NCBI RefSeq assembly: GCF_017939705.1
Contig: NZ_JAGKSQ010000009.1
Coordinates: 1-64,000, forward strand
DNA: 64,000 nucleotides
Direction of reading: 5' to 3'
From: Halalkalibacter suaedae
GTDB lineage: Bacteria; Bacillota; Bacilli; Bacillales; Bacillaceae_D
Below, one piece after another: positions 1 through 64,000 of this stretch. Each line of letters starts with the position of its first letter. Position 1 is the first letter of the stretch. The notes below the pieces were generated by a model. The model did no database searches and had not been told where the DNA came from. It worked only from the letters and a program-made list of their open reading frames with translations. The position numbers were made by a program, and so were the translations under genes.

Positions 1-66
1 AGGTCTGGTGTGGAAGCGTGGCGACACGTGGAGCTGACAGATACTAATCGGTCGAGGACTTATCCA
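1..66 (+). rRNA. 23S ribosomal RNA, 3' end only
   Basis: The first bases match the well-known 3' terminus of Bacillus 23S rRNA: the conserved stretch around GCTGACAGATACTAATCGG, followed by TCGAGGACTTATCC. The rest of the gene lies upstream of the window. A spacer of about 100 bp leads to the 5S gene. It contains an imperfect hairpin at 131-161 that shares the palindromic core ATCCATTTGGAT with the terminator after 5S. The exact mature 3' end is estimated. Confidence 0.95.
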
Positions 67-166
67 ATACAATTCTTGATTCTGTTTCTTGCGTATTATC
101 TAGTTTTGAGAGAACTATTTCTTTCAATGTGAACTAAGATCCATTTGGATTCTGAGGTTCAATATA

Positions 167-282
167 GTCTGGTGGCGATAGCGAAGAGGTCACACCCGTT
201 CCCATGCCGAACACGGTCGTTAAGCTCTTCAGCGCCGATGGTAGTTGGGGGCTTCCCCCTGTGAGAGTAGGACGTTGCCGGG
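167..282 (+). rRNA. 5S ribosomal RNA, copy 1
   Basis: This is a full-length 5S rRNA gene of about 116 nt. The GGTGGCGATAGCGAAGAGG block and the CCGATGGTAGTTGGGGG block are both characteristic, and the two ends can pair as helix I. It follows 23S in the same rRNA operon. Bases 166-281 are identical to the second 5S copy at 9080-9195. Ends are approximate to a base or two. Confidence 0.97.
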
Positions 283-289
283 CAATTAA

Positions 290-318
290 GCACAATCCAT
301 TTGGATTGTGCTTTTTTT
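290..318 (+). terminator. Rho-independent terminator of the rRNA operon
   Basis: A perfect 10-bp stem (GCACAATCCA / TGGATTGTGC) with a 2-nt loop, or a slightly shorter stem with a 4-nt loop, is followed directly by a run of seven T. It lies 8 bp after the 5S gene, so no tRNA genes follow this 5S copy. Confidence 0.93.
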
Positions 319-426
319 ATTTGTATAAAAGTGTGTAGGGTAGCTGTAAACTTTAGATGGAGTATACTTTCCTAAATGACTCTTTCTTTTTTACACAATT
401 ATATGGACTTAATCTAAAAAATTAAA

Positions 427-1300
427 TTATGATCCAAATTAGCACTTTTATGAGCGGCATACCGGATAGGCAATCAGAAAGAGAATCTAAATTAACAAAA
501 AACCAGTTATATACTTGTGGTCAGCTGAATTATGAGCACCAATTATCATATTTATGATCTTTAGCACTAAGTAAGCAGTCAAAATAGAATTTAAATTAAC
601 AAAAAACCAGATATATGATCGGGATCAGCTGAATTATGAACCGGATCCGATAAGTTATGAGCGTAAACTAGTACGTTATGAGCCAAATTAGAAGATTTAT
701 GATCCTAAGCACTAGGTAGGCAATTTAAATGAGAGAATCTAAATTAATAAAAAACCAATTATATGATCGGGATCAGCTGAATTATGATCCGGATCCGACA
801 AGTTATGAGCGTAAACTAGTACGTTATGAGCCAAATTAGAAGATTTATGATCCTAAGCACTAGGTAGGCAATTTAAATGAGAGAATCTAAATTAATAAAA
901 AACCTATTATATGATCGGGATCAGTTGAATTATTAGTCCAACCCGACAAGTTATGAGCATAAACTAATACCTTATGAGCCAAATTATCATATTTATGATC
1001 TTTAGCACTAAGTAAGCAGTCAAAAATAGGATATAAATTAACAAAGAACCAGATATATGATCGGGATCAGCTGAATTATGAACCGGATCCGACAAGTTAT
1101 GAGCGTAAAGCAGTACGTTATGAGCCAAATTAGAAGATTTATGATCCTAAGCACTAAGTAAGCAGTCAAAAATAGAATCTAAATTAACAAAAAACCAGAT
1201 ATATGATCGGGATCAGCTGAATTATGATCCGGATCCGACAAGTTATGAGCGTAAACTAGTACGTTATGATCCAAACTAGCACTATTATGATCCTAAGTCA
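427..1300. repeat. Hierarchical tandem array: 21-bp TTATGA units in ~147-bp blocks
   Basis: About 0.9 kb between the rRNA terminator and the moaC terminator holds no credible gene. TTATGA(G/T)C-like motifs recur at exactly 21-bp steps in blocks of five. Block starts are near 613, 761, 909, 1055 and 1201; for example, motifs lie at 782, 803, 824 and 845, and at 1222, 1243, 1264 and 1285. A spacer of 62-64 bp separates the last motif of one block from the first of the next, giving a 146-148 bp higher-order period. A degenerate block with three motifs (about 509, 530, 552) and a pair at 427 and 448 precede it. The first motif of each full block reads ATATGATCG. Inverted repeats such as GGATCA...TGATCC occur inside each block. 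Function is unknown. The flanks (319-426 and 1301-1342) show nothing. Confidence 0.9.
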
Positions 1301-1342
1301 CCGGCACCTGCTAACAAACCACCTCTCCAAAGATAAAAAAGG

Positions 1343-1374
1343 ACAAGTAGCATAATCGCTACTTGTGTTTTTTT
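1343..1374 (-). terminator. Rho-independent terminator of moaB-mobA-moaC
   Basis: A 9-bp perfect stem (ACAAGTAGC / GCTACTTGT) with a 6-nt loop is flanked by T runs on both sides. Its main role is to end the leftward Moco operon, because moaC stops at its edge. It could also stop transcription arriving from the repeat array. Confidence 0.9.
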
Positions 1375-1852
1375 ACCTCTGGAAATCCCCGTTTTTTCCA
1401 CCAGTTTTTTTAATTAACATCGTTTCTTTAATAACCATACTCTTATCAACGGCTTTACACATATCATAGAAGGTTAGTGCAGCTGCGGATACTGCTGTGA
1501 GGGCTTCCATTTCAACTCCGGTGTTCCCTTTGCATGTTACGGAGGCTTCAATAACTAATTCATAATCATGGTCGAGTGTGACGTAATTAAATGAGAAATC
1601 GACTCCTTGTAGTTGAATGGGGTGACACATTGGAATAATGTCAGGTGTTTTTTTGGCAGCCATAATCCCAGCTATTTGAGCAACTTGAATGGGGTCTCCT
1701 TTTTTAATTTCTTGTTTCTGAATTGCTGTATATAAAGTAGGGCTCAGTTGAATTTTGGCTTGTGCGATGGCGGTTCGGGTTGTCTCATTTTTTTCAGAGA
1801 TATCAACCATTTTTGGTCGACCTTCTTGATTGTAGTGTGTAAATTCACTCAT
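1373..1852 (-). CDS. moaC: Cyclic pyranopterin monophosphate synthase MoaC
   Basis: MoaC converts the MoaA product (3',8-cyclo-GTP) to cyclic pyranopterin monophosphate, the first committed step of molybdenum-cofactor synthesis in the cytosol. At 159 aa it has normal length. Family signatures are visible: the MCHPI motif (about residues 75-79), the [13 protein letters not shown] segment, and [10 protein letters not shown] near residue 131, which carries the catalytic lysine and aspartate region. It is the last gene of the leftward operon moaB-mobA-moaC. Its ATG overlaps the mobA stop by 8 bp and has a GAGG-type RBS, so translation is probably coupled. The partner moaA is not in the window and must be encoded elsewhere. 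Confidence 0.95.
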
Positions 1853-2414
1853 TGTTCCAATCCTCTCGTTTGTTTATATTAACGAAATCCATCTGGTCGT
1901 TAGGGAATCTAATCTTTTGGATAGATACTCTATCAAGTAGTGGCATAAAGCTTCTTTTATTGGAATGTAAGAGCTCTTCAATTATAGGTAGACAGCTTCG
2001 ATTATAAATACTATGAAGTGGCTGCACGTATTCGTCTGTAATTGGCATAATAATGTCAGGTTGATTCTTTTTTAGTACCTCAAGCATTGTATGAACAAAC
2101 TCAACTGTAACATAGGGAATATCAGCGGCTAAGACAAAAAACCATTCGATGTCTTTTAATTGTTTCATTGCTTGAGATAGGGCGAAGAGCGGTCCATTAT
2201 GTTCGTCATTTTCAAGTAGTAGAGATCCTACCTCTTGATCAAATTGAGAAGCAAGCTGTTGATTTGTTGAAATGAAAATAGCCTCAAGTCCAGCGTTTTT
2301 AAATGCATTGACACTGAATAGATAGAAGGGGATTCCTTGATGTAACTCAAACATCTTTGGCTTACCATACCGGGAAGATTTCCCCCCAGCTAAGACAATC
2401 CCAGCGATATTCAT
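1845..2414 (-). CDS. mobA: Molybdenum cofactor guanylyltransferase MobA
   Basis: MobA transfers GMP from GTP to molybdopterin to make the bis-MGD cofactor used by enzymes of the nitrate reductase and formate dehydrogenase type. The 189-aa protein starts with the nucleotidyltransferase signature [13 protein letters not shown] (about residues 8-20) and keeps AADIPYVT near residue 96, a metal-binding aspartate region. Its length fits the Gram-positive family. The start codon overlaps the moaB stop as ATGA, and the end overlaps moaC, so the three genes form one tightly coupled unit. Having mobA implies that the cell makes at least one bis-MGD enzyme, although none is encoded here. Confidence 0.93.
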
Positions 2415-2914
2415 CGTTTGACAAGCTCTTCAACAAAATGTGTGATTGTTGGAAGGATCAGTTTTTCTAATGCCAGTGTAACGGCATTAGTAGAGCCGGG
2501 TAATGCATACACCGCGGTTTCGTTAATGCTTCCAGCGATGGCTCGACTGAACATCGCCTTTGCCCCTATTTCCTCATAGCTTAACACACGAAATAATTCT
2601 CCAAATCCGTCCATCTGTTTATGCAGCATCGTTGAAACAGCCTCATATGTAACATCGCGTGGTGAGAAGCCTGTTCCGCCATTTATAATAATCGCTTGTA
2701 CATTTGTCTGTTCTATCCACTCGTGAATGGTTGTCTGAATAAGGGAAAGTTCGTCTAGAACGATGGCATATGCTTCTATTTGATGTTTCTTTGTTTCTAG
2801 TAATGCTTGAATTGCTTGCCCACTACGGTCCGTTTCTTCTGTTCTCGTATCAGACACAGTTAAAATACCTACACGCACTTGTTGTGATTCATCAATCTGA
2901 TGCATGAAGTTCAT
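2411..2914 (-). CDS. moaB: Molybdopterin adenylyltransferase-type protein MoaB
   Basis: A 167-aa protein of the MoaB/MogA family, which activates molybdopterin by adenylation before molybdate insertion. Visible motifs are GILTVSDTR (about residues 16-24), INGGTGFSPRDVTYEA (about 76-91) and ALPGSTNAV near the C-terminus, all parts of the MPT-binding fold. It is the first gene of the leftward operon and faces moeA across 82 bp. Two ATGs are possible: the first has GAGG 7 nt upstream, and the second (M4) has AAGGGG 9 nt upstream. Family alignment would decide. MoeA, encoded divergently, would take the adenylated product. Confidence 0.93.
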   Translation of the reverse strand: MNFMHQIDESQQVRVGILTVSDTRTEETDRSGQAIQALLETKKHQIEAYAIVLDELSLIQTTIHEWIEQTNVQAIIINGGTGFSPRDVTYEAVSTMLHKQMDGFGELFRVLSYEEIGAKAMFSRAIAGSINETAVYALPGSTNAVTLALEKLILPTITHFVEELVKR

Positions 2915-3011
2915 CCCCTTTCCTCTTTATGTTAAAATGAGGTAATCCTAATTAAATCATAACATTAAGAAAAAACAAAATACATAGAAGACTTGAATGG
3001 AGTGGGTTTAC

Positions 3012-4295
3012 TTGATTGAAAAACGGACACCTCTTCCTGTAGGGGAAGCAGTTAAAAGAGTAATGGACTATTCCATTACTAGTCAAAAAGAATATGTATC
3101 TATTGAAATGACAAATAATCGTTTTTTAGCAGAAGATCTAGTAGCTACCCATGATGTACCTTCATTTGATCGCTCTCCTTATGATGGATATGCGATTCGA
3201 TCAGTGGATACGACCGGTGGGAGTTCATCTAATCCCATTACGTTACAGGTCGTTGGAGAGATCGGTGCAGGATTTGTTTTTAATGGAACGGTTGAACAAG
3301 GTCAGGTCGTGCGTATTATGACTGGAGCTCAAATTCCAAATGGCTGTGATGCTGTTGTCATGCTTGAAGTTGTTCGAGAACTTGGAAACGGAAATATTGA
3401 ATTAAAACGCACCATTAAAAAGGGCGATAATATCTCCTATCAAGGTGAGGACACAAAAAAAGGGACTGTACTAGTTGAAAAGGGGACTAGAATTAATCCT
3501 GGAATCGTTGCTCTCCTTGCAACGTTTGGCTACAGCCAAGTGCCGGTAGCTGTGAAGCCAAAGATAGGAGTGATTGCAACAGGTACTGAATTACTTGATG
3601 TCGATCAAGATCTTGAACCAGGAAGGATTCGTAATAGCAACACGCATATGATTATGGCACAAATTGATCGTGCTGGAGGAGAACCTATTTATTTCGGAAA
3701 GTTAGCTGATGATTTTGATACGTGCTTTGGAGCAATAAGTGAGATTCTTTCAAAAGTTGATGTTTTAATCACGACTGGTGGAGTATCTGTTGGCGATTAT
3801 GATTATATGCCTGCGATCTTAAAAAAACTAGGTTCAGATATACTCTTTAATAAGGTGGCAATGAGGCCAGGTAGTGTGACGACAGTAGCGACCTTAGGAC
3901 AAGAAAAAATCATCTATGGCTTGTCAGGAAATCCCTCGGCTTGCTATGTTGGCTTTGAATTATTCGTTAGACCTGTATTGCAGCGTGCCATGTATAGCAA
4001 AAAGCCTCACCACAGTAAGACAAAGGCGATTTTAGCTGTTGATTTTCCAAAACCGAACCCATTTATGAGGCTAGTTCGATCTAAGCTTTCGAATGAAGGT
4101 AGTCGAATCCATGTTGCTCCTTCTGGTTTAGATAAGTCAGGTGTTGTTAGCTCGTTGTCTGGTGCTGATTGTCTGATGCTATTACCTGGTGGGACACGAG
4201 GATATGAAAAAGGAATGGAAATCGATGTGCTGTTACTTGAGGACCAGCAAGGAAGTGAGTGGCCTTGGAACAATATTGTCCCGTCATACAAATAG
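3012..4295 (+). CDS. moeA: Molybdopterin molybdenumtransferase MoeA
   Basis: MoeA inserts molybdate into adenylated molybdopterin. Signatures are SPYDGYA (about residue 57), the TTGGVSVGDYDYMP core and YGLSGNPSAC. The longest reading frame begins at ATG 2997, but that start lacks an RBS. A TTG at 3012 gives the N-terminus MIEKRTPLPVGEAV, which matches how MoeA proteins normally begin, and GGAG lies about 9 nt upstream. I therefore place the start at TTG 3012 (427 aa, normal length). It leads the rightward operon moeA-mobB-moaE-moaD and overlaps mobB by 37 bp. Confidence 0.93.
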   Translation: MIEKRTPLPVGEAVKRVMDYSITSQKEYVSIEMTNNRFLAEDLVATHDVPSFDRSPYDGYAIRSVDTTGGSSSNPITLQVVGEIGAGFVFNGTVEQGQVVRIMTGAQIPNGCDAVVMLEVVRELGNGNIELKRTIKKGDNISYQGEDTKKGTVLVEKGTRINPGIVALLATFGYSQVPVAVKPKIGVIATGTELLDVDQDLEPGRIRNSNTHMIMAQIDRAGGEPIYFGKLADDFDTCFGAISEILSKVDVLITTGGVSVGDYDYMPAILKKLGSDILFNKVAMRPGSVTTVATLGQEKIIYGLSGNPSACYVGFELFVRPVLQRAMYSKKPHHSKTKAILAVDFPKPNPFMRLVRSKLSNEGSRIHVAPSGLDKSGVVSSLSGADCLMLLPGGTRGYEKGMEIDVLLLEDQQGSEWPWNNIVPSYK

Positions 4296-4777
4296 TTGGC
4301 TATCAAAATAGTGGGAAGACGACACTAGTTGAAAAGATTATTAAACGATTTACTAGTGAAAATTATCATGTAGCAACAATTAAGCATCATGGACATGGTG
4401 GGTCTTTAAAGAAAAGCGAGCCTCTCAAAGACAGTGAACGTCATCTCGAAGCTGGAGCGAGAATAACGACTGTTGAAGGTTCTGGTGAGCTACTTATGCA
4501 TGTTAAGAAAGATCAATGGACATTAGATCGTTTAATCGATTTGCATCGTTTTTTTGATCCGGATTTGATTGTCGTTGAGGGGTATAAACAGGAGAATTAT
4601 CCAAAGGTTGTACTACTTAGGGGAGAAGAGGATCTACCTCTAGTAGAAAGGATGAGTAATATACTCTGTATTATTTCATGGAACGACATTACCGTGAGTG
4701 AGAGTCAACCTATATTTCAAATCTCTGAGCAGGGCAGCTATTTAGAATATATTTTTCAGAAAATGAGGGTCAATTAA
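4259..4777 (+). CDS. mobB: Molybdopterin-guanine dinucleotide biosynthesis adaptor MobB
   Basis: MobB is a small P-loop GTPase that supports MobA in making the guanine-dinucleotide form of the cofactor. The Walker A motif GYQNSGKTT lies at about residues 14-22, and a VVEGYKQE segment with a Walker B-like role lies near residue 105. At 172 aa it fits the family. The start used here is GTG 4259, inside the end of moeA; a TTG at 4265 preceded by AAGGAAG with better spacing is a realistic alternative. The stop overlaps the moaE start as TAATG, which suggests coupled translation. Confidence 0.92.
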   Translation: MALEQYCPVIQIVGYQNSGKTTLVEKIIKRFTSENYHVATIKHHGHGGSLKKSEPLKDSERHLEAGARITTVEGSGELLMHVKKDQWTLDRLIDLHRFFDPDLIVVEGYKQENYPKVVLLRGEEDLPLVERMSNILCIISWNDITVSESQPIFQISEQGSYLEYIFQKMRVN

Positions 4778-5253
4778 TGGAGCATACATTATTTGAAATC
4801 AAACATGAACCACTTTTAGTAGAAGAGCTAGTAGAAAAGGTAACTCGTCGTGATTGTGGAGCGATTTCTACATTTATTGGTACTGTACGTGAGTTAACCC
4901 ATGGAAAAAAAACATTAAAGCTAGAGTACCAAGCATATGAGCCGATGGCAGTGAAGATGCTGATTCACATTGGCCAGGAAGTACAAGAGAAATGGCCGCA
5001 ATCCACCATTGCGATTTCTCATCGAGTCGGCATGCTACAAATTTCTGATATTGCTGTTATTATTGCGGTTTCAACCCCCCACCGAAAAGCAGCATATGAA
5101 GCAAATGAATATGCAATGGAACGAATCAAAGAAATCGTCCCAATCTGGAAAAAGGAATATTGGGAGGATGGAACAAAATGGATCGGCGATCAACTTGAGC
5201 AAAAAGAATATCCAAAGGGAAAACCTGACCTAGGAGAGATGAACAATGATTAA
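4777..5253 (+). CDS. moaE: Molybdopterin synthase catalytic (large) subunit MoaE
   Basis: MoaE with MoaD forms molybdopterin synthase, which adds the dithiolene sulfurs to cyclic pyranopterin monophosphate. The 158-aa chain shows FIGTVRE (about residue 35), the LEYQAYEPMA segment and, near the C-terminus, PIWKKEYWEDG, which holds the conserved catalytic lysines. Length is typical. The ATG shares one base with the mobB stop. The end overlaps moaD by 8 bp, the classical order for the two synthase subunits reversed (E before D), as often seen in Bacillus. Confidence 0.95.
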   Translation: MEHTLFEIKHEPLLVEELVEKVTRRDCGAISTFIGTVRELTHGKKTLKLEYQAYEPMAVKMLIHIGQEVQEKWPQSTIAISHRVGMLQISDIAVIIAVSTPHRKAAYEANEYAMERIKEIVPIWKKEYWEDGTKWIGDQLEQKEYPKGKPDLGEMNND

Positions 5254-5479
5254 AATATTATTATTTGCACAACTCCAGGAAGAGTCCGGCCATGAGCAGA
5301 TCGAATCAGACAAAAAAGAAATAAGTGTTGCAGATTTAATTGATTGGCTACATCAACACTACACATTACCATCATTGTCAAACGCAATGATCGCCATTAA
5401 TGAAACATTTGCTACCGAGCAGGATATCGTTAAAGAAGGCGATACCATTGCCTTTATTCCTCCAGTGAGTGGCGGGTGA
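5246..5479 (+). CDS. moaD: Molybdopterin synthase sulfur carrier subunit MoaD
   Basis: This is a 77-aa ubiquitin-like sulfur carrier. The diagnostic C-terminal Gly-Gly (PPVSGG) is intact; it is the site that is adenylated and thiocarboxylated. An AGGAGAG RBS sits inside moaE, and the start overlaps moaE by 8 bp. It is the last gene of the moeA operon. A MoeB/ThiF-type activating enzyme is not present nearby and must be supplied from elsewhere. No clear terminator follows directly; a repeat element begins within about 60 bp. Confidence 0.95.
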   Translation: MIKILLFAQLQEESGHEQIESDKKEISVADLIDWLHQHYTLPSLSNAMIAINETFATEQDIVKEGDTIAFIPPVSGG

Positions 5480-5538
5480 AGACCTAAAAGTTGGTTTTCT
5501 GTTTTTGTTTTAACTCTTAGGTAGGAAATCAGATTGTG

Positions 5539-5870
5539 AAGTGGCTGGGACAAACGTATTTGAACAAACTTAAAACCCGAACAGAGATAGATCGTGTGCG
5601 ATACTGCTTTTTTGATCACGAAATCTTTCACTGTTAAGAGAAGAGAAGAGAAGAGAAATTCTATCTTCCCTTTAATCAAAGCGGACGGGATGGGAGGGCC
5701 GACTCCTGCAGGAAAGAAGGGCAGGTTGAAATCCACCGGCACAGCCGGTTAGTTCAACGCCCTCCTGCGGAAAGCGTGCCCCCCATCCCGGTAGCGTGTT
5801 CGAAGCGACTTTTTACGGCGACTCTGATAAATCATTAAAAAAAGTTATAGTTTATAGCTGCGTCCCATTC
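5539..5870. repeat. MITE-like intergenic element, copy C (diverged)
   Basis: The left edge, GTGGCTGGGACAAA near 5541-5554, resembles the terminal sequence of elements A (8718) and B (59978). The right edge has GTCCCATTCC near 5862-5871, an imperfect inverted match. The interior holds a strong GC-rich palindrome: CGGGATGGGAGGGC at 5686 pairs with its near complement ending at 5790. Within it lie GTTGAA/TTCAAC and ACCGGC/GCCGGT nested stems, and the flanks GCAGGAGTC and ACGCTTTCCGC (read on the minus strand) that element A shares. A 5-bp AAGAG microsatellite lies at about 5637-5656. There is no ORF. It fills the gap between moaD and the next gene. Confidence 0.65.
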
Positions 5871-6341
5871 CTAATCAAAGGTTCTTCCATCGTTAACAAG
5901 GTAAACGATGCCTTCTCTCCTTTCAACTAGAAAAGTTAAATCATCCTCTGCTGTAAGCATACTGGCGAGAAGGTCTATCCCATAGCCGTTGTTCTCCGGA
6001 TATCCATATATATAACAAACAACTTTTTCATCTTTCATAAAAACAATTTGGTACATGCCTTCACTAACGGTTTCACTAATAGTATCGTCCCATTCATAGC
6101 CAACCCTCTCATACACATCCTCAACTGGAGTGTAAGGGGTAAATGAATGGACGACATCCCACTCAAAGGGCGTTATGTCTAATAGATTTATTGTTTCGGT
6201 TGAGCCTTCGATTGATTGGACTTCATCTTTTAGTAGCCCTTCATTTTCATCCCACAAATCCTTAGGTGATAGACCTACTACAACAGCACCTAGGATCAAA
6301 GCGGTTATAGCAATAATGACGACATTTTTTTCTGAGATCAT
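5871..6341 (-). CDS. Hypothetical membrane-anchored protein
   Basis: A 156-aa protein with one N-terminal hydrophobic segment (about residues 8-24, VVIIAITALILGAVVVGL) followed by an acidic, soluble C-terminal domain, presumably outside the membrane. There is no lipobox cysteine. I place the start at ATG 6341, with GAGGAG 8 nt upstream, rather than the TTG one codon earlier. I do not recognise the family. The gene lies 36 bp after the phosphotransferase gene on the same strand and may be co-transcribed. The stop codon abuts repeat element C. Confidence 0.7.
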   Translation of the reverse strand: MISEKNVVIIAITALILGAVVVGLSPKDLWDENEGLLKDEVQSIEGSTETINLLDITPFEWDVVHSFTPYTPVEDVYERVGYEWDDTISETVSEGMYQIVFMKDEKVVCYIYGYPENNGYGIDLLASMLTAEDDLTFLVERREGIVYLVNDGRTFD

Positions 6342-6377
6342 CAATGTTTCTCCTCAAGGTTTTCATTGGGTACCTTG

Positions 6378-7358
6378 CTATATCGTTACAATTGGGTTCC
6401 CTGTTAAGATTCTTTCACGTATCGATGAAAGGAGTTGCTCTTGTTTAGTGGTGAGTGAACTCATATCCAATTTCTTATGGAATACACCGTAGAGCTCGCA
6501 GTCTCTCAGCTTTAAAAATAGATTAATTTGTGAGTACATCTCTGATGAGACAGGACATTGTGTTTGGTACCCGTTAATAAAATCTTCGAGGAATTGCTTG
6601 GCGAAGCTTTCTTTGTCTTCCTCAGTATTAAATGTACTAGACCATAGTGTGTAGTAGAGAGGCATAGCAAGATCATGTGCGAAATGATGGTACGAGCAAT
6701 CATCAAAGTCAAAAATGGAAAGTTGTTCGCCGTCATAAAAGAAATTTCCTGAATGAATGTCTGAATGGATTAGACCAAATCCCGTCTCCCTAGATAGTTG
6801 CTTAATCTCTTTTAAGACAGAATTGACTTTCTCGAGTAAAAGCATATCTTGAGGAATAAATGGAACAAATTGTTGTTGAAATTCATCAATTAATAAAGGT
6901 CTTTTCTGAATATGTTCAGGACATTGATACTCTTTGGTAAGCCGGTGGAGCAAACTAGTAGCCTCACCCCAATCATATGCAAGATTTTGATTGTAAGATT
7001 CGTTAGTAAGCTTAGTTACGGTACCGGATGCTTTTTTAAAGAGAGAGACATAGAAATAGGTTGAACCAGCTTGGACTTGCTCAATGTACTTATTGTTCTT
7101 AGATCGGTATGGAGGACAGACTGGAGCATTATGATTATGTAAATAGAGGAGCCAGTCAAGCTCGGACTCAATCTGCTCTTGTGATCGATGACTACTATGG
7201 GTTAAACGAAGAATCACAGGCTTCCCATCTTGTATTGCTTCAAATACATAATTTTCAAAAGACCCTACTTCTTTGAGGCTAGCAATTTCTAGAGAAAAAT
7301 AACCAGCTGCCTCGTGCAAAATATCTTTACTAAATAAGGCTGAAACCGTTTCTTCCAT
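6378..7358 (-). CDS. Phosphotransferase, APH/choline-kinase-like family
   Basis: A 326-aa kinase-fold protein. The catalytic loop reads LIHSDIHSGNFF (about residues 195-206), and the metal-binding motif follows as SIFDFDDC. Both are the Brenner-type signature of the aminoglycoside phosphotransferase/homoserine kinase II superfamily. An N-terminal lobe with the ATP lysine (KPVILRLTHS, about residue 45) precedes it. Such proteins phosphorylate small hydroxylated molecules, or in Bacillus spore-coat relatives other substrates; the substrate cannot be read from the sequence. The ATG has AGGAG 8 nt upstream. A resistance role is not implied. Confidence 0.85.
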   Translation of the reverse strand: MEETVSALFSKDILHEAAGYFSLEIASLKEVGSFENYVFEAIQDGKPVILRLTHSSHRSQEQIESELDWLLYLHNHNAPVCPPYRSKNNKYIEQVQAGSTYFYVSLFKKASGTVTKLTNESYNQNLAYDWGEATSLLHRLTKEYQCPEHIQKRPLLIDEFQQQFVPFIPQDMLLLEKVNSVLKEIKQLSRETGFGLIHSDIHSGNFFYDGEQLSIFDFDDCSYHHFAHDLAMPLYYTLWSSTFNTEEDKESFAKQFLEDFINGYQTQCPVSSEMYSQINLFLKLRDCELYGVFHKKLDMSSLTTKQEQLLSSIRERILTGNPIVTI

Positions 7359-7567
7359 ATTACATTCTCCTTTTTTGTTTTCTAACTTATTCGACTAAAG
7401 GAACTAGAACCCTTTTTCCTTAAGATATTCAATAGAAGTTGCAAGATTCTCTACTATTACGATAAAATCAAACTATTCCTTCATTTTATTTCTTTACATA
7501 AAGGGATCTACGAATAGCATTAATCTTTAATATTTGTTGTTTTTTATTATAAAGGGGATGAATTCAG

Positions 7568-8710
7568 GTGAAAGAAACCAATTTTGATACGAAAACGGTC
7601 CATTTTCAAACGAAAGAGCCTTCGCGAAATCTAAGTAAAGCAAAACCAATTTATCAAACGTCAGCTTTTGTATTTACTGATCTTGATGATATGGAGAGCT
7701 TTTACGAAGGAAATAAGGAATATCTTTATTCAAGATATAGTAATCCAAACACAGATGACTTAGGTAAGGGAGTTGCTTTACTTGAGGATGCAGAGGACGG
7801 GGTTGCGACTTCATCAGGTATGTCAGCAATTCTAGCAGGTGTTCTCGCTGTTGCTAATCAAGGTGACCATGTCATCGCTTCAGATGATTTGTACGGAGGG
7901 ACGTATCAACTGTTTGCAAGTGAATTAACATCATTTGGAATCGAAGTTGATTTCGTTTCTTTTGAACAAATTGAAACTGTTAGAAAGGCAATAAAGGAAA
8001 ACACAGTATTGCTTTACACGGAATCTGTGACTAATCCACTACTTCGTGTAGAGAATTTAGAAGACGTCATTGCATTAGCAAAAGAAAAAAATATTAAATC
8101 AATGATTGATAATACCTTTGCTACTCCATATTTATTACAGCCACTAAAGCTCGGTGCCGATCTTGTTGTTCATAGTGCGACAAAATACATTGGTGGGCAT
8201 AGTGATGTGACTGCTGGTGTATTAGTTGGCGGAGAATCGATCATTGCAAAAGCGAAATCAAAGGTCATTACACTTGGTTGTAATCTAAGTCCATTCGAGG
8301 CTTGGCTTGCATGCAGAGGTCTTAAAACGTTAAGTGTGCGTATGGATAGACAGTGCCGAAATGCTCAGGCATTAGCAGATGCTCTAGAAGCTCATGACGG
8401 GGTTGCACGTGTTCACTATCCTTCATTTGTATCAGAAAAAGGTAATGGAGCAATGGTTAGTATTGATTTAGCTGATAATGTAAATGTTGAGACCTTCTTT
8501 AAGTCATTGGGTTGGGTCAAGATTGCCCCAACATTAGCGGGTGTTGAAACAACAGTTTCTTATCCAATTAGAACCTCTCATCGTACGATTCCGGATGAAC
8601 TCAGAAAGCAACTGGGCATTGGTGAGCAATTAATTCGTATCTCCATTGGAATTGAAGACGAAACTGATATCATCGCTGCATTCAAACAGGCTATTGAGGC
8701 TGGTAAGTAA
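7568..8710 (+). CDS. Cystathionine gamma-synthase/lyase family PLP enzyme
   Basis: A 380-aa PLP-dependent enzyme of the trans-sulfuration family, acting in methionine/cysteine interconversion. Visible features are SRYSNPNTDDL (about residues 58-68), the SSGMSAILAG cofactor-binding loop, DNTFATPYLLQPL, and the Schiff-base lysine in HSATKYIGGHSD (K206). The C-terminal VSYPIRTSH and LIRISIGIED segments are also typical. It is slightly short because the stretch before GAMVSIDL is trimmed. Motifs alone do not separate gamma-synthase, gamma-lyase and O-acetylhomoserine sulfhydrylase. The start is GTG 7568 with AAAGGGG about 10 nt upstream; the ATG at 7558 is out of frame. No S-box or T-box leader is apparent. 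Confidence 0.88.
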   Translation: MKETNFDTKTVHFQTKEPSRNLSKAKPIYQTSAFVFTDLDDMESFYEGNKEYLYSRYSNPNTDDLGKGVALLEDAEDGVATSSGMSAILAGVLAVANQGDHVIASDDLYGGTYQLFASELTSFGIEVDFVSFEQIETVRKAIKENTVLLYTESVTNPLLRVENLEDVIALAKEKNIKSMIDNTFATPYLLQPLKLGADLVVHSATKYIGGHSDVTAGVLVGGESIIAKAKSKVITLGCNLSPFEAWLACRGLKTLSVRMDRQCRNAQALADALEAHDGVARVHYPSFVSEKGNGAMVSIDLADNVNVETFFKSLGWVKIAPTLAGVETTVSYPIRTSHRTIPDELRKQLGIGEQLIRISIGIEDETDIIAAFKQAIEAGK

Positions 8711-8717
8711 AATGGTC

Positions 8718-8961
8718 AAAAGAGGCGGGGACAAAAGTAATTAAACTAAAAGAAAATCCAAACTATGATAGTTGGCGAATGTAAGCCGCTCCTGAAATAT
8801 ACTACGCTTTCCGCGGGAAGCCGGTGAGCCTCCTCGGCTACGCCTGTGGGGTCTCACCCTTGGCTTTTGCATCCCGCAGGAGTCTACGTATATTTCATCC
8901 GCTACACGATTGTATTATTCGGTATTTCAGTTAGACACCTTGGTTTTGTCCTAGCCTCTTT
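8718..8961. repeat. MITE-like intergenic element, copy A (with GC-rich core)
   Basis: Terminal inverted repeats AAAGAGGCGGGGACAAAA (from 8718) and TTTTGTCCTAGCCTCTTT (to 8961) bound 244 bp without an ORF. The interior is a GC-rich fold: ACGCTTTCCGCGGG near 8808 and CCCGCAGGAGTC near 8875, with GGTGAG/CTCACC inside. This core type is, from memory, widespread between Bacillaceae genes. The outer 70-80 bp on each side match element B (59978-60125) in reverse orientation, but B lacks the core. Confidence 0.85.
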
Positions 8962-9026
8962 AATTAATGTATATAATTTTGAAGATCGACATATTCTATA
9001 GTTAGAAATAAATTTTCAATTATTAC

Positions 9027-9055
9027 TTGCGTTGATTAAATTCATGTGGTATTAT
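9027..9055 (+). promoter_or_regulatory. Sigma-A-type promoter of the 5S-tRNA unit
   Basis: A -35 like TTGCGT (9027-9032) and a -10 TATTAT (9050-9055) are separated by 17 bp. The predicted start, near 9062, lies about 20 bp before the 5S gene. Because no 23S gene precedes this 5S copy, a dedicated promoter is expected here. Confidence 0.6.
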
Positions 9056-9080
9056 TGAAATTGTGTCACAGAGAAGTACA

Positions 9081-9196
9081 GTCTGGTGGCGATAGCGAAG
9101 AGGTCACACCCGTTCCCATGCCGAACACGGTCGTTAAGCTCTTCAGCGCCGATGGTAGTTGGGGGCTTCCCCCTGTGAGAGTAGGACGTTGCCGGT
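9081..9196 (+). rRNA. 5S ribosomal RNA, copy 2 (orphan)
   Basis: It is identical over the whole gene (9080-9195) to copy 1 at 166-281, but both flanks differ, and there is no 16S or 23S gene before it. It has its own promoter and runs on to an initiator tRNA gene 162 bp downstream and then a terminator. Ends are approximate. Confidence 0.96.
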
Positions 9197-9358
9197 CTGT
9201 TTTTCTTTTAATGTTTTACAACGATTAAGTGTGGAGCAACAAGCATCACATCGTCGAAACAACTACGAGTAACATGGACACATGATTGCATCTTGAAATA
9301 CTTGTAGAGGAGATGTCCAGCATCTTCGAAAACGCATCATCAATATCCTTCATAGCGA

Positions 9359-9432
<74 letters not shown>

Positions 9433-9442
9433 TACCGAAAAA

Positions 9443-9472
9443 AACCGAAACGTAATTGTTTCGGTTTTTTTA
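9443..9472 (+). terminator. Rho-independent terminator after tRNA-fMet
   Basis: A 9-bp perfect stem (AACCGAAAC / GTTTCGGTT) with a 6-nt loop is followed by seven T. It ends the 5S-tRNA transcript. The next 250 bp up to thiL (9473-9726) show no TPP riboswitch signature and no other clear element; only a weak hairpin near 9630 was seen. Confidence 0.92.
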
Positions 9473-9726
9473 TGTTTTTAAAGGGGCACTAATTATTTTG
9501 AAGGTGATACTTTTTGCTTAATTTATTGGGCATTTTCTTTAAAATCGGCTAAACTAAGAAGAGATTCCTTAGGATAGTAAGATGAGATCACTGGAAGAGT
9601 CCTTTGGAGCAGATTCTAGGAAGCGGCAATTGCTTCGCGTGCTTCTTGTTTAGGCTAATGGAAATTGGAAACCATATCTTTTCAACAGCCTTTACTAAGA
9701 TTTCCTAGAACTCCAAGTGCGGAAGG

Positions 9727-10728
9727 ATGAATCAATTGAAAGATGAATTTGCTTTTATTTCAAATATAAGTCCTGAGAAAACCCATCAATCTTCTCTGTT
9801 AAAAGGGATTGGGGATGATGCTGCGGTTTATCGTGGTTCTAGTCAGTTTGATGAAGTAGTATGTGTGGACACAATGGTGGAGGGTATACATTTCCGAAAA
9901 GATACGTTAACTCCCCTTCAAATCGGTAAAAAAGGATTAGCTGTCAATGTGAGTGATCTAGCGGCAATGGGTGCAATCCCCCTTTTCTATCTAGTTTCCG
10001 TTGCGGTTTCTCCTTCCTGGAATGAGCAGGAGCTTCGTGAGATTTACGCTGGAATGGAAGATCTAGCAAAGGAGTATCAAATGGATTTGATCGGTGGTGA
10101 CACCGTTTCTACTGGTGACGCATTAGTGTTAACTGTAACGGTGATTGGACGAGTGGAACAAGGCTGTGCTAGATATCGTCATACTGCTCAAGTAGGTGAT
10201 ACAGTATTTGTAACTGGAACGGTCGGGGGCTCTGCAGCTGGATTGGAGCTACTCCTGCAGCAAGGCTTAAACGGAGATTTCACGGGCGAAGAGCAGTCAT
10301 TGCTTTTGGCTCACCAAGAGCCAATGCCACATGTCGTGGCTGGAAGGCTTCTCGCTAACTATTCTGCTCGTATTTCATTAAATGATATTAGCGACGGGCT
10401 GGCTAGTGAAGCCAACGAATTAGCTGAGGCGAGTGGTGTTCAACTAATGATTGAAAGTGATAAGATTCCTTTTCATCCGGCAATCGCTCAGATTCCTCAC
10501 CAAAAACAGCTTGAGTATGCCTTATTTGGAGGAGAGGATTTTGCCTTAATTGGAACAGTCCCTAGTGAACAGAGCGATTCATTGGCGAAAATGTTCAGTG
10601 AGAAAGGTCTATTTTTTAAAGAGATTGGATCAGTACTAGAAGGACCAGTAGGCGTCTTTTTAAAAGATGAACATCAACAAAGGAAGCTTGAAAAACAAGG
10701 ATATAATCATTTTCAAAAACGTGGGTGA
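9727..10728 (+). CDS. thiL: Thiamine-monophosphate kinase ThiL
   Basis: ThiL phosphorylates thiamine monophosphate to the active cofactor thiamine pyrophosphate. The 333-aa protein shows the ATP/Mg site GIGDDAAV (about residues 27-34), DTMVEGIHFR (about 48-57), NVSDLAAMGA (about 74-83), LIGGDTVST and LNDISDGLASE. Length and motifs are normal for the family. It starts at ATG 9727, with GCGGAAGGATG-like sequence directly upstream as a modest RBS. It heads the conserved thiL-tsaE-tsaB-rimI-tsaD cluster known as ydiA-ydiE in B. subtilis. tsaE starts 4 bp after its stop. Confidence 0.96.
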   Translation: MNQLKDEFAFISNISPEKTHQSSLLKGIGDDAAVYRGSSQFDEVVCVDTMVEGIHFRKDTLTPLQIGKKGLAVNVSDLAAMGAIPLFYLVSVAVSPSWNEQELREIYAGMEDLAKEYQMDLIGGDTVSTGDALVLTVTVIGRVEQGCARYRHTAQVGDTVFVTGTVGGSAAGLELLLQQGLNGDFTGEEQSLLLAHQEPMPHVVAGRLLANYSARISLNDISDGLASEANELAEASGVQLMIESDKIPFHPAIAQIPHQKQLEYALFGGEDFALIGTVPSEQSDSLAKMFSEKGLFFKEIGSVLEGPVGVFLKDEHQQRKLEKQGYNHFQKRG

Positions 10729-10732
10729 AACA

Positions 10733-11188
10733 ATGGAGTATTGGTCAGTAGATACAGAAGAAGTAGAAGAAACATTGAAAATTGCTGAGAAATTAGGGGC
10801 TCTTGTTAGAGCAGGTGATGTTATCACATTAGAAGGGGACCTAGGTGCAGGTAAGACAAGCTTCACTAAGGGGTTAGCTAAAGGCTTAGGGGTTCGGAGA
10901 GTGGTTAACAGCCCGACGTTTACCATTATCAAAGAGTATAAAGGGAGAATTCCCCTTTATCATATGGATGTATATCGATTAGAAAATGAAACAGAAGATT
11001 TAGGGTTAGAAGAGTACTTTTACGGAGAAGGTGTAACTGTGATTGAGTGGCCGAGTATGATTCTAGCACAGTTACCTGAAGATCGATTAAAGATATCGAT
11101 TGTCCATCAAGGAGAGACTGCTCGAAAACTTACCTTTCAGCCGACAGGTGAACGGTCTTTTAGTTTAAGTAAGGAGCTACAAGCATGA
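10733..11188 (+). CDS. tsaE: tRNA t6A biosynthesis ATPase TsaE
   Basis: TsaE is the ATPase partner of TsaB-TsaD in making N6-threonylcarbamoyl-adenosine at position 37 of ANN-decoding tRNAs. The Walker A motif GDLGAGKTSFTKG lies at about residues 36-48. PTFTIIKEY and HMDVYRLE follow, and VIEWPSMI near residue 104 is the conserved Trp-containing segment. The longest ORF begins inside thiL at 10667; ATG 10733 gives 151 aa, matching family length and the usual N-terminus, so I use it. The stop overlaps tsaB as ATGA. Confidence 0.95.
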   Translation: MEYWSVDTEEVEETLKIAEKLGALVRAGDVITLEGDLGAGKTSFTKGLAKGLGVRRVVNSPTFTIIKEYKGRIPLYHMDVYRLENETEDLGLEEYFYGEGVTVIEWPSMILAQLPEDRLKISIVHQGETARKLTFQPTGERSFSLSKELQA

Positions 11189-11904
11189 CAAAAATACTAG
11201 CTATTGATACATCGTCATTTGTGATGGGGATTGCTGTCACTGAGGATGGCCGCACATTAGGCGAAGTCGTTACAAATATTAAAAAGAACCATTCCTTGCG
11301 TCTGATGCCAGCGATTGACTCCTTAATGAAAGAGGTTAATGTTAGACCGAAGGAACTAGATCGAATTGTTGTGGCTAATGGGCCAGGTTCCTATACTGGC
11401 GTTAGAATTGGGGTAACAACAGCAAAGACACTTGCATGGTCGTTAAATATTCCGGTTGTTGGTGTGTCTAGTTTAGCAGTTATGGCACAAGCCGGCCGCT
11501 TTTTTAATGGGGTCATCACACCAATTATGGATGCGAGAAGAGGTCAAGTGTATACAGGTCTGTATAAGGCGGCGGATGAAGGCAAGGTCGAAAGTGTTGT
11601 GAATGATCAATTGCTTCAATTGACAGATTGGCTTGACTTATTAGGTGAACGACAAGAGCCGGTTCTGTTTGTTGGACAAGATTGCGAATTACATAGAGAA
11701 GTTATTACCGAAAGGCTTGGAACGCAGGTCATGTTTGCACCAGGAACAATGATGTTGCCAAGACCATCAGAACTAGCAAACCTTGGGGCTACAATGTTAA
11801 CGGATTCAGATACTCATCTGTTTGTTCCGGAGTACCTACAGCTTGCCGAGGCTGAAGCGAAATGGAAAGAAGCACAAAAGGAAAAGAGCGAGAACGATGA
11901 TTGA
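11185..11904 (+). CDS. tsaB: tRNA t6A biosynthesis protein TsaB
   Basis: TsaB is the inactive ASKHA-fold paralogue that dimerises with TsaD and supports t6A transfer. The 239-aa chain begins ILAIDTSSFVMGIAV, has NGPGSYTGVRIGV (about residues 69-81) and MDARRGQVYTGLY (about 115-127), all typical. It overlaps tsaE by 4 bp and rimI by 8 bp. Its C-terminal region is Glu/Lys-rich (about the last 15 residues), as in other Bacillus members. Confidence 0.95.
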   Translation: MTKILAIDTSSFVMGIAVTEDGRTLGEVVTNIKKNHSLRLMPAIDSLMKEVNVRPKELDRIVVANGPGSYTGVRIGVTTAKTLAWSLNIPVVGVSSLAVMAQAGRFFNGVITPIMDARRGQVYTGLYKAADEGKVESVVNDQLLQLTDWLDLLGERQEPVLFVGQDCELHREVITERLGTQVMFAPGTMMLPRPSELANLGATMLTDSDTHLFVPEYLQLAEAEAKWKEAQKEKSENDD

Positions 11905-12364
11905 TCAAGAGAAATATACATTCAGGTTTATGCTCCCAGATGATATTGAGCAAGTGATGCAAGTTGAAAGAGATGCCTTTACAACACCGTGGGATCCTTC
12001 GATCTTCATGAATGAGCTAACGTCCAATCAATTTGCTCACTATATCGTCTATGAAGAAAATGATCTTATTTTTGGATACTGTGGTATGTGGGTCGTTATG
12101 GATGAAGCTCAGATTACGAATATTGGTGTTCATTCTAGCCATCGAGGCCAAGGTCATGGTGAGAATCTGCTGCGTTATGTGCTTGCCTTTTTAAAGCAAT
12201 TAGGGGTGCTTAAAGTATCGCTCGAGGTAAGAGTGTCAAATGAACCAGCAAAAAACCTCTATCAAAAGGTTGGCTTCCAGGTTGGAGGAGTTAGAAAAAA
12301 CTATTATGCGGATAACCAAGAAGACGCATTAGTCATGTGGGTGATTTTAAATGAAGCAGAGTGA
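11897..12364 (+). CDS. rimI: Ribosomal protein bS18-alanine N-acetyltransferase RimI
   Basis: A GNAT acetyltransferase of 155 aa. In the family RimI acetylates the N-terminus of ribosomal protein S18. The acetyl-CoA loop reads [13 protein letters not shown] (about residues 74-86), preceded by ITNIGVH and followed by [19 protein letters not shown], which are standard RimI segments. The longest frame begins inside tsaB at 11822; ATG 11897 fits the family N-terminus and gives an 8-bp overlap. It overlaps tsaD by 14 bp. RimI lies beside tsaB/tsaD in many bacteria. Confidence 0.93.
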
Positions 12365-13370
12365 ACTAATTTTAGCAATTGAGACAAGCTGTGATGAGAC
12401 GTCTGCAGCTGTCATTGAAGATGGGAAACGAATCCTTAGTAATGTTGTCTCATCTCAAATTGAAAGCCATAAACGATTTGGCGGAGTTGTGCCTGAAATT
12501 GCCTCTCGTCATCATGTTGAGCAAATTACAGTTATTGTAGAGGAAGCGATTAAAAAGGCAGGTGTGGACTTTGAAGACCTTGATGCCGTTGCTGTTACTG
12601 AAGGGCCAGGGCTTGTTGGTGCACTTTTAATCGGTGTTAATGCAGCGAAAGCAATCGCGTATGCTCATGATTTGCCTTTAATCGGTGTTCATCATATTGC
12701 TGGGCATATTTATGCCAACCAACTGATCGTTGATTCCTTAACCTTTCCTTTATTAGCATTGGTCGTTTCAGGGGGGCATACTGAATTAATTTATATGAAA
12801 GAACATGGTTCCTTTGAAATCATTGGAGAAACGCGTGATGATGCGGTTGGGGAAGCATACGACAAGGTAGCTCGTACAATCGGTTTGCCGTATCCTGGTG
12901 GTCCACATATCGATCGCCTAGCAGCTGAGGGTACAGATGTATTGAAATTACCGCGAGCATGGCTAGAAGCCGACTCTTATGATTTTAGCTTCAGTGGATT
13001 GAAGTCAGCAGTGATCAACACGTTACATAATTATAAGCAGCGTGGGGAAGAAATCAAGGTAGAGGATTTGGCTGCGAGCTTTCAAGCGAGTGTAATTGAA
13101 GTTCTTGTCGGGAAAACGAAAAGAGCAGTCGAACAATATAATATTAATCAGGTGCTTGTTGCTGGTGGAGTTGCGGCCAATAAAGGACTTAGAAATGCGT
13201 TAGAAGCAGAATATGCTGATTCCAACGTTAATCTGATCATCCCTCCTCTAAATTTATGCACAGATAATGCAGCAATGATCGGAGCAGCTGCAAGTATTAA
13301 GCTGAAGAAGAAAGAATTTGTAGGCTATGATTTGAATGGAAATCCAGGAATTGATCTCGAACAATGGTAA
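12351..13370 (+). CDS. tsaD: tRNA N6-adenosine threonylcarbamoyltransferase TsaD
   Basis: TsaD catalyses transfer of threonylcarbamoyl from TC-AMP to A37 of tRNA. At 339 aa it has normal length. The N-terminal [12 protein letters not shown], the iron-binding histidines (H115 and H119 in [11 protein letters not shown]), the [12 protein letters not shown] loop, FSFSGLKSA and [12 protein letters not shown] are all intact. It closes the thiL operon and is followed by a terminator and then a DnaA-box cluster. B. subtilis calls it gcp/ydiE. Confidence 0.97.
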
Positions 13371-13380
13371 AAATAAGACT

Positions 13381-13425
13381 AAAAACACTTGTTGTTGTTA
13401 ATACTACAAACAAGTGTTTTTATTT
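13381..13425 (+). terminator. Rho-independent terminator after tsaD
   Basis: The 13-nt arm AAAAACACTTGTT pairs with AACAAGTGTTTTT across a loop of about 15 nt, and a T-rich stretch follows. It ends the thiL-tsaD operon 10 bp after the tsaD stop. Confidence 0.88.
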
Positions 13426-13442
13426 TGACTTGTTAACAGTTT

Positions 13443-13614
13443 TTGTCCACATATCTGTGAACAATGTGGATATATTGAAAAAAGCCTATATTCTCAAGAG
13501 TTAGCTATGTTATTAACTTTTTGTGGATAAACCTGTGGGTAATGTGTATAACTTTAAAAAAACTGATAGAAACAAGTATTAATATGTGTATAACAATGTG
13601 GATATTGTGGATAT
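13443..13614. promoter_or_regulatory. DnaA-box cluster between tsaD and the next gene
   Basis: Within 172 bp there are three exact DnaA boxes (consensus TTATNCACA), all read on the minus strand: 13522-13530 (TGTGGATAA), 13543-13551 and 13585-13593 (TGTGTATAA). At least five more match with one mismatch: 13443-13451 (TTGTCCACA, plus strand), 13465-13473, 13534-13542, 13597-13605 and 13606-13614. Seven of the eight share one orientation. No gene is credible here. From memory, B. subtilis has DnaA-box clusters outside oriC that titrate DnaA and affect initiation timing, and one lies near the gcp-ydiF boundary. This cluster is in the matching place. Confidence 0.85.
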
Positions 13615-13644
13615 GTCGAAAAATTTGCACAAAGGTTGATTTGT

Positions 13645-15786
13645 ATGTGGAAGAAAGTCATTTGCATAGTAGTCGTTTTTCTATTTTTATACCCAACTAT
13701 TCAAGGATATACACATAATTCAGGTGATAAAAAAGATATTGCTGTTATTATCGTACCGGGTTTGTCATTTAATGAGGTTCCTATGTTGTTAAACAGCGAT
13801 GCATATCATCAATTATGGCAAGATTCAGCATTTGGAGCGATGAATGTCCGACCAGATGGACCGTACTCCTATTTAAATAATATGGTGACCTTAAGCTCAG
13901 GCTCTAAAGCAGTTGGGGTTCAGGGTTGGAACAGCTTTGAACGAGGGGAAAAGGTAAATGAACAAAATGTAGAGAACTGGATGCTTCAGACAACTGGAAA
14001 AGTACCAGAGACTGGGTTACTTCATCCAGAATTTCATCGTTTAATTGAAAAAAACAAAGAAACAACACATCTCGCACCAGTCGGTAAGTTCGGTGAATTA
14101 CTAGAGGAAGCAGAGGTTATCCGGAGAGCATTAGGCCATAGTGATACGACTGAGGAACAGATGCGATACGGTTCACTACTGACAATCAATCATGAGGGAA
14201 AGAGTGAGGGGACGATTCAGCAGGCGACTAAGAGTAGCCGTGATTCAGCATATGGGGTCGAAATGGATACGGAGTTCCTTATTCACAACTTATCAACAAC
14301 TGTAGATGATTCGCATTTTACTGTGATTGAGTGGGGAGACTTTTATCGTCTATATGAGCAGAAGCCTCATATGGTAGATGAACAATTTGAAAGACAACTC
14401 GAAAAACAAATCATTCGATTAAGTCAGTTTGTTGCGTCTGTTCGAGAAGAAGTAGGAACAGTATGGTTACTCTCGCCAATCATGCATAAAGAGGCATATG
14501 AGCAAAGGCAGCAGCTAGCACCTGTCTTTTACTGGGAGGAAGGATTCACTGGGGGCTATTTAACCTCTGAAACAACAAGACAGGACTATTTAGTCAGTAG
14601 TCTAGATTTCATACCAACCATTTTACAATCTTATCACATACCAATTGATAAAAACTGGGCTGGAAAGCCAATGGTACGATCAGATCCAGGATCAACAGAC
14701 AAAGCCGCTGTATTAGATGAAGTTAATGAAATGGTCTTGATTTTTAAAAGCAGGGCAGGAGTTCTTTCTACATATATAACTAGCTTAGTTGTAGCACTTG
14801 TCGGTGCTGCGATATTTGGTTGGCTTGGTGTCAAACGTAGAGAAACATGGAGACGTATTAACAGGGTTATTCTCTTATCGGCATTAATGTCTCCTTTTTG
14901 GTTTTTAGCGTTGTCACAGGCGGTGGCATATTTAGGGATAACGGGATTTGTGATTACCTTCATTACGACTTCCTTTGTCTCGGGGTTTATTATTGAAAGA
15001 GCAACGAAGAGTCCCGTTATCATTGTTGGTTGGTTAACCTTTCTGTTAATTACGATCGATATCATCTATGGTTCACCACTTATGCAACGTTCTTTTTTAG
15101 GCTATGACCCAATTATCGGAGCAAGATATTATGGAATCGGTAATGAATATGTTGGTGTCTATTTAGTTGCGGCTTTTATCATGCTAACCCCTTTTTTGAA
15201 ACAAACAAGAAACAAAGTTGTCGCTACTATTGTTATTGCAGGGATGGGTCTGTTGCTTTTAGTTATGCTAGGAAAAAGCACCTTGGGAACGAATGCTGGT
15301 GCTACATTATCTGCAGGGATTGCAATTTGCTTTTTGCTAATTAGGCTCTATCAGCTTAAGTTCACATGGAAAATGATCGTTTTGGTTATTGGGGCAGGAG
15401 TAAGTATGCTGAGTGTTCTATTCCTTCTACAAATGACTGGTGAAAAAACTCATATCGGTGCAGCGTTTGATCGATTATTGGCAGGAGACTTTGTCTATAT
15501 TTCCAATATCATTGAAAGAAAAATGGCAATGAATATGAAGATTTTCCGTCATTCCAATTGGACACAGCTCTTCGTTACTAGTTATCTTCTTGTCTCGATT
15601 ATATTGTGGAGAAGGAGATTGCATCTCAAAGATACTGAGAAACAGCTCTTTTTGCAAACGGGAGTGGTCGCTTCCTTTGCTCTTCTTGTTTTAAATGACT
15701 CTGGTGTTGTTGCTGGTGCAACATCGATGTTCTGTGTAGTATCGACCCACTACTACTGGCTATCGTTAAAGAAAGAAGGCCACTGA
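13645..15786 (+). CDS. Alkaline-phosphatase-like domain fused to a polytopic membrane domain
   Basis: A 713-aa protein of unknown function. An N-terminal signal/anchor (about residues 5-22) leads to an extracytoplasmic domain of roughly 350 residues. That domain begins with IAVIIVPGLSFNE and has a TLSSGSKAVG segment like the nucleophile loop of alkaline-phosphatase/sulfatase folds, and SSLDFIPTILQ, another superfamily-like feature. From about residue 370, around nine or ten membrane helices follow, with the conserved loop GARYYGIGNEYVG between them. I use ATG 13645 (AAAGG 9 nt upstream) rather than TTG 13636. It sits between tsaD and ydiF, genes that are adjacent in B. subtilis. A role in cell-envelope polymer handling is only a guess. 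Confidence 0.7.
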   Translation: MWKKVICIVVVFLFLYPTIQGYTHNSGDKKDIAVIIVPGLSFNEVPMLLNSDAYHQLWQDSAFGAMNVRPDGPYSYLNNMVTLSSGSKAVGVQGWNSFERGEKVNEQNVENWMLQTTGKVPETGLLHPEFHRLIEKNKETTHLAPVGKFGELLEEAEVIRRALGHSDTTEEQMRYGSLLTINHEGKSEGTIQQATKSSRDSAYGVEMDTEFLIHNLSTTVDDSHFTVIEWGDFYRLYEQKPHMVDEQFERQLEKQIIRLSQFVASVREEVGTVWLLSPIMHKEAYEQRQQLAPVFYWEEGFTGGYLTSETTRQDYLVSSLDFIPTILQSYHIPIDKNWAGKPMVRSDPGSTDKAAVLDEVNEMVLIFKSRAGVLSTYITSLVVALVGAAIFGWLGVKRRETWRRINRVILLSALMSPFWFLALSQAVAYLGITGFVITFITTSFVSGFIIERATKSPVIIVGWLTFLLITIDIIYGSPLMQRSFLGYDPIIGARYYGIGNEYVGVYLVAAFIMLTPFLKQTRNKVVATIVIAGMGLLLLVMLGKSTLGTNAGATLSAGIAICFLLIRLYQLKFTWKMIVLVIGAGVSMLSVLFLLQMTGEKTHIGAAFDRLLAGDFVYISNIIERKMAMNMKIFRHSNWTQLFVTSYLLVSIILWRRRLHLKDTEKQLFLQTGVVASFALLVLNDSGVVAGATSMFCVVSTHYYWLSLKKEGH

Positions 15787-15822
15787 AAAAGGTGTGATTT
15801 TCACCTTTCTTCAGTGGCCTTA
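15778..15822. terminator. Bidirectional terminator between convergent genes
   Basis: GGCCACTGA (containing the stop codon of the preceding gene) pairs with TCAGTGGCC, with an inner AGGTG/CACCT stem. T-rich tracts lie on both sides. It separates the large membrane protein gene from the converging ydiF gene, whose stop is at 15955. Confidence 0.75.
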
Positions 15823-15954
15823 AGCAATGAGCGAAACCGTTGCATTGTCTTAAGCCATGCTATGAGTGGGTTTCTCATAGCAGGCGTGCAACGAGTGGAG
15901 CCATTGCTACTTCCTCGAACTGCTAAAAAGAACTTTTTCAGTTACATCAACAGA

Positions 15955-17889
15955 TTAAGCTTCCTGTAGCTGTTCCCATTCGTCCATTAATTCCTCGATC
16001 TTTTGATTCGCTTCGTCTATCTGCAATTGAAGCTGCTGTGCTTTTTCATGATCGGTGAAAATCTCTGGATCGCAGAGGGCTTGTTCGTTATCTGCTAATG
16101 TTTTCTCGAAGCCTTCAATGAGTGACTCGATTTCTTCAATTCGACGGAGACGTTGTCTTTCTAGCTTCTTCTGTTCCTTGTCTTGAACAAATGATTGTTT
16201 GTCATTTTGATTGCTAGAAGGAGCCTGGGTCGCTTTATTTTCCTCTTGTTGTTTTAGTAAAGCTCTCTGTTTTGTTTCTTCCTTTTTTTCAACGTAATAA
16301 TCGTAGTCGCCGAGATAATTGGTAATCTGTCCGTCGACCAATTCGGCCATTCTAGTTGCGAGACGATTTAAGAAATAGCGATCATGCGACACGAAAAGCA
16401 ATGTTCCAGGATAATCAATTAATGCATTCTCTAGTATTTCTTTCGCATCTAAATCAAGATGGTTTGTTGGTTCATCGAGGATGAGCAAATTAGCCTTTTG
16501 CATCATCAGCTTAGCGAGAGCGAGACGTGCCTTTTCGCCACCACTAAGGGCAGAAACAGGCTTCAATACATCATCACCACTGAATAAGAAATTACCTAAA
16601 ATCGTTCGGATTTCTTTTTCTGGCAGCAGGTGATGTTCATCCCATAGCTCATCCAACACCAATTTATTGGACTTTAAGTTAGCTTGTTCTTGGTCATAGT
16701 AACCGATTGTGACATTACTACCAAGTCGAATGAGGCCATTTTCCTTTGGCAATTTATTAATAATAGCTTTCAGTAGAGTCGATTTTCCAGCACCGTTTGG
16801 ACCGATCAAAGCAACACTCTCGCCGCGATCAATAGCTAGATTAAGATCCTTGAAAATTGTACTCTCGCCATAGGCGACATGTAAGTTTTCAATACGAAGC
16901 ACTTCATTCCCGCTTTGGCGTGAGATATCAAAGGAGAAGGAGGCTGACTTTTCCGATCCTGCAGGTCGATCAAGCTTTGTCATACGGTCTAATTGCTTCC
17001 GCCGGCTCTGGGCCCGCTTAGTCGTCGAGGCACGGGCAATGTTTTTCTGAATGAAGTCCTCTAGCTTCGCGACTTCATCCTGCTGTTTCTCGAATTGCTT
17101 CAACTCTATTTCGTAGCGTTTGGCTTTTTCCTCTAAATAAGCACTGTAGTTACCTGTGAACTTAGTTGATTTCGTGCGTGAGATCTCTACAACCTCAGTG
17201 ACGATCCGGTCGAGGAAGTAGCGGTCATGCGAGACAATGAGGATGGCCCCTTTGTAGGCTGATAGATATTGCTCAAGCCATGTTAGAGTGTCAATATCAA
17301 GATGGTTTGTTGGTTCATCCAAAATAAGCAAATCTGGTTTGGTTAATAATAGCTTAGCAAGAGCTAATCTTGTCTTCTGACCACCAGACAATGTGCTGAT
17401 TTTAGTAGAATAATCAAAGTCTGCAAAATTCATTCCAGCTAACACGCCACGGATGTCCGCTTCATATTGAAATCCGCCTAGATCTTTAAACGATAATTGC
17501 TTTTCATCATATTCCTTTAATAGTTTCTCGTAACGGGTAGCATTCGCTAATAGGTCTGGATCTGACATTTGTTGCTCCATATGGCGAATATGCTTTTCCA
17601 TTTTTCTTAATGGTTCAAAGACGGTTAACATTTCGTCCCAAATGGATAGACTAGATTCTAGACCAGTATCCTGAGCAAGATAACCAATCTCAACCCCTTT
17701 GGGCTTCATGACTTCGCCGCTGTCAAAAGAAATTTGTCCTGCAATGATTTTAAGAAGAGTTGACTTTCCAGCTCCGTTTCGACCGACAAGAGCCATACGT
17801 TCACCTGTTTGAATATCTAGCTTAATATTTGATAATATCGGCTCAACACCGAATGATTTAGTTATATTGATACATTGTAAAACGATCAT
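15955..17889 (-). CDS. ydiF: ABC-F family ATPase (YdiF-like)
   Basis: A soluble protein with two ABC ATPase domains and no membrane segments, the ABC-F type that acts on ribosomes rather than in transport. Both Walker A motifs (GRNGAGKST and GPNGAGKST), both signature motifs (LSGGQKTRLALAKLL and LSGGEKARLALAKLM) and both Walker B motifs (LLILDEPTNHLD) are intact. A charged linker joins the domains, and a C-terminal coiled coil (about residues 560-644) ends the protein. I place the start at ATG 17889 (AGGAAG upstream, MIVLQC N-terminus; 644 aa) instead of GTG 17904. Resistance-type ABC-F proteins look similar, but the syntenic position argues for the housekeeping YdiF group. Confidence 0.92.
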   Translation of the reverse strand: MIVLQCINITKSFGVEPILSNIKLDIQTGERMALVGRNGAGKSTLLKIIAGQISFDSGEVMKPKGVEIGYLAQDTGLESSLSIWDEMLTVFEPLRKMEKHIRHMEQQMSDPDLLANATRYEKLLKEYDEKQLSFKDLGGFQYEADIRGVLAGMNFADFDYSTKISTLSGGQKTRLALAKLLLTKPDLLILDEPTNHLDIDTLTWLEQYLSAYKGAILIVSHDRYFLDRIVTEVVEISRTKSTKFTGNYSAYLEEKAKRYEIELKQFEKQQDEVAKLEDFIQKNIARASTTKRAQSRRKQLDRMTKLDRPAGSEKSASFSFDISRQSGNEVLRIENLHVAYGESTIFKDLNLAIDRGESVALIGPNGAGKSTLLKAIINKLPKENGLIRLGSNVTIGYYDQEQANLKSNKLVLDELWDEHHLLPEKEIRTILGNFLFSGDDVLKPVSALSGGEKARLALAKLMMQKANLLILDEPTNHLDLDAKEILENALIDYPGTLLFVSHDRYFLNRLATRMAELVDGQITNYLGDYDYYVEKKEETKQRALLKQQEENKATQAPSSNQNDKQSFVQDKEQKKLERQRLRRIEEIESLIEGFEKTLADNEQALCDPEIFTDHEKAQQLQLQIDEANQKIEELMDEWEQLQEA

Positions 17890-18010
17890 GGGAATCTTCC
17901 TCACTCATCCTAGTATGAATCCTCTAAGTACTATATGTTAGTTGATTTTCTCTATTTAGTTTATCGTACATTTAATCTTTCAACAACTTATTGAACAACG
18001 AGAGAAAACG

Positions 18011-18040
18011 ATGACATTTTTTTGTGAAATAGTGTACAAT
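18011..18040 (+). promoter_or_regulatory. rex promoter with overlapping Rex operator
   Basis: A -35 ATGACA (18011-18016) and a -10 TACAAT (18035-18040) are spaced by 18 bp. Overlapping the -10 is an 18-bp site TTGTGAAATAGTGTACAA (18022-18039), which matches the Rex consensus TTGTGAA-N4-TTCACAA at all but two positions. Rex probably represses its own operon when NADH is low. Confidence 0.72.
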
Positions 18041-18095
18041 AGCGATACAGTAAAATGTGTTTAGGTTACTTACTTCGATGGAAGGGAGGCATCCT

Positions 18096-18734
18096 ATGAA
18101 AATGGAACAAACGAAAATTCCTCAGGCAACAGCAAAGCGTCTCCCGCTGTATTATCGATTTCTGGAGAACCTTCAAGCCTCAGGGAAACAACGTGTATCA
18201 TCGACAGAATTGAGTGAGGCTGTTAAAGTAGATTCAGCAACGATTCGTCGTGATTTTTCATATTTTGGAGCATTAGGGAAAAAGGGATACGGTTACAATG
18301 TGAACTATCTTCTTTCTTTTTTTCGTAAGACGCTTGATCAAGATGAGTTAACAAAAGTAATGTTAGTCGGTGTCGGTAATTTAGGGACAGCCTTACTTCA
18401 TTATAATTTTTCGAAAAATAATAATACAAGAATTGTTATGGCCTTTGACGTCGATGAGAATAAAGTCGGTGCTGAGGTTGGCGGGGTCAAAATCCATCAC
18501 CTTAAGGATTTAACAAAGGTGACCGATCTTAGTGAAGTATCTGTTGCTATTTTGACTGTGCCAGCCGTAGCTGCTCAAAAGATTGCTGATCAACTCGTTG
18601 AAGCGGGAATTGAGGGAATCTTAAATTTTACTCCTGCAAGACTTGATGTACCTGATTCAGTTAGAGTTCATCATATCGATCTTTCGGTAGAGTTACAGGC
18701 TTTAGTTTATTTTTTAAAACATTATCCAGTATAA
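18096..18734 (+). CDS. rex: Redox-sensing transcriptional repressor Rex
   Basis: Rex senses the NADH/NAD+ ratio and represses fermentation and respiration genes. The 212-aa protein has an N-terminal winged helix ([17 protein letters not shown], then [14 protein letters not shown]) and a C-terminal Rossmann domain with [10 protein letters not shown] (about residues 90-99). It is near-identical in outline to B. subtilis Rex (YdiH). ATG 18096 has GGGAGG at good spacing, so the longer frame from 18057 is not used. It is followed 24 bp later by tatA, giving the B. subtilis order rex-tatAY-tatCY. A Rex-like operator overlaps its promoter. Confidence 0.96.
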
Positions 18735-18758
18735 TACTAGGACAAGGAGGTGCGACCC

Positions 18759-18935
18759 ATGGGACTTGGTGGAGGAAGCATCGCAATTATTGCATTAGTT
18801 GCATTATTAATTTTTGGTCCAAAGAAGCTGCCAGAGCTTGGTAAGGCTGCGGGAAATACATTACGTGAATTCAAAAACGCAACAAAAGGCTTAGCAGATG
18901 ATGATGATAAGAAAAAAGACAATGACAAAGCCTAA
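18759..18935 (+). CDS. tatA: Twin-arginine translocase subunit TatA
   Basis: A 58-aa TatA/TatE-type subunit that forms the size-variable pore for folded proteins. It has one N-terminal membrane helix (about residues 5-18), the hinge FGPKKLPELGKA, an amphipathic helix (AGNTLREFKNATKGL) and a charged tail with four consecutive Asp residues. The start is ATG 18759 with AAGGAGG upstream. It precedes tatC by 17 bp; Firmicutes commonly use such two-component TatAC systems without TatB. Confidence 0.95.
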   Translation: MGLGGGSIAIIALVALLIFGPKKLPELGKAAGNTLREFKNATKGLADDDDKKKDNDKA

Positions 18936-18952
18936 GTAGGAAGGGTTTATAT

Positions 18953-19711
18953 ATGGAACCAAGAGACATGTCGGTAATGGACCATATTGTGGAGTTAAGA
19001 CGAAGAATTGTCATTACACTCGTTTTTTTCACAGTTGCCCTCATTGCCGGCTTCTTTTTTGCCACACCAGTTATTACGTATTTGCAAAGCACACCGACCG
19101 CTCAGGATTTACCGATGAACGCTTTTAAAATGACGGACCCGATCCGGATTTTTATGACGTTTGCATTTGCTAGTGCATTAATCTTAACATTCCCAGTGAT
19201 TTTGTATCAGTTATGGGCATTCGTAAAGCCAGGTCTACATGAAATTGAGCAAAAGGCAACGCTTGCTTATATTCCTTTTGCCTTTATCCTATTTTTAACA
19301 GGGATTGCATTTTCATACTTTGTCCTGTTTCCCTTTATTGTTCAATTTATGAGCAATCTATCGGAAAAGCTTGGAATCACAGAACAATATGGAGTTAATG
19401 AATATTTTGCATTCTTGTTTCAGATTACATTACCATTTGGTGCACTATTCCAATTACCAGTTGTCATCATGTTCTTTACGAGACTTGGATTAATTACACC
19501 AATGTTCTTGAATCAGGTCCGTAAATTTGCGTATTTTATACTGCTGGTCGTCGCGGGATTTATTACCCCACCAGAACTGTTATCGCATTTAATGGTAACT
19601 GTCCCACTGTTACTTTTATATGAGTTTAGTATTTGGGTGTCACATTTAACCTACCGAAAAGTACTAAAGGCTGAAAAGCTACGAGAAGAAGAAAGTAAAA
19701 AGGAAGCGTAA
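18953..19711 (+). CDS. tatC: Twin-arginine translocase subunit TatC
   Basis: TatC binds the twin-arginine signal peptide. The 252-aa protein has six membrane segments. The N-terminal MDHIVELRRRI is the typical TatC start, and FxKPGLHEIEQKAT (about residues 88-100) and the conserved FGALFQLPVV and TPPELLSHLMVTVPLLLLYE segments are present. It ends the rex-tatA-tatC operon, with a terminator 5 bp downstream. The likely cargo cannot be told from this window; Moco enzymes are common Tat substrates, and Moco genes lie upstream. Confidence 0.96.
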   Translation: MEPRDMSVMDHIVELRRRIVITLVFFTVALIAGFFFATPVITYLQSTPTAQDLPMNAFKMTDPIRIFMTFAFASALILTFPVILYQLWAFVKPGLHEIEQKATLAYIPFAFILFLTGIAFSYFVLFPFIVQFMSNLSEKLGITEQYGVNEYFAFLFQITLPFGALFQLPVVIMFFTRLGLITPMFLNQVRKFAYFILLVVAGFITPPELLSHLMVTVPLLLLYEFSIWVSHLTYRKVLKAEKLREEESKKEA

Positions 19712-19715
19712 AAAA

Positions 19716-19747
19716 GGCACAAATCCATAAAAGGATTTGTGCCTTTT
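19716..19747 (+). terminator. Rho-independent terminator after tatC
   Basis: An 11-bp perfect stem (GGCACAAATCC / GGATTTGTGCC) with a 6-nt loop is followed by TTTT. Confidence 0.9.
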
Positions 19748-19758
19748 CCGATTATTTC

Positions 19759-19774
19759 TGTGAGAAAAATCACA
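19759..19774. promoter_or_regulatory. Fnr/Crp-type operator upstream of doxX
   Basis: TGTGAGAAAAATCACA is an exact match to the palindrome TGTGA-N6-TCACA, the consensus known for B. subtilis Fnr. Its centre is about 97 bp before the likely start of the doxX transcript. Confidence 0.6.
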
Positions 19775-19787
19775 CTTCAGCAAAAGA

Positions 19788-19805
19788 TTGTGAAAGGTTG
19801 AACAA
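19788..19805. promoter_or_regulatory. Possible second Rex operator upstream of doxX
   Basis: TTGTGAAAGGTTGAACAA has the 18-bp Rex layout TTGTGAA-N4-TTCACAA with two mismatches in the right half-site. It lies 68 bp upstream of the proposed start and pairs with the perfect site at 19873. Confidence 0.45.
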
Positions 19806-19851
19806 ATGGTGAAACCTCCTTTAAAAGGCTAGCTAAAGCACTAAAAGGTGC

Positions 19852-19890
19852 TATACTAAGAGTGTAGAAAGATTGTGAAACAATTCACAA
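19852..19890 (+). promoter_or_regulatory. doxX promoter region with perfect Rex operator
   Basis: A -10 TATACT at 19852-19857 has no good -35, which suits activator-dependent transcription. Just downstream, 19873-19890 reads TTGTGAAACAATTCACAA, a perfect Rex operator palindrome. Bound there, Rex would block initiation or early elongation. Confidence 0.75.
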
Positions 19891-19929
19891 TAAAACAAAA
19901 AAGCACTTATACTAAAAGGAGGAATTATC

Positions 19930-20466
19930 ATGTTAGGACAATTTCTAAGACAAAATAAATTCATTGCTGGAGCGTTATTAGTGTTAAGGGTATATCTTGG
20001 TTGGTCATGGTTAACATCTGGTTGGGGCAAAGTAACTGGAGAATTTAATGCAGGAGGATTCTTGCAAGGAGCTGTAGCTAACCCAGTAGTTAAAGGAGAG
20101 GATGTCGTATATCCAACATATGTTGCCTTCCTAGAAAACTTCGCTATTCCAAATGCTGATCTCTTTAGTATCCTAGTAGCATGGGGAGAAGTACTTGTTG
20201 GTCTTGGTTTGATTCTAGGGGTATTCACATCAGTAGCTGCGTTCTTCGGAGTTGTCATGAATATGTCATTTCTACTAGCTGGAACAATCTCTACGAATCC
20301 ATTGATGATTATGATTGCAATCTTCATCCTTGTGGCTGGAGCAAATGCAGGTAGATTTGGCGGAGACCGCTGGGTATTACCATACGTCAAACACTTGATT
20401 TTCAAAGACAAAGGAAATGCAGGCAATGATATTGAAAAGAATCAAAAGCTTAAAGAAGCATTTTAA
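19930..20466 (+). CDS. DoxX family membrane protein
   Basis: A 178-aa protein with four hydrophobic segments and the DoxX-family layout: RVYLGWSWLTSGWGKV near residues 23-38, AWGEVLVGLGLILG, then a region ending GANAGRFGGDRWVLPY. DoxX/DoxD proteins are linked to quinone-dependent thiosulfate oxidation or oxidative-stress complexes; the exact role of Bacillus members is unknown. It has a strong AAAGGAGG RBS. It stands alone between two terminators. The presence of a perfect Rex operator and an exact Fnr-type site implies redox or oxygen control. This gene is not part of the B. subtilis version of this locus as I recall it. Confidence 0.88.
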   Translation: MLGQFLRQNKFIAGALLVLRVYLGWSWLTSGWGKVTGEFNAGGFLQGAVANPVVKGEDVVYPTYVAFLENFAIPNADLFSILVAWGEVLVGLGLILGVFTSVAAFFGVVMNMSFLLAGTISTNPLMIMIAIFILVAGANAGRFGGDRWVLPYVKHLIFKDKGNAGNDIEKNQKLKEAF

Positions 20467-20478
20467 TAGAGAGGGTAG

Positions 20479-20513
20479 ACTCCAAGGGATAATGATTCCT
20501 TGGAGTTTTTTTA
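20479..20513 (+). terminator. Rho-independent terminator after doxX
   Basis: ACTCCAAGG pairs with CCTTGGAGT across about 10 nt and is followed by a T7 run. Confidence 0.92.
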
Positions 20514-20580
20514 TGTTATCTTTTTTAGATCATGGTAAGATAAAAGTAAATACTTCGTAATGCGAAATGGTGTGAGAGAG

Positions 20581-21999
20581 ATGAACGGATCAAAAAAGTG
20601 GATGGTTGTTGTAGCTGTACTATTAGGATCATTCACGATGATATTAAACAACAGTATGCTTAATCCTGCTGTGCCGCAGCTAATGACAGTTTTTAATTCA
20701 GATGCGGTAACGACGGGCTGGGTTATTACTATTTTCATGGTCACAACGGGGATGACGGTTCCAGTAACAGGTTATTTAGGTGACCGGTTTGGGAAGAAGA
20801 AATTATACTTACTTGGTTTGGTTATTTTTATCGCGGGCTCTTTGCTTGGTTCCTTATCCTGGAACATGTCTTCATTAATCATGTTTAGAGGCTTGCAAGG
20901 GATTGGTGGCGGGATTATGATGCCACTGTCGATGGCACTTATTTTTGAGGCGTTTCCGAAAAAGGAACGCGGATTAGCAACAGGGGTTTGGGGAATATCT
21001 GCGATGATGGCACCAACAGTTGGGCCTACATTTGGTGGCGTAATTCTTGAAACATTAAGCTGGCATTACCTCTTCCTCTGCAATGTGCCAATTGGCTTGC
21101 TAGGATTGTGGTTTGCTTATCGTTATTTGCCAACGACAAGTCCAAATAAGAAAGTGACCTTTGACCTTTACGGATTTCTTACGATTACATTTGGGGTTGG
21201 AATGATTTTGTACGCTCTAGGAAGAATGTCAGAATTAAGCCATTTGATAGAGCCGATTAATTTGATTCTTGTAGCCTTAGGGATCATTCTTTTATATGTA
21301 TTTGTTGAAATTGAGTATAGGGTGGATCAACCACTATTAGATTTAGCTCTTTTTAAAGTCCCAGCCTACACGTATAGTACGGTGATTGCGGCGATTTCAT
21401 CAATCGGGTTATTTGGAGCGATCTTTCTCGTTCCGATGTTAATTCAACAAGTGTTTGGACTAGATGCGATTACGACTGGGCTAATCTTTCTGCCATCTGC
21501 TCTGTTAACCGGTGTGTTCATGACCATCGGTGGACGAGTGTTAGATCGTAAAGGTTCATCTGGTGTGATTAGTACAGGGTTAATTATTGTAACAATTGGG
21601 ACGTTTGCGTTAGGGTTTATTCGACTAGAAACCTCGCTAGCCTTTATCTTTATTTGGATGGCGATTCGTGGAATTGGAATGGGATTAAGTAGCATGCCCG
21701 CGACAACAACAGGGATGAATGCGATACCTAGTCACTTGGTCTCAAGAGGCTCAGCGATGAATAATGTTGTTAGACAAATGAGCTCAGCATTAGGAATTGT
21801 TTTTATTTCAATTTACTTTGAAGTAAGAAGAGGACAACTAATGGGTACACTCGGAACAATTGAGCAGGCTAGCTTGCAGGCAATAAATGAAGGATTTATT
21901 GCAATGGCTATCATTACGGCCGTAACGATTCCAGCAGGCTTTTTACTTGAGAAGCATTCAAAAAAGGAAAAGACTGATGTAAGTAAAGCTGCACAATAA
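20581..21999 (+). CDS. MFS multidrug exporter, DHA2 (EmrB/QacA) family
   Basis: A 472-aa drug:proton antiporter with about 14 membrane segments. Family signatures visible are LNNSMLNPAVPQL in helix 1 (motif D1), GYLGDRFGKKKLYLLG (motif A, about residues 63-78), FRGLQGIGGGIMMP (motif B) and GVWGISAMMAPTVGPTFGG (motif C, antiporter signature). The longest frame begins at ATG 20560; ATG 20581, preceded by GAGAGAG, gives the usual short N-terminus and is preferred. The natural substrate is unknown, and no adjacent regulator gene is present. A terminator follows. Confidence 0.9.
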   Translation: MNGSKKWMVVVAVLLGSFTMILNNSMLNPAVPQLMTVFNSDAVTTGWVITIFMVTTGMTVPVTGYLGDRFGKKKLYLLGLVIFIAGSLLGSLSWNMSSLIMFRGLQGIGGGIMMPLSMALIFEAFPKKERGLATGVWGISAMMAPTVGPTFGGVILETLSWHYLFLCNVPIGLLGLWFAYRYLPTTSPNKKVTFDLYGFLTITFGVGMILYALGRMSELSHLIEPINLILVALGIILLYVFVEIEYRVDQPLLDLALFKVPAYTYSTVIAAISSIGLFGAIFLVPMLIQQVFGLDAITTGLIFLPSALLTGVFMTIGGRVLDRKGSSGVISTGLIIVTIGTFALGFIRLETSLAFIFIWMAIRGIGMGLSSMPATTTGMNAIPSHLVSRGSAMNNVVRQMSSALGIVFISIYFEVRRGQLMGTLGTIEQASLQAINEGFIAMAIITAVTIPAGFLLEKHSKKEKTDVSKAAQ

Positions 22000-22003
22000 A
22001 AGA

Positions 22004-22046
22004 AGGCTGACTAAATTGGGTTTACCAGTTAGTCAGCCTCTTTTGT
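22004..22046. terminator. Bidirectional terminator between MFS gene and ydiK
   Basis: AGGCTGACTAA pairs with TTAGTCAGCCT across a 14-nt loop. T-rich tracts on both sides let it serve both converging genes. Confidence 0.88.
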
Positions 22047-22058
22047 TGTTAAAAAGAG

Positions 22059-22274
22059 TCATTTATCCTTTTTGTTTTGCTTTTGTATTTTTTTGATGAT
22101 TTTGCGTAGTCGGTAAAAGCGAATGGCGATCATGAAATCAACGGTAGCGAAGGCGATAATTAAATAGGACCAGAAATTCCAACCCACCGTGCTAACATTT
22201 TGGATCGCAAAAAAGACAAGCAGGGCTCCAATTCCAAAATACAGGAGCGCCATCATCATTGGTGAAGCCCTCAT
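22059..22274 (-). CDS. ydiK: Small membrane protein, YdiK-like (DUF4305)
   Basis: A 71-aa protein with two membrane helices and a Lys-rich C-terminal tail (about residues 55-71). B. subtilis YdiK has the same size and place (after the tat genes, beside ydiL, before groESL). I set the start at ATG 22274, which has GGGGG upstream and overlaps the ydiL stop as ATGA; the longer frame from 22334 would overlap ydiL heavily. Function is unknown. The coupled arrangement suggests co-expression with the ydiL protease. Confidence 0.8.
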   Translation of the reverse strand: MRASPMMMALLYFGIGALLVFFAIQNVSTVGWNFWSYLIIAFATVDFMIAIRFYRLRKIIKKIQKQNKKDK

Positions 22275-22996
22275 AATAATCCCCCAATAATCAGTGATGT
22301 TTGTTGTTGAATCTCTTCTAATTGCTCTAACCATTCTGCGATTCGATCAGCAAATATGACTTGAACAAGTGAAACGAATAGATTGATCGATACGTGAGCA
22401 ATAATAGGAACGATAATTCGTTTCGTTCTTACATATAGATAGGCAAATGCAAAGCCCATAGCTGTGTAAATGAGTAAATGGGTGAAATCCATATGAACTG
22501 CAGCAAAGATCAATGAACTTAAGATACCCGCAATCCAAAAGTTAAAACGTTTGTACAAGGACCCGAATATGACTAAGCGGAAAACAATTTCCTCAAGGAT
22601 TGGCCCAATAATGGAAACAACAATCAAGAAGGCAGGAAAGGCTTTGGCATATTCGACGATCTGTGCGGTGTTCTCAGATCCAGGCTCTATTCCAAAGACA
22701 TACATTTCAATTAATGCTGCAGCGTATTGTGCTGCAAAAACCATGAAAACCCCTATTATGATCCAACGAAAGGCCTCACCTCTTGAGGAGCGGTCTCTGA
22801 CTAAATGCCTCTCATTCATATCCTTTCTTAATAGAAGTAAAATAACCAATAAGCCAAGTGTAAAGCTGATAATACTCCACATTCCTAATATTTGGTCGGT
22901 ATCGACTCCTAACCAATGGAGAAGGAATTGTCCAGGTATGATCGAAAGTTGTGCTAATACATATGTAATTAAAATCCACCAATATCGTTTATTCAA
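22271..22996 (-). CDS. ydiL: CPBP family intramembrane metalloprotease (YdiL-like)
   Basis: A 241-aa polytopic protein of the CAAX protease/bacteriocin-processing (Abi) family. The metalloprotease motifs are present: EEIVFRLVIFG (EExxxR, about residues 141-151), a histidine in AAVHMDFTHLL, and HVSINLF near residue 210. About seven or eight hydrophobic segments flank them. The start appears to be TTG 22996, with AGGAG about 9 nt upstream. It forms a leftward two-gene unit with ydiK. Substrates of the Bacillus YdiL group are not known to me. Confidence 0.9.
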   Translation of the reverse strand: MNKRYWWILITYVLAQLSIIPGQFLLHWLGVDTDQILGMWSIISFTLGLLVILLLLRKDMNERHLVRDRSSRGEAFRWIIIGVFMVFAAQYAAALIEMYVFGIEPGSENTAQIVEYAKAFPAFLIVVSIIGPILEEIVFRLVIFGSLYKRFNFWIAGILSSLIFAAVHMDFTHLLIYTAMGFAFAYLYVRTKRIIVPIIAHVSINLFVSLVQVIFADRIAEWLEQLEEIQQQTSLIIGGLL

Positions 22997-23356
22997 TGTG
23001 CTTGTCTCCTTCTTTGAAAAAAATTCCCATAACCTCTATTGCTCTAAAGATATCCTCTTTCCATTTTAGCATAGGTTTCTTTGAAGATTAAAAAGGAAGT
23101 CTTGAATAAATAGCGAATCATTTAGTAATGTGAATAAATTGGTTCGAACTGGATATCCTATAAAAGGTTTGGGTGATGATTAGTTGTCTATTTAGCGTAT
23201 ACGAATCCCTTTGTAAACATTCGTACTTTCTTTTGACAAATCACCTTAATGAAAGCTCGAATACAATTAGAATTATGAACAACAAGCAAAAAAAACAATG
23301 AATTTGACGAAAATTTCTTTTGCAAATGACTTGCAAATTTAAATCGATATGATTAA

Positions 23357-23396
23357 TATAATAATTGTGTTAGCACTCGGAAGGAACGAGTGCTAA
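23357..23396 (+). promoter_or_regulatory. groESL promoter with CIRCE (HrcA) operator
   Basis: The inverted repeat TTAGCACTC-N9-GAGTGCTAA at 23370-23396 is a perfect CIRCE element, the HrcA binding site. A -10 TATAAT lies at 23357-23362 just upstream. The -35 is unclear: TTGCAA at 23331 would be 20 bp away. HrcA would repress groESL until heat shock. The hrcA gene is not in the window. Confidence 0.95.
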
Positions 23397-23435
23397 TAAA
23401 TAAAATAGTTCATATCTTGAAGGAGGGTGTTTTCC

Positions 23436-23720
23436 TTGTTAAAACCATTAGGTGATCGTATTGTAATTGAATTAATTGAATCTGAGGAAAAAACGGCAAG
23501 CGGGATTGTACTACCTGATTCTGCGAAGGAAAAGCCTCAAGAAGGAAAAGTAATTGCTGTCGGTACTGGTCGTGTTACAGACAACGGCGAGCGCGTAGCA
23601 CTTGAAGTGAGTGAGGGAGATTCAGTTATTTATTCTAAGTACTCTGGTACTGAAGTGAAGTACGATGGTAAGGAATATTTAATTTTACGTGAGAGCGATG
23701 TTCTTGCGATTATCGGCTAA
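23436..23720 (+). CDS. groES: Co-chaperonin GroES
   Basis: GroES caps the GroEL folding chamber. The 94-aa protein begins [13 protein letters not shown], has the mobile-loop region [17 protein letters not shown] (about residues 15-31) and ends [10 protein letters not shown]. The longest frame starts at GTG 23427, inside the RBS; TTG 23436 with AAGGAGG 9 nt upstream gives exactly the length and N-terminus of B. subtilis GroES, so it is the start used here. It is controlled by the CIRCE element 40 bp upstream and followed by groEL. Confidence 0.97.
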
Positions 23721-23753
23721 AACCCAAACGAGATTTTACATATAAAAAACCTA

Positions 23754-25395
<1,642 letters not shown>

Positions 25396-25472
25396 TCTGC
25401 CCCTTGAACCCTTGGTATATAAGGGTCCTATATTGACTTGCTAACAAAATGCTAACATAATATTAAAATTTG

Positions 25473-25515
25473 AGACTTCTCATTAGTTCTTTTAACTTAT
25501 GAGAAGTCTTTTTCT
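25473..25515 (+). terminator. Rho-independent terminator after groEL
   Basis: The 11-bp stem AGACTTCTCAT / ATGAGAAGTCT has a loop of about 15 nt and ends in TTTTT. The next 220 bp up to the PhoP boxes show nothing recognisable. Confidence 0.9.
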
Positions 25516-25737
25516 TGTGCTTAATAACAAGAAACAAAATTTATAACATTTCATCAAATTACATCAATGATGCCAAAAGAGTTATTAGATAACGTAGGAA
25601 AAAACAATATTAGTTTCAACTTCTCGTTTGCCCTCGGTTTAAATTATCCGGTTTTCCAAATAGTTGTGTTCTGTTATAACCTCGATAACATATTGAAATC
25701 AAAAATTTTGCTAATTTTCGTTATAAGCCCCTTTCCT

Positions 25738-25787
25738 TTTACATAAAATTTACCAAATTTCAACAGTGTTCCTACATTTATTTTACA
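25738..25787 (+). promoter_or_regulatory. PhoP-box array upstream of the acid phosphatase
   Basis: Five hexamers resembling TT(A/C/T)ACA occur at exact 11-bp steps: TTTACA (25738), TTTACC (25749), TCAACA (25760), CCTACA (25771) and TTTACA (25782). Direct repeats of this kind at 11-bp spacing are the known binding pattern of phosphorylated PhoP in Bacillus. The downstream gene is a secreted phosphatase, so Pho control fits. A -10 could be TACCCT at 25792; this is uncertain. Confidence 0.75.
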
Positions 25788-25850
25788 AACGTACCCTAAA
25801 GTGGGACTTGTAGGTTGAAAATATATAATAGAAAAGGAGAAATGAAAAGT

Positions 25851-28400
25851 ATGAAAATTACGAAAAAAATCTCGATGGTACTACTAGCTACAGTGATAAC
25901 TGCGGGTTCCCTTGAGCTTCCAGTTCTAGCTACTAGTCACGTTTCTGGTCAGGAGCATTTAAAACCTTCAAAGCCACAAGGGACTACTGAGGAAATAAAT
26001 ACAAGCCCTCCTGAAGCCGAGCAGCTATTTTCAGCAGTCGATCATGGAGGAAATGCTAATGATTCAATTCTAAAGAATATAGCTGCGACCAATCCATTTA
26101 TAAGTATTTTAGATGGTTTTGACCAAGTCTGGTCTATGAATCAACCAGCTTGGAGAGATGGGACAGCGTTAACTGTACCTAATGAATATGATAAGGTTGC
26201 TAAATATGGTGACGGACCTACCGTTTATTTTGATGGATATAAAAATGATAAGACAAAGGTCGTAGCGGATAAGAAAACATATGCTAATGAAGAAATTAGA
26301 GATCCAAAGACTTGGAAAGCTAATATTAAGTATGTAGAAGAAGTTACTCAAAACAGAACGGATGAAGAGGAGTTAGCGGCCTATTATGATGACCAAAGAG
26401 ATAAGATCTACAGTATGATGGAAGCTTACGGGCCTTTAGCGAACACCTATGTAGATATCGTTAACCCGATCACAAATGTTGTCAGATCACCAGAGGATAT
26501 GAATGTAGTATTGGAAGAAGCGACTGTTGAGGATCAGAGCCAAGGAATGGGAATGGGGGGACAATGGCAGGAAACAGAACTAGCAGATGCTTTGGATTTA
26601 GTTGCTTTAATTAGATTTAGGAATCCTTCTTCCTCAAATCCTTCTAAGTACTTTTTCTCATCTCCAAGACCTTACAGAATAAATTCAAATGGAGAAGTGA
26701 AAGAAATTGTTGATGAGAATGGTTTAGCTAAATGGTCCACAATTGGTAGTGGTGAAAGTAAAGTAGAAGCATTACCTTCAGGCGGCAAAAAAGAAACGGG
26801 AGAAAGACATCACCAACAATACGAAACGAATGTAAAAGTAATTCCTGCGTTAGAATATGTAAAAAGAAAAGCGGAAGATGGGCGAGGGAAAGATGGAGCT
26901 TTTCCAAGCGGACATACAAGTGCAGCTTATTTGTCAACATTCGGATTTGCATACGCAACACCTGAAAGATATGCTGAATTTTTAACTAGAGCAGCTCAAA
27001 TGGGAGAAAATAGAATAGTGACTGGGATGCACTCTCCACTTGATGTTATAGGAGCAAGAATACAATCAACTGCAATGACTGCCTATGCATACAACCTTGC
27101 AGAAAACCAAGAGGTATTGGATAAGGCTTACAAAAATGCTGGAAAGGTATTCGGTGAATTAGCTGAAGCAAAAGGAATGAGCTTGTATGAATATGCACAT
27201 ACGGTAACAGAGGATTATACGTTTGAAAGTGCATACGATGAACAAAAATGGGAAGATCATGAAGCCAATAAAGCATTCTACCGAGAGAAACTTACATACG
27301 GATTACCTCAAACGGGTGAAAAAGGTTTAGACCCTGTAGTACCTAAAGGTGCTGAAGTCTTATTGGAAACTCGTCAGCCTTATTTGACTGACAATCAACG
27401 TAGAGAAGTATTGTATACGACAGAAATTGAATCAGGCTACCCTGTAATAGACGAATCAAATGGTTGGGGAAGAATTGATTTGGTAACAGCAGCTGATGGA
27501 TATGGTGCGTTTTTAAGCAATGTAACAGTGAACATGGATGCTTCAAAAGGAAGATTTAATGCCCATGATTGGTGGAGAAATGATATAACTGGCAGTGGCA
27601 TGCTTACCAAGCAAGGGACAGGTACACTTACATTAACAGGAAGTAATAGTTATTCAGGAGGTACATTGCTGCAAGGAGGAACGTTAGAAGCGACTTCTAC
27701 GACTGCTTTTGGTGAAGGCGACCTTTATGTAGAAAATGGCACAGTTTTAGTTAATGTAGAAGAACCTTTGAATGTAGATGGTAACTTTACAATGGAAGCT
27801 GGAAGCCTAGATATTGCAATGGATAATGACCCAACTCAATTAAGTGTAGATGGACTAGTTTACCTTGATGGTGGGGATCTGAATTTGGATCTTGCAAATT
27901 ACGAAATAGACAAGTCTGCGAATATTACTTTAATGACTGCTGATAAGGTAACAGGTACATTTGATAAGGTAACTGCAGATGATTACGACGTAACTGTCAC
28001 TTATGACAATAATAGTGTTGTTGCACATGTCACAGCAATCGATACTTCTGATCCAGTTTCACCGAATCCAGAAGTTCCTGGAAGCCCTGTTGATCCAGAA
28101 AGTCCAGAAAACCCAGAAAACCCTGTTGATCCAGAAAGTCCAGAAAATCCAGAAAATCCCGTTAACCCGGAAGATTCTGAAGATCGGGAAAACCCAGTCG
28201 GTCCAAAAGCTCCCGAGGACACAAAAGCTCCAAAGAAACAAACTAGTGTTGACAAAACGCAACAGCCTGTAACGAACGATGGGCAAAAACTACCGGAAAC
28301 GGCTACTACGCATTATCAGTACTTATTAGCAGGGTTTTTACTCTTCTTAAGTGGTACGTTCTTCCTCTTCATGAGAAAAAGAAAAGCATTAAGTAAATAA
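25851..28400 (+). CDS. Cell-wall-anchored PAP2-type acid phosphatase with PATR repeat
   Basis: An 849-aa secreted enzyme. A signal peptide (KKISMVLLATVITAGSLELPVLA) leads. The phosphatase domain has all three PAP2/class A acid phosphatase motifs: K266-x6-R273-P274, PSGHT at 352-356, and R388-x5-H394-x3-D398. A passenger-associated/autotransporter beta-strand repeat follows (GTGTLTLTGSNSYSGGT, about residue 590), which is usual in Gram-negative passengers. A Pro/Glu-rich wall-spanning stretch includes two 12-residue VDPESPENPENP repeats. The C-terminus is a sortase signal: LPETA, hydrophobic helix, RKRK tail. ATG 25851 is preferred over ATG 25842 or TTG 25815 for RBS spacing. It probably releases phosphate at the cell surface under PhoP control. 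Confidence 0.88.
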   Translation: MKITKKISMVLLATVITAGSLELPVLATSHVSGQEHLKPSKPQGTTEEINTSPPEAEQLFSAVDHGGNANDSILKNIAATNPFISILDGFDQVWSMNQPAWRDGTALTVPNEYDKVAKYGDGPTVYFDGYKNDKTKVVADKKTYANEEIRDPKTWKANIKYVEEVTQNRTDEEELAAYYDDQRDKIYSMMEAYGPLANTYVDIVNPITNVVRSPEDMNVVLEEATVEDQSQGMGMGGQWQETELADALDLVALIRFRNPSSSNPSKYFFSSPRPYRINSNGEVKEIVDENGLAKWSTIGSGESKVEALPSGGKKETGERHHQQYETNVKVIPALEYVKRKAEDGRGKDGAFPSGHTSAAYLSTFGFAYATPERYAEFLTRAAQMGENRIVTGMHSPLDVIGARIQSTAMTAYAYNLAENQEVLDKAYKNAGKVFGELAEAKGMSLYEYAHTVTEDYTFESAYDEQKWEDHEANKAFYREKLTYGLPQTGEKGLDPVVPKGAEVLLETRQPYLTDNQRREVLYTTEIESGYPVIDESNGWGRIDLVTAADGYGAFLSNVTVNMDASKGRFNAHDWWRNDITGSGMLTKQGTGTLTLTGSNSYSGGTLLQGGTLEATSTTAFGEGDLYVENGTVLVNVEEPLNVDGNFTMEAGSLDIAMDNDPTQLSVDGLVYLDGGDLNLDLANYEIDKSANITLMTADKVTGTFDKVTADDYDVTVTYDNNSVVAHVTAIDTSDPVSPNPEVPGSPVDPESPENPENPVDPESPENPENPVNPEDSEDRENPVGPKAPEDTKAPKKQTSVDKTQQPVTNDGQKLPETATTHYQYLLAGFLLFLSGTFFLFMRKRKALSK
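28089..28160 (+). repeat. Two tandem 36-bp repeats in the wall-spanning region
   Basis: Two direct 36-bp copies (28089-28124 and 28125-28160) differ by a few third-position changes and encode the 12-residue unit VDPESPENPENP. Imperfect copies flank them. Pro-rich linkers of this kind span peptidoglycan in LPXTG proteins and vary in copy number by slippage. Confidence 0.85.
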
Positions 28401-28426
28401 ATATATGAAAATACCAAACTGAGTAG

Positions 28427-28458
28427 AAAACCAAATCTCAAATGATTTGGTTTTTTCT
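28427..28458 (+). terminator. Rho-independent terminator after the acid phosphatase
   Basis: AAAACCAAATC pairs with GATTTGGTTTT across a 6-nt loop, followed by a T-rich run. Confidence 0.9.
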
Positions 28459-28567
28459 TTATTTTGTATCGGTGTTAATAATGAATTACCTTGGTCAATA
28501 AGGGATTTGAAGTGGGTCTAACATCGAGATAATATTAGATTATACGTTGTATTTATGGAAAATAAAG

Positions 28568-28597
28568 AAACCCCACTTTCCTGGAGTGGGGTTTTTC
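28568..28597. terminator. Bidirectional terminator before the convergent chemoreceptor gene
   Basis: A perfect 9-bp stem AAACCCCAC / GTGGGGTTT with a 9-nt loop is flanked by T-rich tracts on both strands. It separates the phosphatase gene from the converging chemoreceptor gene. Nothing else was seen in 28459-28567. Confidence 0.88.
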
Positions 28598-28663
28598 TAA
28601 GTTTGATAGAGTGTCTAGTAGGCACTTTATTTTGCGATTGTCCTAAAAATTTAATGCCAATCG

Positions 28664-29962
28664 TTATTTTACGATAAACTTATTCATTTCCTTTTTAAGC
28701 CCATTGGCTCCTTGACTTAATAGTTCTGCTGAAGAAGCAATTTCTTCATTAGAAGCTGCTTGTTCTTCTACAGAGGCTGCTACTATTTGAACACTAGATG
28801 AAACTTGTTCCGTTCCACTGGAGATCACTCCAATAATTTCTCTAGTCTTCTTAGCTTTTTCATTCACTTCTAATGACCGACTATTGACGCTCTTTGATTG
28901 CTCACTAATCTCATGAACATATTGTACAATATGGTTAAAGGCTTCACCACTTTTATTCACCATAGTAGTACCTTCTTCAACCACTGCTGTTCCATTCTTA
29001 ATTGAACTTACAGCACTAATAGTTTCCTTTTGAATTTCAGTTATCAATTTACTAATGCTACCAGCTGCTTCGCCTGATCCCTCAGCCAATTTTCGAACCT
29101 CCTCCGCTACCACAGCAAAGCCTTTACCAGCTTCGCCAGCACGTGCAGCTTCTATAGAAGCATTTAGGGCAAGTAGGTTAGTTTGTTCAGCTATCGACGT
29201 AATAAGGGACACAATTTGACTGATTTCTTTTGACTTATCACCGAGTGAATTAATGATCTCCGACGATTCTTTAACGGATGTTTCTATTAAAGACATTTTA
29301 GAGATAGTTTGCTCGATTAACTCAATTCCAGAGTTGGCTTGATCATTCGTTTCGTTTGCCAATTGATATACGGATTGAATTGAAGATGTAACGCTACTCA
29401 TTTCAGCTACGACTAATTGTGATAATTGTTCTAGGTCTAAGATTTTATTTACTTGTTCATCTGAGCTTGAGGCAATTTCTTGGACAGCAATGGATATTTG
29501 ATTCACTGATTCACTGGATTGTTCGGTACTGATTTTTAACTCCTCGGAGTATGTAGTAACATGTGTCGAGGTGTCATTTGCTTTTTCAATTACAGAATTT
29601 ATGTTTCTTATCATTATGTTAAATGAGGTTGTTAAATGTCCTATTTCGTCTTTAGTCTTGTCTTGAATTTGAACAGTTAGATCCCCTTTTGATGCTTGTT
29701 GAATTGCGACTGAAATTTCACTAATTCTTTTAATAACTAAAACCCTTACAATTAAAACAATAACGAGTGTTGTAATTGCAAAAGAAACAAGATTACTTAC
29801 AATAAGCCCCGCCACACCACCTATAAAACTGGATAAAAATACTTTAATTAATACCTCGGAGATTAAAGAAGTAATCATTAAACCAAGAATTACTCCCAAG
29901 ATAACTTTCATAACTAGACTGCTTCGTAAACTAACATTTTTTGTTATGTTCTCGTTACTCAT
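28664..29962 (-). CDS. Methyl-accepting chemotaxis protein without a sensor domain
   Basis: A 432-aa chemoreceptor. Two adjacent hydrophobic segments (about residues 18-43 and 45-74) are joined by only a few residues, so there is no extracytoplasmic ligand domain. A HAMP linker (about 72-125) and a full signalling domain follow, with the conserved hairpin tip [37 protein letters not shown] (quoted in part: [16 protein letters not shown]). Methylation-type Glu/Gln-rich helices flank the tip. It may sense membrane state, an interacting receptor or a cytosolic cue. The ATG has GAGGGG 7 nt upstream. A sigma-D-like promoter lies 37-64 bp upstream. Confidence 0.92.
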
Positions 29963-29998
29963 GTGCGCCCCTCATCCCATTTTTATCTTTTCGTCTAT

Positions 29999-30026
29999 GT
30001 ATCGGCTAATTCATTTGAAATCTTTA
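29999..30026 (-). promoter_or_regulatory. Sigma-D-type promoter of the chemoreceptor gene
   Basis: On the minus strand, TAAA (30026-30023), a 16-bp spacer and GCCGATAC (30006-29999) match the motility sigma factor consensus TAAA-N15-GCCGATAT with one substitution and one extra spacer base. The remaining divergent gap (30027-30276) contains no further clear signal for the plus-strand gene. Confidence 0.7.
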
Positions 30027-30276
30027 ATTGGGGATTAAGAGCTAATTAGTGAATTTACTATGATAATGAATTTTGCTTCGAGAAAAGGTAAGGCTCTTAT
30101 TCTAGTGTTGGGAGAGGCGCTGTTATTGTTTATATACTATTGACTTAACAAGCAAATAAAAACGTTGTAATCAACTATCTCGCCATAGATCTAGAATTTT
30201 AGACGTGATGGAAAATTGTTTAAGTATTTCTTTTGTGCTAAAGTATTGATATTTATTGGGTAAAGGGCGGTGTAGT

Positions 30277-32793
30277 ATGCGTTACCAATATGAGCTAATA
30301 GATTATCAAGTGGATTTACCAATTAATATTTTCACACATACAGTAGAAAGTTTTCCTTATCACTGGCACGAAGCTACTGAAATCCTTTTCGTGCTTGAAG
30401 GTGAATTGGAAATCAGAGTGAATCAAGATAACTTCCATCTGAAAATGGGTGATATTTTCCTAGTAAATGACAATGAACTTCATTTTATCAACTCTAGGAC
30501 ATTTTTTGGTAAAACTCAGGTATTGGTTTTGCAATTTGATACAAGGTATTTTAAGAAATTTGGAATTGATGTAGAACAAAAAAGATTTTATTTGAACTCT
30601 AGTGAAGTTGAAGAAGGATCGATGTATGTTTTAGATGAAATAAAACATCTTCTCGCCAATATGATGGATCTGATATTAAACGGGAAACAACTCTATCACC
30701 TTAAGATTCAGATCATGTTATTAGATCTTTTAGTCATTCTTCTCGAACATTTTGAAATCCCTACAAAAACAAAGAAAAAACGAATGGAAGAAGATCAAAG
30801 ACTTGTTGAAATACTTCAATTTATGAATAGTCATTGCATAGATTCACAATTTGGATTACAGGATATTGCAAGAGAGTTTTCATTGAATCCACATTATCTG
30901 TCGAGATATTTCAAATCAAATGTGGGGGTATCTCTAAAAAAATACTTAGATAATATGCGATTAAACAAATCATTGTTCACCTTACAGACAACAGAGGAAA
31001 CAGTTACAGTAATAGCTCTTAAATTTGGGTTCCCGGACAGTAAAGCCTATTATAGAGTTTTCAAGGAAGTTTTAGGAATAACACCAATACAGTATCGAGA
31101 ACAATATCGAACCGAGCTCAAAAAAGACAACACGGAGGATTATTTGAGCATCAACAGCAAAGAATCGTTCGGAAATCTATTCAAATATCTTGATCGTAAA
31201 AATAGTAACCAGTCCCCAATAGATAAGAATGAAACAACAACGATTGATGTTTCTAAATCAATGAAAAAACTCAATCGTTCTTTCACTAAATTAATGACTT
31301 TTGGGTTCGCTCCTCATGCCTTAAGAAAGGATTTCCATAACCAATTGAAACAGATTCAGAACGAAATAGGTTTTGAATATGTTCGCTTTCATGGGATTTT
31401 TTCAGACCAGCTCTTAGTATATAATGAGAAACCGGATGGATCCTATTATTTTAATTTTAACCACATCGATTCTCTTTTGGATAATTTGCTTGATGTCGGT
31501 TTAAAGCCTTTTATTGAAATTGGTTTTATGCCAAGAGATATGGCGAGTACCGAGGATAAGATATTTTGGTGGGATGCATATGTTTCACCTCCAAAGGATA
31601 TGAAGAGATGGTTGAAATTACTTGATACCTTTTTCAGGCATTTAATTAATCGATACGGATTGCAAGCAGTTAGAACATGGTATTTTGAATTTTGGAACGA
31701 ACCGGAAGTACAGTATTTTTGGAGCGGAACAAGACAGGAATTCTTCACCTTCTATGCTGAAACTTATAGATGCATTAAAACAATTGATTCTGAAATAAAA
31801 ATTGGAGGATTTGGGATTATTGACTTTAGAAAGCATCAAAATTGGTTAGTTGATTTCGATGAATTTATGAAAAGTGAAAAGGTCGGCTTAGATTTCTTTT
31901 CTTTTCATGTTTATAATCTATCCAGAAATCCTTTGCAAAAGTCCAATCTATTGAAAACAATAGATGGTACTGAGGTAACAGGGGACGTTATACAAAAGCT
32001 GGGGGAATCTGGTGCGATTACGCTGGGAGATGAACATAATTTTTCTACATCTATTGACCAAATCGTGGAAAAATGCAAAGAATTAACGTCAATAAATAAA
32101 GAACTATGGATAACGGAATGGAACGCAAATAGTGATAGCAGGGACTTGGTACATGACACCTGTTATATGGGAACCTTTATCATTAAAAATGTTATTGAAA
32201 ACAGTGAAAAAGTAAAAGGGATGGGATTTTGGACATTTACAGACATATTTGACGAGTTTCAATTGGAGCAGCCGCTCTTCCACGGGGGATTTGGATTGAT
32301 GACCTATAATGGGATTAAGAAGGCAGGGTATCATGCATTTTTCTTCTTAAGCAAGCTCGGTGAAGATCTAGTATTAAAGAAAGAAAATATGATTGTAACA
32401 AGACGGGGAGAAGATTATCAAATCCTCTTATTCAATTACATTCATCCAAATCAATTATACAGAAGGTTTGATTACTCACAATTATCGCCAACTAGCCGCT
32501 ATAAGGTTTTTGAAAATGAATATGTTAAGTCATTTGAATTATCAATAGAAAACCTTCATGGTGACTATATAATTAAAAAGAAGTTTGTCAACAGGCAGCA
32601 GGGGTCCTCCTATGACGCTTGGGTAGACATGGGGGCACCTATTGACCTGGACAAAGATACGATGAAATATATTAAAGGGAAGGCAGAACCTGGAGTTAAA
32701 ATAGAATATAAATCCATACAAAATAAGTATAGTCTGCAAACCTCTTTGCAGCCACATGAAATACAATTATTTGAGATCAAGCGTCGCTATTAA
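30277..32793 (+). CDS. AraC-family regulator fused to a GH39 glycosidase domain
   Basis: An 838-aa fusion. Residues ~1-140 form an AraC-type cupin sensor (FPYHWHEATEILFVLEGELEI). Residues ~180-280 hold two helix-turn-helix motifs (FGLQDIAREFSLNPHYLSRYFK and the second AraC helix ending GITPIQYRE). Residues ~310-838 are a family 39 glycoside hydrolase barrel like beta-xylosidases, with acid/base E475 in EFWNEPE and nucleophile E614 in WITEWN. There is no signal peptide, so both parts are cytosolic. The start is ATG 30277; TTG 30256 is less likely. Possible roles are a xyloside-sensing regulator or a DNA-tethered hydrolase. It precedes two GH3 genes it may control. Both catalytic glutamates are retained. 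Confidence 0.9.
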   Translation: MRYQYELIDYQVDLPINIFTHTVESFPYHWHEATEILFVLEGELEIRVNQDNFHLKMGDIFLVNDNELHFINSRTFFGKTQVLVLQFDTRYFKKFGIDVEQKRFYLNSSEVEEGSMYVLDEIKHLLANMMDLILNGKQLYHLKIQIMLLDLLVILLEHFEIPTKTKKKRMEEDQRLVEILQFMNSHCIDSQFGLQDIAREFSLNPHYLSRYFKSNVGVSLKKYLDNMRLNKSLFTLQTTEETVTVIALKFGFPDSKAYYRVFKEVLGITPIQYREQYRTELKKDNTEDYLSINSKESFGNLFKYLDRKNSNQSPIDKNETTTIDVSKSMKKLNRSFTKLMTFGFAPHALRKDFHNQLKQIQNEIGFEYVRFHGIFSDQLLVYNEKPDGSYYFNFNHIDSLLDNLLDVGLKPFIEIGFMPRDMASTEDKIFWWDAYVSPPKDMKRWLKLLDTFFRHLINRYGLQAVRTWYFEFWNEPEVQYFWSGTRQEFFTFYAETYRCIKTIDSEIKIGGFGIIDFRKHQNWLVDFDEFMKSEKVGLDFFSFHVYNLSRNPLQKSNLLKTIDGTEVTGDVIQKLGESGAITLGDEHNFSTSIDQIVEKCKELTSINKELWITEWNANSDSRDLVHDTCYMGTFIIKNVIENSEKVKGMGFWTFTDIFDEFQLEQPLFHGGFGLMTYNGIKKAGYHAFFFLSKLGEDLVLKKENMIVTRRGEDYQILLFNYIHPNQLYRRFDYSQLSPTSRYKVFENEYVKSFELSIENLHGDYIIKKKFVNRQQGSSYDAWVDMGAPIDLDKDTMKYIKGKAEPGVKIEYKSIQNKYSLQTSLQPHEIQLFEIKRRY

Positions 32794-32822
32794 TCAATGT
32801 TGAATACGCTAGGTAATTCAAT

Positions 32823-32867
32823 AAAAAAAATGGACATTGCCCTATTTATGGCAATGTCCATTTTTTT
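32823..32867 (+). terminator. Rho-independent terminator after the AraC-GH39 gene
   Basis: The 11-bp stem TGGACATTGCC / GGCAATGTCCA is extended by an A run before and seven T after. It separates the regulator gene from the GH3 transcription unit. Confidence 0.93.
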
Positions 32868-33089
32868 AAGAAGTCAATAATCGGAACAGTATTTCTTAAA
32901 TAATGGAATGTATTTGGTTGAACTGGATTGTATATTTGGATAACGGTAGAAAACTACTCTATCAAACAATTGATTTTATATATCTTGATAACAGATTAAG
33001 AGAGGGGATGAGAAGAAAAAGATTGTGTCGCTAATTTAGATAATATTGTAATGATAGCAAAGACTCAAAGACCATTCTTTTATAAATAA

Positions 33090-33105
33090 ATGGAAACGTT
33101 GTCTT
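33090..33105 (+). promoter_or_regulatory. cre site (CcpA operator) upstream of the permuted GH3 gene
   Basis: ATGGAAACGTTGTCTT fits the catabolite-responsive-element consensus WTGNAANCGNWNNCWW at every position. It lies 64 bp before the GH3 start codon. CcpA would repress the glycosidase genes when a preferred sugar is present. The other sequence in 32868-33168 gave no clear promoter hexamers. Confidence 0.7.
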
Positions 33106-33168
33106 GTTACTCTATATAAAAAGTTACTTTGATAATGCATCTAAAGCAAATACTTGGAGGTAAAAACC

Positions 33169-35916
33169 ATGGTTGAGTACTTTAAAAAAAGAAAAGCTAA
33201 GAAACAAGAAATTATTCAACGTGTAAAGGAAGACAAGGCTAAGCGTAAAGAAAGAAAGCAAGAAATTACCGCATTGCCAGAATCAGAACGCAAGGCACAA
33301 ATTGAAAGCGATAAGCTTTTGCGAAAAGAGCAGAAACAAGAAAGAAAGCAAGAATTGAAATCATTAAGCCGTAAAGAAAGAAAAGAAGCAAAAAAAGAAG
33401 CGAAAATGTATAAGAAAATAAAAAATAGACCAAGGCGGATCGCGGGTTGGTCAGCTGTTGCCGCACTGTTATTAATAGTAATTGTCACTACAGGACCGAC
33501 TGTTGTAAGCGTACTTGATAATGTGACAGGTAAACATATTACGATTGATACAACAAGTACAGAAGCTATCAAAGCGAGAGAAGCTGCTGATGTTGTTTCA
33601 GAAGAGATTGCGAATGAAGGATTAGTATTATTAAAGAATGAAAATAACTCCTTGCCATTAACAGATAACAAAATTAATGTATTTGGCTCTACTGCGTTCA
33701 CTTTTAAATACGCTGGCGGTGGGTCTGGTGCATCAGACCAAACTCGTGCTGTCAGTTTATTTGATGCACTTAAGAATGCAGGCGTTGAATATAATCAGGA
33801 ACTGTATGATTACTATATGGGATTGCCAGAATTAGAAGAAAAGACAGGGAATTCAGATACTGGTGTTGTTCAAGTCATTAAAGGAATGTTAAGTAGCGGT
33901 GAGCCAGCTGGTGAACCAGATATAACTGATACTACACTTGCCCAAGCGAAAGATTACTCTGAAAATGCAATGATTATTATTCAAAGTGACGCTGTAGAAG
34001 CTTCAGATGTGAGTATAGAACAATTACAGTTGTCAGATGAAATGCATAATTTAGTTGAAAAAGTCGCAAATAACTTCAGTAACGTTACAATTGTCGTCAA
34101 TGCTGGTAATACGTTGGAATTAGGGTTTGTTGAAGAATATCCAAGTATTCAGTCTGTTATTTGGGTTGGAACACCTGGACCATTTGGAACAAACTCTCTT
34201 GCAAAGGCATTATCAGGTGAATTAAATCCTTCTGGACGTATTACTGATACGTATGTTTATGATATTACATCTTCACCAGCGAGTGAAAACTTTGGTGACT
34301 ATAAATATGAAAATTTAGATAAAGCTTACCTTAACTACGAAGAAGGCATTTATGTGGGGTACAGATTTTATGAAACTTTCTATCAAGGAAATGAAGAAGG
34401 CTACAATCAAACAGTTCAATTTCCTTTTGGATCTGGTCTAAGTTATACAACATTTGATTGGAATATAGTTAACCAAGAATTAAACAGTGATTCTATTGAA
34501 TTGCAAGTTGAAGTGACGAATACAGGTGAAGTAGCTGGTAAGGACGTAATTCAAGTTTATTATACTCCTCCTTATACACCAGGTGGGATTGAGAAATCTG
34601 CCATCAATTTAGCTACATTTGAAAAAACAAAATCACTAGAGCCAGGAGAGTCTGAGGTAGTAACTATTCAGTATGGTACGAGAGAAATGGCTTCTTACGA
34701 TATGGTAAATGAGAACTATATTTTAGAAAATGGAACATACCAAATTAAACTTGGTAAAAATGTTCATGAAATTGATAGCGCAGTAAACTTTGAATTATCT
34801 CAGGATATTGTATATCAAACAGATGATGCTACAGGAACAGAATACAAAAATCGTTTTACTCAATCAGAAAACGAGTTAACCGTTCTTTCTCGTAATGATT
34901 GGGAGGGAACCTATCCATCAGATGAAGATGATATAAAAGTTGCAACTGATAAGATTATCGAAAGAGTGCAAGGACATGAATATAATGATGACGTAGAAAT
35001 GCCTACGACAGGTGCTGACAATGGCCTTAAATTGGAAGACCTAAAAGGGTTAGATTATGAGGATCCTTTATGGGATGAATTCTTAGACCAATTGACTGTT
35101 GATCAAATGATTAATTATGTAACAGATGCAGCTTATCATACAATTGAAATTGAGGAACTGGGTATTCCAAACACCGTGTTAATGGATGGACCTGCTGGAT
35201 TTAGCTTTTTCTTTAAGCAATTTGAAGCGGGTGCTTACCCAACAGAAATTGTTATGGCATCCACATGGAATAAAGATTTAGCGTACAAAATGGGTGAAAC
35301 GATTGGACAAGAAGCAAAAGCTTACGGAATTCACGGTTGGTACGCACCGGCTCTTAATATTCATCGTACGCCACAAGGTGGTAGAAACTTCGAGTATATG
35401 TCAGAAGACCCTGTATTAAACGGCATTATTGGTAGCGGTATGGCGAAAGGTGCAGAGGACCAAGATGTTACAGTATACATGAAACATTTTATAATGAATG
35501 AGCAAGAAACGAATGCACGCTCTGGGATTCTAGTATGGTCAAATGAGCAAGCGATGCGAGAAATTCACCTACGTCCTTTTGAAATGACTGTAAAAGAGGC
35601 TGATGTAACTGGTGCAATGTCTAGTTTTACCTATATTGATGGGAAATGGGCGAATCCGGAATTGCTAAATGGAATGCTGAGAGATGAATGGGGATTTGAA
35701 GGAGTAGTATCTTCAGATGCGGTGTTCGGATTCATGGAACCACAAAAAGCCATTACATCTGGTAATGATTTAATGTTAGATATTTTATCAGTTACCAAGA
35801 ACAGAGATCTCTTAGAAGAAGCATATGATGAACGTCCAGAAGCGATTACAGTTGGACTTCGAAATAGCATGCATAATGCACTATATGCAACACTCAAAAC
35901 GCATATTTTTAACTAA
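33169..35916 (+). CDS. Membrane-anchored GH3 glycosidase with permuted domain order
   Basis: A 915-aa protein. Residues 1-90 are extremely Lys/Glu/Arg-rich, probably a cytosolic coiled region. One membrane helix follows (about 91-115), with the rest probably outside. The GH3 modules are in reversed order: the C-terminal alpha/beta domain first (EGLVLLKNENNSLPL, about 145), then the fibronectin III-like domain (FPFGSGLSYTTFDW, about 425), then the catalytic barrel (about 630-890) with MDGPAG, NIHRTPQGGRNFEYMSEDP and the nucleophile region VSSDAVFGF (D850, with Ala where Trp is usual). Such permuted GH3 enzymes are known from gut clostridia. TTG 33154 lies in the RBS, so ATG 33169 is used. The substrate is presumably a beta-gluco- or xylo-oligosaccharide. 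Confidence 0.88.
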   Translation: MVEYFKKRKAKKQEIIQRVKEDKAKRKERKQEITALPESERKAQIESDKLLRKEQKQERKQELKSLSRKERKEAKKEAKMYKKIKNRPRRIAGWSAVAALLLIVIVTTGPTVVSVLDNVTGKHITIDTTSTEAIKAREAADVVSEEIANEGLVLLKNENNSLPLTDNKINVFGSTAFTFKYAGGGSGASDQTRAVSLFDALKNAGVEYNQELYDYYMGLPELEEKTGNSDTGVVQVIKGMLSSGEPAGEPDITDTTLAQAKDYSENAMIIIQSDAVEASDVSIEQLQLSDEMHNLVEKVANNFSNVTIVVNAGNTLELGFVEEYPSIQSVIWVGTPGPFGTNSLAKALSGELNPSGRITDTYVYDITSSPASENFGDYKYENLDKAYLNYEEGIYVGYRFYETFYQGNEEGYNQTVQFPFGSGLSYTTFDWNIVNQELNSDSIELQVEVTNTGEVAGKDVIQVYYTPPYTPGGIEKSAINLATFEKTKSLEPGESEVVTIQYGTREMASYDMVNENYILENGTYQIKLGKNVHEIDSAVNFELSQDIVYQTDDATGTEYKNRFTQSENELTVLSRNDWEGTYPSDEDDIKVATDKIIERVQGHEYNDDVEMPTTGADNGLKLEDLKGLDYEDPLWDEFLDQLTVDQMINYVTDAAYHTIEIEELGIPNTVLMDGPAGFSFFFKQFEAGAYPTEIVMASTWNKDLAYKMGETIGQEAKAYGIHGWYAPALNIHRTPQGGRNFEYMSEDPVLNGIIGSGMAKGAEDQDVTVYMKHFIMNEQETNARSGILVWSNEQAMREIHLRPFEMTVKEADVTGAMSSFTYIDGKWANPELLNGMLRDEWGFEGVVSSDAVFGFMEPQKAITSGNDLMLDILSVTKNRDLLEEAYDERPEAITVGLRNSMHNALYATLKTHIFN

Positions 35917-35929
35917 ACTTGATAGAGTG

Positions 35930-35956
35930 AGAAGGCGGACTTAGTCCGCCTTCTTA
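35930..35956 (+). terminator. Hairpin between the two GH3 genes
   Basis: A perfect 11-bp stem (GAAGGCGGACT / AGTCCGCCTTC, 3-nt or smaller loop) is followed by only a weak T tract. It may act as a partial terminator or an mRNA-stability hairpin between the two genes. Confidence 0.6.
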
Positions 35957-35983
35957 CAATTAATAACTTTTGGGCGGTGTAGA

Positions 35984-38320
35984 ATGAAACATTCAGATAT
36001 AATTAAACAAATGACTTTGGAAGAGAAAGCTTCCCTCATGTCCGGAAAAAACTTTTGGAATACCAAAGCCATAGAACGACTTGGTATTCCATCCATCATG
36101 CTAACCGATGGACCACATGGACTGCGTAAACAAGGTGGAAAAGCAGATCATTTAGGACTAAACAAAAGTTTACCAGCAACTTGCTACCCAACAGCAGCAA
36201 CACTAGCAAATAGTTGGGATAAGTCACTTGCATATGGTGTTGGGCAAGATATTGGTAAGGAAGCTCGCAGTGAAAAAGTAAGTGTCTTACTTGGACCTGG
36301 TTTAAATATTAAACGGAATCCATTATGCGGGCGTAATTTTGAATATTTCTCTGAAGACCCATACCTAACGGGTGAACTCGCTAGTGAAATGGTCAAAGGA
36401 ATTCAGTCAAATGGTATTTCAGCTTGCCCAAAGCATTATGCTGTTAATAGTCAGGAACATATGCGAATGACAATTGACGAAATTGTAGATGAACGTTCGC
36501 TTAGAGAAATTTATTTAACAGGGTTTGAAAAAGTTGTAAAAGAGAGCAATCCTTATACGATGATGTCTTCTTATAACAAGGTGAATGGTGAATTTGCAAA
36601 TGAAAATCAACATTTAGCTAATGATATTTTGTATTCTGAATGGGGATTTGACGGGGTTATTGTAACTGACTGGGGAGGAAATAATGACCGTATTGCTGGG
36701 TTAAAGGCTCATAATCAGTTAGAAATGCCATCAACTAACGGAATTACAGATAGAGAAATTGTTGATGCAATAAATGCAGGAACATTAGATGAATCAATAT
36801 TGGATGAAGCAGTAGATCAATTGCTATCGCTAATATATAAAGTTCGTTTAGATGATAAAGAATCAGTAGAAGTAGATTATGAAGAGCACAATAATAAGGC
36901 AGTGGAAGCTGCTCGTCAATCTATCGTGCTGCTCAAGAATGAGAATAGTATTCTGCCACTTAAAGCGGGAACGAAAGTAGCAGTTGTTGGTGATTTTGCA
37001 AAAAATCCAAGATACCAAGGTGCTGGAAGTTCATTAATTAATCCTTATAAATTAAGTAATCCCCTTGATAGCCTCCAAAATTCCTCGTTGAGTATAGCTG
37101 GATACGCTCAAGGCTATAAGCGTATGGGAGGGAAGAGTAATAAATTAATGCAAGAAGCAATCAGTCTTGGGAAGTCTGCTGAAGTAGTGCTTTTATTTAT
37201 TGGTCTTGATGAAAGCAAAGAAGCAGAAGGGGTTGATAGAGAGGATTTAAAACTAGCTGAAAATCAATTAGAACTTGTTGAAGCTCTAGTAAAGGTAAAC
37301 AAGAATGTTGTTGTTGTTTTATCTGGAGGTGGAGCACTTGAATTACCATTTGCAGATAATGTACAAGGAATGATACACACATATCTTTCGGGACAAGGTG
37401 GCGGAGATGCAGTAGCTGATATATTACTTGGTAAACACAATCCAAGTGGGAAACTAAGTGAAACATTCCCAATTTGTTACACTGATGTTCCTTCCTCGGC
37501 GTACTATCCTGGTCATCAAGCCACAAGTGAACATAAAGAAGGACTGTTCATTGGCTACAGATATTTTGAAACCGCAAATGTACCTGTGCGTTACCCATTT
37601 GGATATGGTCTGTCTTATACTACATTCGAATATAGTGACATTGTCATTGATGGCTTAACTGTAAGCTTTGATCTGACAAATACAGGTGAAGTTGCTGGTG
37701 CAGAAATTGCTCAATTGTATATTGAAAAGGTAAATTCGGCAATTTTTCGTTCGAACAAGGAATTGAAAGGCTTTGATAAAGTACACTTGGAACCGGGTGA
37801 AACGAAGCGAGTGGTACTAACATTAACAAAACGAGATTTCTCTTACTATAATCCTGAAATCAAGGACTGGGAGATTGAATCGGGGACCTACAAAATTCAA
37901 GTAGGTAGTTCAATTCAAGACATTCGTCTAGAGGGAACAGTTGAGATGGCTGGTGTCTCTCCATCGGTATTCTTAAAAACTGATTTCCCTCACTACGGAA
38001 CGGCATATATAAAGGATGTCCCAGATTCAGAATTTGAGAAATTATTAGGAAGAGAACTCCCGCAGAAAAACTGGGATCTTAATAAAGACTTAGGAATGAA
38101 TGACACGATTAATCAAGCTCAGCATAAGAATTGGTTAGGGAAACTACTATATAATTCTATTATGATCGTTCATTTTTCTCTTAAAAAGATGGGGAAACCA
38201 TTAACAGCAAACAACGTGTACTTTATTATTAACATGCCGTTTAGGCAAATTGACCGCTTTACAGGTGGAAAAGTGAGTAAAAAAAATGTTGAGAGCTTTT
38301 TGCGTTGGATTAATCGATAA
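35984..38320 (+). CDS. GH3 beta-glucosidase-type glycosidase, cytosolic
   Basis: A 778-aa family 3 glycoside hydrolase in the normal domain order. The barrel carries LTDGPHGLRKQ, GLNIKRNPLCGRNFEYFSEDP and the catalytic nucleophile D229 in VIVTDWGG. The alpha/beta domain starts near residue 305 (AARQSIVLLKNENSILPL). The fibronectin III-like domain begins YPFGYGLSYTTFEY. An unusual C-terminal extension of about 100 residues (from about residue 670) is predicted soluble, with one hydrophobic stretch. There is no signal peptide, so it acts on imported oligosaccharides. It is 67 bp after the permuted GH3 gene, probably in the same unit. Its leader GGGCGGTGTAG is also found before the AraC-GH39 gene. 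Confidence 0.92.
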   Translation: MKHSDIIKQMTLEEKASLMSGKNFWNTKAIERLGIPSIMLTDGPHGLRKQGGKADHLGLNKSLPATCYPTAATLANSWDKSLAYGVGQDIGKEARSEKVSVLLGPGLNIKRNPLCGRNFEYFSEDPYLTGELASEMVKGIQSNGISACPKHYAVNSQEHMRMTIDEIVDERSLREIYLTGFEKVVKESNPYTMMSSYNKVNGEFANENQHLANDILYSEWGFDGVIVTDWGGNNDRIAGLKAHNQLEMPSTNGITDREIVDAINAGTLDESILDEAVDQLLSLIYKVRLDDKESVEVDYEEHNNKAVEAARQSIVLLKNENSILPLKAGTKVAVVGDFAKNPRYQGAGSSLINPYKLSNPLDSLQNSSLSIAGYAQGYKRMGGKSNKLMQEAISLGKSAEVVLLFIGLDESKEAEGVDREDLKLAENQLELVEALVKVNKNVVVVLSGGGALELPFADNVQGMIHTYLSGQGGGDAVADILLGKHNPSGKLSETFPICYTDVPSSAYYPGHQATSEHKEGLFIGYRYFETANVPVRYPFGYGLSYTTFEYSDIVIDGLTVSFDLTNTGEVAGAEIAQLYIEKVNSAIFRSNKELKGFDKVHLEPGETKRVVLTLTKRDFSYYNPEIKDWEIESGTYKIQVGSSIQDIRLEGTVEMAGVSPSVFLKTDFPHYGTAYIKDVPDSEFEKLLGRELPQKNWDLNKDLGMNDTINQAQHKNWLGKLLYNSIMIVHFSLKKMGKPLTANNVYFIINMPFRQIDRFTGGKVSKKNVESFLRWINR

Positions 38321-38504
38321 GTTTTAACCTAAAGAAATTATTACTTCACCAAACAAAGACCAACGATTTGGTCAAAGAAGTCTGCGATTACCATCTAATC
38401 CATGTTGACTGCTTTTCGCAATTAAGAAAATCGATGCAGGTTAAGTGATTGTGTTTCAGAGGCTTATTTCGTCCATTGACTTTCATTGTGAGGTGAATTC
38501 AAGT

Positions 38505-38545
38505 AGGCTTTTCATAAGTTTATGAACTTATGAAAGGCTTTTTTC
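38505..38545 (+). terminator. Rho-independent terminator after the GH3 genes
   Basis: AGGCTTTTCATAAGTT pairs with AACTTATGAAAGGCTT (one bulge or mismatch) over a 4-nt loop, then TTTTT. The remainder of 38321-38632 contains only a small hairpin near 38358 and no gene. Confidence 0.88.
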
Positions 38546-38632
38546 ATCTTTTATCTAACGTGAAGCACGCAGTTAATAGGCGGTGAACATCGGAGTTTTA
38601 TAGTGTGTTATTGAAAAAGGGGGAAAATCAAA

Positions 38633-39601
38633 TTGGATAAACGATTTGGATGGGCATATATTGGAAGTGGAAGTATCGCACAGAAAACCGCCAAACAAAT
38701 ACTGGGTACAGGTGACCATAAGATTGTATCAGTTTGGTCTCATCACAAAGAAAACGCAGATACATTTGCTAAGAAATATAATTGTTTAGCATTTGAAAAC
38801 ATGGAAGATGCGATACGCACGCAAGGGGTAGAAGGTGTTTACATAGCAACACCACACACTGCCCATTTTAACAATGCATTGCTAGCATTAAAATGCCAAA
38901 AACCTGTTTTGATAGAAAAGCCAATCACAGTAAATACAAAGGAATTAGAGATACTATTAGAATACGCAACCAAACAAAACTTGTATATAGGGGAAGCTAT
39001 GTGGACGAAATTCAATCCATTAGCTAAATTTATCAACGAGTATGTTGAAGCGGGTAATATAGGTGATATTTTAGAGTTTGATGCTAGTTTCTGTGTTTGG
39101 TCTCCAAGAAGAAAAAGAGTGATCAGACCTGAGTTAGGAGGGGGAGCTCTACTTGATTTAGGAGTTTACCCTATAACATACAGTCATATGCTACTTGGAA
39201 AGCCATCAGCTATTGATGCCAAAACGAAATTAAACAAATTTGGTGTGGATGGTGATGATAAAATTAAACTAACTAATAAAAATAATTCAGTAAGTACTAT
39301 ATCAACTTCCATTTTTAAATACAGCAGTATCCAGGCAAATATAATAGGAACTAAGGGTAAAATCAAGGTGCCTAATTTCTTTTCTGGTAACAAAGCAACT
39401 ATAATATCTAATGGAAAAAAGACTGTCTATAAAACAGGTAGTAGTAGTTATACCTATCAATTTAATAAGGTAGCACAGGATATTAGGCTAGGTAAATTAG
39501 AAAGTGAAGAGGTACAGCATAAAGATAGTCTAGAAATAATGGAAATAATGGATGAATGTCGAAAGCAATTTGGTGTCTATTACGAAAATGATAGGGCCTA
39601 A
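38633..39601 (+). CDS. Gfo/Idh/MocA family oxidoreductase
   Basis: A 322-aa NAD(P)-dependent dehydrogenase of the glucose-fructose oxidoreductase/inositol dehydrogenase family. The Rossmann motif is GSGSIAQKTAKQI (about residues 11-23), the cofactor-binding EKPITVN lies at about 99-105, and the catalytic-region GGGALLDLGVYPITY at about 168-182. The start is TTG 38633 with AAGGGGGA about 8 nt upstream. It oxidises or isomerises a sugar or polyol, with the substrate unknown. Being next to the GH3 genes suggests a place in the same sugar pathway, although a terminator separates them. Confidence 0.88.
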   Translation: MDKRFGWAYIGSGSIAQKTAKQILGTGDHKIVSVWSHHKENADTFAKKYNCLAFENMEDAIRTQGVEGVYIATPHTAHFNNALLALKCQKPVLIEKPITVNTKELEILLEYATKQNLYIGEAMWTKFNPLAKFINEYVEAGNIGDILEFDASFCVWSPRRKRVIRPELGGGALLDLGVYPITYSHMLLGKPSAIDAKTKLNKFGVDGDDKIKLTNKNNSVSTISTSIFKYSSIQANIIGTKGKIKVPNFFSGNKATIISNGKKTVYKTGSSSYTYQFNKVAQDIRLGKLESEEVQHKDSLEIMEIMDECRKQFGVYYENDRA

Positions 39602-39619
39602 AGACAAAATATTAGCGGG

Positions 39620-39660
39620 GCTTCTCATAGGTTCATTGGACTTTTGAGAGGCTTCTTTTT
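39620..39660 (+). terminator. Probable terminator after the MocA-type gene
   Basis: GCTTCTCA pairs with TGAGAGGC (one G-T pair) across a 17-nt loop, followed by TTCTTTTT. Confidence 0.7.
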
Positions 39661-39835
39661 GGATTCCAGAAGTAACTCTGGTAAAAGCTGATTTATCAGG
39701 ATACGAAATTAATTTTTTTACTCCCAATGTACTTGTATAAACAAGTGAACTAAAACAAATAAACGAAATGCACAACGTGTAAGCGTTTTTACGGAAGAAA
39801 CATACTTATTATTACAAAAATTTCTATAAATGATA

Positions 39836-40050
39836 TTGACATTCATTATCATTTGGTAGTAAGGTAATACATGTAAATAACGATAATCATTATCAATTAA
39901 ATGAAATTGATTGAAAATCCGCTATGTTTTCATTTTTCATTTCGGTTGGTAATAATTATTAATTAGATTAATTTAAGTGAAAATTATAGTTGCTAATTTT
40001 CGAATGTTTGGTATAATTTGTAATGTTGTTGAAAATGATAATCATTATCA
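39836..40050 (+). promoter_or_regulatory. Fur-box region upstream of the siderophore importer
   Basis: The 580-bp gap before yclQ has no gene but three Fur-type sites. The first is weak: TGACATTCATTATCA at 39838-39852, overlapping a -35 TTGACA at 39836-39841. The second is CGATAATCATTATCA at 39881-39895, a 7-1-7 box with one mismatch. The third is TGATAATCATTATCA at 40036-40050, a perfect 7-1-7 Fur box that extends to a 17-bp palindrome. The last lies 130 bp before the start codon. Two promoters may exist, each with its own operator. Confidence 0.85.
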
Positions 40051-40181
40051 TCGTTTTGTGTAATAGCGATGCACTATGTTAAATAGAGATAAAATCGGCA
40101 TAAAACGTAGATAATCAGTTTGTCAGTTCAATAAGCTTTAGTTTTAAAAAATATAATACATAAGGAAAGAGGTAGGAGAAA

Positions 40182-41222
40182 ATGGGGAAGTTTAAATTAA
40201 CTATCGTTTTAGCAATTTTTATTTTAATATTGGCGGCTTGCGGAAGTTCGGATGATACAAGTGGGGAAACTGAAGCTACTGAACCTGAAGTTAGTGAGAC
40301 TGAAACAGCGGAAACAGAGGAAGCTACAGAACCTACAACTGTCGAAATCACTGATGCTCACGGAACGGTAACGGTTCCTGTCAATCCTAAGAATGTAGTT
40401 GCTTTGGATAACAGAACATTTGAAACATTGGAAGATTGGGGAATTGAGTTGGCTGCTGTTCCAAAACCGTTAATGCTAGCAGATTCATCATATGTAGCCG
40501 ATGAAAACGTTCAAGATGTTGGGATGCACCGTGAACCAAACCTTGAAATCATAGCAGCTGCAGATCCTGAACTTGTCATTGTTGGTCAAAGATTTTCAGG
40601 ATATTATGAAGATATTAAAAAATTAGTACCAAATGCAGCTGTCATTGATTTAAATGTTGACGTAGAAACTAGTGATCCAGGAGATAAGTTAGTTAATGGA
40701 TTTAAAGATACGACAATTGCTTTAGGGCAAATTTTTGATAAGAATGAAGAAGCTGAACAATTGGTAGCTGATTTAGACCAAGCGATTGAGGATGCTAAAG
40801 CTGCGTATAATGGCAGCGACACAATCATGAGTGTGATTGTTTCTGGTGGGGATATTGGTTTTTCAGCTCCTAACACTGGCCGTGTATTTGGACCATTGTA
40901 TGACATTTTCGAATGGACTCCGGCATTAGAGGTTGAAGATACGTCTACAGATCACCAAGGTGATGAAATTTCAGTTGAAGCGATCGCACAAAGCAATCCT
41001 GATTGGATCTTCGTTTTAGATCGTGATGCTCCAATCTCTGGTATCGCGGCAGATGAAAAGGTTCCTGCTCAGGATGTGATTGATAATTCACCTGCTCTTC
41101 AAAACACAACGGCTGTTTCTGAAGGACAGATCGTTTATGCACCAATTGATACCTATATTAATGAATCAATTCAAACGTTTACAGAGTTATTTACAAACAT
41201 TGCTGATACTTTAGCTGAATAG
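40182..41222 (+). CDS. yclQ: Siderophore ABC transporter substrate-binding lipoprotein (YclQ/FatB-like)
   Basis: A 346-aa lipoprotein. The lipobox LAACGSS gives the acylated Cys at about residue 20. A Glu/Thr-rich linker (about 22-52) precedes the periplasmic-binding domain, with VPVNPKNVVALDNRTFETLEDWGI and RFSGYYEDIKKLVPNAAVIDLNVD typical of the petrobactin/catechol-siderophore group (FatB, YclQ, FpuA). It captures a ferric siderophore outside the membrane. It is first in a four-gene operon, whereas B. subtilis places yclQ last. Perfect and near-perfect Fur boxes lie upstream. Siderophore identity is inferred from family only. Confidence 0.88.
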   Translation: MGKFKLTIVLAIFILILAACGSSDDTSGETEATEPEVSETETAETEEATEPTTVEITDAHGTVTVPVNPKNVVALDNRTFETLEDWGIELAAVPKPLMLADSSYVADENVQDVGMHREPNLEIIAAADPELVIVGQRFSGYYEDIKKLVPNAAVIDLNVDVETSDPGDKLVNGFKDTTIALGQIFDKNEEAEQLVADLDQAIEDAKAAYNGSDTIMSVIVSGGDIGFSAPNTGRVFGPLYDIFEWTPALEVEDTSTDHQGDEISVEAIAQSNPDWIFVLDRDAPISGIAADEKVPAQDVIDNSPALQNTTAVSEGQIVYAPIDTYINESIQTFTELFTNIADTLAE

Positions 41223-41241
41223 GGTAAAGGAGTTTAACATA

Positions 41242-42261
41242 GTGCAGAAAAATATAATCGCCGGGATTGAGAGAAATTCTCAATCCCGGTTTTATAACCA
41301 AAATAAAATATGGACAAAACCTTTTATACTAGCGATTATCGTTGTAATTGGTTTAGGTGTCATTTCCCTGTTAACTGGGGTTTATGATATACGTGGACAA
41401 GAAGATGGAATGGAGATGTTCTTCATCACTCGTGTTCCAAGAACAGTTGCACTCATGCTTACTGGAGCTGCTTTGGCCATGACAGGGCTCGTCATGCAGC
41501 TTATTACACAGAATCGGTTAGTTGAGCCTACCACAACAGGTACGACTGAATGGGCTGGTTTGGGTCTTCTTTGTGTTTATTTATTATTTCCTGCACCCTC
41601 TTTAGTACTTAGAATGACTGGCGCAATCATTTTTTCTTTTATAGGAACGATGATTTTCTTTTTGTTTATCAGAAGGGTTAGACTCCGTTCCTCTTTAATT
41701 GTCCCAATCATTGGTTTAATGCTTGGTGCCGTCATTTCTGCCGTTTCTACTTTTACGAGCCTCTTTTTTCAAATGTCACAAGTGATTGAAGGCTGGTTTG
41801 TAGGATCCTTTTCGTCTGTTCAAGCTGGAAGGTATGAATATTTATGGATCATTGTGATCGTTACGATTCTTATTTTTATTTATGCGAATAGATTGACTCT
41901 AGCCGGTCTAGGGGAAGATACTGCCACAAGTCTTGGAGTAAATTATAATACCCTCATTCTAATGGCTAATGGTCTTATTGCTGTCGCCATTGGGATTGTT
42001 TCAGCTGTTATTGGAAACTTGCCATTTCTAGGATTAATTGTCCCAAATATTGTGTCGATGTTTAGAGGGGATGATCTTAGAAGTAATTTGCCTTGGGTAT
42101 GTTTGATTGGAATGGGGACGATTACTCTGTGTGACATCATTTCCAGGACGATTATTATGCCTTTTGAAGTCCCTGTTTCTTTAATCCTTGGATCAGTAGG
42201 TTCTGTTGTATTCATTATGATCTTATTGAGACAAAGAAAACCAAGGAGGAGGCTAGGATGA
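41242..42261 (+). CDS. yclN: Siderophore ABC transporter permease (YclN-like, FecCD family)
   Basis: A 339-aa FecCD-type permease with about nine or ten membrane segments. It has RVPRTVALMLTGAALAMTGLVMQ (about residues 60-82), the TTTGTTEWAGLG segment, and the ATPase-coupling region GNLPFLGLIVPNIVSMFRGDDLR near residue 255. It closely follows B. subtilis YclN in layout. The start is GTG 41242 with AAAGGAG about 10 nt upstream. It overlaps yclO by 4 bp (ATGA), so the two half-permeases are made together. Confidence 0.92.
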   Translation: MQKNIIAGIERNSQSRFYNQNKIWTKPFILAIIVVIGLGVISLLTGVYDIRGQEDGMEMFFITRVPRTVALMLTGAALAMTGLVMQLITQNRLVEPTTTGTTEWAGLGLLCVYLLFPAPSLVLRMTGAIIFSFIGTMIFFLFIRRVRLRSSLIVPIIGLMLGAVISAVSTFTSLFFQMSQVIEGWFVGSFSSVQAGRYEYLWIIVIVTILIFIYANRLTLAGLGEDTATSLGVNYNTLILMANGLIAVAIGIVSAVIGNLPFLGLIVPNIVSMFRGDDLRSNLPWVCLIGMGTITLCDIISRTIIMPFEVPVSLILGSVGSVVFIMILLRQRKPRRRLG

Positions 42262-43319
42262 ACGCTTTAAATTATAAAAAAGAAGACAACGTTAAAATTG
42301 ATCTTAACCTTCATAATGAAAAGAGATCAGCTAGTGCTTTTCGAACTAAGAAAGACGAAAGACGCTATTGGATTTTGCTCATTACATTAACTGCTCTGGG
42401 CCTTTTGTTTGCGTGTGGCCTTTTACTTTATAACAATCCCGTTCCAGTAGATTCGCCTTCTTTTATCCCAGTAGTTGAAAGAAGGATCGTAGCTGTTGTT
42501 GCAATGCTTATTGCTGCAATCTGTCACAGTATGTCGACCGTTGCTTTTCAATCGATTACGAATAATAGGATTGTCACGCCTTCTCTTTTAGGCTTCGAAT
42601 CACTTTACTCAACCATTCATACGGGAACAATGTTTTTATTCGGAGCTAGTGCATTGGTGAGTTTTAGTGGGATTGGACCATTTTTTCTTCAAGTTAGTCT
42701 TATGGTTTTAATGAGCTTAATCCTTTATGGGTGGCTGCTTTCCGGAAAGTATGGGAATTTACAGCTTGTCCTTTTAATCGGAATCATTATTGGAACTGGA
42801 CTGAGTACTTTGTCAGCCTTTATGAGAAAACTTCTTTCTCCATCTGAGTTTGACCTTTTACAGACAAGATTGATTGGTTCTGTTAATAATGCGGATTCAG
42901 GATATTTTCCAATTGTTATTCCAATGGTCATCATTATAGGACTATTACTTTTTGTTTTTTCCAAGAAATTAAATATATTGTCACTTGGGAAGGATGTCTC
43001 TACGACTTTTGGCGTTAAATACCAACCTAATATCATTTATACACTTATATTAGTAGCTGTTTTGATGTCAATATCAACGGCTTTAGTTGGCCCTCTTACG
43101 TTCTTTGGATTTTTAGTGGCTATTTTAAGTTATCAAGCGGCACCGACATATGACCACAGATATATTTTTCCAATGGCTCTTGCTATAGGATTCTTTGTAT
43201 TAACAAGTGCATATTTTTTAATGTATCATGTATTCAATGCTCAAGCTGTTTCTGTATTTATTGAACTGTTTGGTGGAATCGTATTTCTAATTGTAATTTT
43301 AAGGAAGAGGTCTTTATGA
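42258..43319 (+). CDS. yclO: Siderophore ABC transporter permease (YclO-like, FecCD family)
   Basis: The 353-aa partner permease. A hydrophilic N-terminal extension of about 32 residues precedes the first helix, longer than usual. RRIVAVVAMLIAAICHSMSTVAFQSITNNRIVTP matches the FecCD pattern (quoted in part: ICHSMSTVAFQ), and GPLTFFGFLVAILSY forms the ATPase-coupling loop. It overlaps yclN and yclP by 4 bp each. With YclN it should form the heterodimeric channel for the ferric siderophore captured by the YclQ-like lipoprotein. Confidence 0.92.
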   Translation: MNALNYKKEDNVKIDLNLHNEKRSASAFRTKKDERRYWILLITLTALGLLFACGLLLYNNPVPVDSPSFIPVVERRIVAVVAMLIAAICHSMSTVAFQSITNNRIVTPSLLGFESLYSTIHTGTMFLFGASALVSFSGIGPFFLQVSLMVLMSLILYGWLLSGKYGNLQLVLLIGIIIGTGLSTLSAFMRKLLSPSEFDLLQTRLIGSVNNADSGYFPIVIPMVIIIGLLLFVFSKKLNILSLGKDVSTTFGVKYQPNIIYTLILVAVLMSISTALVGPLTFFGFLVAILSYQAAPTYDHRYIFPMALAIGFFVLTSAYFLMYHVFNAQAVSVFIELFGGIVFLIVILRKRSL

Positions 43320-44068
43320 TAAAAATCAGTAATACTAGAAAGATGTATACGGATGATGTGAAAATTGGACCTTTGGATATTGAAATACCAAAAGCTGGTT
43401 TTACGTCTTTAATTGGACCCAACGGTGCTGGAAAGTCTACGACACTTTTGATGATTGGCAGACTTTTAGATATGGATGAAGGCCAAATTATGGTGGCAAA
43501 TATGGATGTGTCTTCTTCCAAATCCAATGACTTGGCAAAAATCGTCACCATTTTGCGGCAGGAAAATCATTTTGTAACAAGGCTTACTGTTAGACAACTA
43601 GCTGGATTTGGGCGCTTTCCTTATTCAAAGGGGAGATTAACAAAAGAAGATGAAGAAATTATATCCAAATATATTGACTTTTTAGACTTAACTAATCTAG
43701 AGGATCGATATTTAGATGAGCTTTCTGGTGGTCAAAGACAGAGAGCCTATGTTGCAATGGTTTTGTGCCAAGAGACTGAATATGTGCTATTGGATGAGCC
43801 TCTGAACAATCTAGATGTTGCTCGCTCTGTTCAAATGATGGAGTATTTGAGACATGTTGCTAATGAATTTGGAAGAACCATTCTGACTGTTATGCATGAT
43901 ATTAATTTTGCAGCCAAATATTCTGATCGAATCTGTGCTATGAAGGATGGGCAAATTGCTGCATTTGGAACAGTAGAAGAGATTATGAATCCAAAACTTT
44001 TAACAGATATTTTTGAAACAAAAATAGAAATTATCAAGGGTCCTTATGGTCCTATAGCTGTCTATTAA
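43316..44068 (+). CDS. yclP: Siderophore ABC transporter ATP-binding protein (YclP-like)
   Basis: A 250-aa ATPase. Walker A GPNGAGKST lies at about residues 35-43, the Q-loop at LRQEN, the signature LSGGQRQRAYVAMVL at about 137-151, Walker B YVLLDEPLNNLD, and the H-loop histidine in VMHDINFA. It belongs to the FecE/FepC branch that powers FecCD permeases. It ends the operon and is followed by a very strong terminator. Its ATG overlaps yclO by 4 bp. Confidence 0.94.
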   Translation: MIKISNTRKMYTDDVKIGPLDIEIPKAGFTSLIGPNGAGKSTTLLMIGRLLDMDEGQIMVANMDVSSSKSNDLAKIVTILRQENHFVTRLTVRQLAGFGRFPYSKGRLTKEDEEIISKYIDFLDLTNLEDRYLDELSGGQRQRAYVAMVLCQETEYVLLDEPLNNLDVARSVQMMEYLRHVANEFGRTILTVMHDINFAAKYSDRICAMKDGQIAAFGTVEEIMNPKLLTDIFETKIEIIKGPYGPIAVY

Positions 44069-44133
44069 TCACTAGTTCACTAAGTTTTAAAAATTAATAG
44101 TTAAAGAAACGTTAAATTGACATGTCCCAAAGA

Positions 44134-44179
44134 AGAGTCTTCTCAAAAGTTGATAATACTTTTGAGAAGACTCTTTTTC
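44134..44179 (+). terminator. Rho-independent terminator after the siderophore operon
   Basis: A perfect 17-bp stem (AGAGTCTTCTCAAAAGT and its complement) with a 7-nt loop runs into TTTTT. The rest of the gap to the next promoter (44180-44305) has nothing recognisable. Confidence 0.95.
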
Positions 44180-44305
44180 GTTAAAGGATTTAGCATTATT
44201 GAATTTACAATGTTGAATAGTCCAAAATCTAAGCATGCCGCACTTTTAGAATTATTAGACAAAGTAACTAGACTCCATCCGTTGCTATAAATACGAAATT
44301 ACTGA

Positions 44306-44349
44306 TTGACAATTAAAAGTCCCTATCCTACTATTGATAATAGTTATCA
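44306..44349 (+). promoter_or_regulatory. Sigma-A promoter with Fur box of the Nik/Cnt-type operon
   Basis: The -35 TTGACA (44306-44311) and -10 TACTAT (44329-44334) have an ideal 17-bp spacer. Directly after the -10, TGATAATAGTTATCA (44335-44349) is a symmetric 15-bp Fur box (7-1-7 type, one mismatch). Fur bound there would cover the transcription start. Iron, rather than nickel through NikR, is thus the likely signal. Confidence 0.85.
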
Positions 44350-44376
44350 TTTTCAACTAAGAAGGGGCAGGATTTT

Positions 44377-45999
44377 ATGACAAAGCGGTTTTCATTTATG
44401 TTTGCAACAATTCTTATTTTATCGATTGCATTGATTGGGTGTTCAAGCCAATCAGAAGAAAGTTCAGGAGATATCAATGAAAGTGAAAGTAGCAACACCA
44501 ACACCATTACTTTTGCTTGGCCTAGAGATGTAGGTGCAATGAATCCACATGTCTATAATCCAAATCAACTATTCGCTCAATCTATGGTATATGAACCTTT
44601 AGTTAGTTACCAAGATGGAGGAGAACTAAAACCGCATTTAGCAGAATCTTGGGAGATTTCTGAAGATGGGACAGAGTATGTATTTAATTTACGACAAGGT
44701 GTTACATTCTCTGATGGTACAAGCTTTAATGCAGAGATTGTGAAGAAGAATTTCGATACTATATTAACAAATCTAGACTTACATAGTTGGTTAGGGTTTA
44801 TTCCGAAGATAGCTAGTACTGAGGTTATTGATGAGCATACTTTTAAATTAACATTAAAAGAAGCTTATTACCCAACTATTCAAGAATTAGCTGTTGTAAG
44901 ACCAGTGCGATTCCTTGGAGAAAGTGGATTTCCTGAAAGTGGTGACACTTCAGAAGGGATCGTAGAACCTGTTGGAACAGGACCGTGGGTATTGGATGAC
45001 TATAAGGTAGACGAATATGCTATATTTAAACGTAATGAGAATTATTGGGGTGAACTCCCAAGTGTAGAGAAGATTCATGTTAAGGTTATTCCTGATGCAG
45101 AAACACGTGTACTTGCCTTTGAAAAAGGTGATATAGACCTTATCTATGGTGAGGGAGTTATTAGCTTAGATTCATTTAAACAATTAGAATCAACAGAAAA
45201 CTATGGAACTTCTGTGTCTGAGCCGGTTGCAACGAGACAGCTAGTGATGAATACGAATAAAGAACAACTGTCAGATGAACGTGTTCGAAAGGCCTTGCAT
45301 TATGGATTTAATAAAGAAGCAATGGTTGAGGGTGTAACATCTGGGTTGGAGGAAAAGGCAGACTATATTTTACCAACAAACTTTCCTTACACTTCAGATG
45401 TTGATGCTACGGCAGTCGATTATAATGTTGAGAAAGCGAAACAACTGTTAGACGAAGCTGGTTGGAAACTACCAGAAGGTAAGGATATCCGTGAAAAGGA
45501 TGGACAAACACTAGAATTTGAGTTAATGTACGACTCAGCTGAATCAATCCAGAAATTAATGGCTGAAACTCTACAATCGGAGTGGTTAGGATTAGGTGTT
45601 AAATTGAATATTGTTGGAGTTGAACTTACGACTCAGGTTGAGCGATTCAAGGCGAATGAGTTTGATATGAACTTCTTCAGTAACTACGGGGCACCATATG
45701 ACCCACATACTTTCGTAAACATTGTATCTACAGAAGGATTTGGGTTTAGAGAAGCAATCTCATCTTATCCTAATAAAGAAGAGTTGCTTAACCAAATAAC
45801 TGAGGTTAAACAAACAACGGATGAAAATGAACGCCAACAGTTATACACAACCATTTTAGGCTCACTGCAGGAGCAAGGTGCAATTGTACCTATCTCTTAT
45901 ATCAAGAAAATAGCAATCTATCAAAATGATGTCTCAAATTTCACATTCCCTGCTAATCGAGATGAACATCCATTTACAGGAATTAGTGTAAACGAGTAA
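44377..45999 (+). CDS. nikA: NikA/CntA-type ABC transporter substrate-binding lipoprotein
   Basis: A 540-aa SBP_bac_5 lipoprotein (lipobox LIGCSS, Cys at about residue 22). It resembles E. coli NikA closely, sharing NPNQLFAQSMVYEPLV, YYPTIQELAVVRPVRF, PVGTGPWVL, KRNENYWGE, RVLAFEKGDIDLIYG and GAPYDPHTF. The binding-pocket Arg in RPVRF is kept, but the NikA histidine that contacts nickel, in the segment after PYDPH, is not evident here (the sequence reads STEGFGFREA). With a Fur box upstream, a metal-metallophore complex is a better guess than free nickel-histidine. It is the first gene of a five-gene ABC import operon. Confidence 0.88.
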   Translation: MTKRFSFMFATILILSIALIGCSSQSEESSGDINESESSNTNTITFAWPRDVGAMNPHVYNPNQLFAQSMVYEPLVSYQDGGELKPHLAESWEISEDGTEYVFNLRQGVTFSDGTSFNAEIVKKNFDTILTNLDLHSWLGFIPKIASTEVIDEHTFKLTLKEAYYPTIQELAVVRPVRFLGESGFPESGDTSEGIVEPVGTGPWVLDDYKVDEYAIFKRNENYWGELPSVEKIHVKVIPDAETRVLAFEKGDIDLIYGEGVISLDSFKQLESTENYGTSVSEPVATRQLVMNTNKEQLSDERVRKALHYGFNKEAMVEGVTSGLEEKADYILPTNFPYTSDVDATAVDYNVEKAKQLLDEAGWKLPEGKDIREKDGQTLEFELMYDSAESIQKLMAETLQSEWLGLGVKLNIVGVELTTQVERFKANEFDMNFFSNYGAPYDPHTFVNIVSTEGFGFREAISSYPNKEELLNQITEVKQTTDENERQQLYTTILGSLQEQGAIVPISYIKKIAIYQNDVSNFTFPANRDEHPFTGISVNE

Positions 46000-46017
46000 G
46001 CGACTGGAGAGGTTTTC

Positions 46018-46962
46018 ATGGGTACTTATGTCTTTAAACGAATCATCACCATTATTCCAATTTTCCTTGTGGCCACGTTGATAACATTTACTATGATTCA
46101 CTTATCACCAGTGGACCCCGCTGAAGCATACTTTACGGCGGCACATGTACAAGCGACAGATGAGATGTTGGAACAAAAAAGACATGAGCTTGGCCTAGAT
46201 CAACCTCTCCTAATTCAATATGTGAACACCCTTATTAAGATATGCCAATTTGATTTTGGCATATCTTATGTTACGAGTAAACCGGTATTGGAAGAGATAA
46301 CTTCTCGAATGTCAGCAACGGTTCAGCTAACAATGGGAAGTCTATTAATTGCCATATTTGTAAGCGTGCCTATAGGGTTTTTAGCTGGTATAAGGAAGAA
46401 CGGTGTAATCGACCATTTTAGTCGACTCCTTTCTTTCATAGGGGCATCGATCCCATCATTTTGGCTTGGTTATTTACTCATTTTTTTCTTTTCTGTAAAG
46501 TTAGACATATTCCCTGTAGAAGGTACGGGAACATGGAAGCATTTAATTTTACCTTCCGTTACGTTGGCTTTTCCTTTAATAGCTTTGTATACCCGTCTGT
46601 TACGGGCCAATGTTCTTGATAATTTACAAGAGCCTTATGTATTTTTTGCACGGACGAGAGGGATCCATGAAAGAGTTATAATGGGAAAGCATGTATTACG
46701 AATTGCCATTTCTCCTATGATTACAGGACTTGGGATGAATTTAGGGAACTTATTGACTGGTGCTATCATTGTAGAAGCAGTCTTTTCATGGCCTGGATTT
46801 GGCCGTTACTTTATTGAAGCGATCTTTAATCGTGATGTTCCTGTTATTCAAGGCTATGTACTGTTAGCAGCTGGATTATTCCTTATAAGTAACTTAATTG
46901 TTGATCTAATCCAAATGTATATTGATCCTCGTATTTCAAGAAAAGGAAGTCAGTTGCAATGA
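46018..46962 (+). CDS. nikB: NikB/CntB-type ABC transporter permease
   Basis: A 314-aa permease of the Opp/Dpp/Nik family with six membrane segments. It shows MIHLSPVDPAEAYF near residue 30, the long second-helix region, and the EAA loop with ARTRGIHERVIMGKHVLR (about 212-229), the ATPase contact. It ends VDLIQMYIDPRISRK, the usual family C-terminus. It starts 19 bp after nikA and overlaps nikC by 4 bp as ATGA. Confidence 0.9.
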   Translation: MGTYVFKRIITIIPIFLVATLITFTMIHLSPVDPAEAYFTAAHVQATDEMLEQKRHELGLDQPLLIQYVNTLIKICQFDFGISYVTSKPVLEEITSRMSATVQLTMGSLLIAIFVSVPIGFLAGIRKNGVIDHFSRLLSFIGASIPSFWLGYLLIFFFSVKLDIFPVEGTGTWKHLILPSVTLAFPLIALYTRLLRANVLDNLQEPYVFFARTRGIHERVIMGKHVLRIAISPMITGLGMNLGNLLTGAIIVEAVFSWPGFGRYFIEAIFNRDVPVIQGYVLLAAGLFLISNLIVDLIQMYIDPRISRKGSQLQ

Positions 46963-47789
46963 TAGTGAAGCTTCGAAATATATTAAAAAGTCAAATAGTG
47001 ATTGTCCTATGTTCTTTCGTTCTCTTTGTGTTACTTTTGATTACGATTTTTGCCCCATGGCTTGCACCTAATGATCCTATCTTGGTTAATTTAGCTCATA
47101 AATTACAATCACCTTCTTTCGAATATCCATTAGGAACCGATCACCTAGGGAGATGCACGTTATCTCGTATATTATTCGGAGCACGAATTTCACTAGGGTA
47201 TGCGATGCTCATTTTCATTTCAGCACTCAGTATAGGCTTAGTCATTGGTATTATTGCCGGGTATATAGGTGGTTGGATTGATCAATTGTTAATGAGACTC
47301 GGTGATGGTCTAATGGCGATACCAAGTCTTTTGTTTGTTCTTGGATTTGTTGGTATTTGGGGAGCGGGTCTTAAACAAGTTGTCTTAGGATTAATCCTCG
47401 TACAATGGGTTTATTACGCAAGGGTCATTCGAGGAATGGTTTTAAGCCTAAAAGAGGAAAATTATATTACTGCAGCAAAAATCAGTGGATCTTCAAGCTG
47501 GACTATCATGAAAAAACATATTATTCCTAATGTTCTTCCATCATTAGCTGTGATGGGGACACTAGAAATGGGTTGGGCTATTATGAATTTATCTTCAATG
47601 TCCTTCTTAGGATTAGGTGTGCAACCACCTACACCCGAGTGGGGAGCGATGATTCATGAAGGGAAATCATATATCAGAACAAATCCAGAGCTAATGATTT
47701 ATCCTGGTTTAATGATAATGCTAGTTGTTGTTACCTTTAATTTATTAGGAGAAGCACTATCTGAACGTTTTAATGTTAAACGCCGCTAG
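46959..47789 (+). CDS. nikC: NikC/CntC-type ABC transporter permease
   Basis: The 276-aa partner permease, with about six membrane segments. Family features are PLGTDHLGRCTLSRILFGARISL (about residues 52-74), the EAA loop ENYITAAKISGSSSWTIMKKHIIPN (about 167-191) and GEALSERFNVKRR at the C-terminus. It overlaps nikB by 4 bp; the ATPase gene follows after 19 bp. With NikB it forms the channel of the importer. Confidence 0.9.
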   Translation: MIVKLRNILKSQIVIVLCSFVLFVLLLITIFAPWLAPNDPILVNLAHKLQSPSFEYPLGTDHLGRCTLSRILFGARISLGYAMLIFISALSIGLVIGIIAGYIGGWIDQLLMRLGDGLMAIPSLLFVLGFVGIWGAGLKQVVLGLILVQWVYYARVIRGMVLSLKEENYITAAKISGSSSWTIMKKHIIPNVLPSLAVMGTLEMGWAIMNLSSMSFLGLGVQPPTPEWGAMIHEGKSYIRTNPELMIYPGLMIMLVVVTFNLLGEALSERFNVKRR

Positions 47790-47808
47790 TAAAAAGGGAC
47801 TGATAAAT

Positions 47809-48642
47809 ATGGAAGAAAAAAAACGACGAACTATTTTGAATGTCAGAGATTTACATGTACTAGTAAGAACCCAAGAAGGTCTTTCCACCCTTGTTCAAGA
47901 TATTAACTTTGGAATTGAAAAAGGCAAGATACTAGGTCTTGTTGGGGAAAGCGGTAGTGGTAAAACAGTTACAAGTATGTCAATCCTAAAGTTACATGAT
48001 GAAAAGAATACAGAAATTAAAGGGAGCATTACACTACAAGGTAGGGAATTGAATGGTTTAGGAAACAGTGAAATGAGGAGAATTCGAGGAAGAGATATTG
48101 CTTTCATTATGCAAAATCCAATGAATGCTTTTACTCCCGTTTTTACAATTGGCCATCAATTTATTGAAACAATCCAATCACATACTTCATTGACTAAAAG
48201 GCAAGCAAAGGAACTTGCGATTGATGTGTTGGAAAGTGTGAATTTACCAAATCCGGATAACCTGTTAAAAAACTATCCTTTTCAATTAAGTGGAGGTATG
48301 CTCCAACGAGTGATGATTGGCATGGCTGCGTGCTTAAAACCCTCCGTTATTATTGCAGATGAGCCTACGACAGCCCTTGATCTTCATAGTCAATTGTTGG
48401 TGCTTCGTCTACTAGATAAGGTTCGTTCTGAGTACGGAACATCCATTTTACTCATTTCTCATGATCTTGGCGTTATTTCCGAATTGGCGGATGATGTAAT
48501 TGTGATGCAACACGGACGAATAGTAGAAAGTGCAAATGTGATAGATTTATTCGATGCTCCACAACATGAGTACACGAAAAAGCTGTTAAGGACAAGGCCT
48601 TCCTTATACTCTGAGAAACAACCCTACACCTATATGTTGTAA
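47809..48642 (+). CDS. nikD: NikD/CntD-type ABC transporter ATP-binding protein
   Basis: A 277-aa ATPase: Walker A GESGSGKT (about residues 36-43), Q-loop FIMQNP, signature LSGGMLQRVMIGMA, Walker B VIIADEPTTALD and H-loop SHDLGV. The signature has Met where Gln is common (SGGMLQR), as in NikD proteins. The longest frame starts inside nikC at 47773; ATG 47809, with AAAGGGA about 9 nt upstream, gives the normal length. The C-terminus is shorter than in Opp/Dpp ATPases and lacks the full Cys-rich iron-sulfur-like tail. Confidence 0.9.
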   Translation: MEEKKRRTILNVRDLHVLVRTQEGLSTLVQDINFGIEKGKILGLVGESGSGKTVTSMSILKLHDEKNTEIKGSITLQGRELNGLGNSEMRRIRGRDIAFIMQNPMNAFTPVFTIGHQFIETIQSHTSLTKRQAKELAIDVLESVNLPNPDNLLKNYPFQLSGGMLQRVMIGMAACLKPSVIIADEPTTALDLHSQLLVLRLLDKVRSEYGTSILLISHDLGVISELADDVIVMQHGRIVESANVIDLFDAPQHEYTKKLLRTRPSLYSEKQPYTYML

Positions 48643-48673
48643 CAGTAAATGAATTTTCCAAGGGGTGAAACTA

Positions 48674-49519
48674 GTGTGCTTATTACAAGTAAAACAAGTA
48701 AGCTTTAGCTATAATACTAATAAGCTATTTAAAGGTAAGAATCAAGCAAATCAGATTCTTACTGATATTTCCTTTGCGATTGAAGAGAGAACATGTTTGG
48801 GGTTAATTGGTACAAGTGGAGCTGGTAAAAGCACCTTAGGGAAGGTCATTCTTGGGATTCAACAGCCACAGCAAGGTCAGGTATTGTTTCAAGGACATGA
48901 TATATACAATGTGAATAGAGCTACTCGAAAAAAATTGCGCCGTGATCTCCAAGTTGTATTCCAGGACTCATATTCCTCGGTTAACCCACGAATGACAGCC
49001 GAACAAATTATAAAAGAGCCGTTAGAGAACTACGAAAAGCTAACATTAGGAGAACAAAGAAGAACGGTTATTGAGCTAATTGAAAGAGTTGGCTTAAGTG
49101 AAAAGGATCTAAAAAAACATCCTCACCAGTTTAGTGGTGGGCAATTACAAAGGATTAACATCGCTAGAGCCATTGCTCTTAAACCAAAACTAATCGTCCT
49201 TGACGAATCAGTTAGCAGTCTAGACATGGTCACGCAAAGCTTAATTTTAGAATTATTAGCCGAATTAAAGGATGACTTCGGCTTGTCTTATCTTTTTATT
49301 ACACACGATATCAAAGCTGCGTTTTCGATATCTGATCAAATTGGTGTCCTTGAAAAAGGAGAGCTGATTGAACTTTATGATTCAAAAGATCAATTCTTTT
49401 CCTCTAAACACCCTGTAGTGAGCCGCTTGAGAGACTCCATCCTCGCTGAACACCCACGTTTTCGAACAATAGGACGAAGGTCGGGCGGAGAGACTGGTTC
49501 CTTCTCTGAAGAGATCTAG
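48674..49519 (+). CDS. nikE: NikE/CntF-type ABC transporter ATP-binding protein
   Basis: The second ATPase of the importer, 281 aa. Walker A GTSGAGKST (about residues 43-51), Q-loop VVFQDSYSS, signature FSGGQLQRINIARAI, Walker B IVLDESVSSLD and H-loop ITHDIKAA are intact. The frame opens at GTG 48665, directly next to the RBS AAGGGG; GTG 48674 gives proper spacing and is preferred. It ends the Fur-box operon. No metallophore synthase or exporter gene lies nearby. Confidence 0.9.
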   Translation: MCLLQVKQVSFSYNTNKLFKGKNQANQILTDISFAIEERTCLGLIGTSGAGKSTLGKVILGIQQPQQGQVLFQGHDIYNVNRATRKKLRRDLQVVFQDSYSSVNPRMTAEQIIKEPLENYEKLTLGEQRRTVIELIERVGLSEKDLKKHPHQFSGGQLQRINIARAIALKPKLIVLDESVSSLDMVTQSLILELLAELKDDFGLSYLFITHDIKAAFSISDQIGVLEKGELIELYDSKDQFFSSKHPVVSRLRDSILAEHPRFRTIGRRSGGETGSFSEEI

Positions 49520-49721
49520 CGTTTGGAAAGATTAAAAATAGGAAAATCGTGAAAGTATAAACACGAACTTGAATCAATAAAGTGATACATGAAGTAAAAC
49601 TGATATAATTTAAGTTGAAAATAAATAAATCATTATTTTAATACACTCATATTATCACAATTGAAAAATGCAGTGTTTTCTAATTGAATTGTTGGAGTGA
49701 ATTTAAAATGAAAGCTAAATT

Positions 49722-49768
49722 AAAGGTCAATAGAAAAGGGCAAATTCACTTTTTTCTATTGACCTTTC
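49722..49768. terminator. Bidirectional terminator between nikE and the histidine kinase gene
   Basis: AAAGGTCAATAGAAAA pairs with its complement near 49750-49767 across a 12-nt loop; T-rich flanks exist on both strands. The stretch 49520-49721 contains nothing recognisable. Confidence 0.85.
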
Positions 49769-49773
49769 TAATT

Positions 49774-51489
49774 TCAATCTGGAAACTTAACCCGAATAAT
49801 CGTCCCTAGACTCGGCTTCGAATCCACATGAATAGTACTATAATGTGCTTGTACAATTGCATTTGCGATACTCATACCGAGTCCACTTCCATCCGTCCAT
49901 TCTTCACTTTTGGTGCCACGGTAATAACGTGTGAACAGATTTTGCTTCGTTTGCTCATCCATACCCATTCCGTCATCTTCAACGGTAAGAACAACCTGGT
50001 TTCCCTCAGTGCATGCTTTAATGACGACTGCGGTGCCTTCAGGATTGTGTTTCACGGCATTGATGATTAAATTATCTAGCAGCCGCTCAAGCCACTGTGC
50101 ACTACCTTTTACGTGTAAAGGTTTCTCTGGTGTATAGATTTGGATTGTTTTATATTCCTTATACTTTGCGGTGCAATTTTTAATAACGGAGATGAGATCG
50201 ATCGTAGAAAAATGAATAGGTAGCTCCTTTTGCTTGAGCTGGGAGATCAACGAGAAATCCTGTATTAGCTCAAGCATATAGTCACTTTTCTTGCGGATCG
50301 TTTCACCAATCTCGATTAATTCGGCATCCTGCCATTCATAATGAGAGCTTTCTAACAGATGGGCATAGCCTTGAATCGTCGATAGTGGAGTTCGTAAATC
50401 ATGAGAGATTCCTGCCATCCATTCTTCACGTTTTTGCTCAAGTAATGCTTGTTCTTTTTTCAATGATGCCAGTTGTTCTGCCATATCATAGAACTCATTA
50501 ATTACTTCTTTATATAGTCGATAACGTCTTTTAACACCGTTTTTCTTATTAAATAATTGCTTTTTTTCCTTTTCGGTAAAGACGTTATCATATTCGCCGT
50601 TTCGCATTCTTTCTAGCCAACTTATAAACAATATGAGAGGCTGGCCATAACGAATAGCATGCCAAACAGCAAGTAGAATTAGCGTGAATAAAATGACCAT
50701 ACCCATTACAATCAGCACGATCAAAATTTGCTGAATTGTTGTATAGCTTAGCTGCTCATTATTCAATGGAGTATGCAAAATCCAAGTTTGATCATCTACT
50801 CGCTCTACTTCGATTGAAGTACCATAGGTGAGTGGGTCGTCTAAATGTGCTGTGATTTGTAATTCGGTATAGAAGAGGGGCTGATCGCTTTCGCCAAACC
50901 TTTTCAGGACCTCACCTTCACTATTAATAATGTCTAGAAAATAACCCTCAAACTGTTCTAGCTCCTCTGCTATATTGGCTGCCCCTTGCTCCGGAACTTG
51001 ACCATCCTTGTTATAGTATTCAATCCATTTTAATAGAAGCTCCTGCTTTTTATTTTGGTAGCCGAGTATGAAATAATAAGGTTTATCGTAGAAGAGGGCA
51101 TCAAGATACGTTCCGATTTGATAGTCACCATATACTTGTGTTTCCTCTAATTTCAGGATGTCCTTGATAGAATAATGGTTAGGAATTTGTGTTGGAACAT
51201 CTACAGCATGGATGACGTCACCATTATCATCGACAATTTGTAGCCACATGTTTTTCGCCTTCAGCTGATCTAGCCAAACTTTTCCAATCTCTGTATGATC
51301 TTCTTCTATCGTTGTCTCGGTTGAAATGGCATCAAGTAACCCATCTGGGAAAGCATGGTTTATCTCTTGATTCATAACAAATTCTATAACGAAAAAGAGT
51401 ACGGTTAATAACACCGTTGCCACCAACAACACCATGAAAATGAATTGTAATGAGAAATGAAAGGCAATTCTACGCTTAATTGATCTCAT
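49774..51489 (-). CDS. Sensor histidine kinase
   Basis: A 571-aa membrane kinase. Helix 1 (about residues 12-38) and helix 2 (about 247-275) enclose a sensor domain of roughly 205 residues. A short linker with coiled-coil character precedes the H-box AGISHDLRTPLS (phospho-acceptor H363). The ATPase domain has N-box LIINAVKHNPEG, G1 VEDDGMGMD and G2 DGSGLGMSIA. It overlaps its response regulator gene by 4 bp, so the pair is coupled. The signal is unknown. The pair is divergent from a DUF418 membrane protein gene, a likely target by position. Confidence 0.92.
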   Translation of the reverse strand: MRSIKRRIAFHFSLQFIFMVLLVATVLLTVLFFVIEFVMNQEINHAFPDGLLDAISTETTIEEDHTEIGKVWLDQLKAKNMWLQIVDDNGDVIHAVDVPTQIPNHYSIKDILKLEETQVYGDYQIGTYLDALFYDKPYYFILGYQNKKQELLLKWIEYYNKDGQVPEQGAANIAEELEQFEGYFLDIINSEGEVLKRFGESDQPLFYTELQITAHLDDPLTYGTSIEVERVDDQTWILHTPLNNEQLSYTTIQQILIVLIVMGMVILFTLILLAVWHAIRYGQPLILFISWLERMRNGEYDNVFTEKEKKQLFNKKNGVKRRYRLYKEVINEFYDMAEQLASLKKEQALLEQKREEWMAGISHDLRTPLSTIQGYAHLLESSHYEWQDAELIEIGETIRKKSDYMLELIQDFSLISQLKQKELPIHFSTIDLISVIKNCTAKYKEYKTIQIYTPEKPLHVKGSAQWLERLLDNLIINAVKHNPEGTAVVIKACTEGNQVVLTVEDDGMGMDEQTKQNLFTRYYRGTKSEEWTDGSGLGMSIANAIVQAHYSTIHVDSKPSLGTIIRVKFPD

Positions 51490-52202
51490 GTTTTGGTCTC
51501 CATCACAAGCTTGTACCCTAATCCCCGAACTGTAACTAGAAACTGCGGTCTACTGGGATCAGGTTCAATTCGTTCCCTTAGACGTCTAATATGTACCATG
51601 ATTGTATTGTCGTCAACAAAGTGATCCATGCCCCAGACGGCTTCAAATAAATCATTTTTTGTGAATACTCGGTTCGGGTGCTTACATAGATAGACAAGTA
51701 AGCGAAAAACAAGTGCCGGACAATTCGTGTTCTTTCCATCGACCTTTAGTTCCTTTGTTAACTCATTTACTTGAAAATAACCGAAATCATAAATAAATGG
51801 CTGCAGTTTATCTTCACCGTCAAGAGATAAGTGAGAGCTTCTGCGCTCTACGGCCTTGATCCTTGCTACGATCTCCAGTGGATTAAATGGTTTGGTAACA
51901 TAATCATCACCACCCATTGCAAACCCTGTTAACACATCAAAATCTGTTGTTTTTGCTGTTAAGTATAAAAGATAAGCATTAGAACGCTCGCGAATTTTTG
52001 GTCCTAAATCAAAACCGCTCCCATCAGGTAGCATCACATCGAGTATAATAAAGTCAAATGGATGGGAATCAATGATCTCAAGTGTTTGTTTAAATGTGTA
52101 CGCTGTCTTGATATTCGTATAGCCTTCCTTTTTCAATACTTTCTCCAACATAGTTACAATTGATTGTTCATCATCCACTAATAATATATTTAAATTTGCC
52201 AC
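51486..52202 (-). CDS. OmpR/PhoB-family response regulator
   Basis: A 238-aa regulator with an N-terminal receiver domain (acidic pocket VDDE, phospho-acceptor D55 in ILDVMLPDG, Thr in YLTAK, Lys in TKPFNP) and a C-terminal winged helix (VWGMDHFVDDNTIMVHIRRLRERIEPD, quoted in part: VDDNTIMVHIRRLRE). The frame opens at GTG 52211, but GTG 52202 has GGAGG 8 nt upstream and gives the usual start MANLNILLVDDE, so it is used here. It precedes and overlaps the kinase gene. The 157-bp divergent region holds a short inverted-repeat-like stretch around GTTAAACATTTG. Confidence 0.93.
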   Translation of the reverse strand: MANLNILLVDDEQSIVTMLEKVLKKEGYTNIKTAYTFKQTLEIIDSHPFDFIILDVMLPDGSGFDLGPKIRERSNAYLLYLTAKTTDFDVLTGFAMGGDDYVTKPFNPLEIVARIKAVERRSSHLSLDGEDKLQPFIYDFGYFQVNELTKELKVDGKNTNCPALVFRLLVYLCKHPNRVFTKNDLFEAVWGMDHFVDDNTIMVHIRRLRERIEPDPSRPQFLVTVRGLGYKLVMETKT

Positions 52203-52359
52203 CGCCAACACCTCCAGCTTATCCTACCACTGTAACCTTACGTTAACCTTACGAATGTTAAACATTTGTAATCTATTAGTAAAAAAACAAAAGTGTTCCT
52301 GTAAGCTCTCTTTTTTAAACTAAGGATACAATAGAATACACAAAGGGGAAATACATCTT

Positions 52360-53565
52360 ATGAATAATAGAATTGCTGTAGTCGATGCACTACGGGGGCT
52401 GAGTTTGTTTGGAATATTGGCTGCGAACATGTTGATCTTTCAATATGGAATCTACGGAAAGGATGAGATGGAGCAGTATTCAGTTTCAAATTTAGATCAA
52501 ATCATTCATATTGTTTTAAAGGTGTTAGTTGAGTCAAGCTTTATGCCGATTTTTGCCTTTTTATTTGGCTATGGAATTATCAAAATGAAAGAAAGCTTAG
52601 AAAACAAGGGACTACCTGTTAAACGTTACTTGGCTAGGCGCTTTCTGCTGTTATTAATCTTCGGATTTGCACATAGTATCCTTCTTTGGGAGGGAGATAT
52701 TTTAACTGCTTATGGAATGACAGGTTTTTTTTTACTACTCTTTTTTAATCGCAAAATAAAGACTCTATATATATGGGGAGTAATTACGACCATCCTTATA
52801 GGTGCTCTAAGTTACGGTACCGGAGACTTTATGGTTACCTCAGAAGACAAATCGATTATGACTAATTATGTAACAACAACAATTGATGTCTATAGAAATG
52901 GCTCGTTTCTTGAAATTCTAACCCATCGAATGAATGAAGATCCAATGCTTGAAATAATGCCTAAGGGGGCACTGTTATTCATTTTGGTCATCGCCCCAAT
53001 TATGATATTACCTATGTTCTTGTTCGGTATGATTTCAGCAAAGCAGCAATGGTTTAATAAATTAAGAGAATCCACCTTTCAATTACGCTGGAAAAAGTTA
53101 ACGATTATCTTTGTAGCTAGTGGAATCTTTCTAAAATTAATGCCTTATATATTCCCAGATCTAGGTCTTAGTGGAACGGGGTATGGATTAGGTGGTTCGG
53201 TGCTTGCGATAGGGTATATTCTATTGTTTTCATTATTGTTAAACCATAAAGAAAACATATTAGTTAAAGGTTTCACTGCAGTGGGTCGCCTTTCATTATC
53301 AAACTATCTATTTCAAACAATGATTTGTATTTTGATTTTTTATGGTTTTGGACTCGGGTTATTCGGTAAACTTGGCGTATTAGCAGGTGTTGGATTAACA
53401 ATTCTAATCTATAGTATCCAATTAATCGGAAGCCTACTCTATCTCAAAGTGTTTAAAACAGGTCCATTCGAAAAAGTACTTCGAATGTGGACGTACCTGA
53501 AGTGGAACGGGGGAAGAGATTCTTTGTCTAAGAGTCGTTCGATGGACGGGGAAAAAGTTGGTTGA
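52360..53565 (+). CDS. DUF418 family membrane protein
   Basis: A 401-aa polytopic protein with about nine or ten helices. The N-terminus VVDALRGLSLFGILAANML and the later FGFAHSILLWEGDILTAYGMTG and GRLSLSNYLFQTMICILIF segments mark the DUF418/YeiB-like family, related to acyltransferase-3 folds. No biochemical function is established for the family to my knowledge. It is transcribed away from the histidine kinase/response regulator pair, which may control it. AAAGGGG forms the RBS. A terminator follows about 80 bp downstream. Confidence 0.85.
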   Translation: MNNRIAVVDALRGLSLFGILAANMLIFQYGIYGKDEMEQYSVSNLDQIIHIVLKVLVESSFMPIFAFLFGYGIIKMKESLENKGLPVKRYLARRFLLLLIFGFAHSILLWEGDILTAYGMTGFFLLLFFNRKIKTLYIWGVITTILIGALSYGTGDFMVTSEDKSIMTNYVTTTIDVYRNGSFLEILTHRMNEDPMLEIMPKGALLFILVIAPIMILPMFLFGMISAKQQWFNKLRESTFQLRWKKLTIIFVASGIFLKLMPYIFPDLGLSGTGYGLGGSVLAIGYILLFSLLLNHKENILVKGFTAVGRLSLSNYLFQTMICILIFYGFGLGLFGKLGVLAGVGLTILIYSIQLIGSLLYLKVFKTGPFEKVLRMWTYLKWNGGRDSLSKSRSMDGEKVG

Positions 53566-53645
53566 GAGGTATGTTTGATAAAATTAAAGAATGATAGTTA
53601 CCTTATATTGATGCTTGTCATACAGGTGGCATGATGTGAATTTCT

Positions 53646-53683
53646 AGCCGAAACCCAAATCTTATCGGGGTTTCGGCTTTTTG
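53646..53683 (+). terminator. Rho-independent terminator after the DUF418 gene
   Basis: The 11-bp stem AGCCGAAACCC / GGGTTTCGGCT has an 11-nt loop and ends in TTTTT. Confidence 0.9.
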
Positions 53684-53806
53684 TAACTGACCATGTTCTG
53701 ACTATACTTTCTTTTAAAGAAGTCTCTACTCAATCACTTTTGGACAGCTATTTAGAAAAATATGATTAATAATGAAAATTAAATACACTGAATAATAATA
53801 TCACGT

Positions 53807-53833
53807 TCAAATTTTGTCGATTAATGTCGATAT
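53807..53833 (+). promoter_or_regulatory. Sigma-D-type promoter of the second chemoreceptor gene
   Basis: TCAA (53807-53810), a 15-bp spacer and GTCGATAT (53826-53833) match the sigma-D consensus TAAA-N15-GCCGATAT with two substitutions in all. It lies 35 bp before the start codon. The other chemoreceptor gene in the window has a similar promoter. Confidence 0.65.
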
Positions 53834-53867
53834 AAAGTAAAAGACAAAAAATGAGGAGACCATATTT

Positions 53868-55601
53868 ATGAAAATAGGGAGGAAATTTGGATTTTTCCAA
53901 GATCTCAGCATTATTAAAAAGTTAGTTATCATGTTAGTCATTTCAGCGTTAGGTTTGGGTTTAGCGGGGTATGCAGGAATATCAGCAATCAACAAGATAG
54001 CAACTGGTGAAAAGATTATTTATGAAGAACAATTAATTCCTAATCAATTATTCTCAGAATTGAGTAGTGTTAATGCAGATTTAGATCTGTATTCATTGCA
54101 AATACTTGCTAATACCGATGTTCAACAAACTGAAGCACTACTAGAGACATTGATTGCTACTGCTGAAGAGGTTGGTAAGCTACAAGAAGAGATAGAGACA
54201 TTAAAATTAATGCCTAATATCCAAGAGAAATATGATGAGTATAAACAATTAAACATGGAAGTCAGTGAAAACGCTCAAACTATGATTGGGCTGGCTTTGG
54301 AAAATGATAATCAAGGAGCTTATGCAAGCTATTTAACTGATGTAAAACCATTGAGAGATCAACTAAATCAATCTCTAAATGACATCCAAAATTTAAATGC
54401 AGAAAATGCCAAAAGAATATACGAAGCTGATGTAGAAAGTGCGAAAGAAACAAATGCTTTCATGATTACTGTCATTATTATTTCTTTACTTGTTTCTTTA
54501 TTAGCAGGATTTTTAATAGCTAGATCAATTGTTAATCCGATTAAGCAACTACAGAATTCACTTTCCGAAGTAGAAAATGGGGATTTTACTGTTGAGGCAA
54601 CTTACGAATCAAAAGATGAAGTAGGGAAGCTTACAGATTCCTTTAACAATATGATTCGCTCAGTTAATGCAATCATCAAAACGATAAGTGAAACGTCCGA
54701 TCAACTGGCAGCTTCTTCAGAACAATTGAGTGCGAGCTCAGAAGAGAGCACAAAAGCTAGTGAACATATTTCTTATACGATCCAAGAGCTTTCAGAAGGT
54801 GCCAAACATCAATTGCAAAGTGTTGATGCAAGTAACTCAGTCATTGGTGAAATGTCAACCGCTTCTGAGAGTATCTCAAAACGTACAGACAATGTACTAA
54901 GTAATGCTCAAGAGACTTCTAGAATGTCTAAAGAAGGTAGTGACTCAATCAATAAGGTTAGCTCGCAAATGAAGTCAATCAATCAAACTGTCATATCTTT
55001 AGCAGAAGCATTCAAAGGATTGCAGGAACGCTCAAACGAGATTGGCAATATTACAGGTGTGATCACGGGAATAGCAGAGCAAACGAATCTTCTGGCGTTA
55101 AATGCTGCAATTGAAGCTGCACGTGCAGGGGAGCAAGGAAAGGGATTTGCGGTTGTAGCTGGAGAAGTTAGGAAGTTAGCGGAGCAATCTGCTCAGTCAG
55201 CGGACCAAATTTCTAAGCTTATCAAAATCATTCAAGTTGATACTCAACAAACAATGAACACCGTTACTTCTGCAACGACTGAAGTAAATGAAGGATTAGT
55301 CGTCGTACAGGAAGCTGGAGAAAATTTCATAAATATCGAGGGTTCTATTAGCGAAGTTGTTACGAAGATTGGTGAGGTGGCTAACTTAGCAAATAATTTA
55401 GTTACCGGTATGGATCAAGTGACTAACACGATTAGTGGTGTGAGGGAAATCGCAGATGAAACAGCATCAAGTTCCCAGTCTATCTCAGCGACTACCGAGG
55501 AACAATTAGCTTCAATGGAAGAGATCACTTCTTCCGCACAAGTTTTAGCCCAAAATGCGGAGACATTACAGCTATTAATTCAAAACTTTAAAGTGAAATA
55601 A
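53868..55601 (+). CDS. Methyl-accepting chemotaxis protein with 4-helix sensor
   Basis: A 577-aa receptor of classic layout. Helix 1 (about residues 17-40), an extracytoplasmic all-helical domain of about 150 residues resembling 4HB_MCP (with [20 protein letters not shown] near the start), helix 2 (about 201-222), HAMP (about 222-275) and the signalling domain with tip [21 protein letters not shown]. The ligand is unknown. GAGGAG lies 9 nt before ATG. It stands alone between terminators and probably belongs to the motility regulon through its sigma-D-like promoter. Confidence 0.94.
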
Positions 55602-55646
55602 AGTAGTTCAGTTATTACTATTAATGAATGACTGAGTTAACTAAGC

Positions 55647-55691
55647 AGAGGCTTTCATAAGTTAATCAAACTTATGGGAAGCCTCTTTTTC
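55647..55691 (+). terminator. Rho-independent terminator after the chemoreceptor gene
   Basis: AGAGGCTTTCATAAGTT pairs with AACTTATGGGAAGCCTCT (imperfect in the middle) over a short loop and ends in TTTTT. Confidence 0.88.
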
Positions 55692-55713
55692 ATTTTTATT
55701 GTAAAATGTACTT

Positions 55714-55727
55714 TGAAAGCCGTTACA
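55714..55727 (+). promoter_or_regulatory. cre-like site upstream of the isomerase operon
   Basis: TGAAAGCCGTTACA matches the 14-bp CcpA consensus TGWAANCGNTNWCA except for one base of the central CG. It lies about 120 bp before the first gene of a sugar-catabolism operon. Confidence 0.5.
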
Positions 55728-55844
55728 ATTAAAACTATTTTTTTACAAACTATCCATTTATAATAGAAGATATGGTAATTAGAATGCTTAAAAGGAAATG
55801 GATCTATATATTTTGACAAGTCTGAAAGAAGAGGTGAAGGTACG

Positions 55845-56708
55845 ATGAAATTTTCTTTGTTTTCAGTAATGACACCGGATACAACTCCTGAACAGTTGGT
55901 GAACTATCTTAACGAAACAGGATACCATGGTGTGGAATGGAGATATAAAGAGACAACAGAAGACCTAAAAAAAGATAAACCTAGCTTTTGGGGTAATAAT
56001 TTATGCACCATTTCACCAGATATAACAGACCAAGAGATAAGAGAGCTGACACTAGCGACAAAAGAGAATGGTCTAAAGGTGGTAAGTTTGAATCCGTATT
56101 TAACATCTGGAGACCTAACATCAACCGAGCAAGTGTTACAAACAGCCCAAAAGTTTGGAGCAACTAATATAAGAATCGGTGTTCCATGGTATGATCGATC
56201 CGAAAACTATAATGATTTATTTAAGGAAGCAGTTACATATTTAAAAGAGGTTGAGCAAATGTGTAAGCAATATAACATAAGAGGTCTCGTTGAGGCACAT
56301 TTTGGGACGATTGCACCGAGTGCAGGATTAGCCTATCGATTAGTGAGCGAGTTTAATCCGGAACAGATTGGAGTTCTATATGATCCAGGGAATTTGGTTC
56401 ATGAGGGGTATGAAAATTACCGGATGGGGATGGAGTTGCTAGGTGAGTATCTAGCACATGTACATGTGAAAAATGCGTTTTGGCAGAAAAAACATGAGCA
56501 TGAAGATGGAACGGTGGATTGGTCAGTTGAGTGGGCACCTATTGATAAAGGAATAGTAGATTGGAAGCGAGTGTTTTCCGATTTAAAAGCGGTTGGCTAT
56601 GATGGATATATTGGTATGGAGGATTTTAGTGGTTCGTTTGATACTAAAACGTCTATCAAATACAATATCGATACTGTAAAAAGAATGCTTGCGGAAATTG
56701 AATCTTAA
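55845..56708 (+). CDS. Sugar phosphate isomerase/epimerase family protein
   Basis: A 287-aa xylose-isomerase-like TIM barrel (AP endonuclease 2 family). Metal-ligand type residues are visible in GLVEAHFGTIAP (about residues 146-157), VLYDPGNLVHEG (about 181-192), HVHVKNAFW and YIGMEDFSG near the end. Members isomerise or epimerise sugars and inositol derivatives; the substrate is unknown. It is the first gene of a three-gene operon with a DUF2264 protein and a hydroxyacid dehydrogenase. Strong RBS GAAGAGGTGAAGG. Confidence 0.88.
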   Translation: MKFSLFSVMTPDTTPEQLVNYLNETGYHGVEWRYKETTEDLKKDKPSFWGNNLCTISPDITDQEIRELTLATKENGLKVVSLNPYLTSGDLTSTEQVLQTAQKFGATNIRIGVPWYDRSENYNDLFKEAVTYLKEVEQMCKQYNIRGLVEAHFGTIAPSAGLAYRLVSEFNPEQIGVLYDPGNLVHEGYENYRMGMELLGEYLAHVHVKNAFWQKKHEHEDGTVDWSVEWAPIDKGIVDWKRVFSDLKAVGYDGYIGMEDFSGSFDTKTSIKYNIDTVKRMLAEIES

Positions 56709-56751
56709 AAAGAAAAAGATTGCATTTATTTTGAGATAGAAAGGTGATTAT

Positions 56752-57903
56752 ATGAAGGAATTAAATCAGAGAGATCGTGAGTACTGGCTTCAATCAATGA
56801 TCAAAATAGCACGTCCAGTTCTACTTCACTTAAAGGAAAAAACATTAAAAACAGAAATGCCGGTCGAAAAGATCGACGGTACAAAATGTGAGAGTTTTTC
56901 CCATTTAGAGGCACTTTCACGGGTGTTGGTTGGTATGGCACCATGGCTTGAGAGGAAATGTGAAAACAGTGAAGAAGAGAAGCTTCGGATTGAATATTGT
57001 GAATTAGCTCGAGCGGCTATTGATTCAGGGACAGATCCTGAGTCGCCAGATTACATGAATTTTAGTGATGATTTCCAGCCTATTGTTGATACAGCTTTTC
57101 TAGCACATGCATTTCTAAGAGCACCTAACGAATTATGGGAGAAACTCGATGTCAGAGTGAAAGATAATGTGATTATTGCGATGAAAGCTACACGTTCGAG
57201 AAAGCCATTCTATTCTAATTGGCTATTATTCTCTGCAATTATTGAAGCATTTTTATATAAGGTAGGAGAAAAGGACTGGGATCCGATGCGGATTGACTTT
57301 GCGATTAAGCAAGTTGATCAATGGTACGTAGGAGACGGTATCTATAGCGATGGTCCTGAGTTTCATTATGATTATTACAATAGCTTTGTCATTCATCCAA
57401 TGTTTGTGGATTTAATAGAAACGGTTGGGCAGGAGTATAAGGAATGGCAAGATAAAAAAGAATCGGTTATTGAAAGGTCTAAGAGGTATGCCGTTATTCA
57501 AGAGAGATTGATTTCACCTGAAGGAACATTTCCACCAGTAGGACGATCAATCGCGTACCGGTTTGGGGTATTTCAAACATTAGCTCAACACTCATTGCGT
57601 AAGGATCTACCAATAGAAGTAACGCCAGCACAGGTACGAAGTGCTCTAACTGCAGTCATTAGAAGGACCGTTGAAGCCCCTCAAACATTTACTGATTCAG
57701 GCTGGCTTACAATCGGATTTTGTGGCCATCAACCTGGAATTGGAGAATTCTATATTTCTACAGGCAGTCTTTATTTATGTTCGGTTGTATTTCTACCATT
57801 AGGATTACCGGAATCGGATCCATTTTGGAGTGATCCTGCAACGGAATGGACGTCTAAAAGGGCTTGGTCGGGCAAAGAGTTTCCTATTGATCATGCTTTC
57901 TGA
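56752..57903 (+). CDS. DUF2264 family protein
   Basis: A 383-aa protein of the DUF2264 family, an alpha/alpha-barrel fold usually found in polysaccharide-use loci. Family segments include ESFSHLEALSRVLVGMAPWL near residue 45, YSNWLLFSAIIEAFL near 160, DGIYSDGPEFHYDYYNSF near 200 and PPVGRSIAYRFGVFQ near 262. There is no signal peptide, so it acts inside the cell. The family is linked to glycan breakdown, probably of acidic sugars, but I would not name a reaction. It follows the isomerase gene by 43 bp and precedes the dehydrogenase gene by 89 bp. Confidence 0.85.
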   Translation: MKELNQRDREYWLQSMIKIARPVLLHLKEKTLKTEMPVEKIDGTKCESFSHLEALSRVLVGMAPWLERKCENSEEEKLRIEYCELARAAIDSGTDPESPDYMNFSDDFQPIVDTAFLAHAFLRAPNELWEKLDVRVKDNVIIAMKATRSRKPFYSNWLLFSAIIEAFLYKVGEKDWDPMRIDFAIKQVDQWYVGDGIYSDGPEFHYDYYNSFVIHPMFVDLIETVGQEYKEWQDKKESVIERSKRYAVIQERLISPEGTFPPVGRSIAYRFGVFQTLAQHSLRKDLPIEVTPAQVRSALTAVIRRTVEAPQTFTDSGWLTIGFCGHQPGIGEFYISTGSLYLCSVVFLPLGLPESDPFWSDPATEWTSKRAWSGKEFPIDHAF

Positions 57904-57992
57904 TCGTTGAGAAGATTAAGCCTAACGTTGACACATAAATAGTGGAAAGACAAAGCATTGTTTTTCAATTAATCAATGGAGTGGTGATTTAA

Positions 57993-58988
57993 ATGGTTAA
58001 AGGTTTGTACATTATGGATCAAGATCCATTTGATCTTGTTTATCAAAAAGAAGTAAGAGATGAAATTGAGAGATTAGCAGGTATCGATGCATCTCCTATG
58101 TCAAAGGAGGAACTGCATCAGGATCTCTCCATCTTACAGGATGTAGAAGTCATTTTTTCTGGTTGGGGAGGCCCTGTACTTGACCAAACACTTCTAGATG
58201 CGGCCCCTCATTTGAAAGCATTCTTCTACGCGGCAGGGTCTGTAAAAGGTATTGTCACAGAGGAAACATGGAATCGAGACATACTTGTTACTAGTGCAGT
58301 AACAGCAAATGCGATACCTGTTGCAGAATTTACATTATCGCAAATTTTCTTTTGTTTAAAGAATGGGTGGCAGTTTACTAGAGAGATAAGGAAAACAAAA
58401 CAGTTCCCTCCGAAACCATTTTCCTGTCAAGGGGCTTTTGGAAGTACGGTAGGATTAATATCCCTAAGTACTGTTGGGAAACAGGTTTGTGAATTACTTA
58501 AGCCGTTTGATATCAAGGTAATTGCCTATGATCCGTTTATTACAGAAGAGGTAGCAGAGCAATTGGGTGTGGAATTATGTAGCTTAGAAGATGTTTTTCT
58601 AAGGTCCGATGTGGTTTCCTTGCATACACCGCTATTGGAAGAGACAAAAGGGATGATTGGAAAAGAGCATTTTGCTCAAATGCTACCTAATTCTAGCTTC
58701 ATCAATACGGCAAGAGGGGAAATTGTTAGAGAGCGAGAAATGATCGAGGTATTACAGGAAAGAACTGATATTACTGCGGTTCTAGATGTAACGTTTCCCG
58801 AACCACCAGAGCAAGACTCTCCCCTATATCAATTAGACAACGTTGTATTAACCCCACATCTCGCTGGTAGCGAAGGGAAAGAATGCGGAAGAATGGGACA
58901 ATACATGTTAGAAGAGTATAAGCGATATCTAAATGGTGAGAGGTTAAAATGGCAGGTGAAACGGGAGAATTTCTCCATCTTAGCGTAA
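57993..58988 (+). CDS. D-isomer-specific 2-hydroxyacid dehydrogenase family protein
   Basis: A 331-aa member of the D-2-hydroxyacid dehydrogenase family. The catalytic Arg (NTARGEIV), the Glu in the segment before DSPLYQ, and the catalytic His (LTPHLAG) are present. The NAD-binding glycine motif is altered: G154-L-I-S157-L-S159-T-V-G162, where two glycines of GxGxxG are Ser. It may bind cofactor differently or use a related one. As the last gene of the isomerase-DUF2264 operon it could reduce or oxidise a sugar-acid intermediate. RBS GGAGTGG. Confidence 0.85.
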   Translation: MVKGLYIMDQDPFDLVYQKEVRDEIERLAGIDASPMSKEELHQDLSILQDVEVIFSGWGGPVLDQTLLDAAPHLKAFFYAAGSVKGIVTEETWNRDILVTSAVTANAIPVAEFTLSQIFFCLKNGWQFTREIRKTKQFPPKPFSCQGAFGSTVGLISLSTVGKQVCELLKPFDIKVIAYDPFITEEVAEQLGVELCSLEDVFLRSDVVSLHTPLLEETKGMIGKEHFAQMLPNSSFINTARGEIVREREMIEVLQERTDITAVLDVTFPEPPEQDSPLYQLDNVVLTPHLAGSEGKECGRMGQYMLEEYKRYLNGERLKWQVKRENFSILA

Positions 58989-59033
58989 GACAGCTATCAA
59001 TGCTGCTTTATATCATTTAAGCAACTTTATTAT

Positions 59034-59077
59034 AAGCCATCTAATTAGTTCACCGGACTATTTGATGGCTTTTTTCT
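59034..59077 (+). terminator. Rho-independent terminator after the dehydrogenase gene
   Basis: AAGCCATC pairs with GATGGCTT, with a second TAGT/ACTA stem inside, then TTTTTC. The rest of 58989-59203 has nothing else recognisable. Confidence 0.85.
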
Positions 59078-59203
59078 TGTATTAATGCTATTTGTGCGGG
59101 GATTCTAAGTTAATTTTATGGGTAGTAAGCTGGGTTGCTTTAGTTAAATCTTGATCTGTGGAATGACAAGTTTGATATTAATCCAAATTATTTATTGAAG
59201 GTT

Positions 59204-59250
59204 TTGTTAAATTAAAGTAAAATTATGTATTGATAATAATTATCGTTATC
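59204..59250 (+). promoter_or_regulatory. Promoter and Fur box of the nitroreductase gene
   Basis: TTGTTA (59204-59209) and TATTGA (59228-59233) with an 18-bp spacer form a plausible promoter. GATAATAATTATCGTTATC at 59232-59250 matches the 19-bp Fur consensus GATAATGATTATCATTATC at 17 of 19 positions and overlaps the -10. Confidence 0.78.
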
Positions 59251-59303
59251 AATGCCGGGATCGTTTAAAATTTAAAAATAAATGAAGTATGGAAGGTGAT
59301 AGA

Positions 59304-59861
59304 ATGACAGCCCTTACAAATTCAAATATCGCAAAGGTGATTCGTGAACGTCGCTCAATTAAAACAGGATATACAGATCAACCTGTCTCACAAGAGTTAA
59401 TCGAAATGTTATTGGAGGATGCGGTCTGGGCACCCAATCACGGACTTCGGGAACCATGGCGTTTCATCACTGTACCTACTGAAAAAAAGCAAGAGTTCAT
59501 TAGCGACTTAGTTGCAACCTTTCCTAAAGATATGCAGGAGAATAGGAGAACCTACTTTTCTATGCCTTCAGCTTTTATGGTCGTCATTATGAAAGAGGAT
59601 CCAAGACAAAAACAATGGGATGAAGATTATGGTGCAGTAAGTGCGATGATTCAAAATTTTCAACTGCTTGCTTGGGAGCAGGGATTAGGTGTGGTATGGA
59701 AAACGAACCCGCATAATTATGATCCGAAAGTACATAAGCTATTAGGTGTTGAACCAGGAGAGAAGATTGTTGGTTTCATACATATGGGGTATTTTGAAGA
59801 TACGCCTATTGCGAGATCCCGTACACCAATAAAAGAAAAACTGTCTATATACAAGGGCTAG
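59304..59861 (+). CDS. Nitroreductase family protein
   Basis: A 185-aa FMN-dependent oxidoreductase. RERRSIKTGY (about residues 14-23) is the FMN-phosphate contact, DAVWAPNHGLREPWRFI (about 42-58) is the active-site segment, and a GLGVVWKTNPHNYDP region (about 130-144) is like YdjA/TdsD-type small nitroreductases. The natural substrate is unknown. A Fur box overlaps its promoter, which suggests a role in iron metabolism, such as reduction of a ferric complex, or in redox defence when iron is low. ATG 59304 with AAGGTG at 6 nt is preferred to ATG 59289. Confidence 0.88.
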   Translation: MTALTNSNIAKVIRERRSIKTGYTDQPVSQELIEMLLEDAVWAPNHGLREPWRFITVPTEKKQEFISDLVATFPKDMQENRRTYFSMPSAFMVVIMKEDPRQKQWDEDYGAVSAMIQNFQLLAWEQGLGVVWKTNPHNYDPKVHKLLGVEPGEKIVGFIHMGYFEDTPIARSRTPIKEKLSIYKG

Positions 59862-59977
59862 AAGCGTTCATTAAGGATAGAACATTTTAAATATCTCTGG
59901 TAGACAATCAGCATCATATAAGGAACTAAAAGGGAGTACTGCTACTGTAGAACAATAAGGTCTAATTAAACAAATTG

Positions 59978-60125
59978 AAAGAGACTGGGACATAACTAAA
60001 GTGTCTAACTAGAATACCGAACAAAGCATTAATTTAGCGAAGTATATTTCAGGAGCGGTTTATGTCCGCCAACCACCATTGTTCGGATTTGCTATTAGTT
60101 AATTCACTTTTGTCCTAGCCTCTTT
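59978..60125. repeat. MITE-like intergenic element, copy B (core absent)
   Basis: 148 bp bounded by AAAGAGACTGGGACATAA and TTTTGTCCTAGCCTCTTT. Its reverse complement matches element A (8718-8961) along both arms, including TTGGCG, CCGCTCCTGAAATATACT, TTCGGTATT and AGTTAGACAC, but the GC-rich palindromic core of A (about 100 bp) is missing. It has no ORF. The flanks (59862-59977 and 60126-60309) contain nothing recognisable. Confidence 0.85.
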
Positions 60126-60320
60126 CTTTTTCTTTGGAGAATGTCATAGCTATTCTCGAAATAAATTTACAGAAAACATGCCCATAGAAATAATTTTTAC
60201 ATACAATAGTTAAACATAGGCTAAGAAACTAGACTGAATGGTAAATTAGTGAAAATTTCATATTTGATTTAGAAGCGATAGTGTTACAATAATAAGTGGA
60301 AATGGATATGGAGGGTGAAT

Positions 60321-61400
60321 ATGAAAACAAAACTCGGTTTATTGTATGGTGGAAAATCTGCTGAACATAAAGTTTCATTACAAACGGCAAAAGCGGTTAT
60401 TAAAGCGTTAGATTTAACAAAATATGAAATACATCCAATATATATTTCAGAAACCGGTACTTGGGTCAGGGGAGAACAGCTTCAAGGACCTGTTGACGAT
60501 GTGAAGGAGCTTCAATTGAATGATGGGGAATTCATTTCTCCAGTTGCTTTGAATTCAGAAATATTCCCGGTCAATCAAGCGAATGAAGACAAAATTGATG
60601 TTGTCTTTCCATTGCTGCATGGACCAAATGGAGAAGATGGAACCGTTCAAGGATTGTTAGAACTAATGAATATTCCTTATGTTGGTAACGGGGTACTTGC
60701 TTCTGCTGCTGGAATGGATAAAGTTATGATGAAGAATATTTATGAGCAGGCTGGTATTAAGCAGGCTAACTATGTATGGTATATCCGTAGTGATTGGGAA
60801 AAGGATGTAGAAGCAGCCTACAACAATGTCGAAGAAAAGCTTGGTTATCCTTGCTTCGTAAAACCGGCTAACTTAGGCTCCAGTGTTGGAATTAGTAAGT
60901 GTAAAAACCGCGAAGGCTTAGAAAAAGCCTTCAAAGAAGCCTTTGAATATGATCGTAAAATTATTATTGAAGAAGGAATCGATGGTCGTGAAGTAGAAAT
61001 CGCAGTATTAGGTAATGATAATCCAGAATGCTCGGTTGTGGGTGAGATCGTTCCAACAACAGATTTCTACGATTACAAGGCAAAATATGAGGACGGAGAC
61101 ACTGGACTTATTATTCCTGCAGATATTACTGAGGAAGAATATGAGAACATTAAGACTGTTGCAATTCAATCGTTTAAAGCTCTCGATTGCTCAGGTCTAG
61201 TGCGCGCTGACTTCTTTTTAACAAAAGAAGGTGAGGTTCTCATGAACGAGGTGAATACAATGCCGGGGTTTACGCCAGTTAGCATGTTCCCATTGCTATG
61301 GCAGGAATCTGGTTTACCTTATTCAGAGCTAATCGGAAAGTTAGTTGATCTTGGTGTAGAACGTCACGCAGAAAAACAGAAGATAAAATACACCTTCTAA
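60321..61400 (+). CDS. ddl: D-alanine--D-alanine ligase
   Basis: Ddl joins two D-Ala residues for the peptidoglycan pentapeptide. The 359-aa enzyme has [14 protein letters not shown] at the N-terminus, [20 protein letters not shown] (about residues 92-111), the ATP-grasp lysine segment [16 protein letters not shown], and [17 protein letters not shown] near the C-terminus. It is the longer VanA-like/Bacillus type. GGAGG lies 6 nt before ATG 60321, so GTG 60315 is not used. murF follows in the same direction, as in B. subtilis, although a terminator hairpin lies between them. Confidence 0.96.
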
Positions 61401-61414
61401 GCATAATAATAGGA

Positions 61415-61450
61415 AGGAGGTTGACTACATCGTGGGTCAGCCTCCTTTTA
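61415..61450 (+). terminator. Hairpin between ddl and murF
   Basis: AGGAGGTTGAC pairs with GTCAGCCTCCT (one G-U pair) over a 10-nt loop, then TTTTA. It is probably a partial terminator that lowers murF expression relative to ddl. The stem includes a GGAGG that could otherwise look like an RBS. Confidence 0.75.
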
Positions 61451-61503
61451 CATAGGATAAAAAAGGAACAGCAATGAATGACGATAAAAAGGAGCGATTG
61501 CAA

Positions 61504-62874
61504 GTGATTATAAGAAATTTAAACGATATTGTTGGATGGGTGAACGGAAAGGCTGAAGCTAAAGAAGTAAGCTCTGTGGAGGTTGCGGGAGTCTCAACTG
61601 ATACAAGAACAATACAAAAAGGTAATCTCTATGTACCGCTTGTCGGAGAAAACTTCAACGGACATGATTTTGTTGAGGTGGCCATTAGTAACGGAGCATC
61701 GGGAACTCTCTGGCAAAAAAATCAACCTAATCCTCCTACAGACGTACCGTTAATCTATGTTGAGGACACATTATTAGCATTACAGAGCTTAGCCAAGAAC
61801 TACTTAGCAAGTCTTTCGACAAAGGTAATTGGGATCACGGGAAGTAACGGGAAAACAACGACGAAGGACATGGTAACCTCGGTGCTTGCAACAACGTATA
61901 AGGTGCAAAAAACAGAGGGTAATTATAATAATCATATTGGTCTTCCGTTAACCATTCTCCGATTAGAGGAAGATACAGAAATTGCAGTATTAGAAATGGG
62001 GATGAGTGGAAGAGGAGAAATAGAACTTCTGTCAACAATTGCAACACCTGATGCGGCAATTATCACAAACATCGGTGAATCTCATCTGCAGGACTTAGGG
62101 TCACGTGAAGCTATTTCAGAAGCAAAGTTTGAAATCACAGCAGGCTTACAAGAGAACGGTACACTTGTTATCCATGGAGATGAGCCTCTATTAACAGAAA
62201 AGGTAACGAATAGCCTGTTTACGATCAAAACCTTTGGTAGCTCTCGGTCGAATGATTATTACCCAGTGCAGATTGAACAAAAGAGCAACGGAACTTATTT
62301 CACGATGAATGAAGAAATTGAGACTAACTTCTTCATTCCAGTGCTTGGTAAGCACAATATTAACAATGCTCTTTCTGCTATCGCAATTGCAGTGCAGTTT
62401 GATGTGCCCATCCCGAGCATCAAAAAAGGGTTAGAGATGATCAAACTGACAGGAATGCGAACGGAATTACTTCAAGGAAAAGATGGAGTGGCAGTTATTA
62501 ATGATGCATATAATGCAAGCCCAACATCAATGCGTGCTGCAATTGAATTGCTTCAGGACTTAAAAAATTATAAGAAGAAAATCGTCGTCTTAGGTGATAT
62601 GTTAGAGTTAGGAGATAATGAAGAGACATTTCATTATGAAGTCGGAAAAGGTATTAACATCAATGAAATCGATTATGTTATCACATTTGGACAATTGGGA
62701 AGAAAAATTGCTGAAGGTGCGAAAGAAAATTTTTCAGGAAATAACGTTTTCGCATATGATGATAAGCAGGAATTGATTGCAAAGCTTGTAGATGTTGTTG
62801 CTGCTGGTGATATTGTTTTAGTCAAAGGCTCTAGAGGCATGAAATTAGAAGAAGTTGTTCATGCTCTAATCTAA
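61504..62874 (+). CDS. murF: UDP-MurNAc-tripeptide--D-Ala-D-Ala ligase MurF
   Basis: MurF adds the D-Ala-D-Ala made by Ddl to the UDP-MurNAc tripeptide. The protein has STDTRTIQKGNLYVPLVGENF near residue 30, the ATP loop GITGSNGKTTTKDMV (about residues 112-126), NNHIGLPLTIL, and NDAYNASPTSM near 333. GTG 61504, with AAAGGAG upstream, gives 456 aa and the family-type start MIIRNLNDIVGWVNG. ATG 61474 also has an RBS and would give 466 aa, so the start is not fully settled. Confidence 0.95.
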   Translation: MIIRNLNDIVGWVNGKAEAKEVSSVEVAGVSTDTRTIQKGNLYVPLVGENFNGHDFVEVAISNGASGTLWQKNQPNPPTDVPLIYVEDTLLALQSLAKNYLASLSTKVIGITGSNGKTTTKDMVTSVLATTYKVQKTEGNYNNHIGLPLTILRLEEDTEIAVLEMGMSGRGEIELLSTIATPDAAIITNIGESHLQDLGSREAISEAKFEITAGLQENGTLVIHGDEPLLTEKVTNSLFTIKTFGSSRSNDYYPVQIEQKSNGTYFTMNEEIETNFFIPVLGKHNINNALSAIAIAVQFDVPIPSIKKGLEMIKLTGMRTELLQGKDGVAVINDAYNASPTSMRAAIELLQDLKNYKKKIVVLGDMLELGDNEETFHYEVGKGININEIDYVITFGQLGRKIAEGAKENFSGNNVFAYDDKQELIAKLVDVVAAGDIVLVKGSRGMKLEEVVHALI

Positions 62875-62922
62875 AAAGTAAGGCGATACTTTTTGTATTA
62901 GTTTCGCTAATAGAGTACCGTA

Positions 62923-62956
62923 AAACACCTTTGAGTCTCATTGCTCAAAGGTGTTT
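62923..62956 (+). terminator. Hairpin after murF
   Basis: A perfect 13-bp stem (AAACACCTTTGAG / CTCAAAGGTGTTT) with an 8-nt loop, but no T run follows. It may protect the mRNA 3' end rather than terminate. Confidence 0.6.
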
Positions 62957-63041
62957 GGCGTGGTGTCTAAATAGAACTATATGTCTTCCTTCTATCGTTA
63001 TAGGAGGAAAAATATTTAGATGTTATTTCTAAATACTTTCT

Positions 63042-63076
63042 AGTATACTTCTTTTTTAAGTATACTATTTTTTTTA
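63042..63076 (+). terminator. AT-rich hairpin with T run upstream of the symporter gene
   Basis: AGTATACTT and AAGTATACT form a 9-bp stem over CTTTTTT and are followed by A and about nine T. It lies only about 16 bp before the next start codon, so it could end murF transcription or act as an attenuator for the symporter gene. Confidence 0.55.
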
Positions 63077-63091
63077 CGAGAGGAAATGAAC

Positions 63092-64000
63092 ATGTCACAA
63101 GAACAATGGAAGTCGAAAATTGGTTTCATCTTTGCAGCCGCGGGGTCTGCGATTGGTCTAGGGGCCATTTGGAAATTCCCTTATGTAGCTGGAACTGGGG
63201 GAGGCGGTGCGTTCCTTCTTATCTTTCTTTTATTTACTTTGTTTTTAGGAGCTCCTCTTTTAATAGGAGAATTTTTAATTGGGCGTAAAACAAAGGGAGA
63301 TGCAATTACCACTTATCAAAGGATTGCTCCAAACTCTTCATGGGGAATAGTAGGGATAATAGGAGTCGTTACTTGTTTTATTCTTTTATCCTTTTATAGT
63401 GTTGTTGGTGGTTGGATCATTATTTACTTATTCGAGGCTTTAACAGGTGGACTAACCGGTTTATCCCAAGATCAATACGGTATGTTATTTGGAGAGATTA
63501 TCGCCAATCCGCTTCCGACGCTGCTTGCACAGCTAACTTTTGTCCTTCTGACAATTATAGTTGTAGCAAAAGGTGTCCAAAAAGGTATTGAAAATGCAAG
63601 TAAGATTATGATGCCAGCACTCTTTATACTCTTTCTATTAATTGTTATTCGTTCACTTAGTCTTGATGGAGCTAGTGAGGGAGTGAAATTTTTGTTCGTT
63701 CCTGATTTCACAAAACTCACTTCTGAAACGATCTTAATTGCGTTAGGACAAGCCTTTTTTACGCTATCATTAGGTGCGTCTGCTATGGTGACCTACGCAT
63801 CATATTTACCTAAAACTCAAAATCTACCGAGATCCGCTTTGTCAATCGTTCTAATGAATATTGTCATCGCTATACTCGCTGGGTTAGCTATTTTCCCAGG
63901 AGTGTTTTCTTTCGGATTGGAGCCTAATGCAGGTCCGGTGTTGATTTTTGCGGTATTACCAGCAGTATTTAGTCAGATGGGATTCGGTATGCTTTTCTTT
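63092..64000 (+). CDS. Sodium:neurotransmitter symporter family protein (partial, cut by window end)
   Basis: The reading frame runs open from ATG 63092 to the window end (303 codons) and continues beyond it. The N-terminus [37 protein letters not shown] (quoted in part: [17 protein letters not shown]) is the hallmark of helix 1 in the SNF/NSS family (LeuT relatives), with the sodium and substrate site at the unwound GLG region. At least seven hydrophobic segments are visible. It imports an amino acid or related solute with Na+. AGAGG lies 8 nt before ATG. An in-frame ATG at 63086 is less likely. Confidence 0.93.

Follow-up and report, generated by a model that had tools for sequence, protein, structure and literature searches.

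What kind of element is the phased array of TTATGA-type words that lies between an rRNA operon and moaC in Halalkalibacter suaedae, and does it occur elsewhere? The window analysed here is a stretch of 64,000 nucleotides (NZ_JAGKSQ010000009.1, positions 1-64,000), and its genome, coded G000, is called the own genome below. The array has 29 recognisable TTATGA(G/T)C-type units, 21 of them exact TTATGAKC, starting at 427, 448, 530, 552, 613-697, 761-845, 909-993, 1055-1139 and 1201-1285 (Table 1). Twenty-five of the 29 form five blocks of five with an internal step of exactly 21 bp, and the distances from one block start to the next are 148, 148, 146 and 146 bp. This confirms the original prediction of about 28 motifs, with five blocks of five at 21-bp steps and a block spacing of 146-148 bp. 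The degenerate block that it placed at 509-552 is indeed short, with a 22-bp step from 530 to 552, and its proposal that the array gains and loses units one by one is supported. An independent search with Tandem Repeats Finder recovers the array at 530-1297, with a period of 148, 5.2 copies and a score of 1099. All 13 exact TTATGAKC pairs at 21 bp on the plus strand of the window lie inside the array; there are none on that strand beyond it and none in 100 dinucleotide-preserving shuffles. Since 147 is 7 x 21, the window motifs keep one helix face from block to block, and for the window array the prediction that every motif lies on the same side of the helix is correct, give or take about 3 bp. 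It fails between blocks at the many own loci where the block period is about 238 bp.

Table 1. Features of the window array and its neighbours (positions in the window).
Feature	Position	Strand	Basis
5S rRNA gene, left neighbour, end of rRNA operon	168..283	+	Rfam RF00001, 95 bits
Intrinsic terminator of rRNA operon, between 5S and array	288..319	+	hairpin plus T-run, read directly
First two units (427, 448), remainder of another block	427..468	+	motif positions
Shortened block: degenerate unit 509, units 530 and 552 (22-bp step)	509..572	+	motif positions
Block 1, five units at 21 bp	613..717	+	motif positions
Block 2, five units at 21 bp	761..865	+	motif positions
Block 3, five units at 21 bp; unit 2 is degenerate (TTATTAGT)	909..1013	+	motif positions
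Block 4, five units at 21 bp	1055..1159	+	motif positions
Block 5, five units at 21 bp	1201..1305	+	motif positions
moaC intrinsic terminator, points into array 3' end; hairpin 37 bp from last unit	1334..1366	-	
moaC, right neighbour, opposite to motif strand, convergent	1373..1852	-	ORF; Pfam MoaC matched by one scanned flanking protein

The pattern TTATGAKC-N13-TTATGAKC has 446 matches in the H. suaedae genome and its reversed control has none, and a run of five TTATGA at 21-bp steps is found 91 times. The stretches fetched around the matches, together with the window, make up 390 kb of own DNA and cover all 202 of the genome-wide four-in-a-row matches. They contain arrays at 38 loci, each with one to six blocks, and a looser setting adds weaker arrays beyond the 38, such as L035:6764. 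Five units is the prevailing block size (103 of 131 blocks; 12 have six, one has seven, nine have four and six have three), where counts vary with the mismatch setting and some of the six-unit blocks as well as the seven-unit block include a weak extra leading unit. Most often the block period is about 238 bp; periods of 147, 187 and about 290-330 bp also occur, at other loci. The arrays are dispersed over 38 mostly intergenic loci, and these are uneven along the chromosome, with 24 of the 38 within C11:675-829 kb. An outcome in which the array occurs nowhere else and decays at random is excluded as far as sequence can tell, the own genome and relatives having been searched. Arrays lie in or near the ends of several draft contigs (C5 and C11 in the own genome; C41, C117 and C136 in the congener G001), so the assemblies may undercount them. 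Among ten proteins sampled from C11:660-829 kb, three gave partial S-layer-like matches under the curated cut-off, and a SecA homologue is encoded near the 531-kb locus of the same contig.

The spacing of the units is almost invariant. Nearest-neighbour distances between own TTATGAKC words (14-28 bp, n=448) are 21 bp in 445 cases, 20 bp in two and 22 bp in one. Between blocks, 20 of 54 spacers at own loci differ from the mode of their locus, and indels per base differ within blocks versus between blocks (Fisher p=0.0014). A de novo scan of the fetched own DNA that is blind to the word finds 91 clusters at lag 21 and zero or one at each other lag from 14 to 30.

Conservation is concentrated in the word. 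At the 29 own loci with at least two five-unit blocks, 26 of 1160 motif columns are polymorphic within a locus as against 317 of 1508 spacer columns (p=2e-55), and in the window's five blocks 4 of 40 motif columns vary as against 25 of 65 spacer columns (p=0.0015). The blocks had first been picked by motif; in a repeat with 333 middle units chosen only via their neighbours, 97% retain a complete TTATGA and 100% have C at position 8. The arrays have a fixed spacing, a preferred number of units and selection on the word and not on the spacers. The strict 21-bp phase and the selection on the motif lend support to the suggestion that this is an operator- or iteron-like array. Identity of the 13-bp spacers between own loci is 44% in unit order versus 36.5% when deranged, and by this better match in unit order the own blocks are old homologues. 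Local duplication certainly happens, with spacers 84% alike among the blocks of one own locus and a variable number of blocks, but a neutral local tandem duplication without function is barely credible as the origin of the whole pattern, given roughly tenfold less change in motif than in spacer columns and a 21-bp phase kept over old divergence.

Two familiar kinds of repeat are rejected at this point. As 21 bp corresponds to seven codons, a coding repeat was considered; the spacers between blocks break the frame, and all eight motif bases are strongly conserved without a three-base pattern. The original prediction had found no ORF, which is almost right, as one TTG frame overlaps the array (964-1128, minus strand; ORFs of at least 50 aa) and at 54 aa is the longest frame over it. 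CRISPR arrays have identical repeats of about 24-48 bp with unique spacers, and here an 8-bp word alternates with 13-bp spacers that are homologous between loci.

A fixed-size docking array is the simplest account of the spacing, the unit number and the selection. On balance, the array is probably a DNA-level assembly site for several copies of a candidate sequence-specific protein on one helix face. Each block would present five copies of the 8-bp word (TTATGAGC, with GATC variants) exactly two helical turns apart, and several protein molecules of one kind would line up along a single helix face, forming a complex of fixed size. From the sequence pattern we infer that such a protein would bind the array cooperatively. 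More speculatively, the complex might act as a roadblock or an anchor just beyond gene ends.

The suspicion that such arrays occur in other Bacillaceae is borne out by named matches in Sutcliffiella, Sporosarcina, Lysinibacillus and Pallidibacillus. With H. suaedae itself included in each count, exact TTATGAGC pairs match in 8 of 198 genomes, some through one pair alone; four TTATGA in a row match in 11 of 397 genomes of the order, of which two (G067 and G109) prove to be 7-bp microsatellites and a third (G274) is uncertain; and TTATGANC in three copies matches in 4 of 398 genomes of the class. The microsatellites, (TTATGAA)n in two genomes of one genus, mimic the array pattern. Named carriers account for five of ten stretches (Sutcliffiella halmapala, Sporosarcina aquimarina, S. 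luteola, Lysinibacillus telephonicus and Pallidibacillus pasinlerensis), and several of the remaining five are simple or coding-like repeats. The number of units is unfixed in some lineages, reaching 23 in G232, which matches Sutcliffiella halmapala, and 28 in G065.

Within the genus, a three-unit match with at most three mismatches finds arrays in 2 of 13 genomes, the own genome and the congener G001. The word changes coherently between these species, since the G001 core is TTATGATC in place of TTATGAGC; single exact TTATGATC pairs also occur in the congeners G004 and G010. The seven G001 arrays fetched have five units in four cases and six in three. A five-unit TTACTATCC array at 21 bp, met by chance, lies at a contig end of the same genome (L132:3144-3252). 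A strict de novo scan of 400 kb samples of G001 and G012 found no arrays.

A different word at the same spacing is found in family f19, whose genomes G212 and G188 carry AGTATT arrays at exactly 21 bp. Among the 19 with at least four tolerant units, 15 have six units, three have seven and one has five. One array is orthologous in the two genomes (8 kb, 87% identity) and keeps AGTATT in five of six units in both, while the spacers and the bases preceding AGTATT have changed. AGTATT is TTATGA reversed and came to light because the reversed-pattern control matched family f19; the mirror relation is treated as chance, because an unbiased scan found other cores. That scan, of a 400 kb sample of G188, added GACCGAA and GCAACTAT to CGAGTATT as cores of this genome; it gave three lag-21 clusters, of which L193 looks coding. 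With the settings of the scan loosened, lags that are multiples of three become more frequent too, as expected of coding repeats. AGTATT-type arrays seem to be abundant beyond the order as well. In family f49, genome G619 has 84 matches to the reversed control, with CNAGTATT in three copies at 21 bp. Genome G264 has, besides TTATGACA arrays, a long CAGTTATC array at 21 bp and a TTTTGCACAAC array (L063:4161-4520 and L061:4048-4170), which makes several cores in one genome.

By these comparisons, the 21-bp architecture is common to the lineages and the core word is not. This turnover counts in part against a protein-docking array, since the arrays of one genome can carry different core words (TTATGATC and TTACTATCC in G001, three cores in G188), which one protein per genome would not explain. 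The patchy spread within the genus and the unfixed unit number of some lineages also count against it.

The main rival is a short mobile or selfish element, in which the units are docking sites for a transposase-like enzyme supplied in trans, the array is left at the landing site, and tandem amplification followed in this genome. One G001 array lies between two flagellar rod genes identified by Pfam, which we take to be flhO and flhP; the gap there is 30 bp in H. suaedae, and in G004 and G010 it holds a terminator and hairpin repeats and no array. Such presence and absence would suit a mobile element, as would the burst to 38 own loci with arrays in one of 12 congeners, and the up to six tandem modules per locus. 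The ends of Tn7- and Mu-type elements likewise carry several sites of about 20-22 bp. Against it, the homology starts and ends at different points at different loci (by eye), no inverted partner end was noticed in the fetched loci, and one array is orthologous in two species, G212 and G188. A precise insertion at terminators is rejected, since the distance from array to terminator varies from 12 to 104 bp in 18 arrays. The exact three-unit pattern has no match in viral contigs, and blastn gave none for two own arrays against plasmids or for the window array against phages. At the flagellar rod genes no clean target duplication is seen in a comparison at 76-78% identity. We regard a mobile element as possible and rather doubtful. 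The hairpin repeat at this gap (GAGCGAAGCC...AAGCCTTT...) is itself REP-like and lies near terminators in three congeners (L116, L117, L083), with three copies in G010.

The arrays share their habit with dispersed repeats of other bacteria. REP/BIME, BOX and bcr repeats are intergenic, near gene ends or terminators, present at many loci and patchy across species, and so are the arrays. They differ in that those families are conserved long or palindromic sequences, whereas here a short direct repeat is phased and the spacers are nearly unconserved. The core is non-palindromic and the conserved part is a phased 8-mer, in place of the conserved palindromic unit of REP/BIME.

The arrays are polar with respect to their neighbours. 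Read from the motif strand, the right-hand gene runs toward the array in 40 of 53 own and f19 arrays (p=0.0003), namely in 26 of 35 own arrays, three of the 38 loci being left out because each has no neighbour on one side, and in 14 of 18 f19 arrays, counted here with at least three exact units. Neighbour orientation is unbiased in G001 (++2, --2, +-2, -+1) and in the other lineages (++9, --6, +-6, -+1, where a few rows are one locus twice). Of 65 arrays, 19 have a terminator directed at their 3' end and four have one directed at their 5' end, as compared with 1-3% for random stretches, and arrays with a terminator pointing into the 3' end would stay outside transcripts. No neighbour gene is common to the arrays in Pfam scans of the flanking proteins: among the best 25 of 70 families no family occurs in more than 2 of 58 own flanking proteins, and among the best 25 of 81 families none occurs in more than 3 of 49 from other genomes. 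This result, and the lack of an orientation bias outside own and f19 arrays, weigh against a protein-docking array. The own count took 58 of 67 flanking proteins; eight of the other nine were in NCBIfam scans, with two weak S-layer-like matches.

The strand bias relative to the right-hand gene could also point to an RNA element, that is, to repeated sites in a transcript, and an inverted repeat GGCTGG...CCAGCC lies between blocks in 18 of 36 representative own modules. A structured RNA is rejected, as RNAalifold on 18 own modules yields little beyond the GGCTGG/CCAGCC stem on either strand. A block of the window array folds no better than shuffles on the plus strand (z -0.5) and modestly better on the minus strand (z -2.1), and Rfam gives no match in window 320-1400 up to E=1. 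Pairing of the two flanks of an array into a hairpin is rejected as well, the duplex energies of own flank pairs being no better than those of mismatched pairs. A terminator stands between gene and array for 13 of 25 genes on the right and 5 of 14 on the left, and an exact 21-bp phase is a feature of the double helix. An RNA element is accordingly very unlikely.

Strand composition changes across the arrays. Of 80 arrays, drawn from eight groups, 72 show a drop in GC skew from the 5' to the 3' flank (80-bp flanks), as do 584 of 1160 random positions. Because arrays of one genome are related, this count and those of gene orientation and terminators are not fully independent. The window array conforms, going from +0.14 to -0.28. 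The switch is present with parallel, convergent and divergent neighbours, and intergenic controls show little or none of it in the own genome and f19; the G001 controls are few. The test leaves out L053 and L054, which have the same sequences as L079 and L074, L058 and L059, which have no flank, and also L069-L072, L075, L078, L080, L111, L112 and the later samples. If RNA polymerase or replication forks often paused at the bound array from both sides, more of the template would be unpaired on both approaches, which could lead to such a strand-composition switch. A roadblock or anchor formed on the docking array would fit both the terminators into its 3' end and the skew switch, provided that polymerases or forks pause there. 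The switch could also be selected sequence and not a trace of polymerase pausing.

The link to rRNA operons implied by the window array holds for a small part of the family. Rfam scans of the fetched own DNA find three 5S genes, at window 168-283, window 9082-9197 and L041:8742-8829, the last cut by the contig end, and an array lies just beyond the first and the third. The second array on an rRNA side is C5:55878-56616 (L041:7878-8829 corresponds to C5:55878-56829). Its last unit is 126 bp from the 5S gene, and the rRNA operon reads into the 3' end of the array from behind a terminator sequence identical to that of the window. The same scans find no rRNA in the fetched DNA beside the remaining 36 of the 38 own loci. 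Two of 38 may be more than chance, in a draft assembly whose rRNA operons are mostly broken off. The region after moaC has neither rRNA nor an array in the ten congeners with at least 1.28 kb there; G003 offers just 185 bp after moaC and G012 has no moaC match. In G188, a 5S gene is followed at a distance of about 670 bp by a five-unit GACCGAA array (L175:7590-7700), which, by eye, comes directly after a 5S-like tail and terminator, a setting much like that of the window array with another core. The 5S gene at window 9082-9197 leads to a tRNA-Met gene instead, and this stretch (window 9082-9432) has no array.

Polar barriers such as Tus/Ter, RTP and the TTF-I Sal boxes are repeated protein sites downstream of rRNA genes or at termini. 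The arrays resemble them as candidate protein sites placed past the ends of genes, with an rRNA operon in front of two own arrays and one of G188, and a barrier would also fit the skew switch. They differ in that 36 of 38 own loci have no rRNA neighbour in the fetched DNA.

Among plasmids and secondary chromosomes, iterons (P1, R6K, Vibrio RctB sites) are short direct repeats at about 21-22 bp, often five to seven in number and on one helix face. The arrays are like them in being direct repeats about two helical turns apart that are few and fixed in number in the own genome and f19, and unfixed in some lineages. They differ in lying at 38 chromosomal loci, in having no initiator family that recurs among the flanking proteins (best 25 of 70 and 25 of 81 families), and in a core word that changes between and within lineages; a lone initiator gene could stand among the families below those best 25. 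A role in replication or partition control, in which iteron-like arrays on the chromosome titrate an initiator or partition protein or fix its position, would draw on this likeness, and on the fact that the C-rich strand is the one that carries TTATGAGC at 31 of 38 own loci, where strand composition is confounded with gene direction. Arrays at 38 loci of one genome, with none found in most congeners, argue against it. A cluster of DnaA boxes (consensus TTATCCACA) is rejected, since TTATGA differs from the consensus at two central bases, and among the middle units the frequencies of A at position 6 and of C at position 8 are both 1.00 to two decimals, which does not agree with a core of the TTATNCACA type. 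A search for a dif-like site for mapping gave no match with 3 mismatches to a dif consensus. Replication or partition control is an improbable explanation overall. The sites parS, Noc sites, KOPS and matS number tens per genome and are uneven along the chromosome, like the arrays; they are single, short and often palindromic, whereas the arrays are phased and of fixed size.

Returning to the proposed protein-docking arrays, it is conceivable, and put forward tentatively, that they are a new class of bacterial chromosomal element defined by its architecture. In such a class, an intergenic word would recur at exactly 21 bp, often in five or six units, the core would turn over between lineages and between arrays, and the spacing, the number and the polar composition switch would persist, with a rapidly re-tuned family of DNA-binding proteins building complexes of fixed size. 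A literature search of limited depth found no earlier description of such arrays.

If the arrays do dock a protein, the H. suaedae genome would offer some 130 groups, each of about five sites, to an as yet unnamed protein, and related systems with other core words would be present in several Bacillales families. A single array could then serve as bait for the protein. The coherent change of core between sister species (GAGC versus GATC) would amount to a natural experiment on the joint change of a protein and hundreds of its sites. The composition switch gives a hint that something physical, such as polymerase pausing, happens at each array.

Elsewhere in the window, a short tandem repeat at 28085-28163 has a 36-bp period with a 9-bp substructure (ATCCAGAAA) and is possibly coding.
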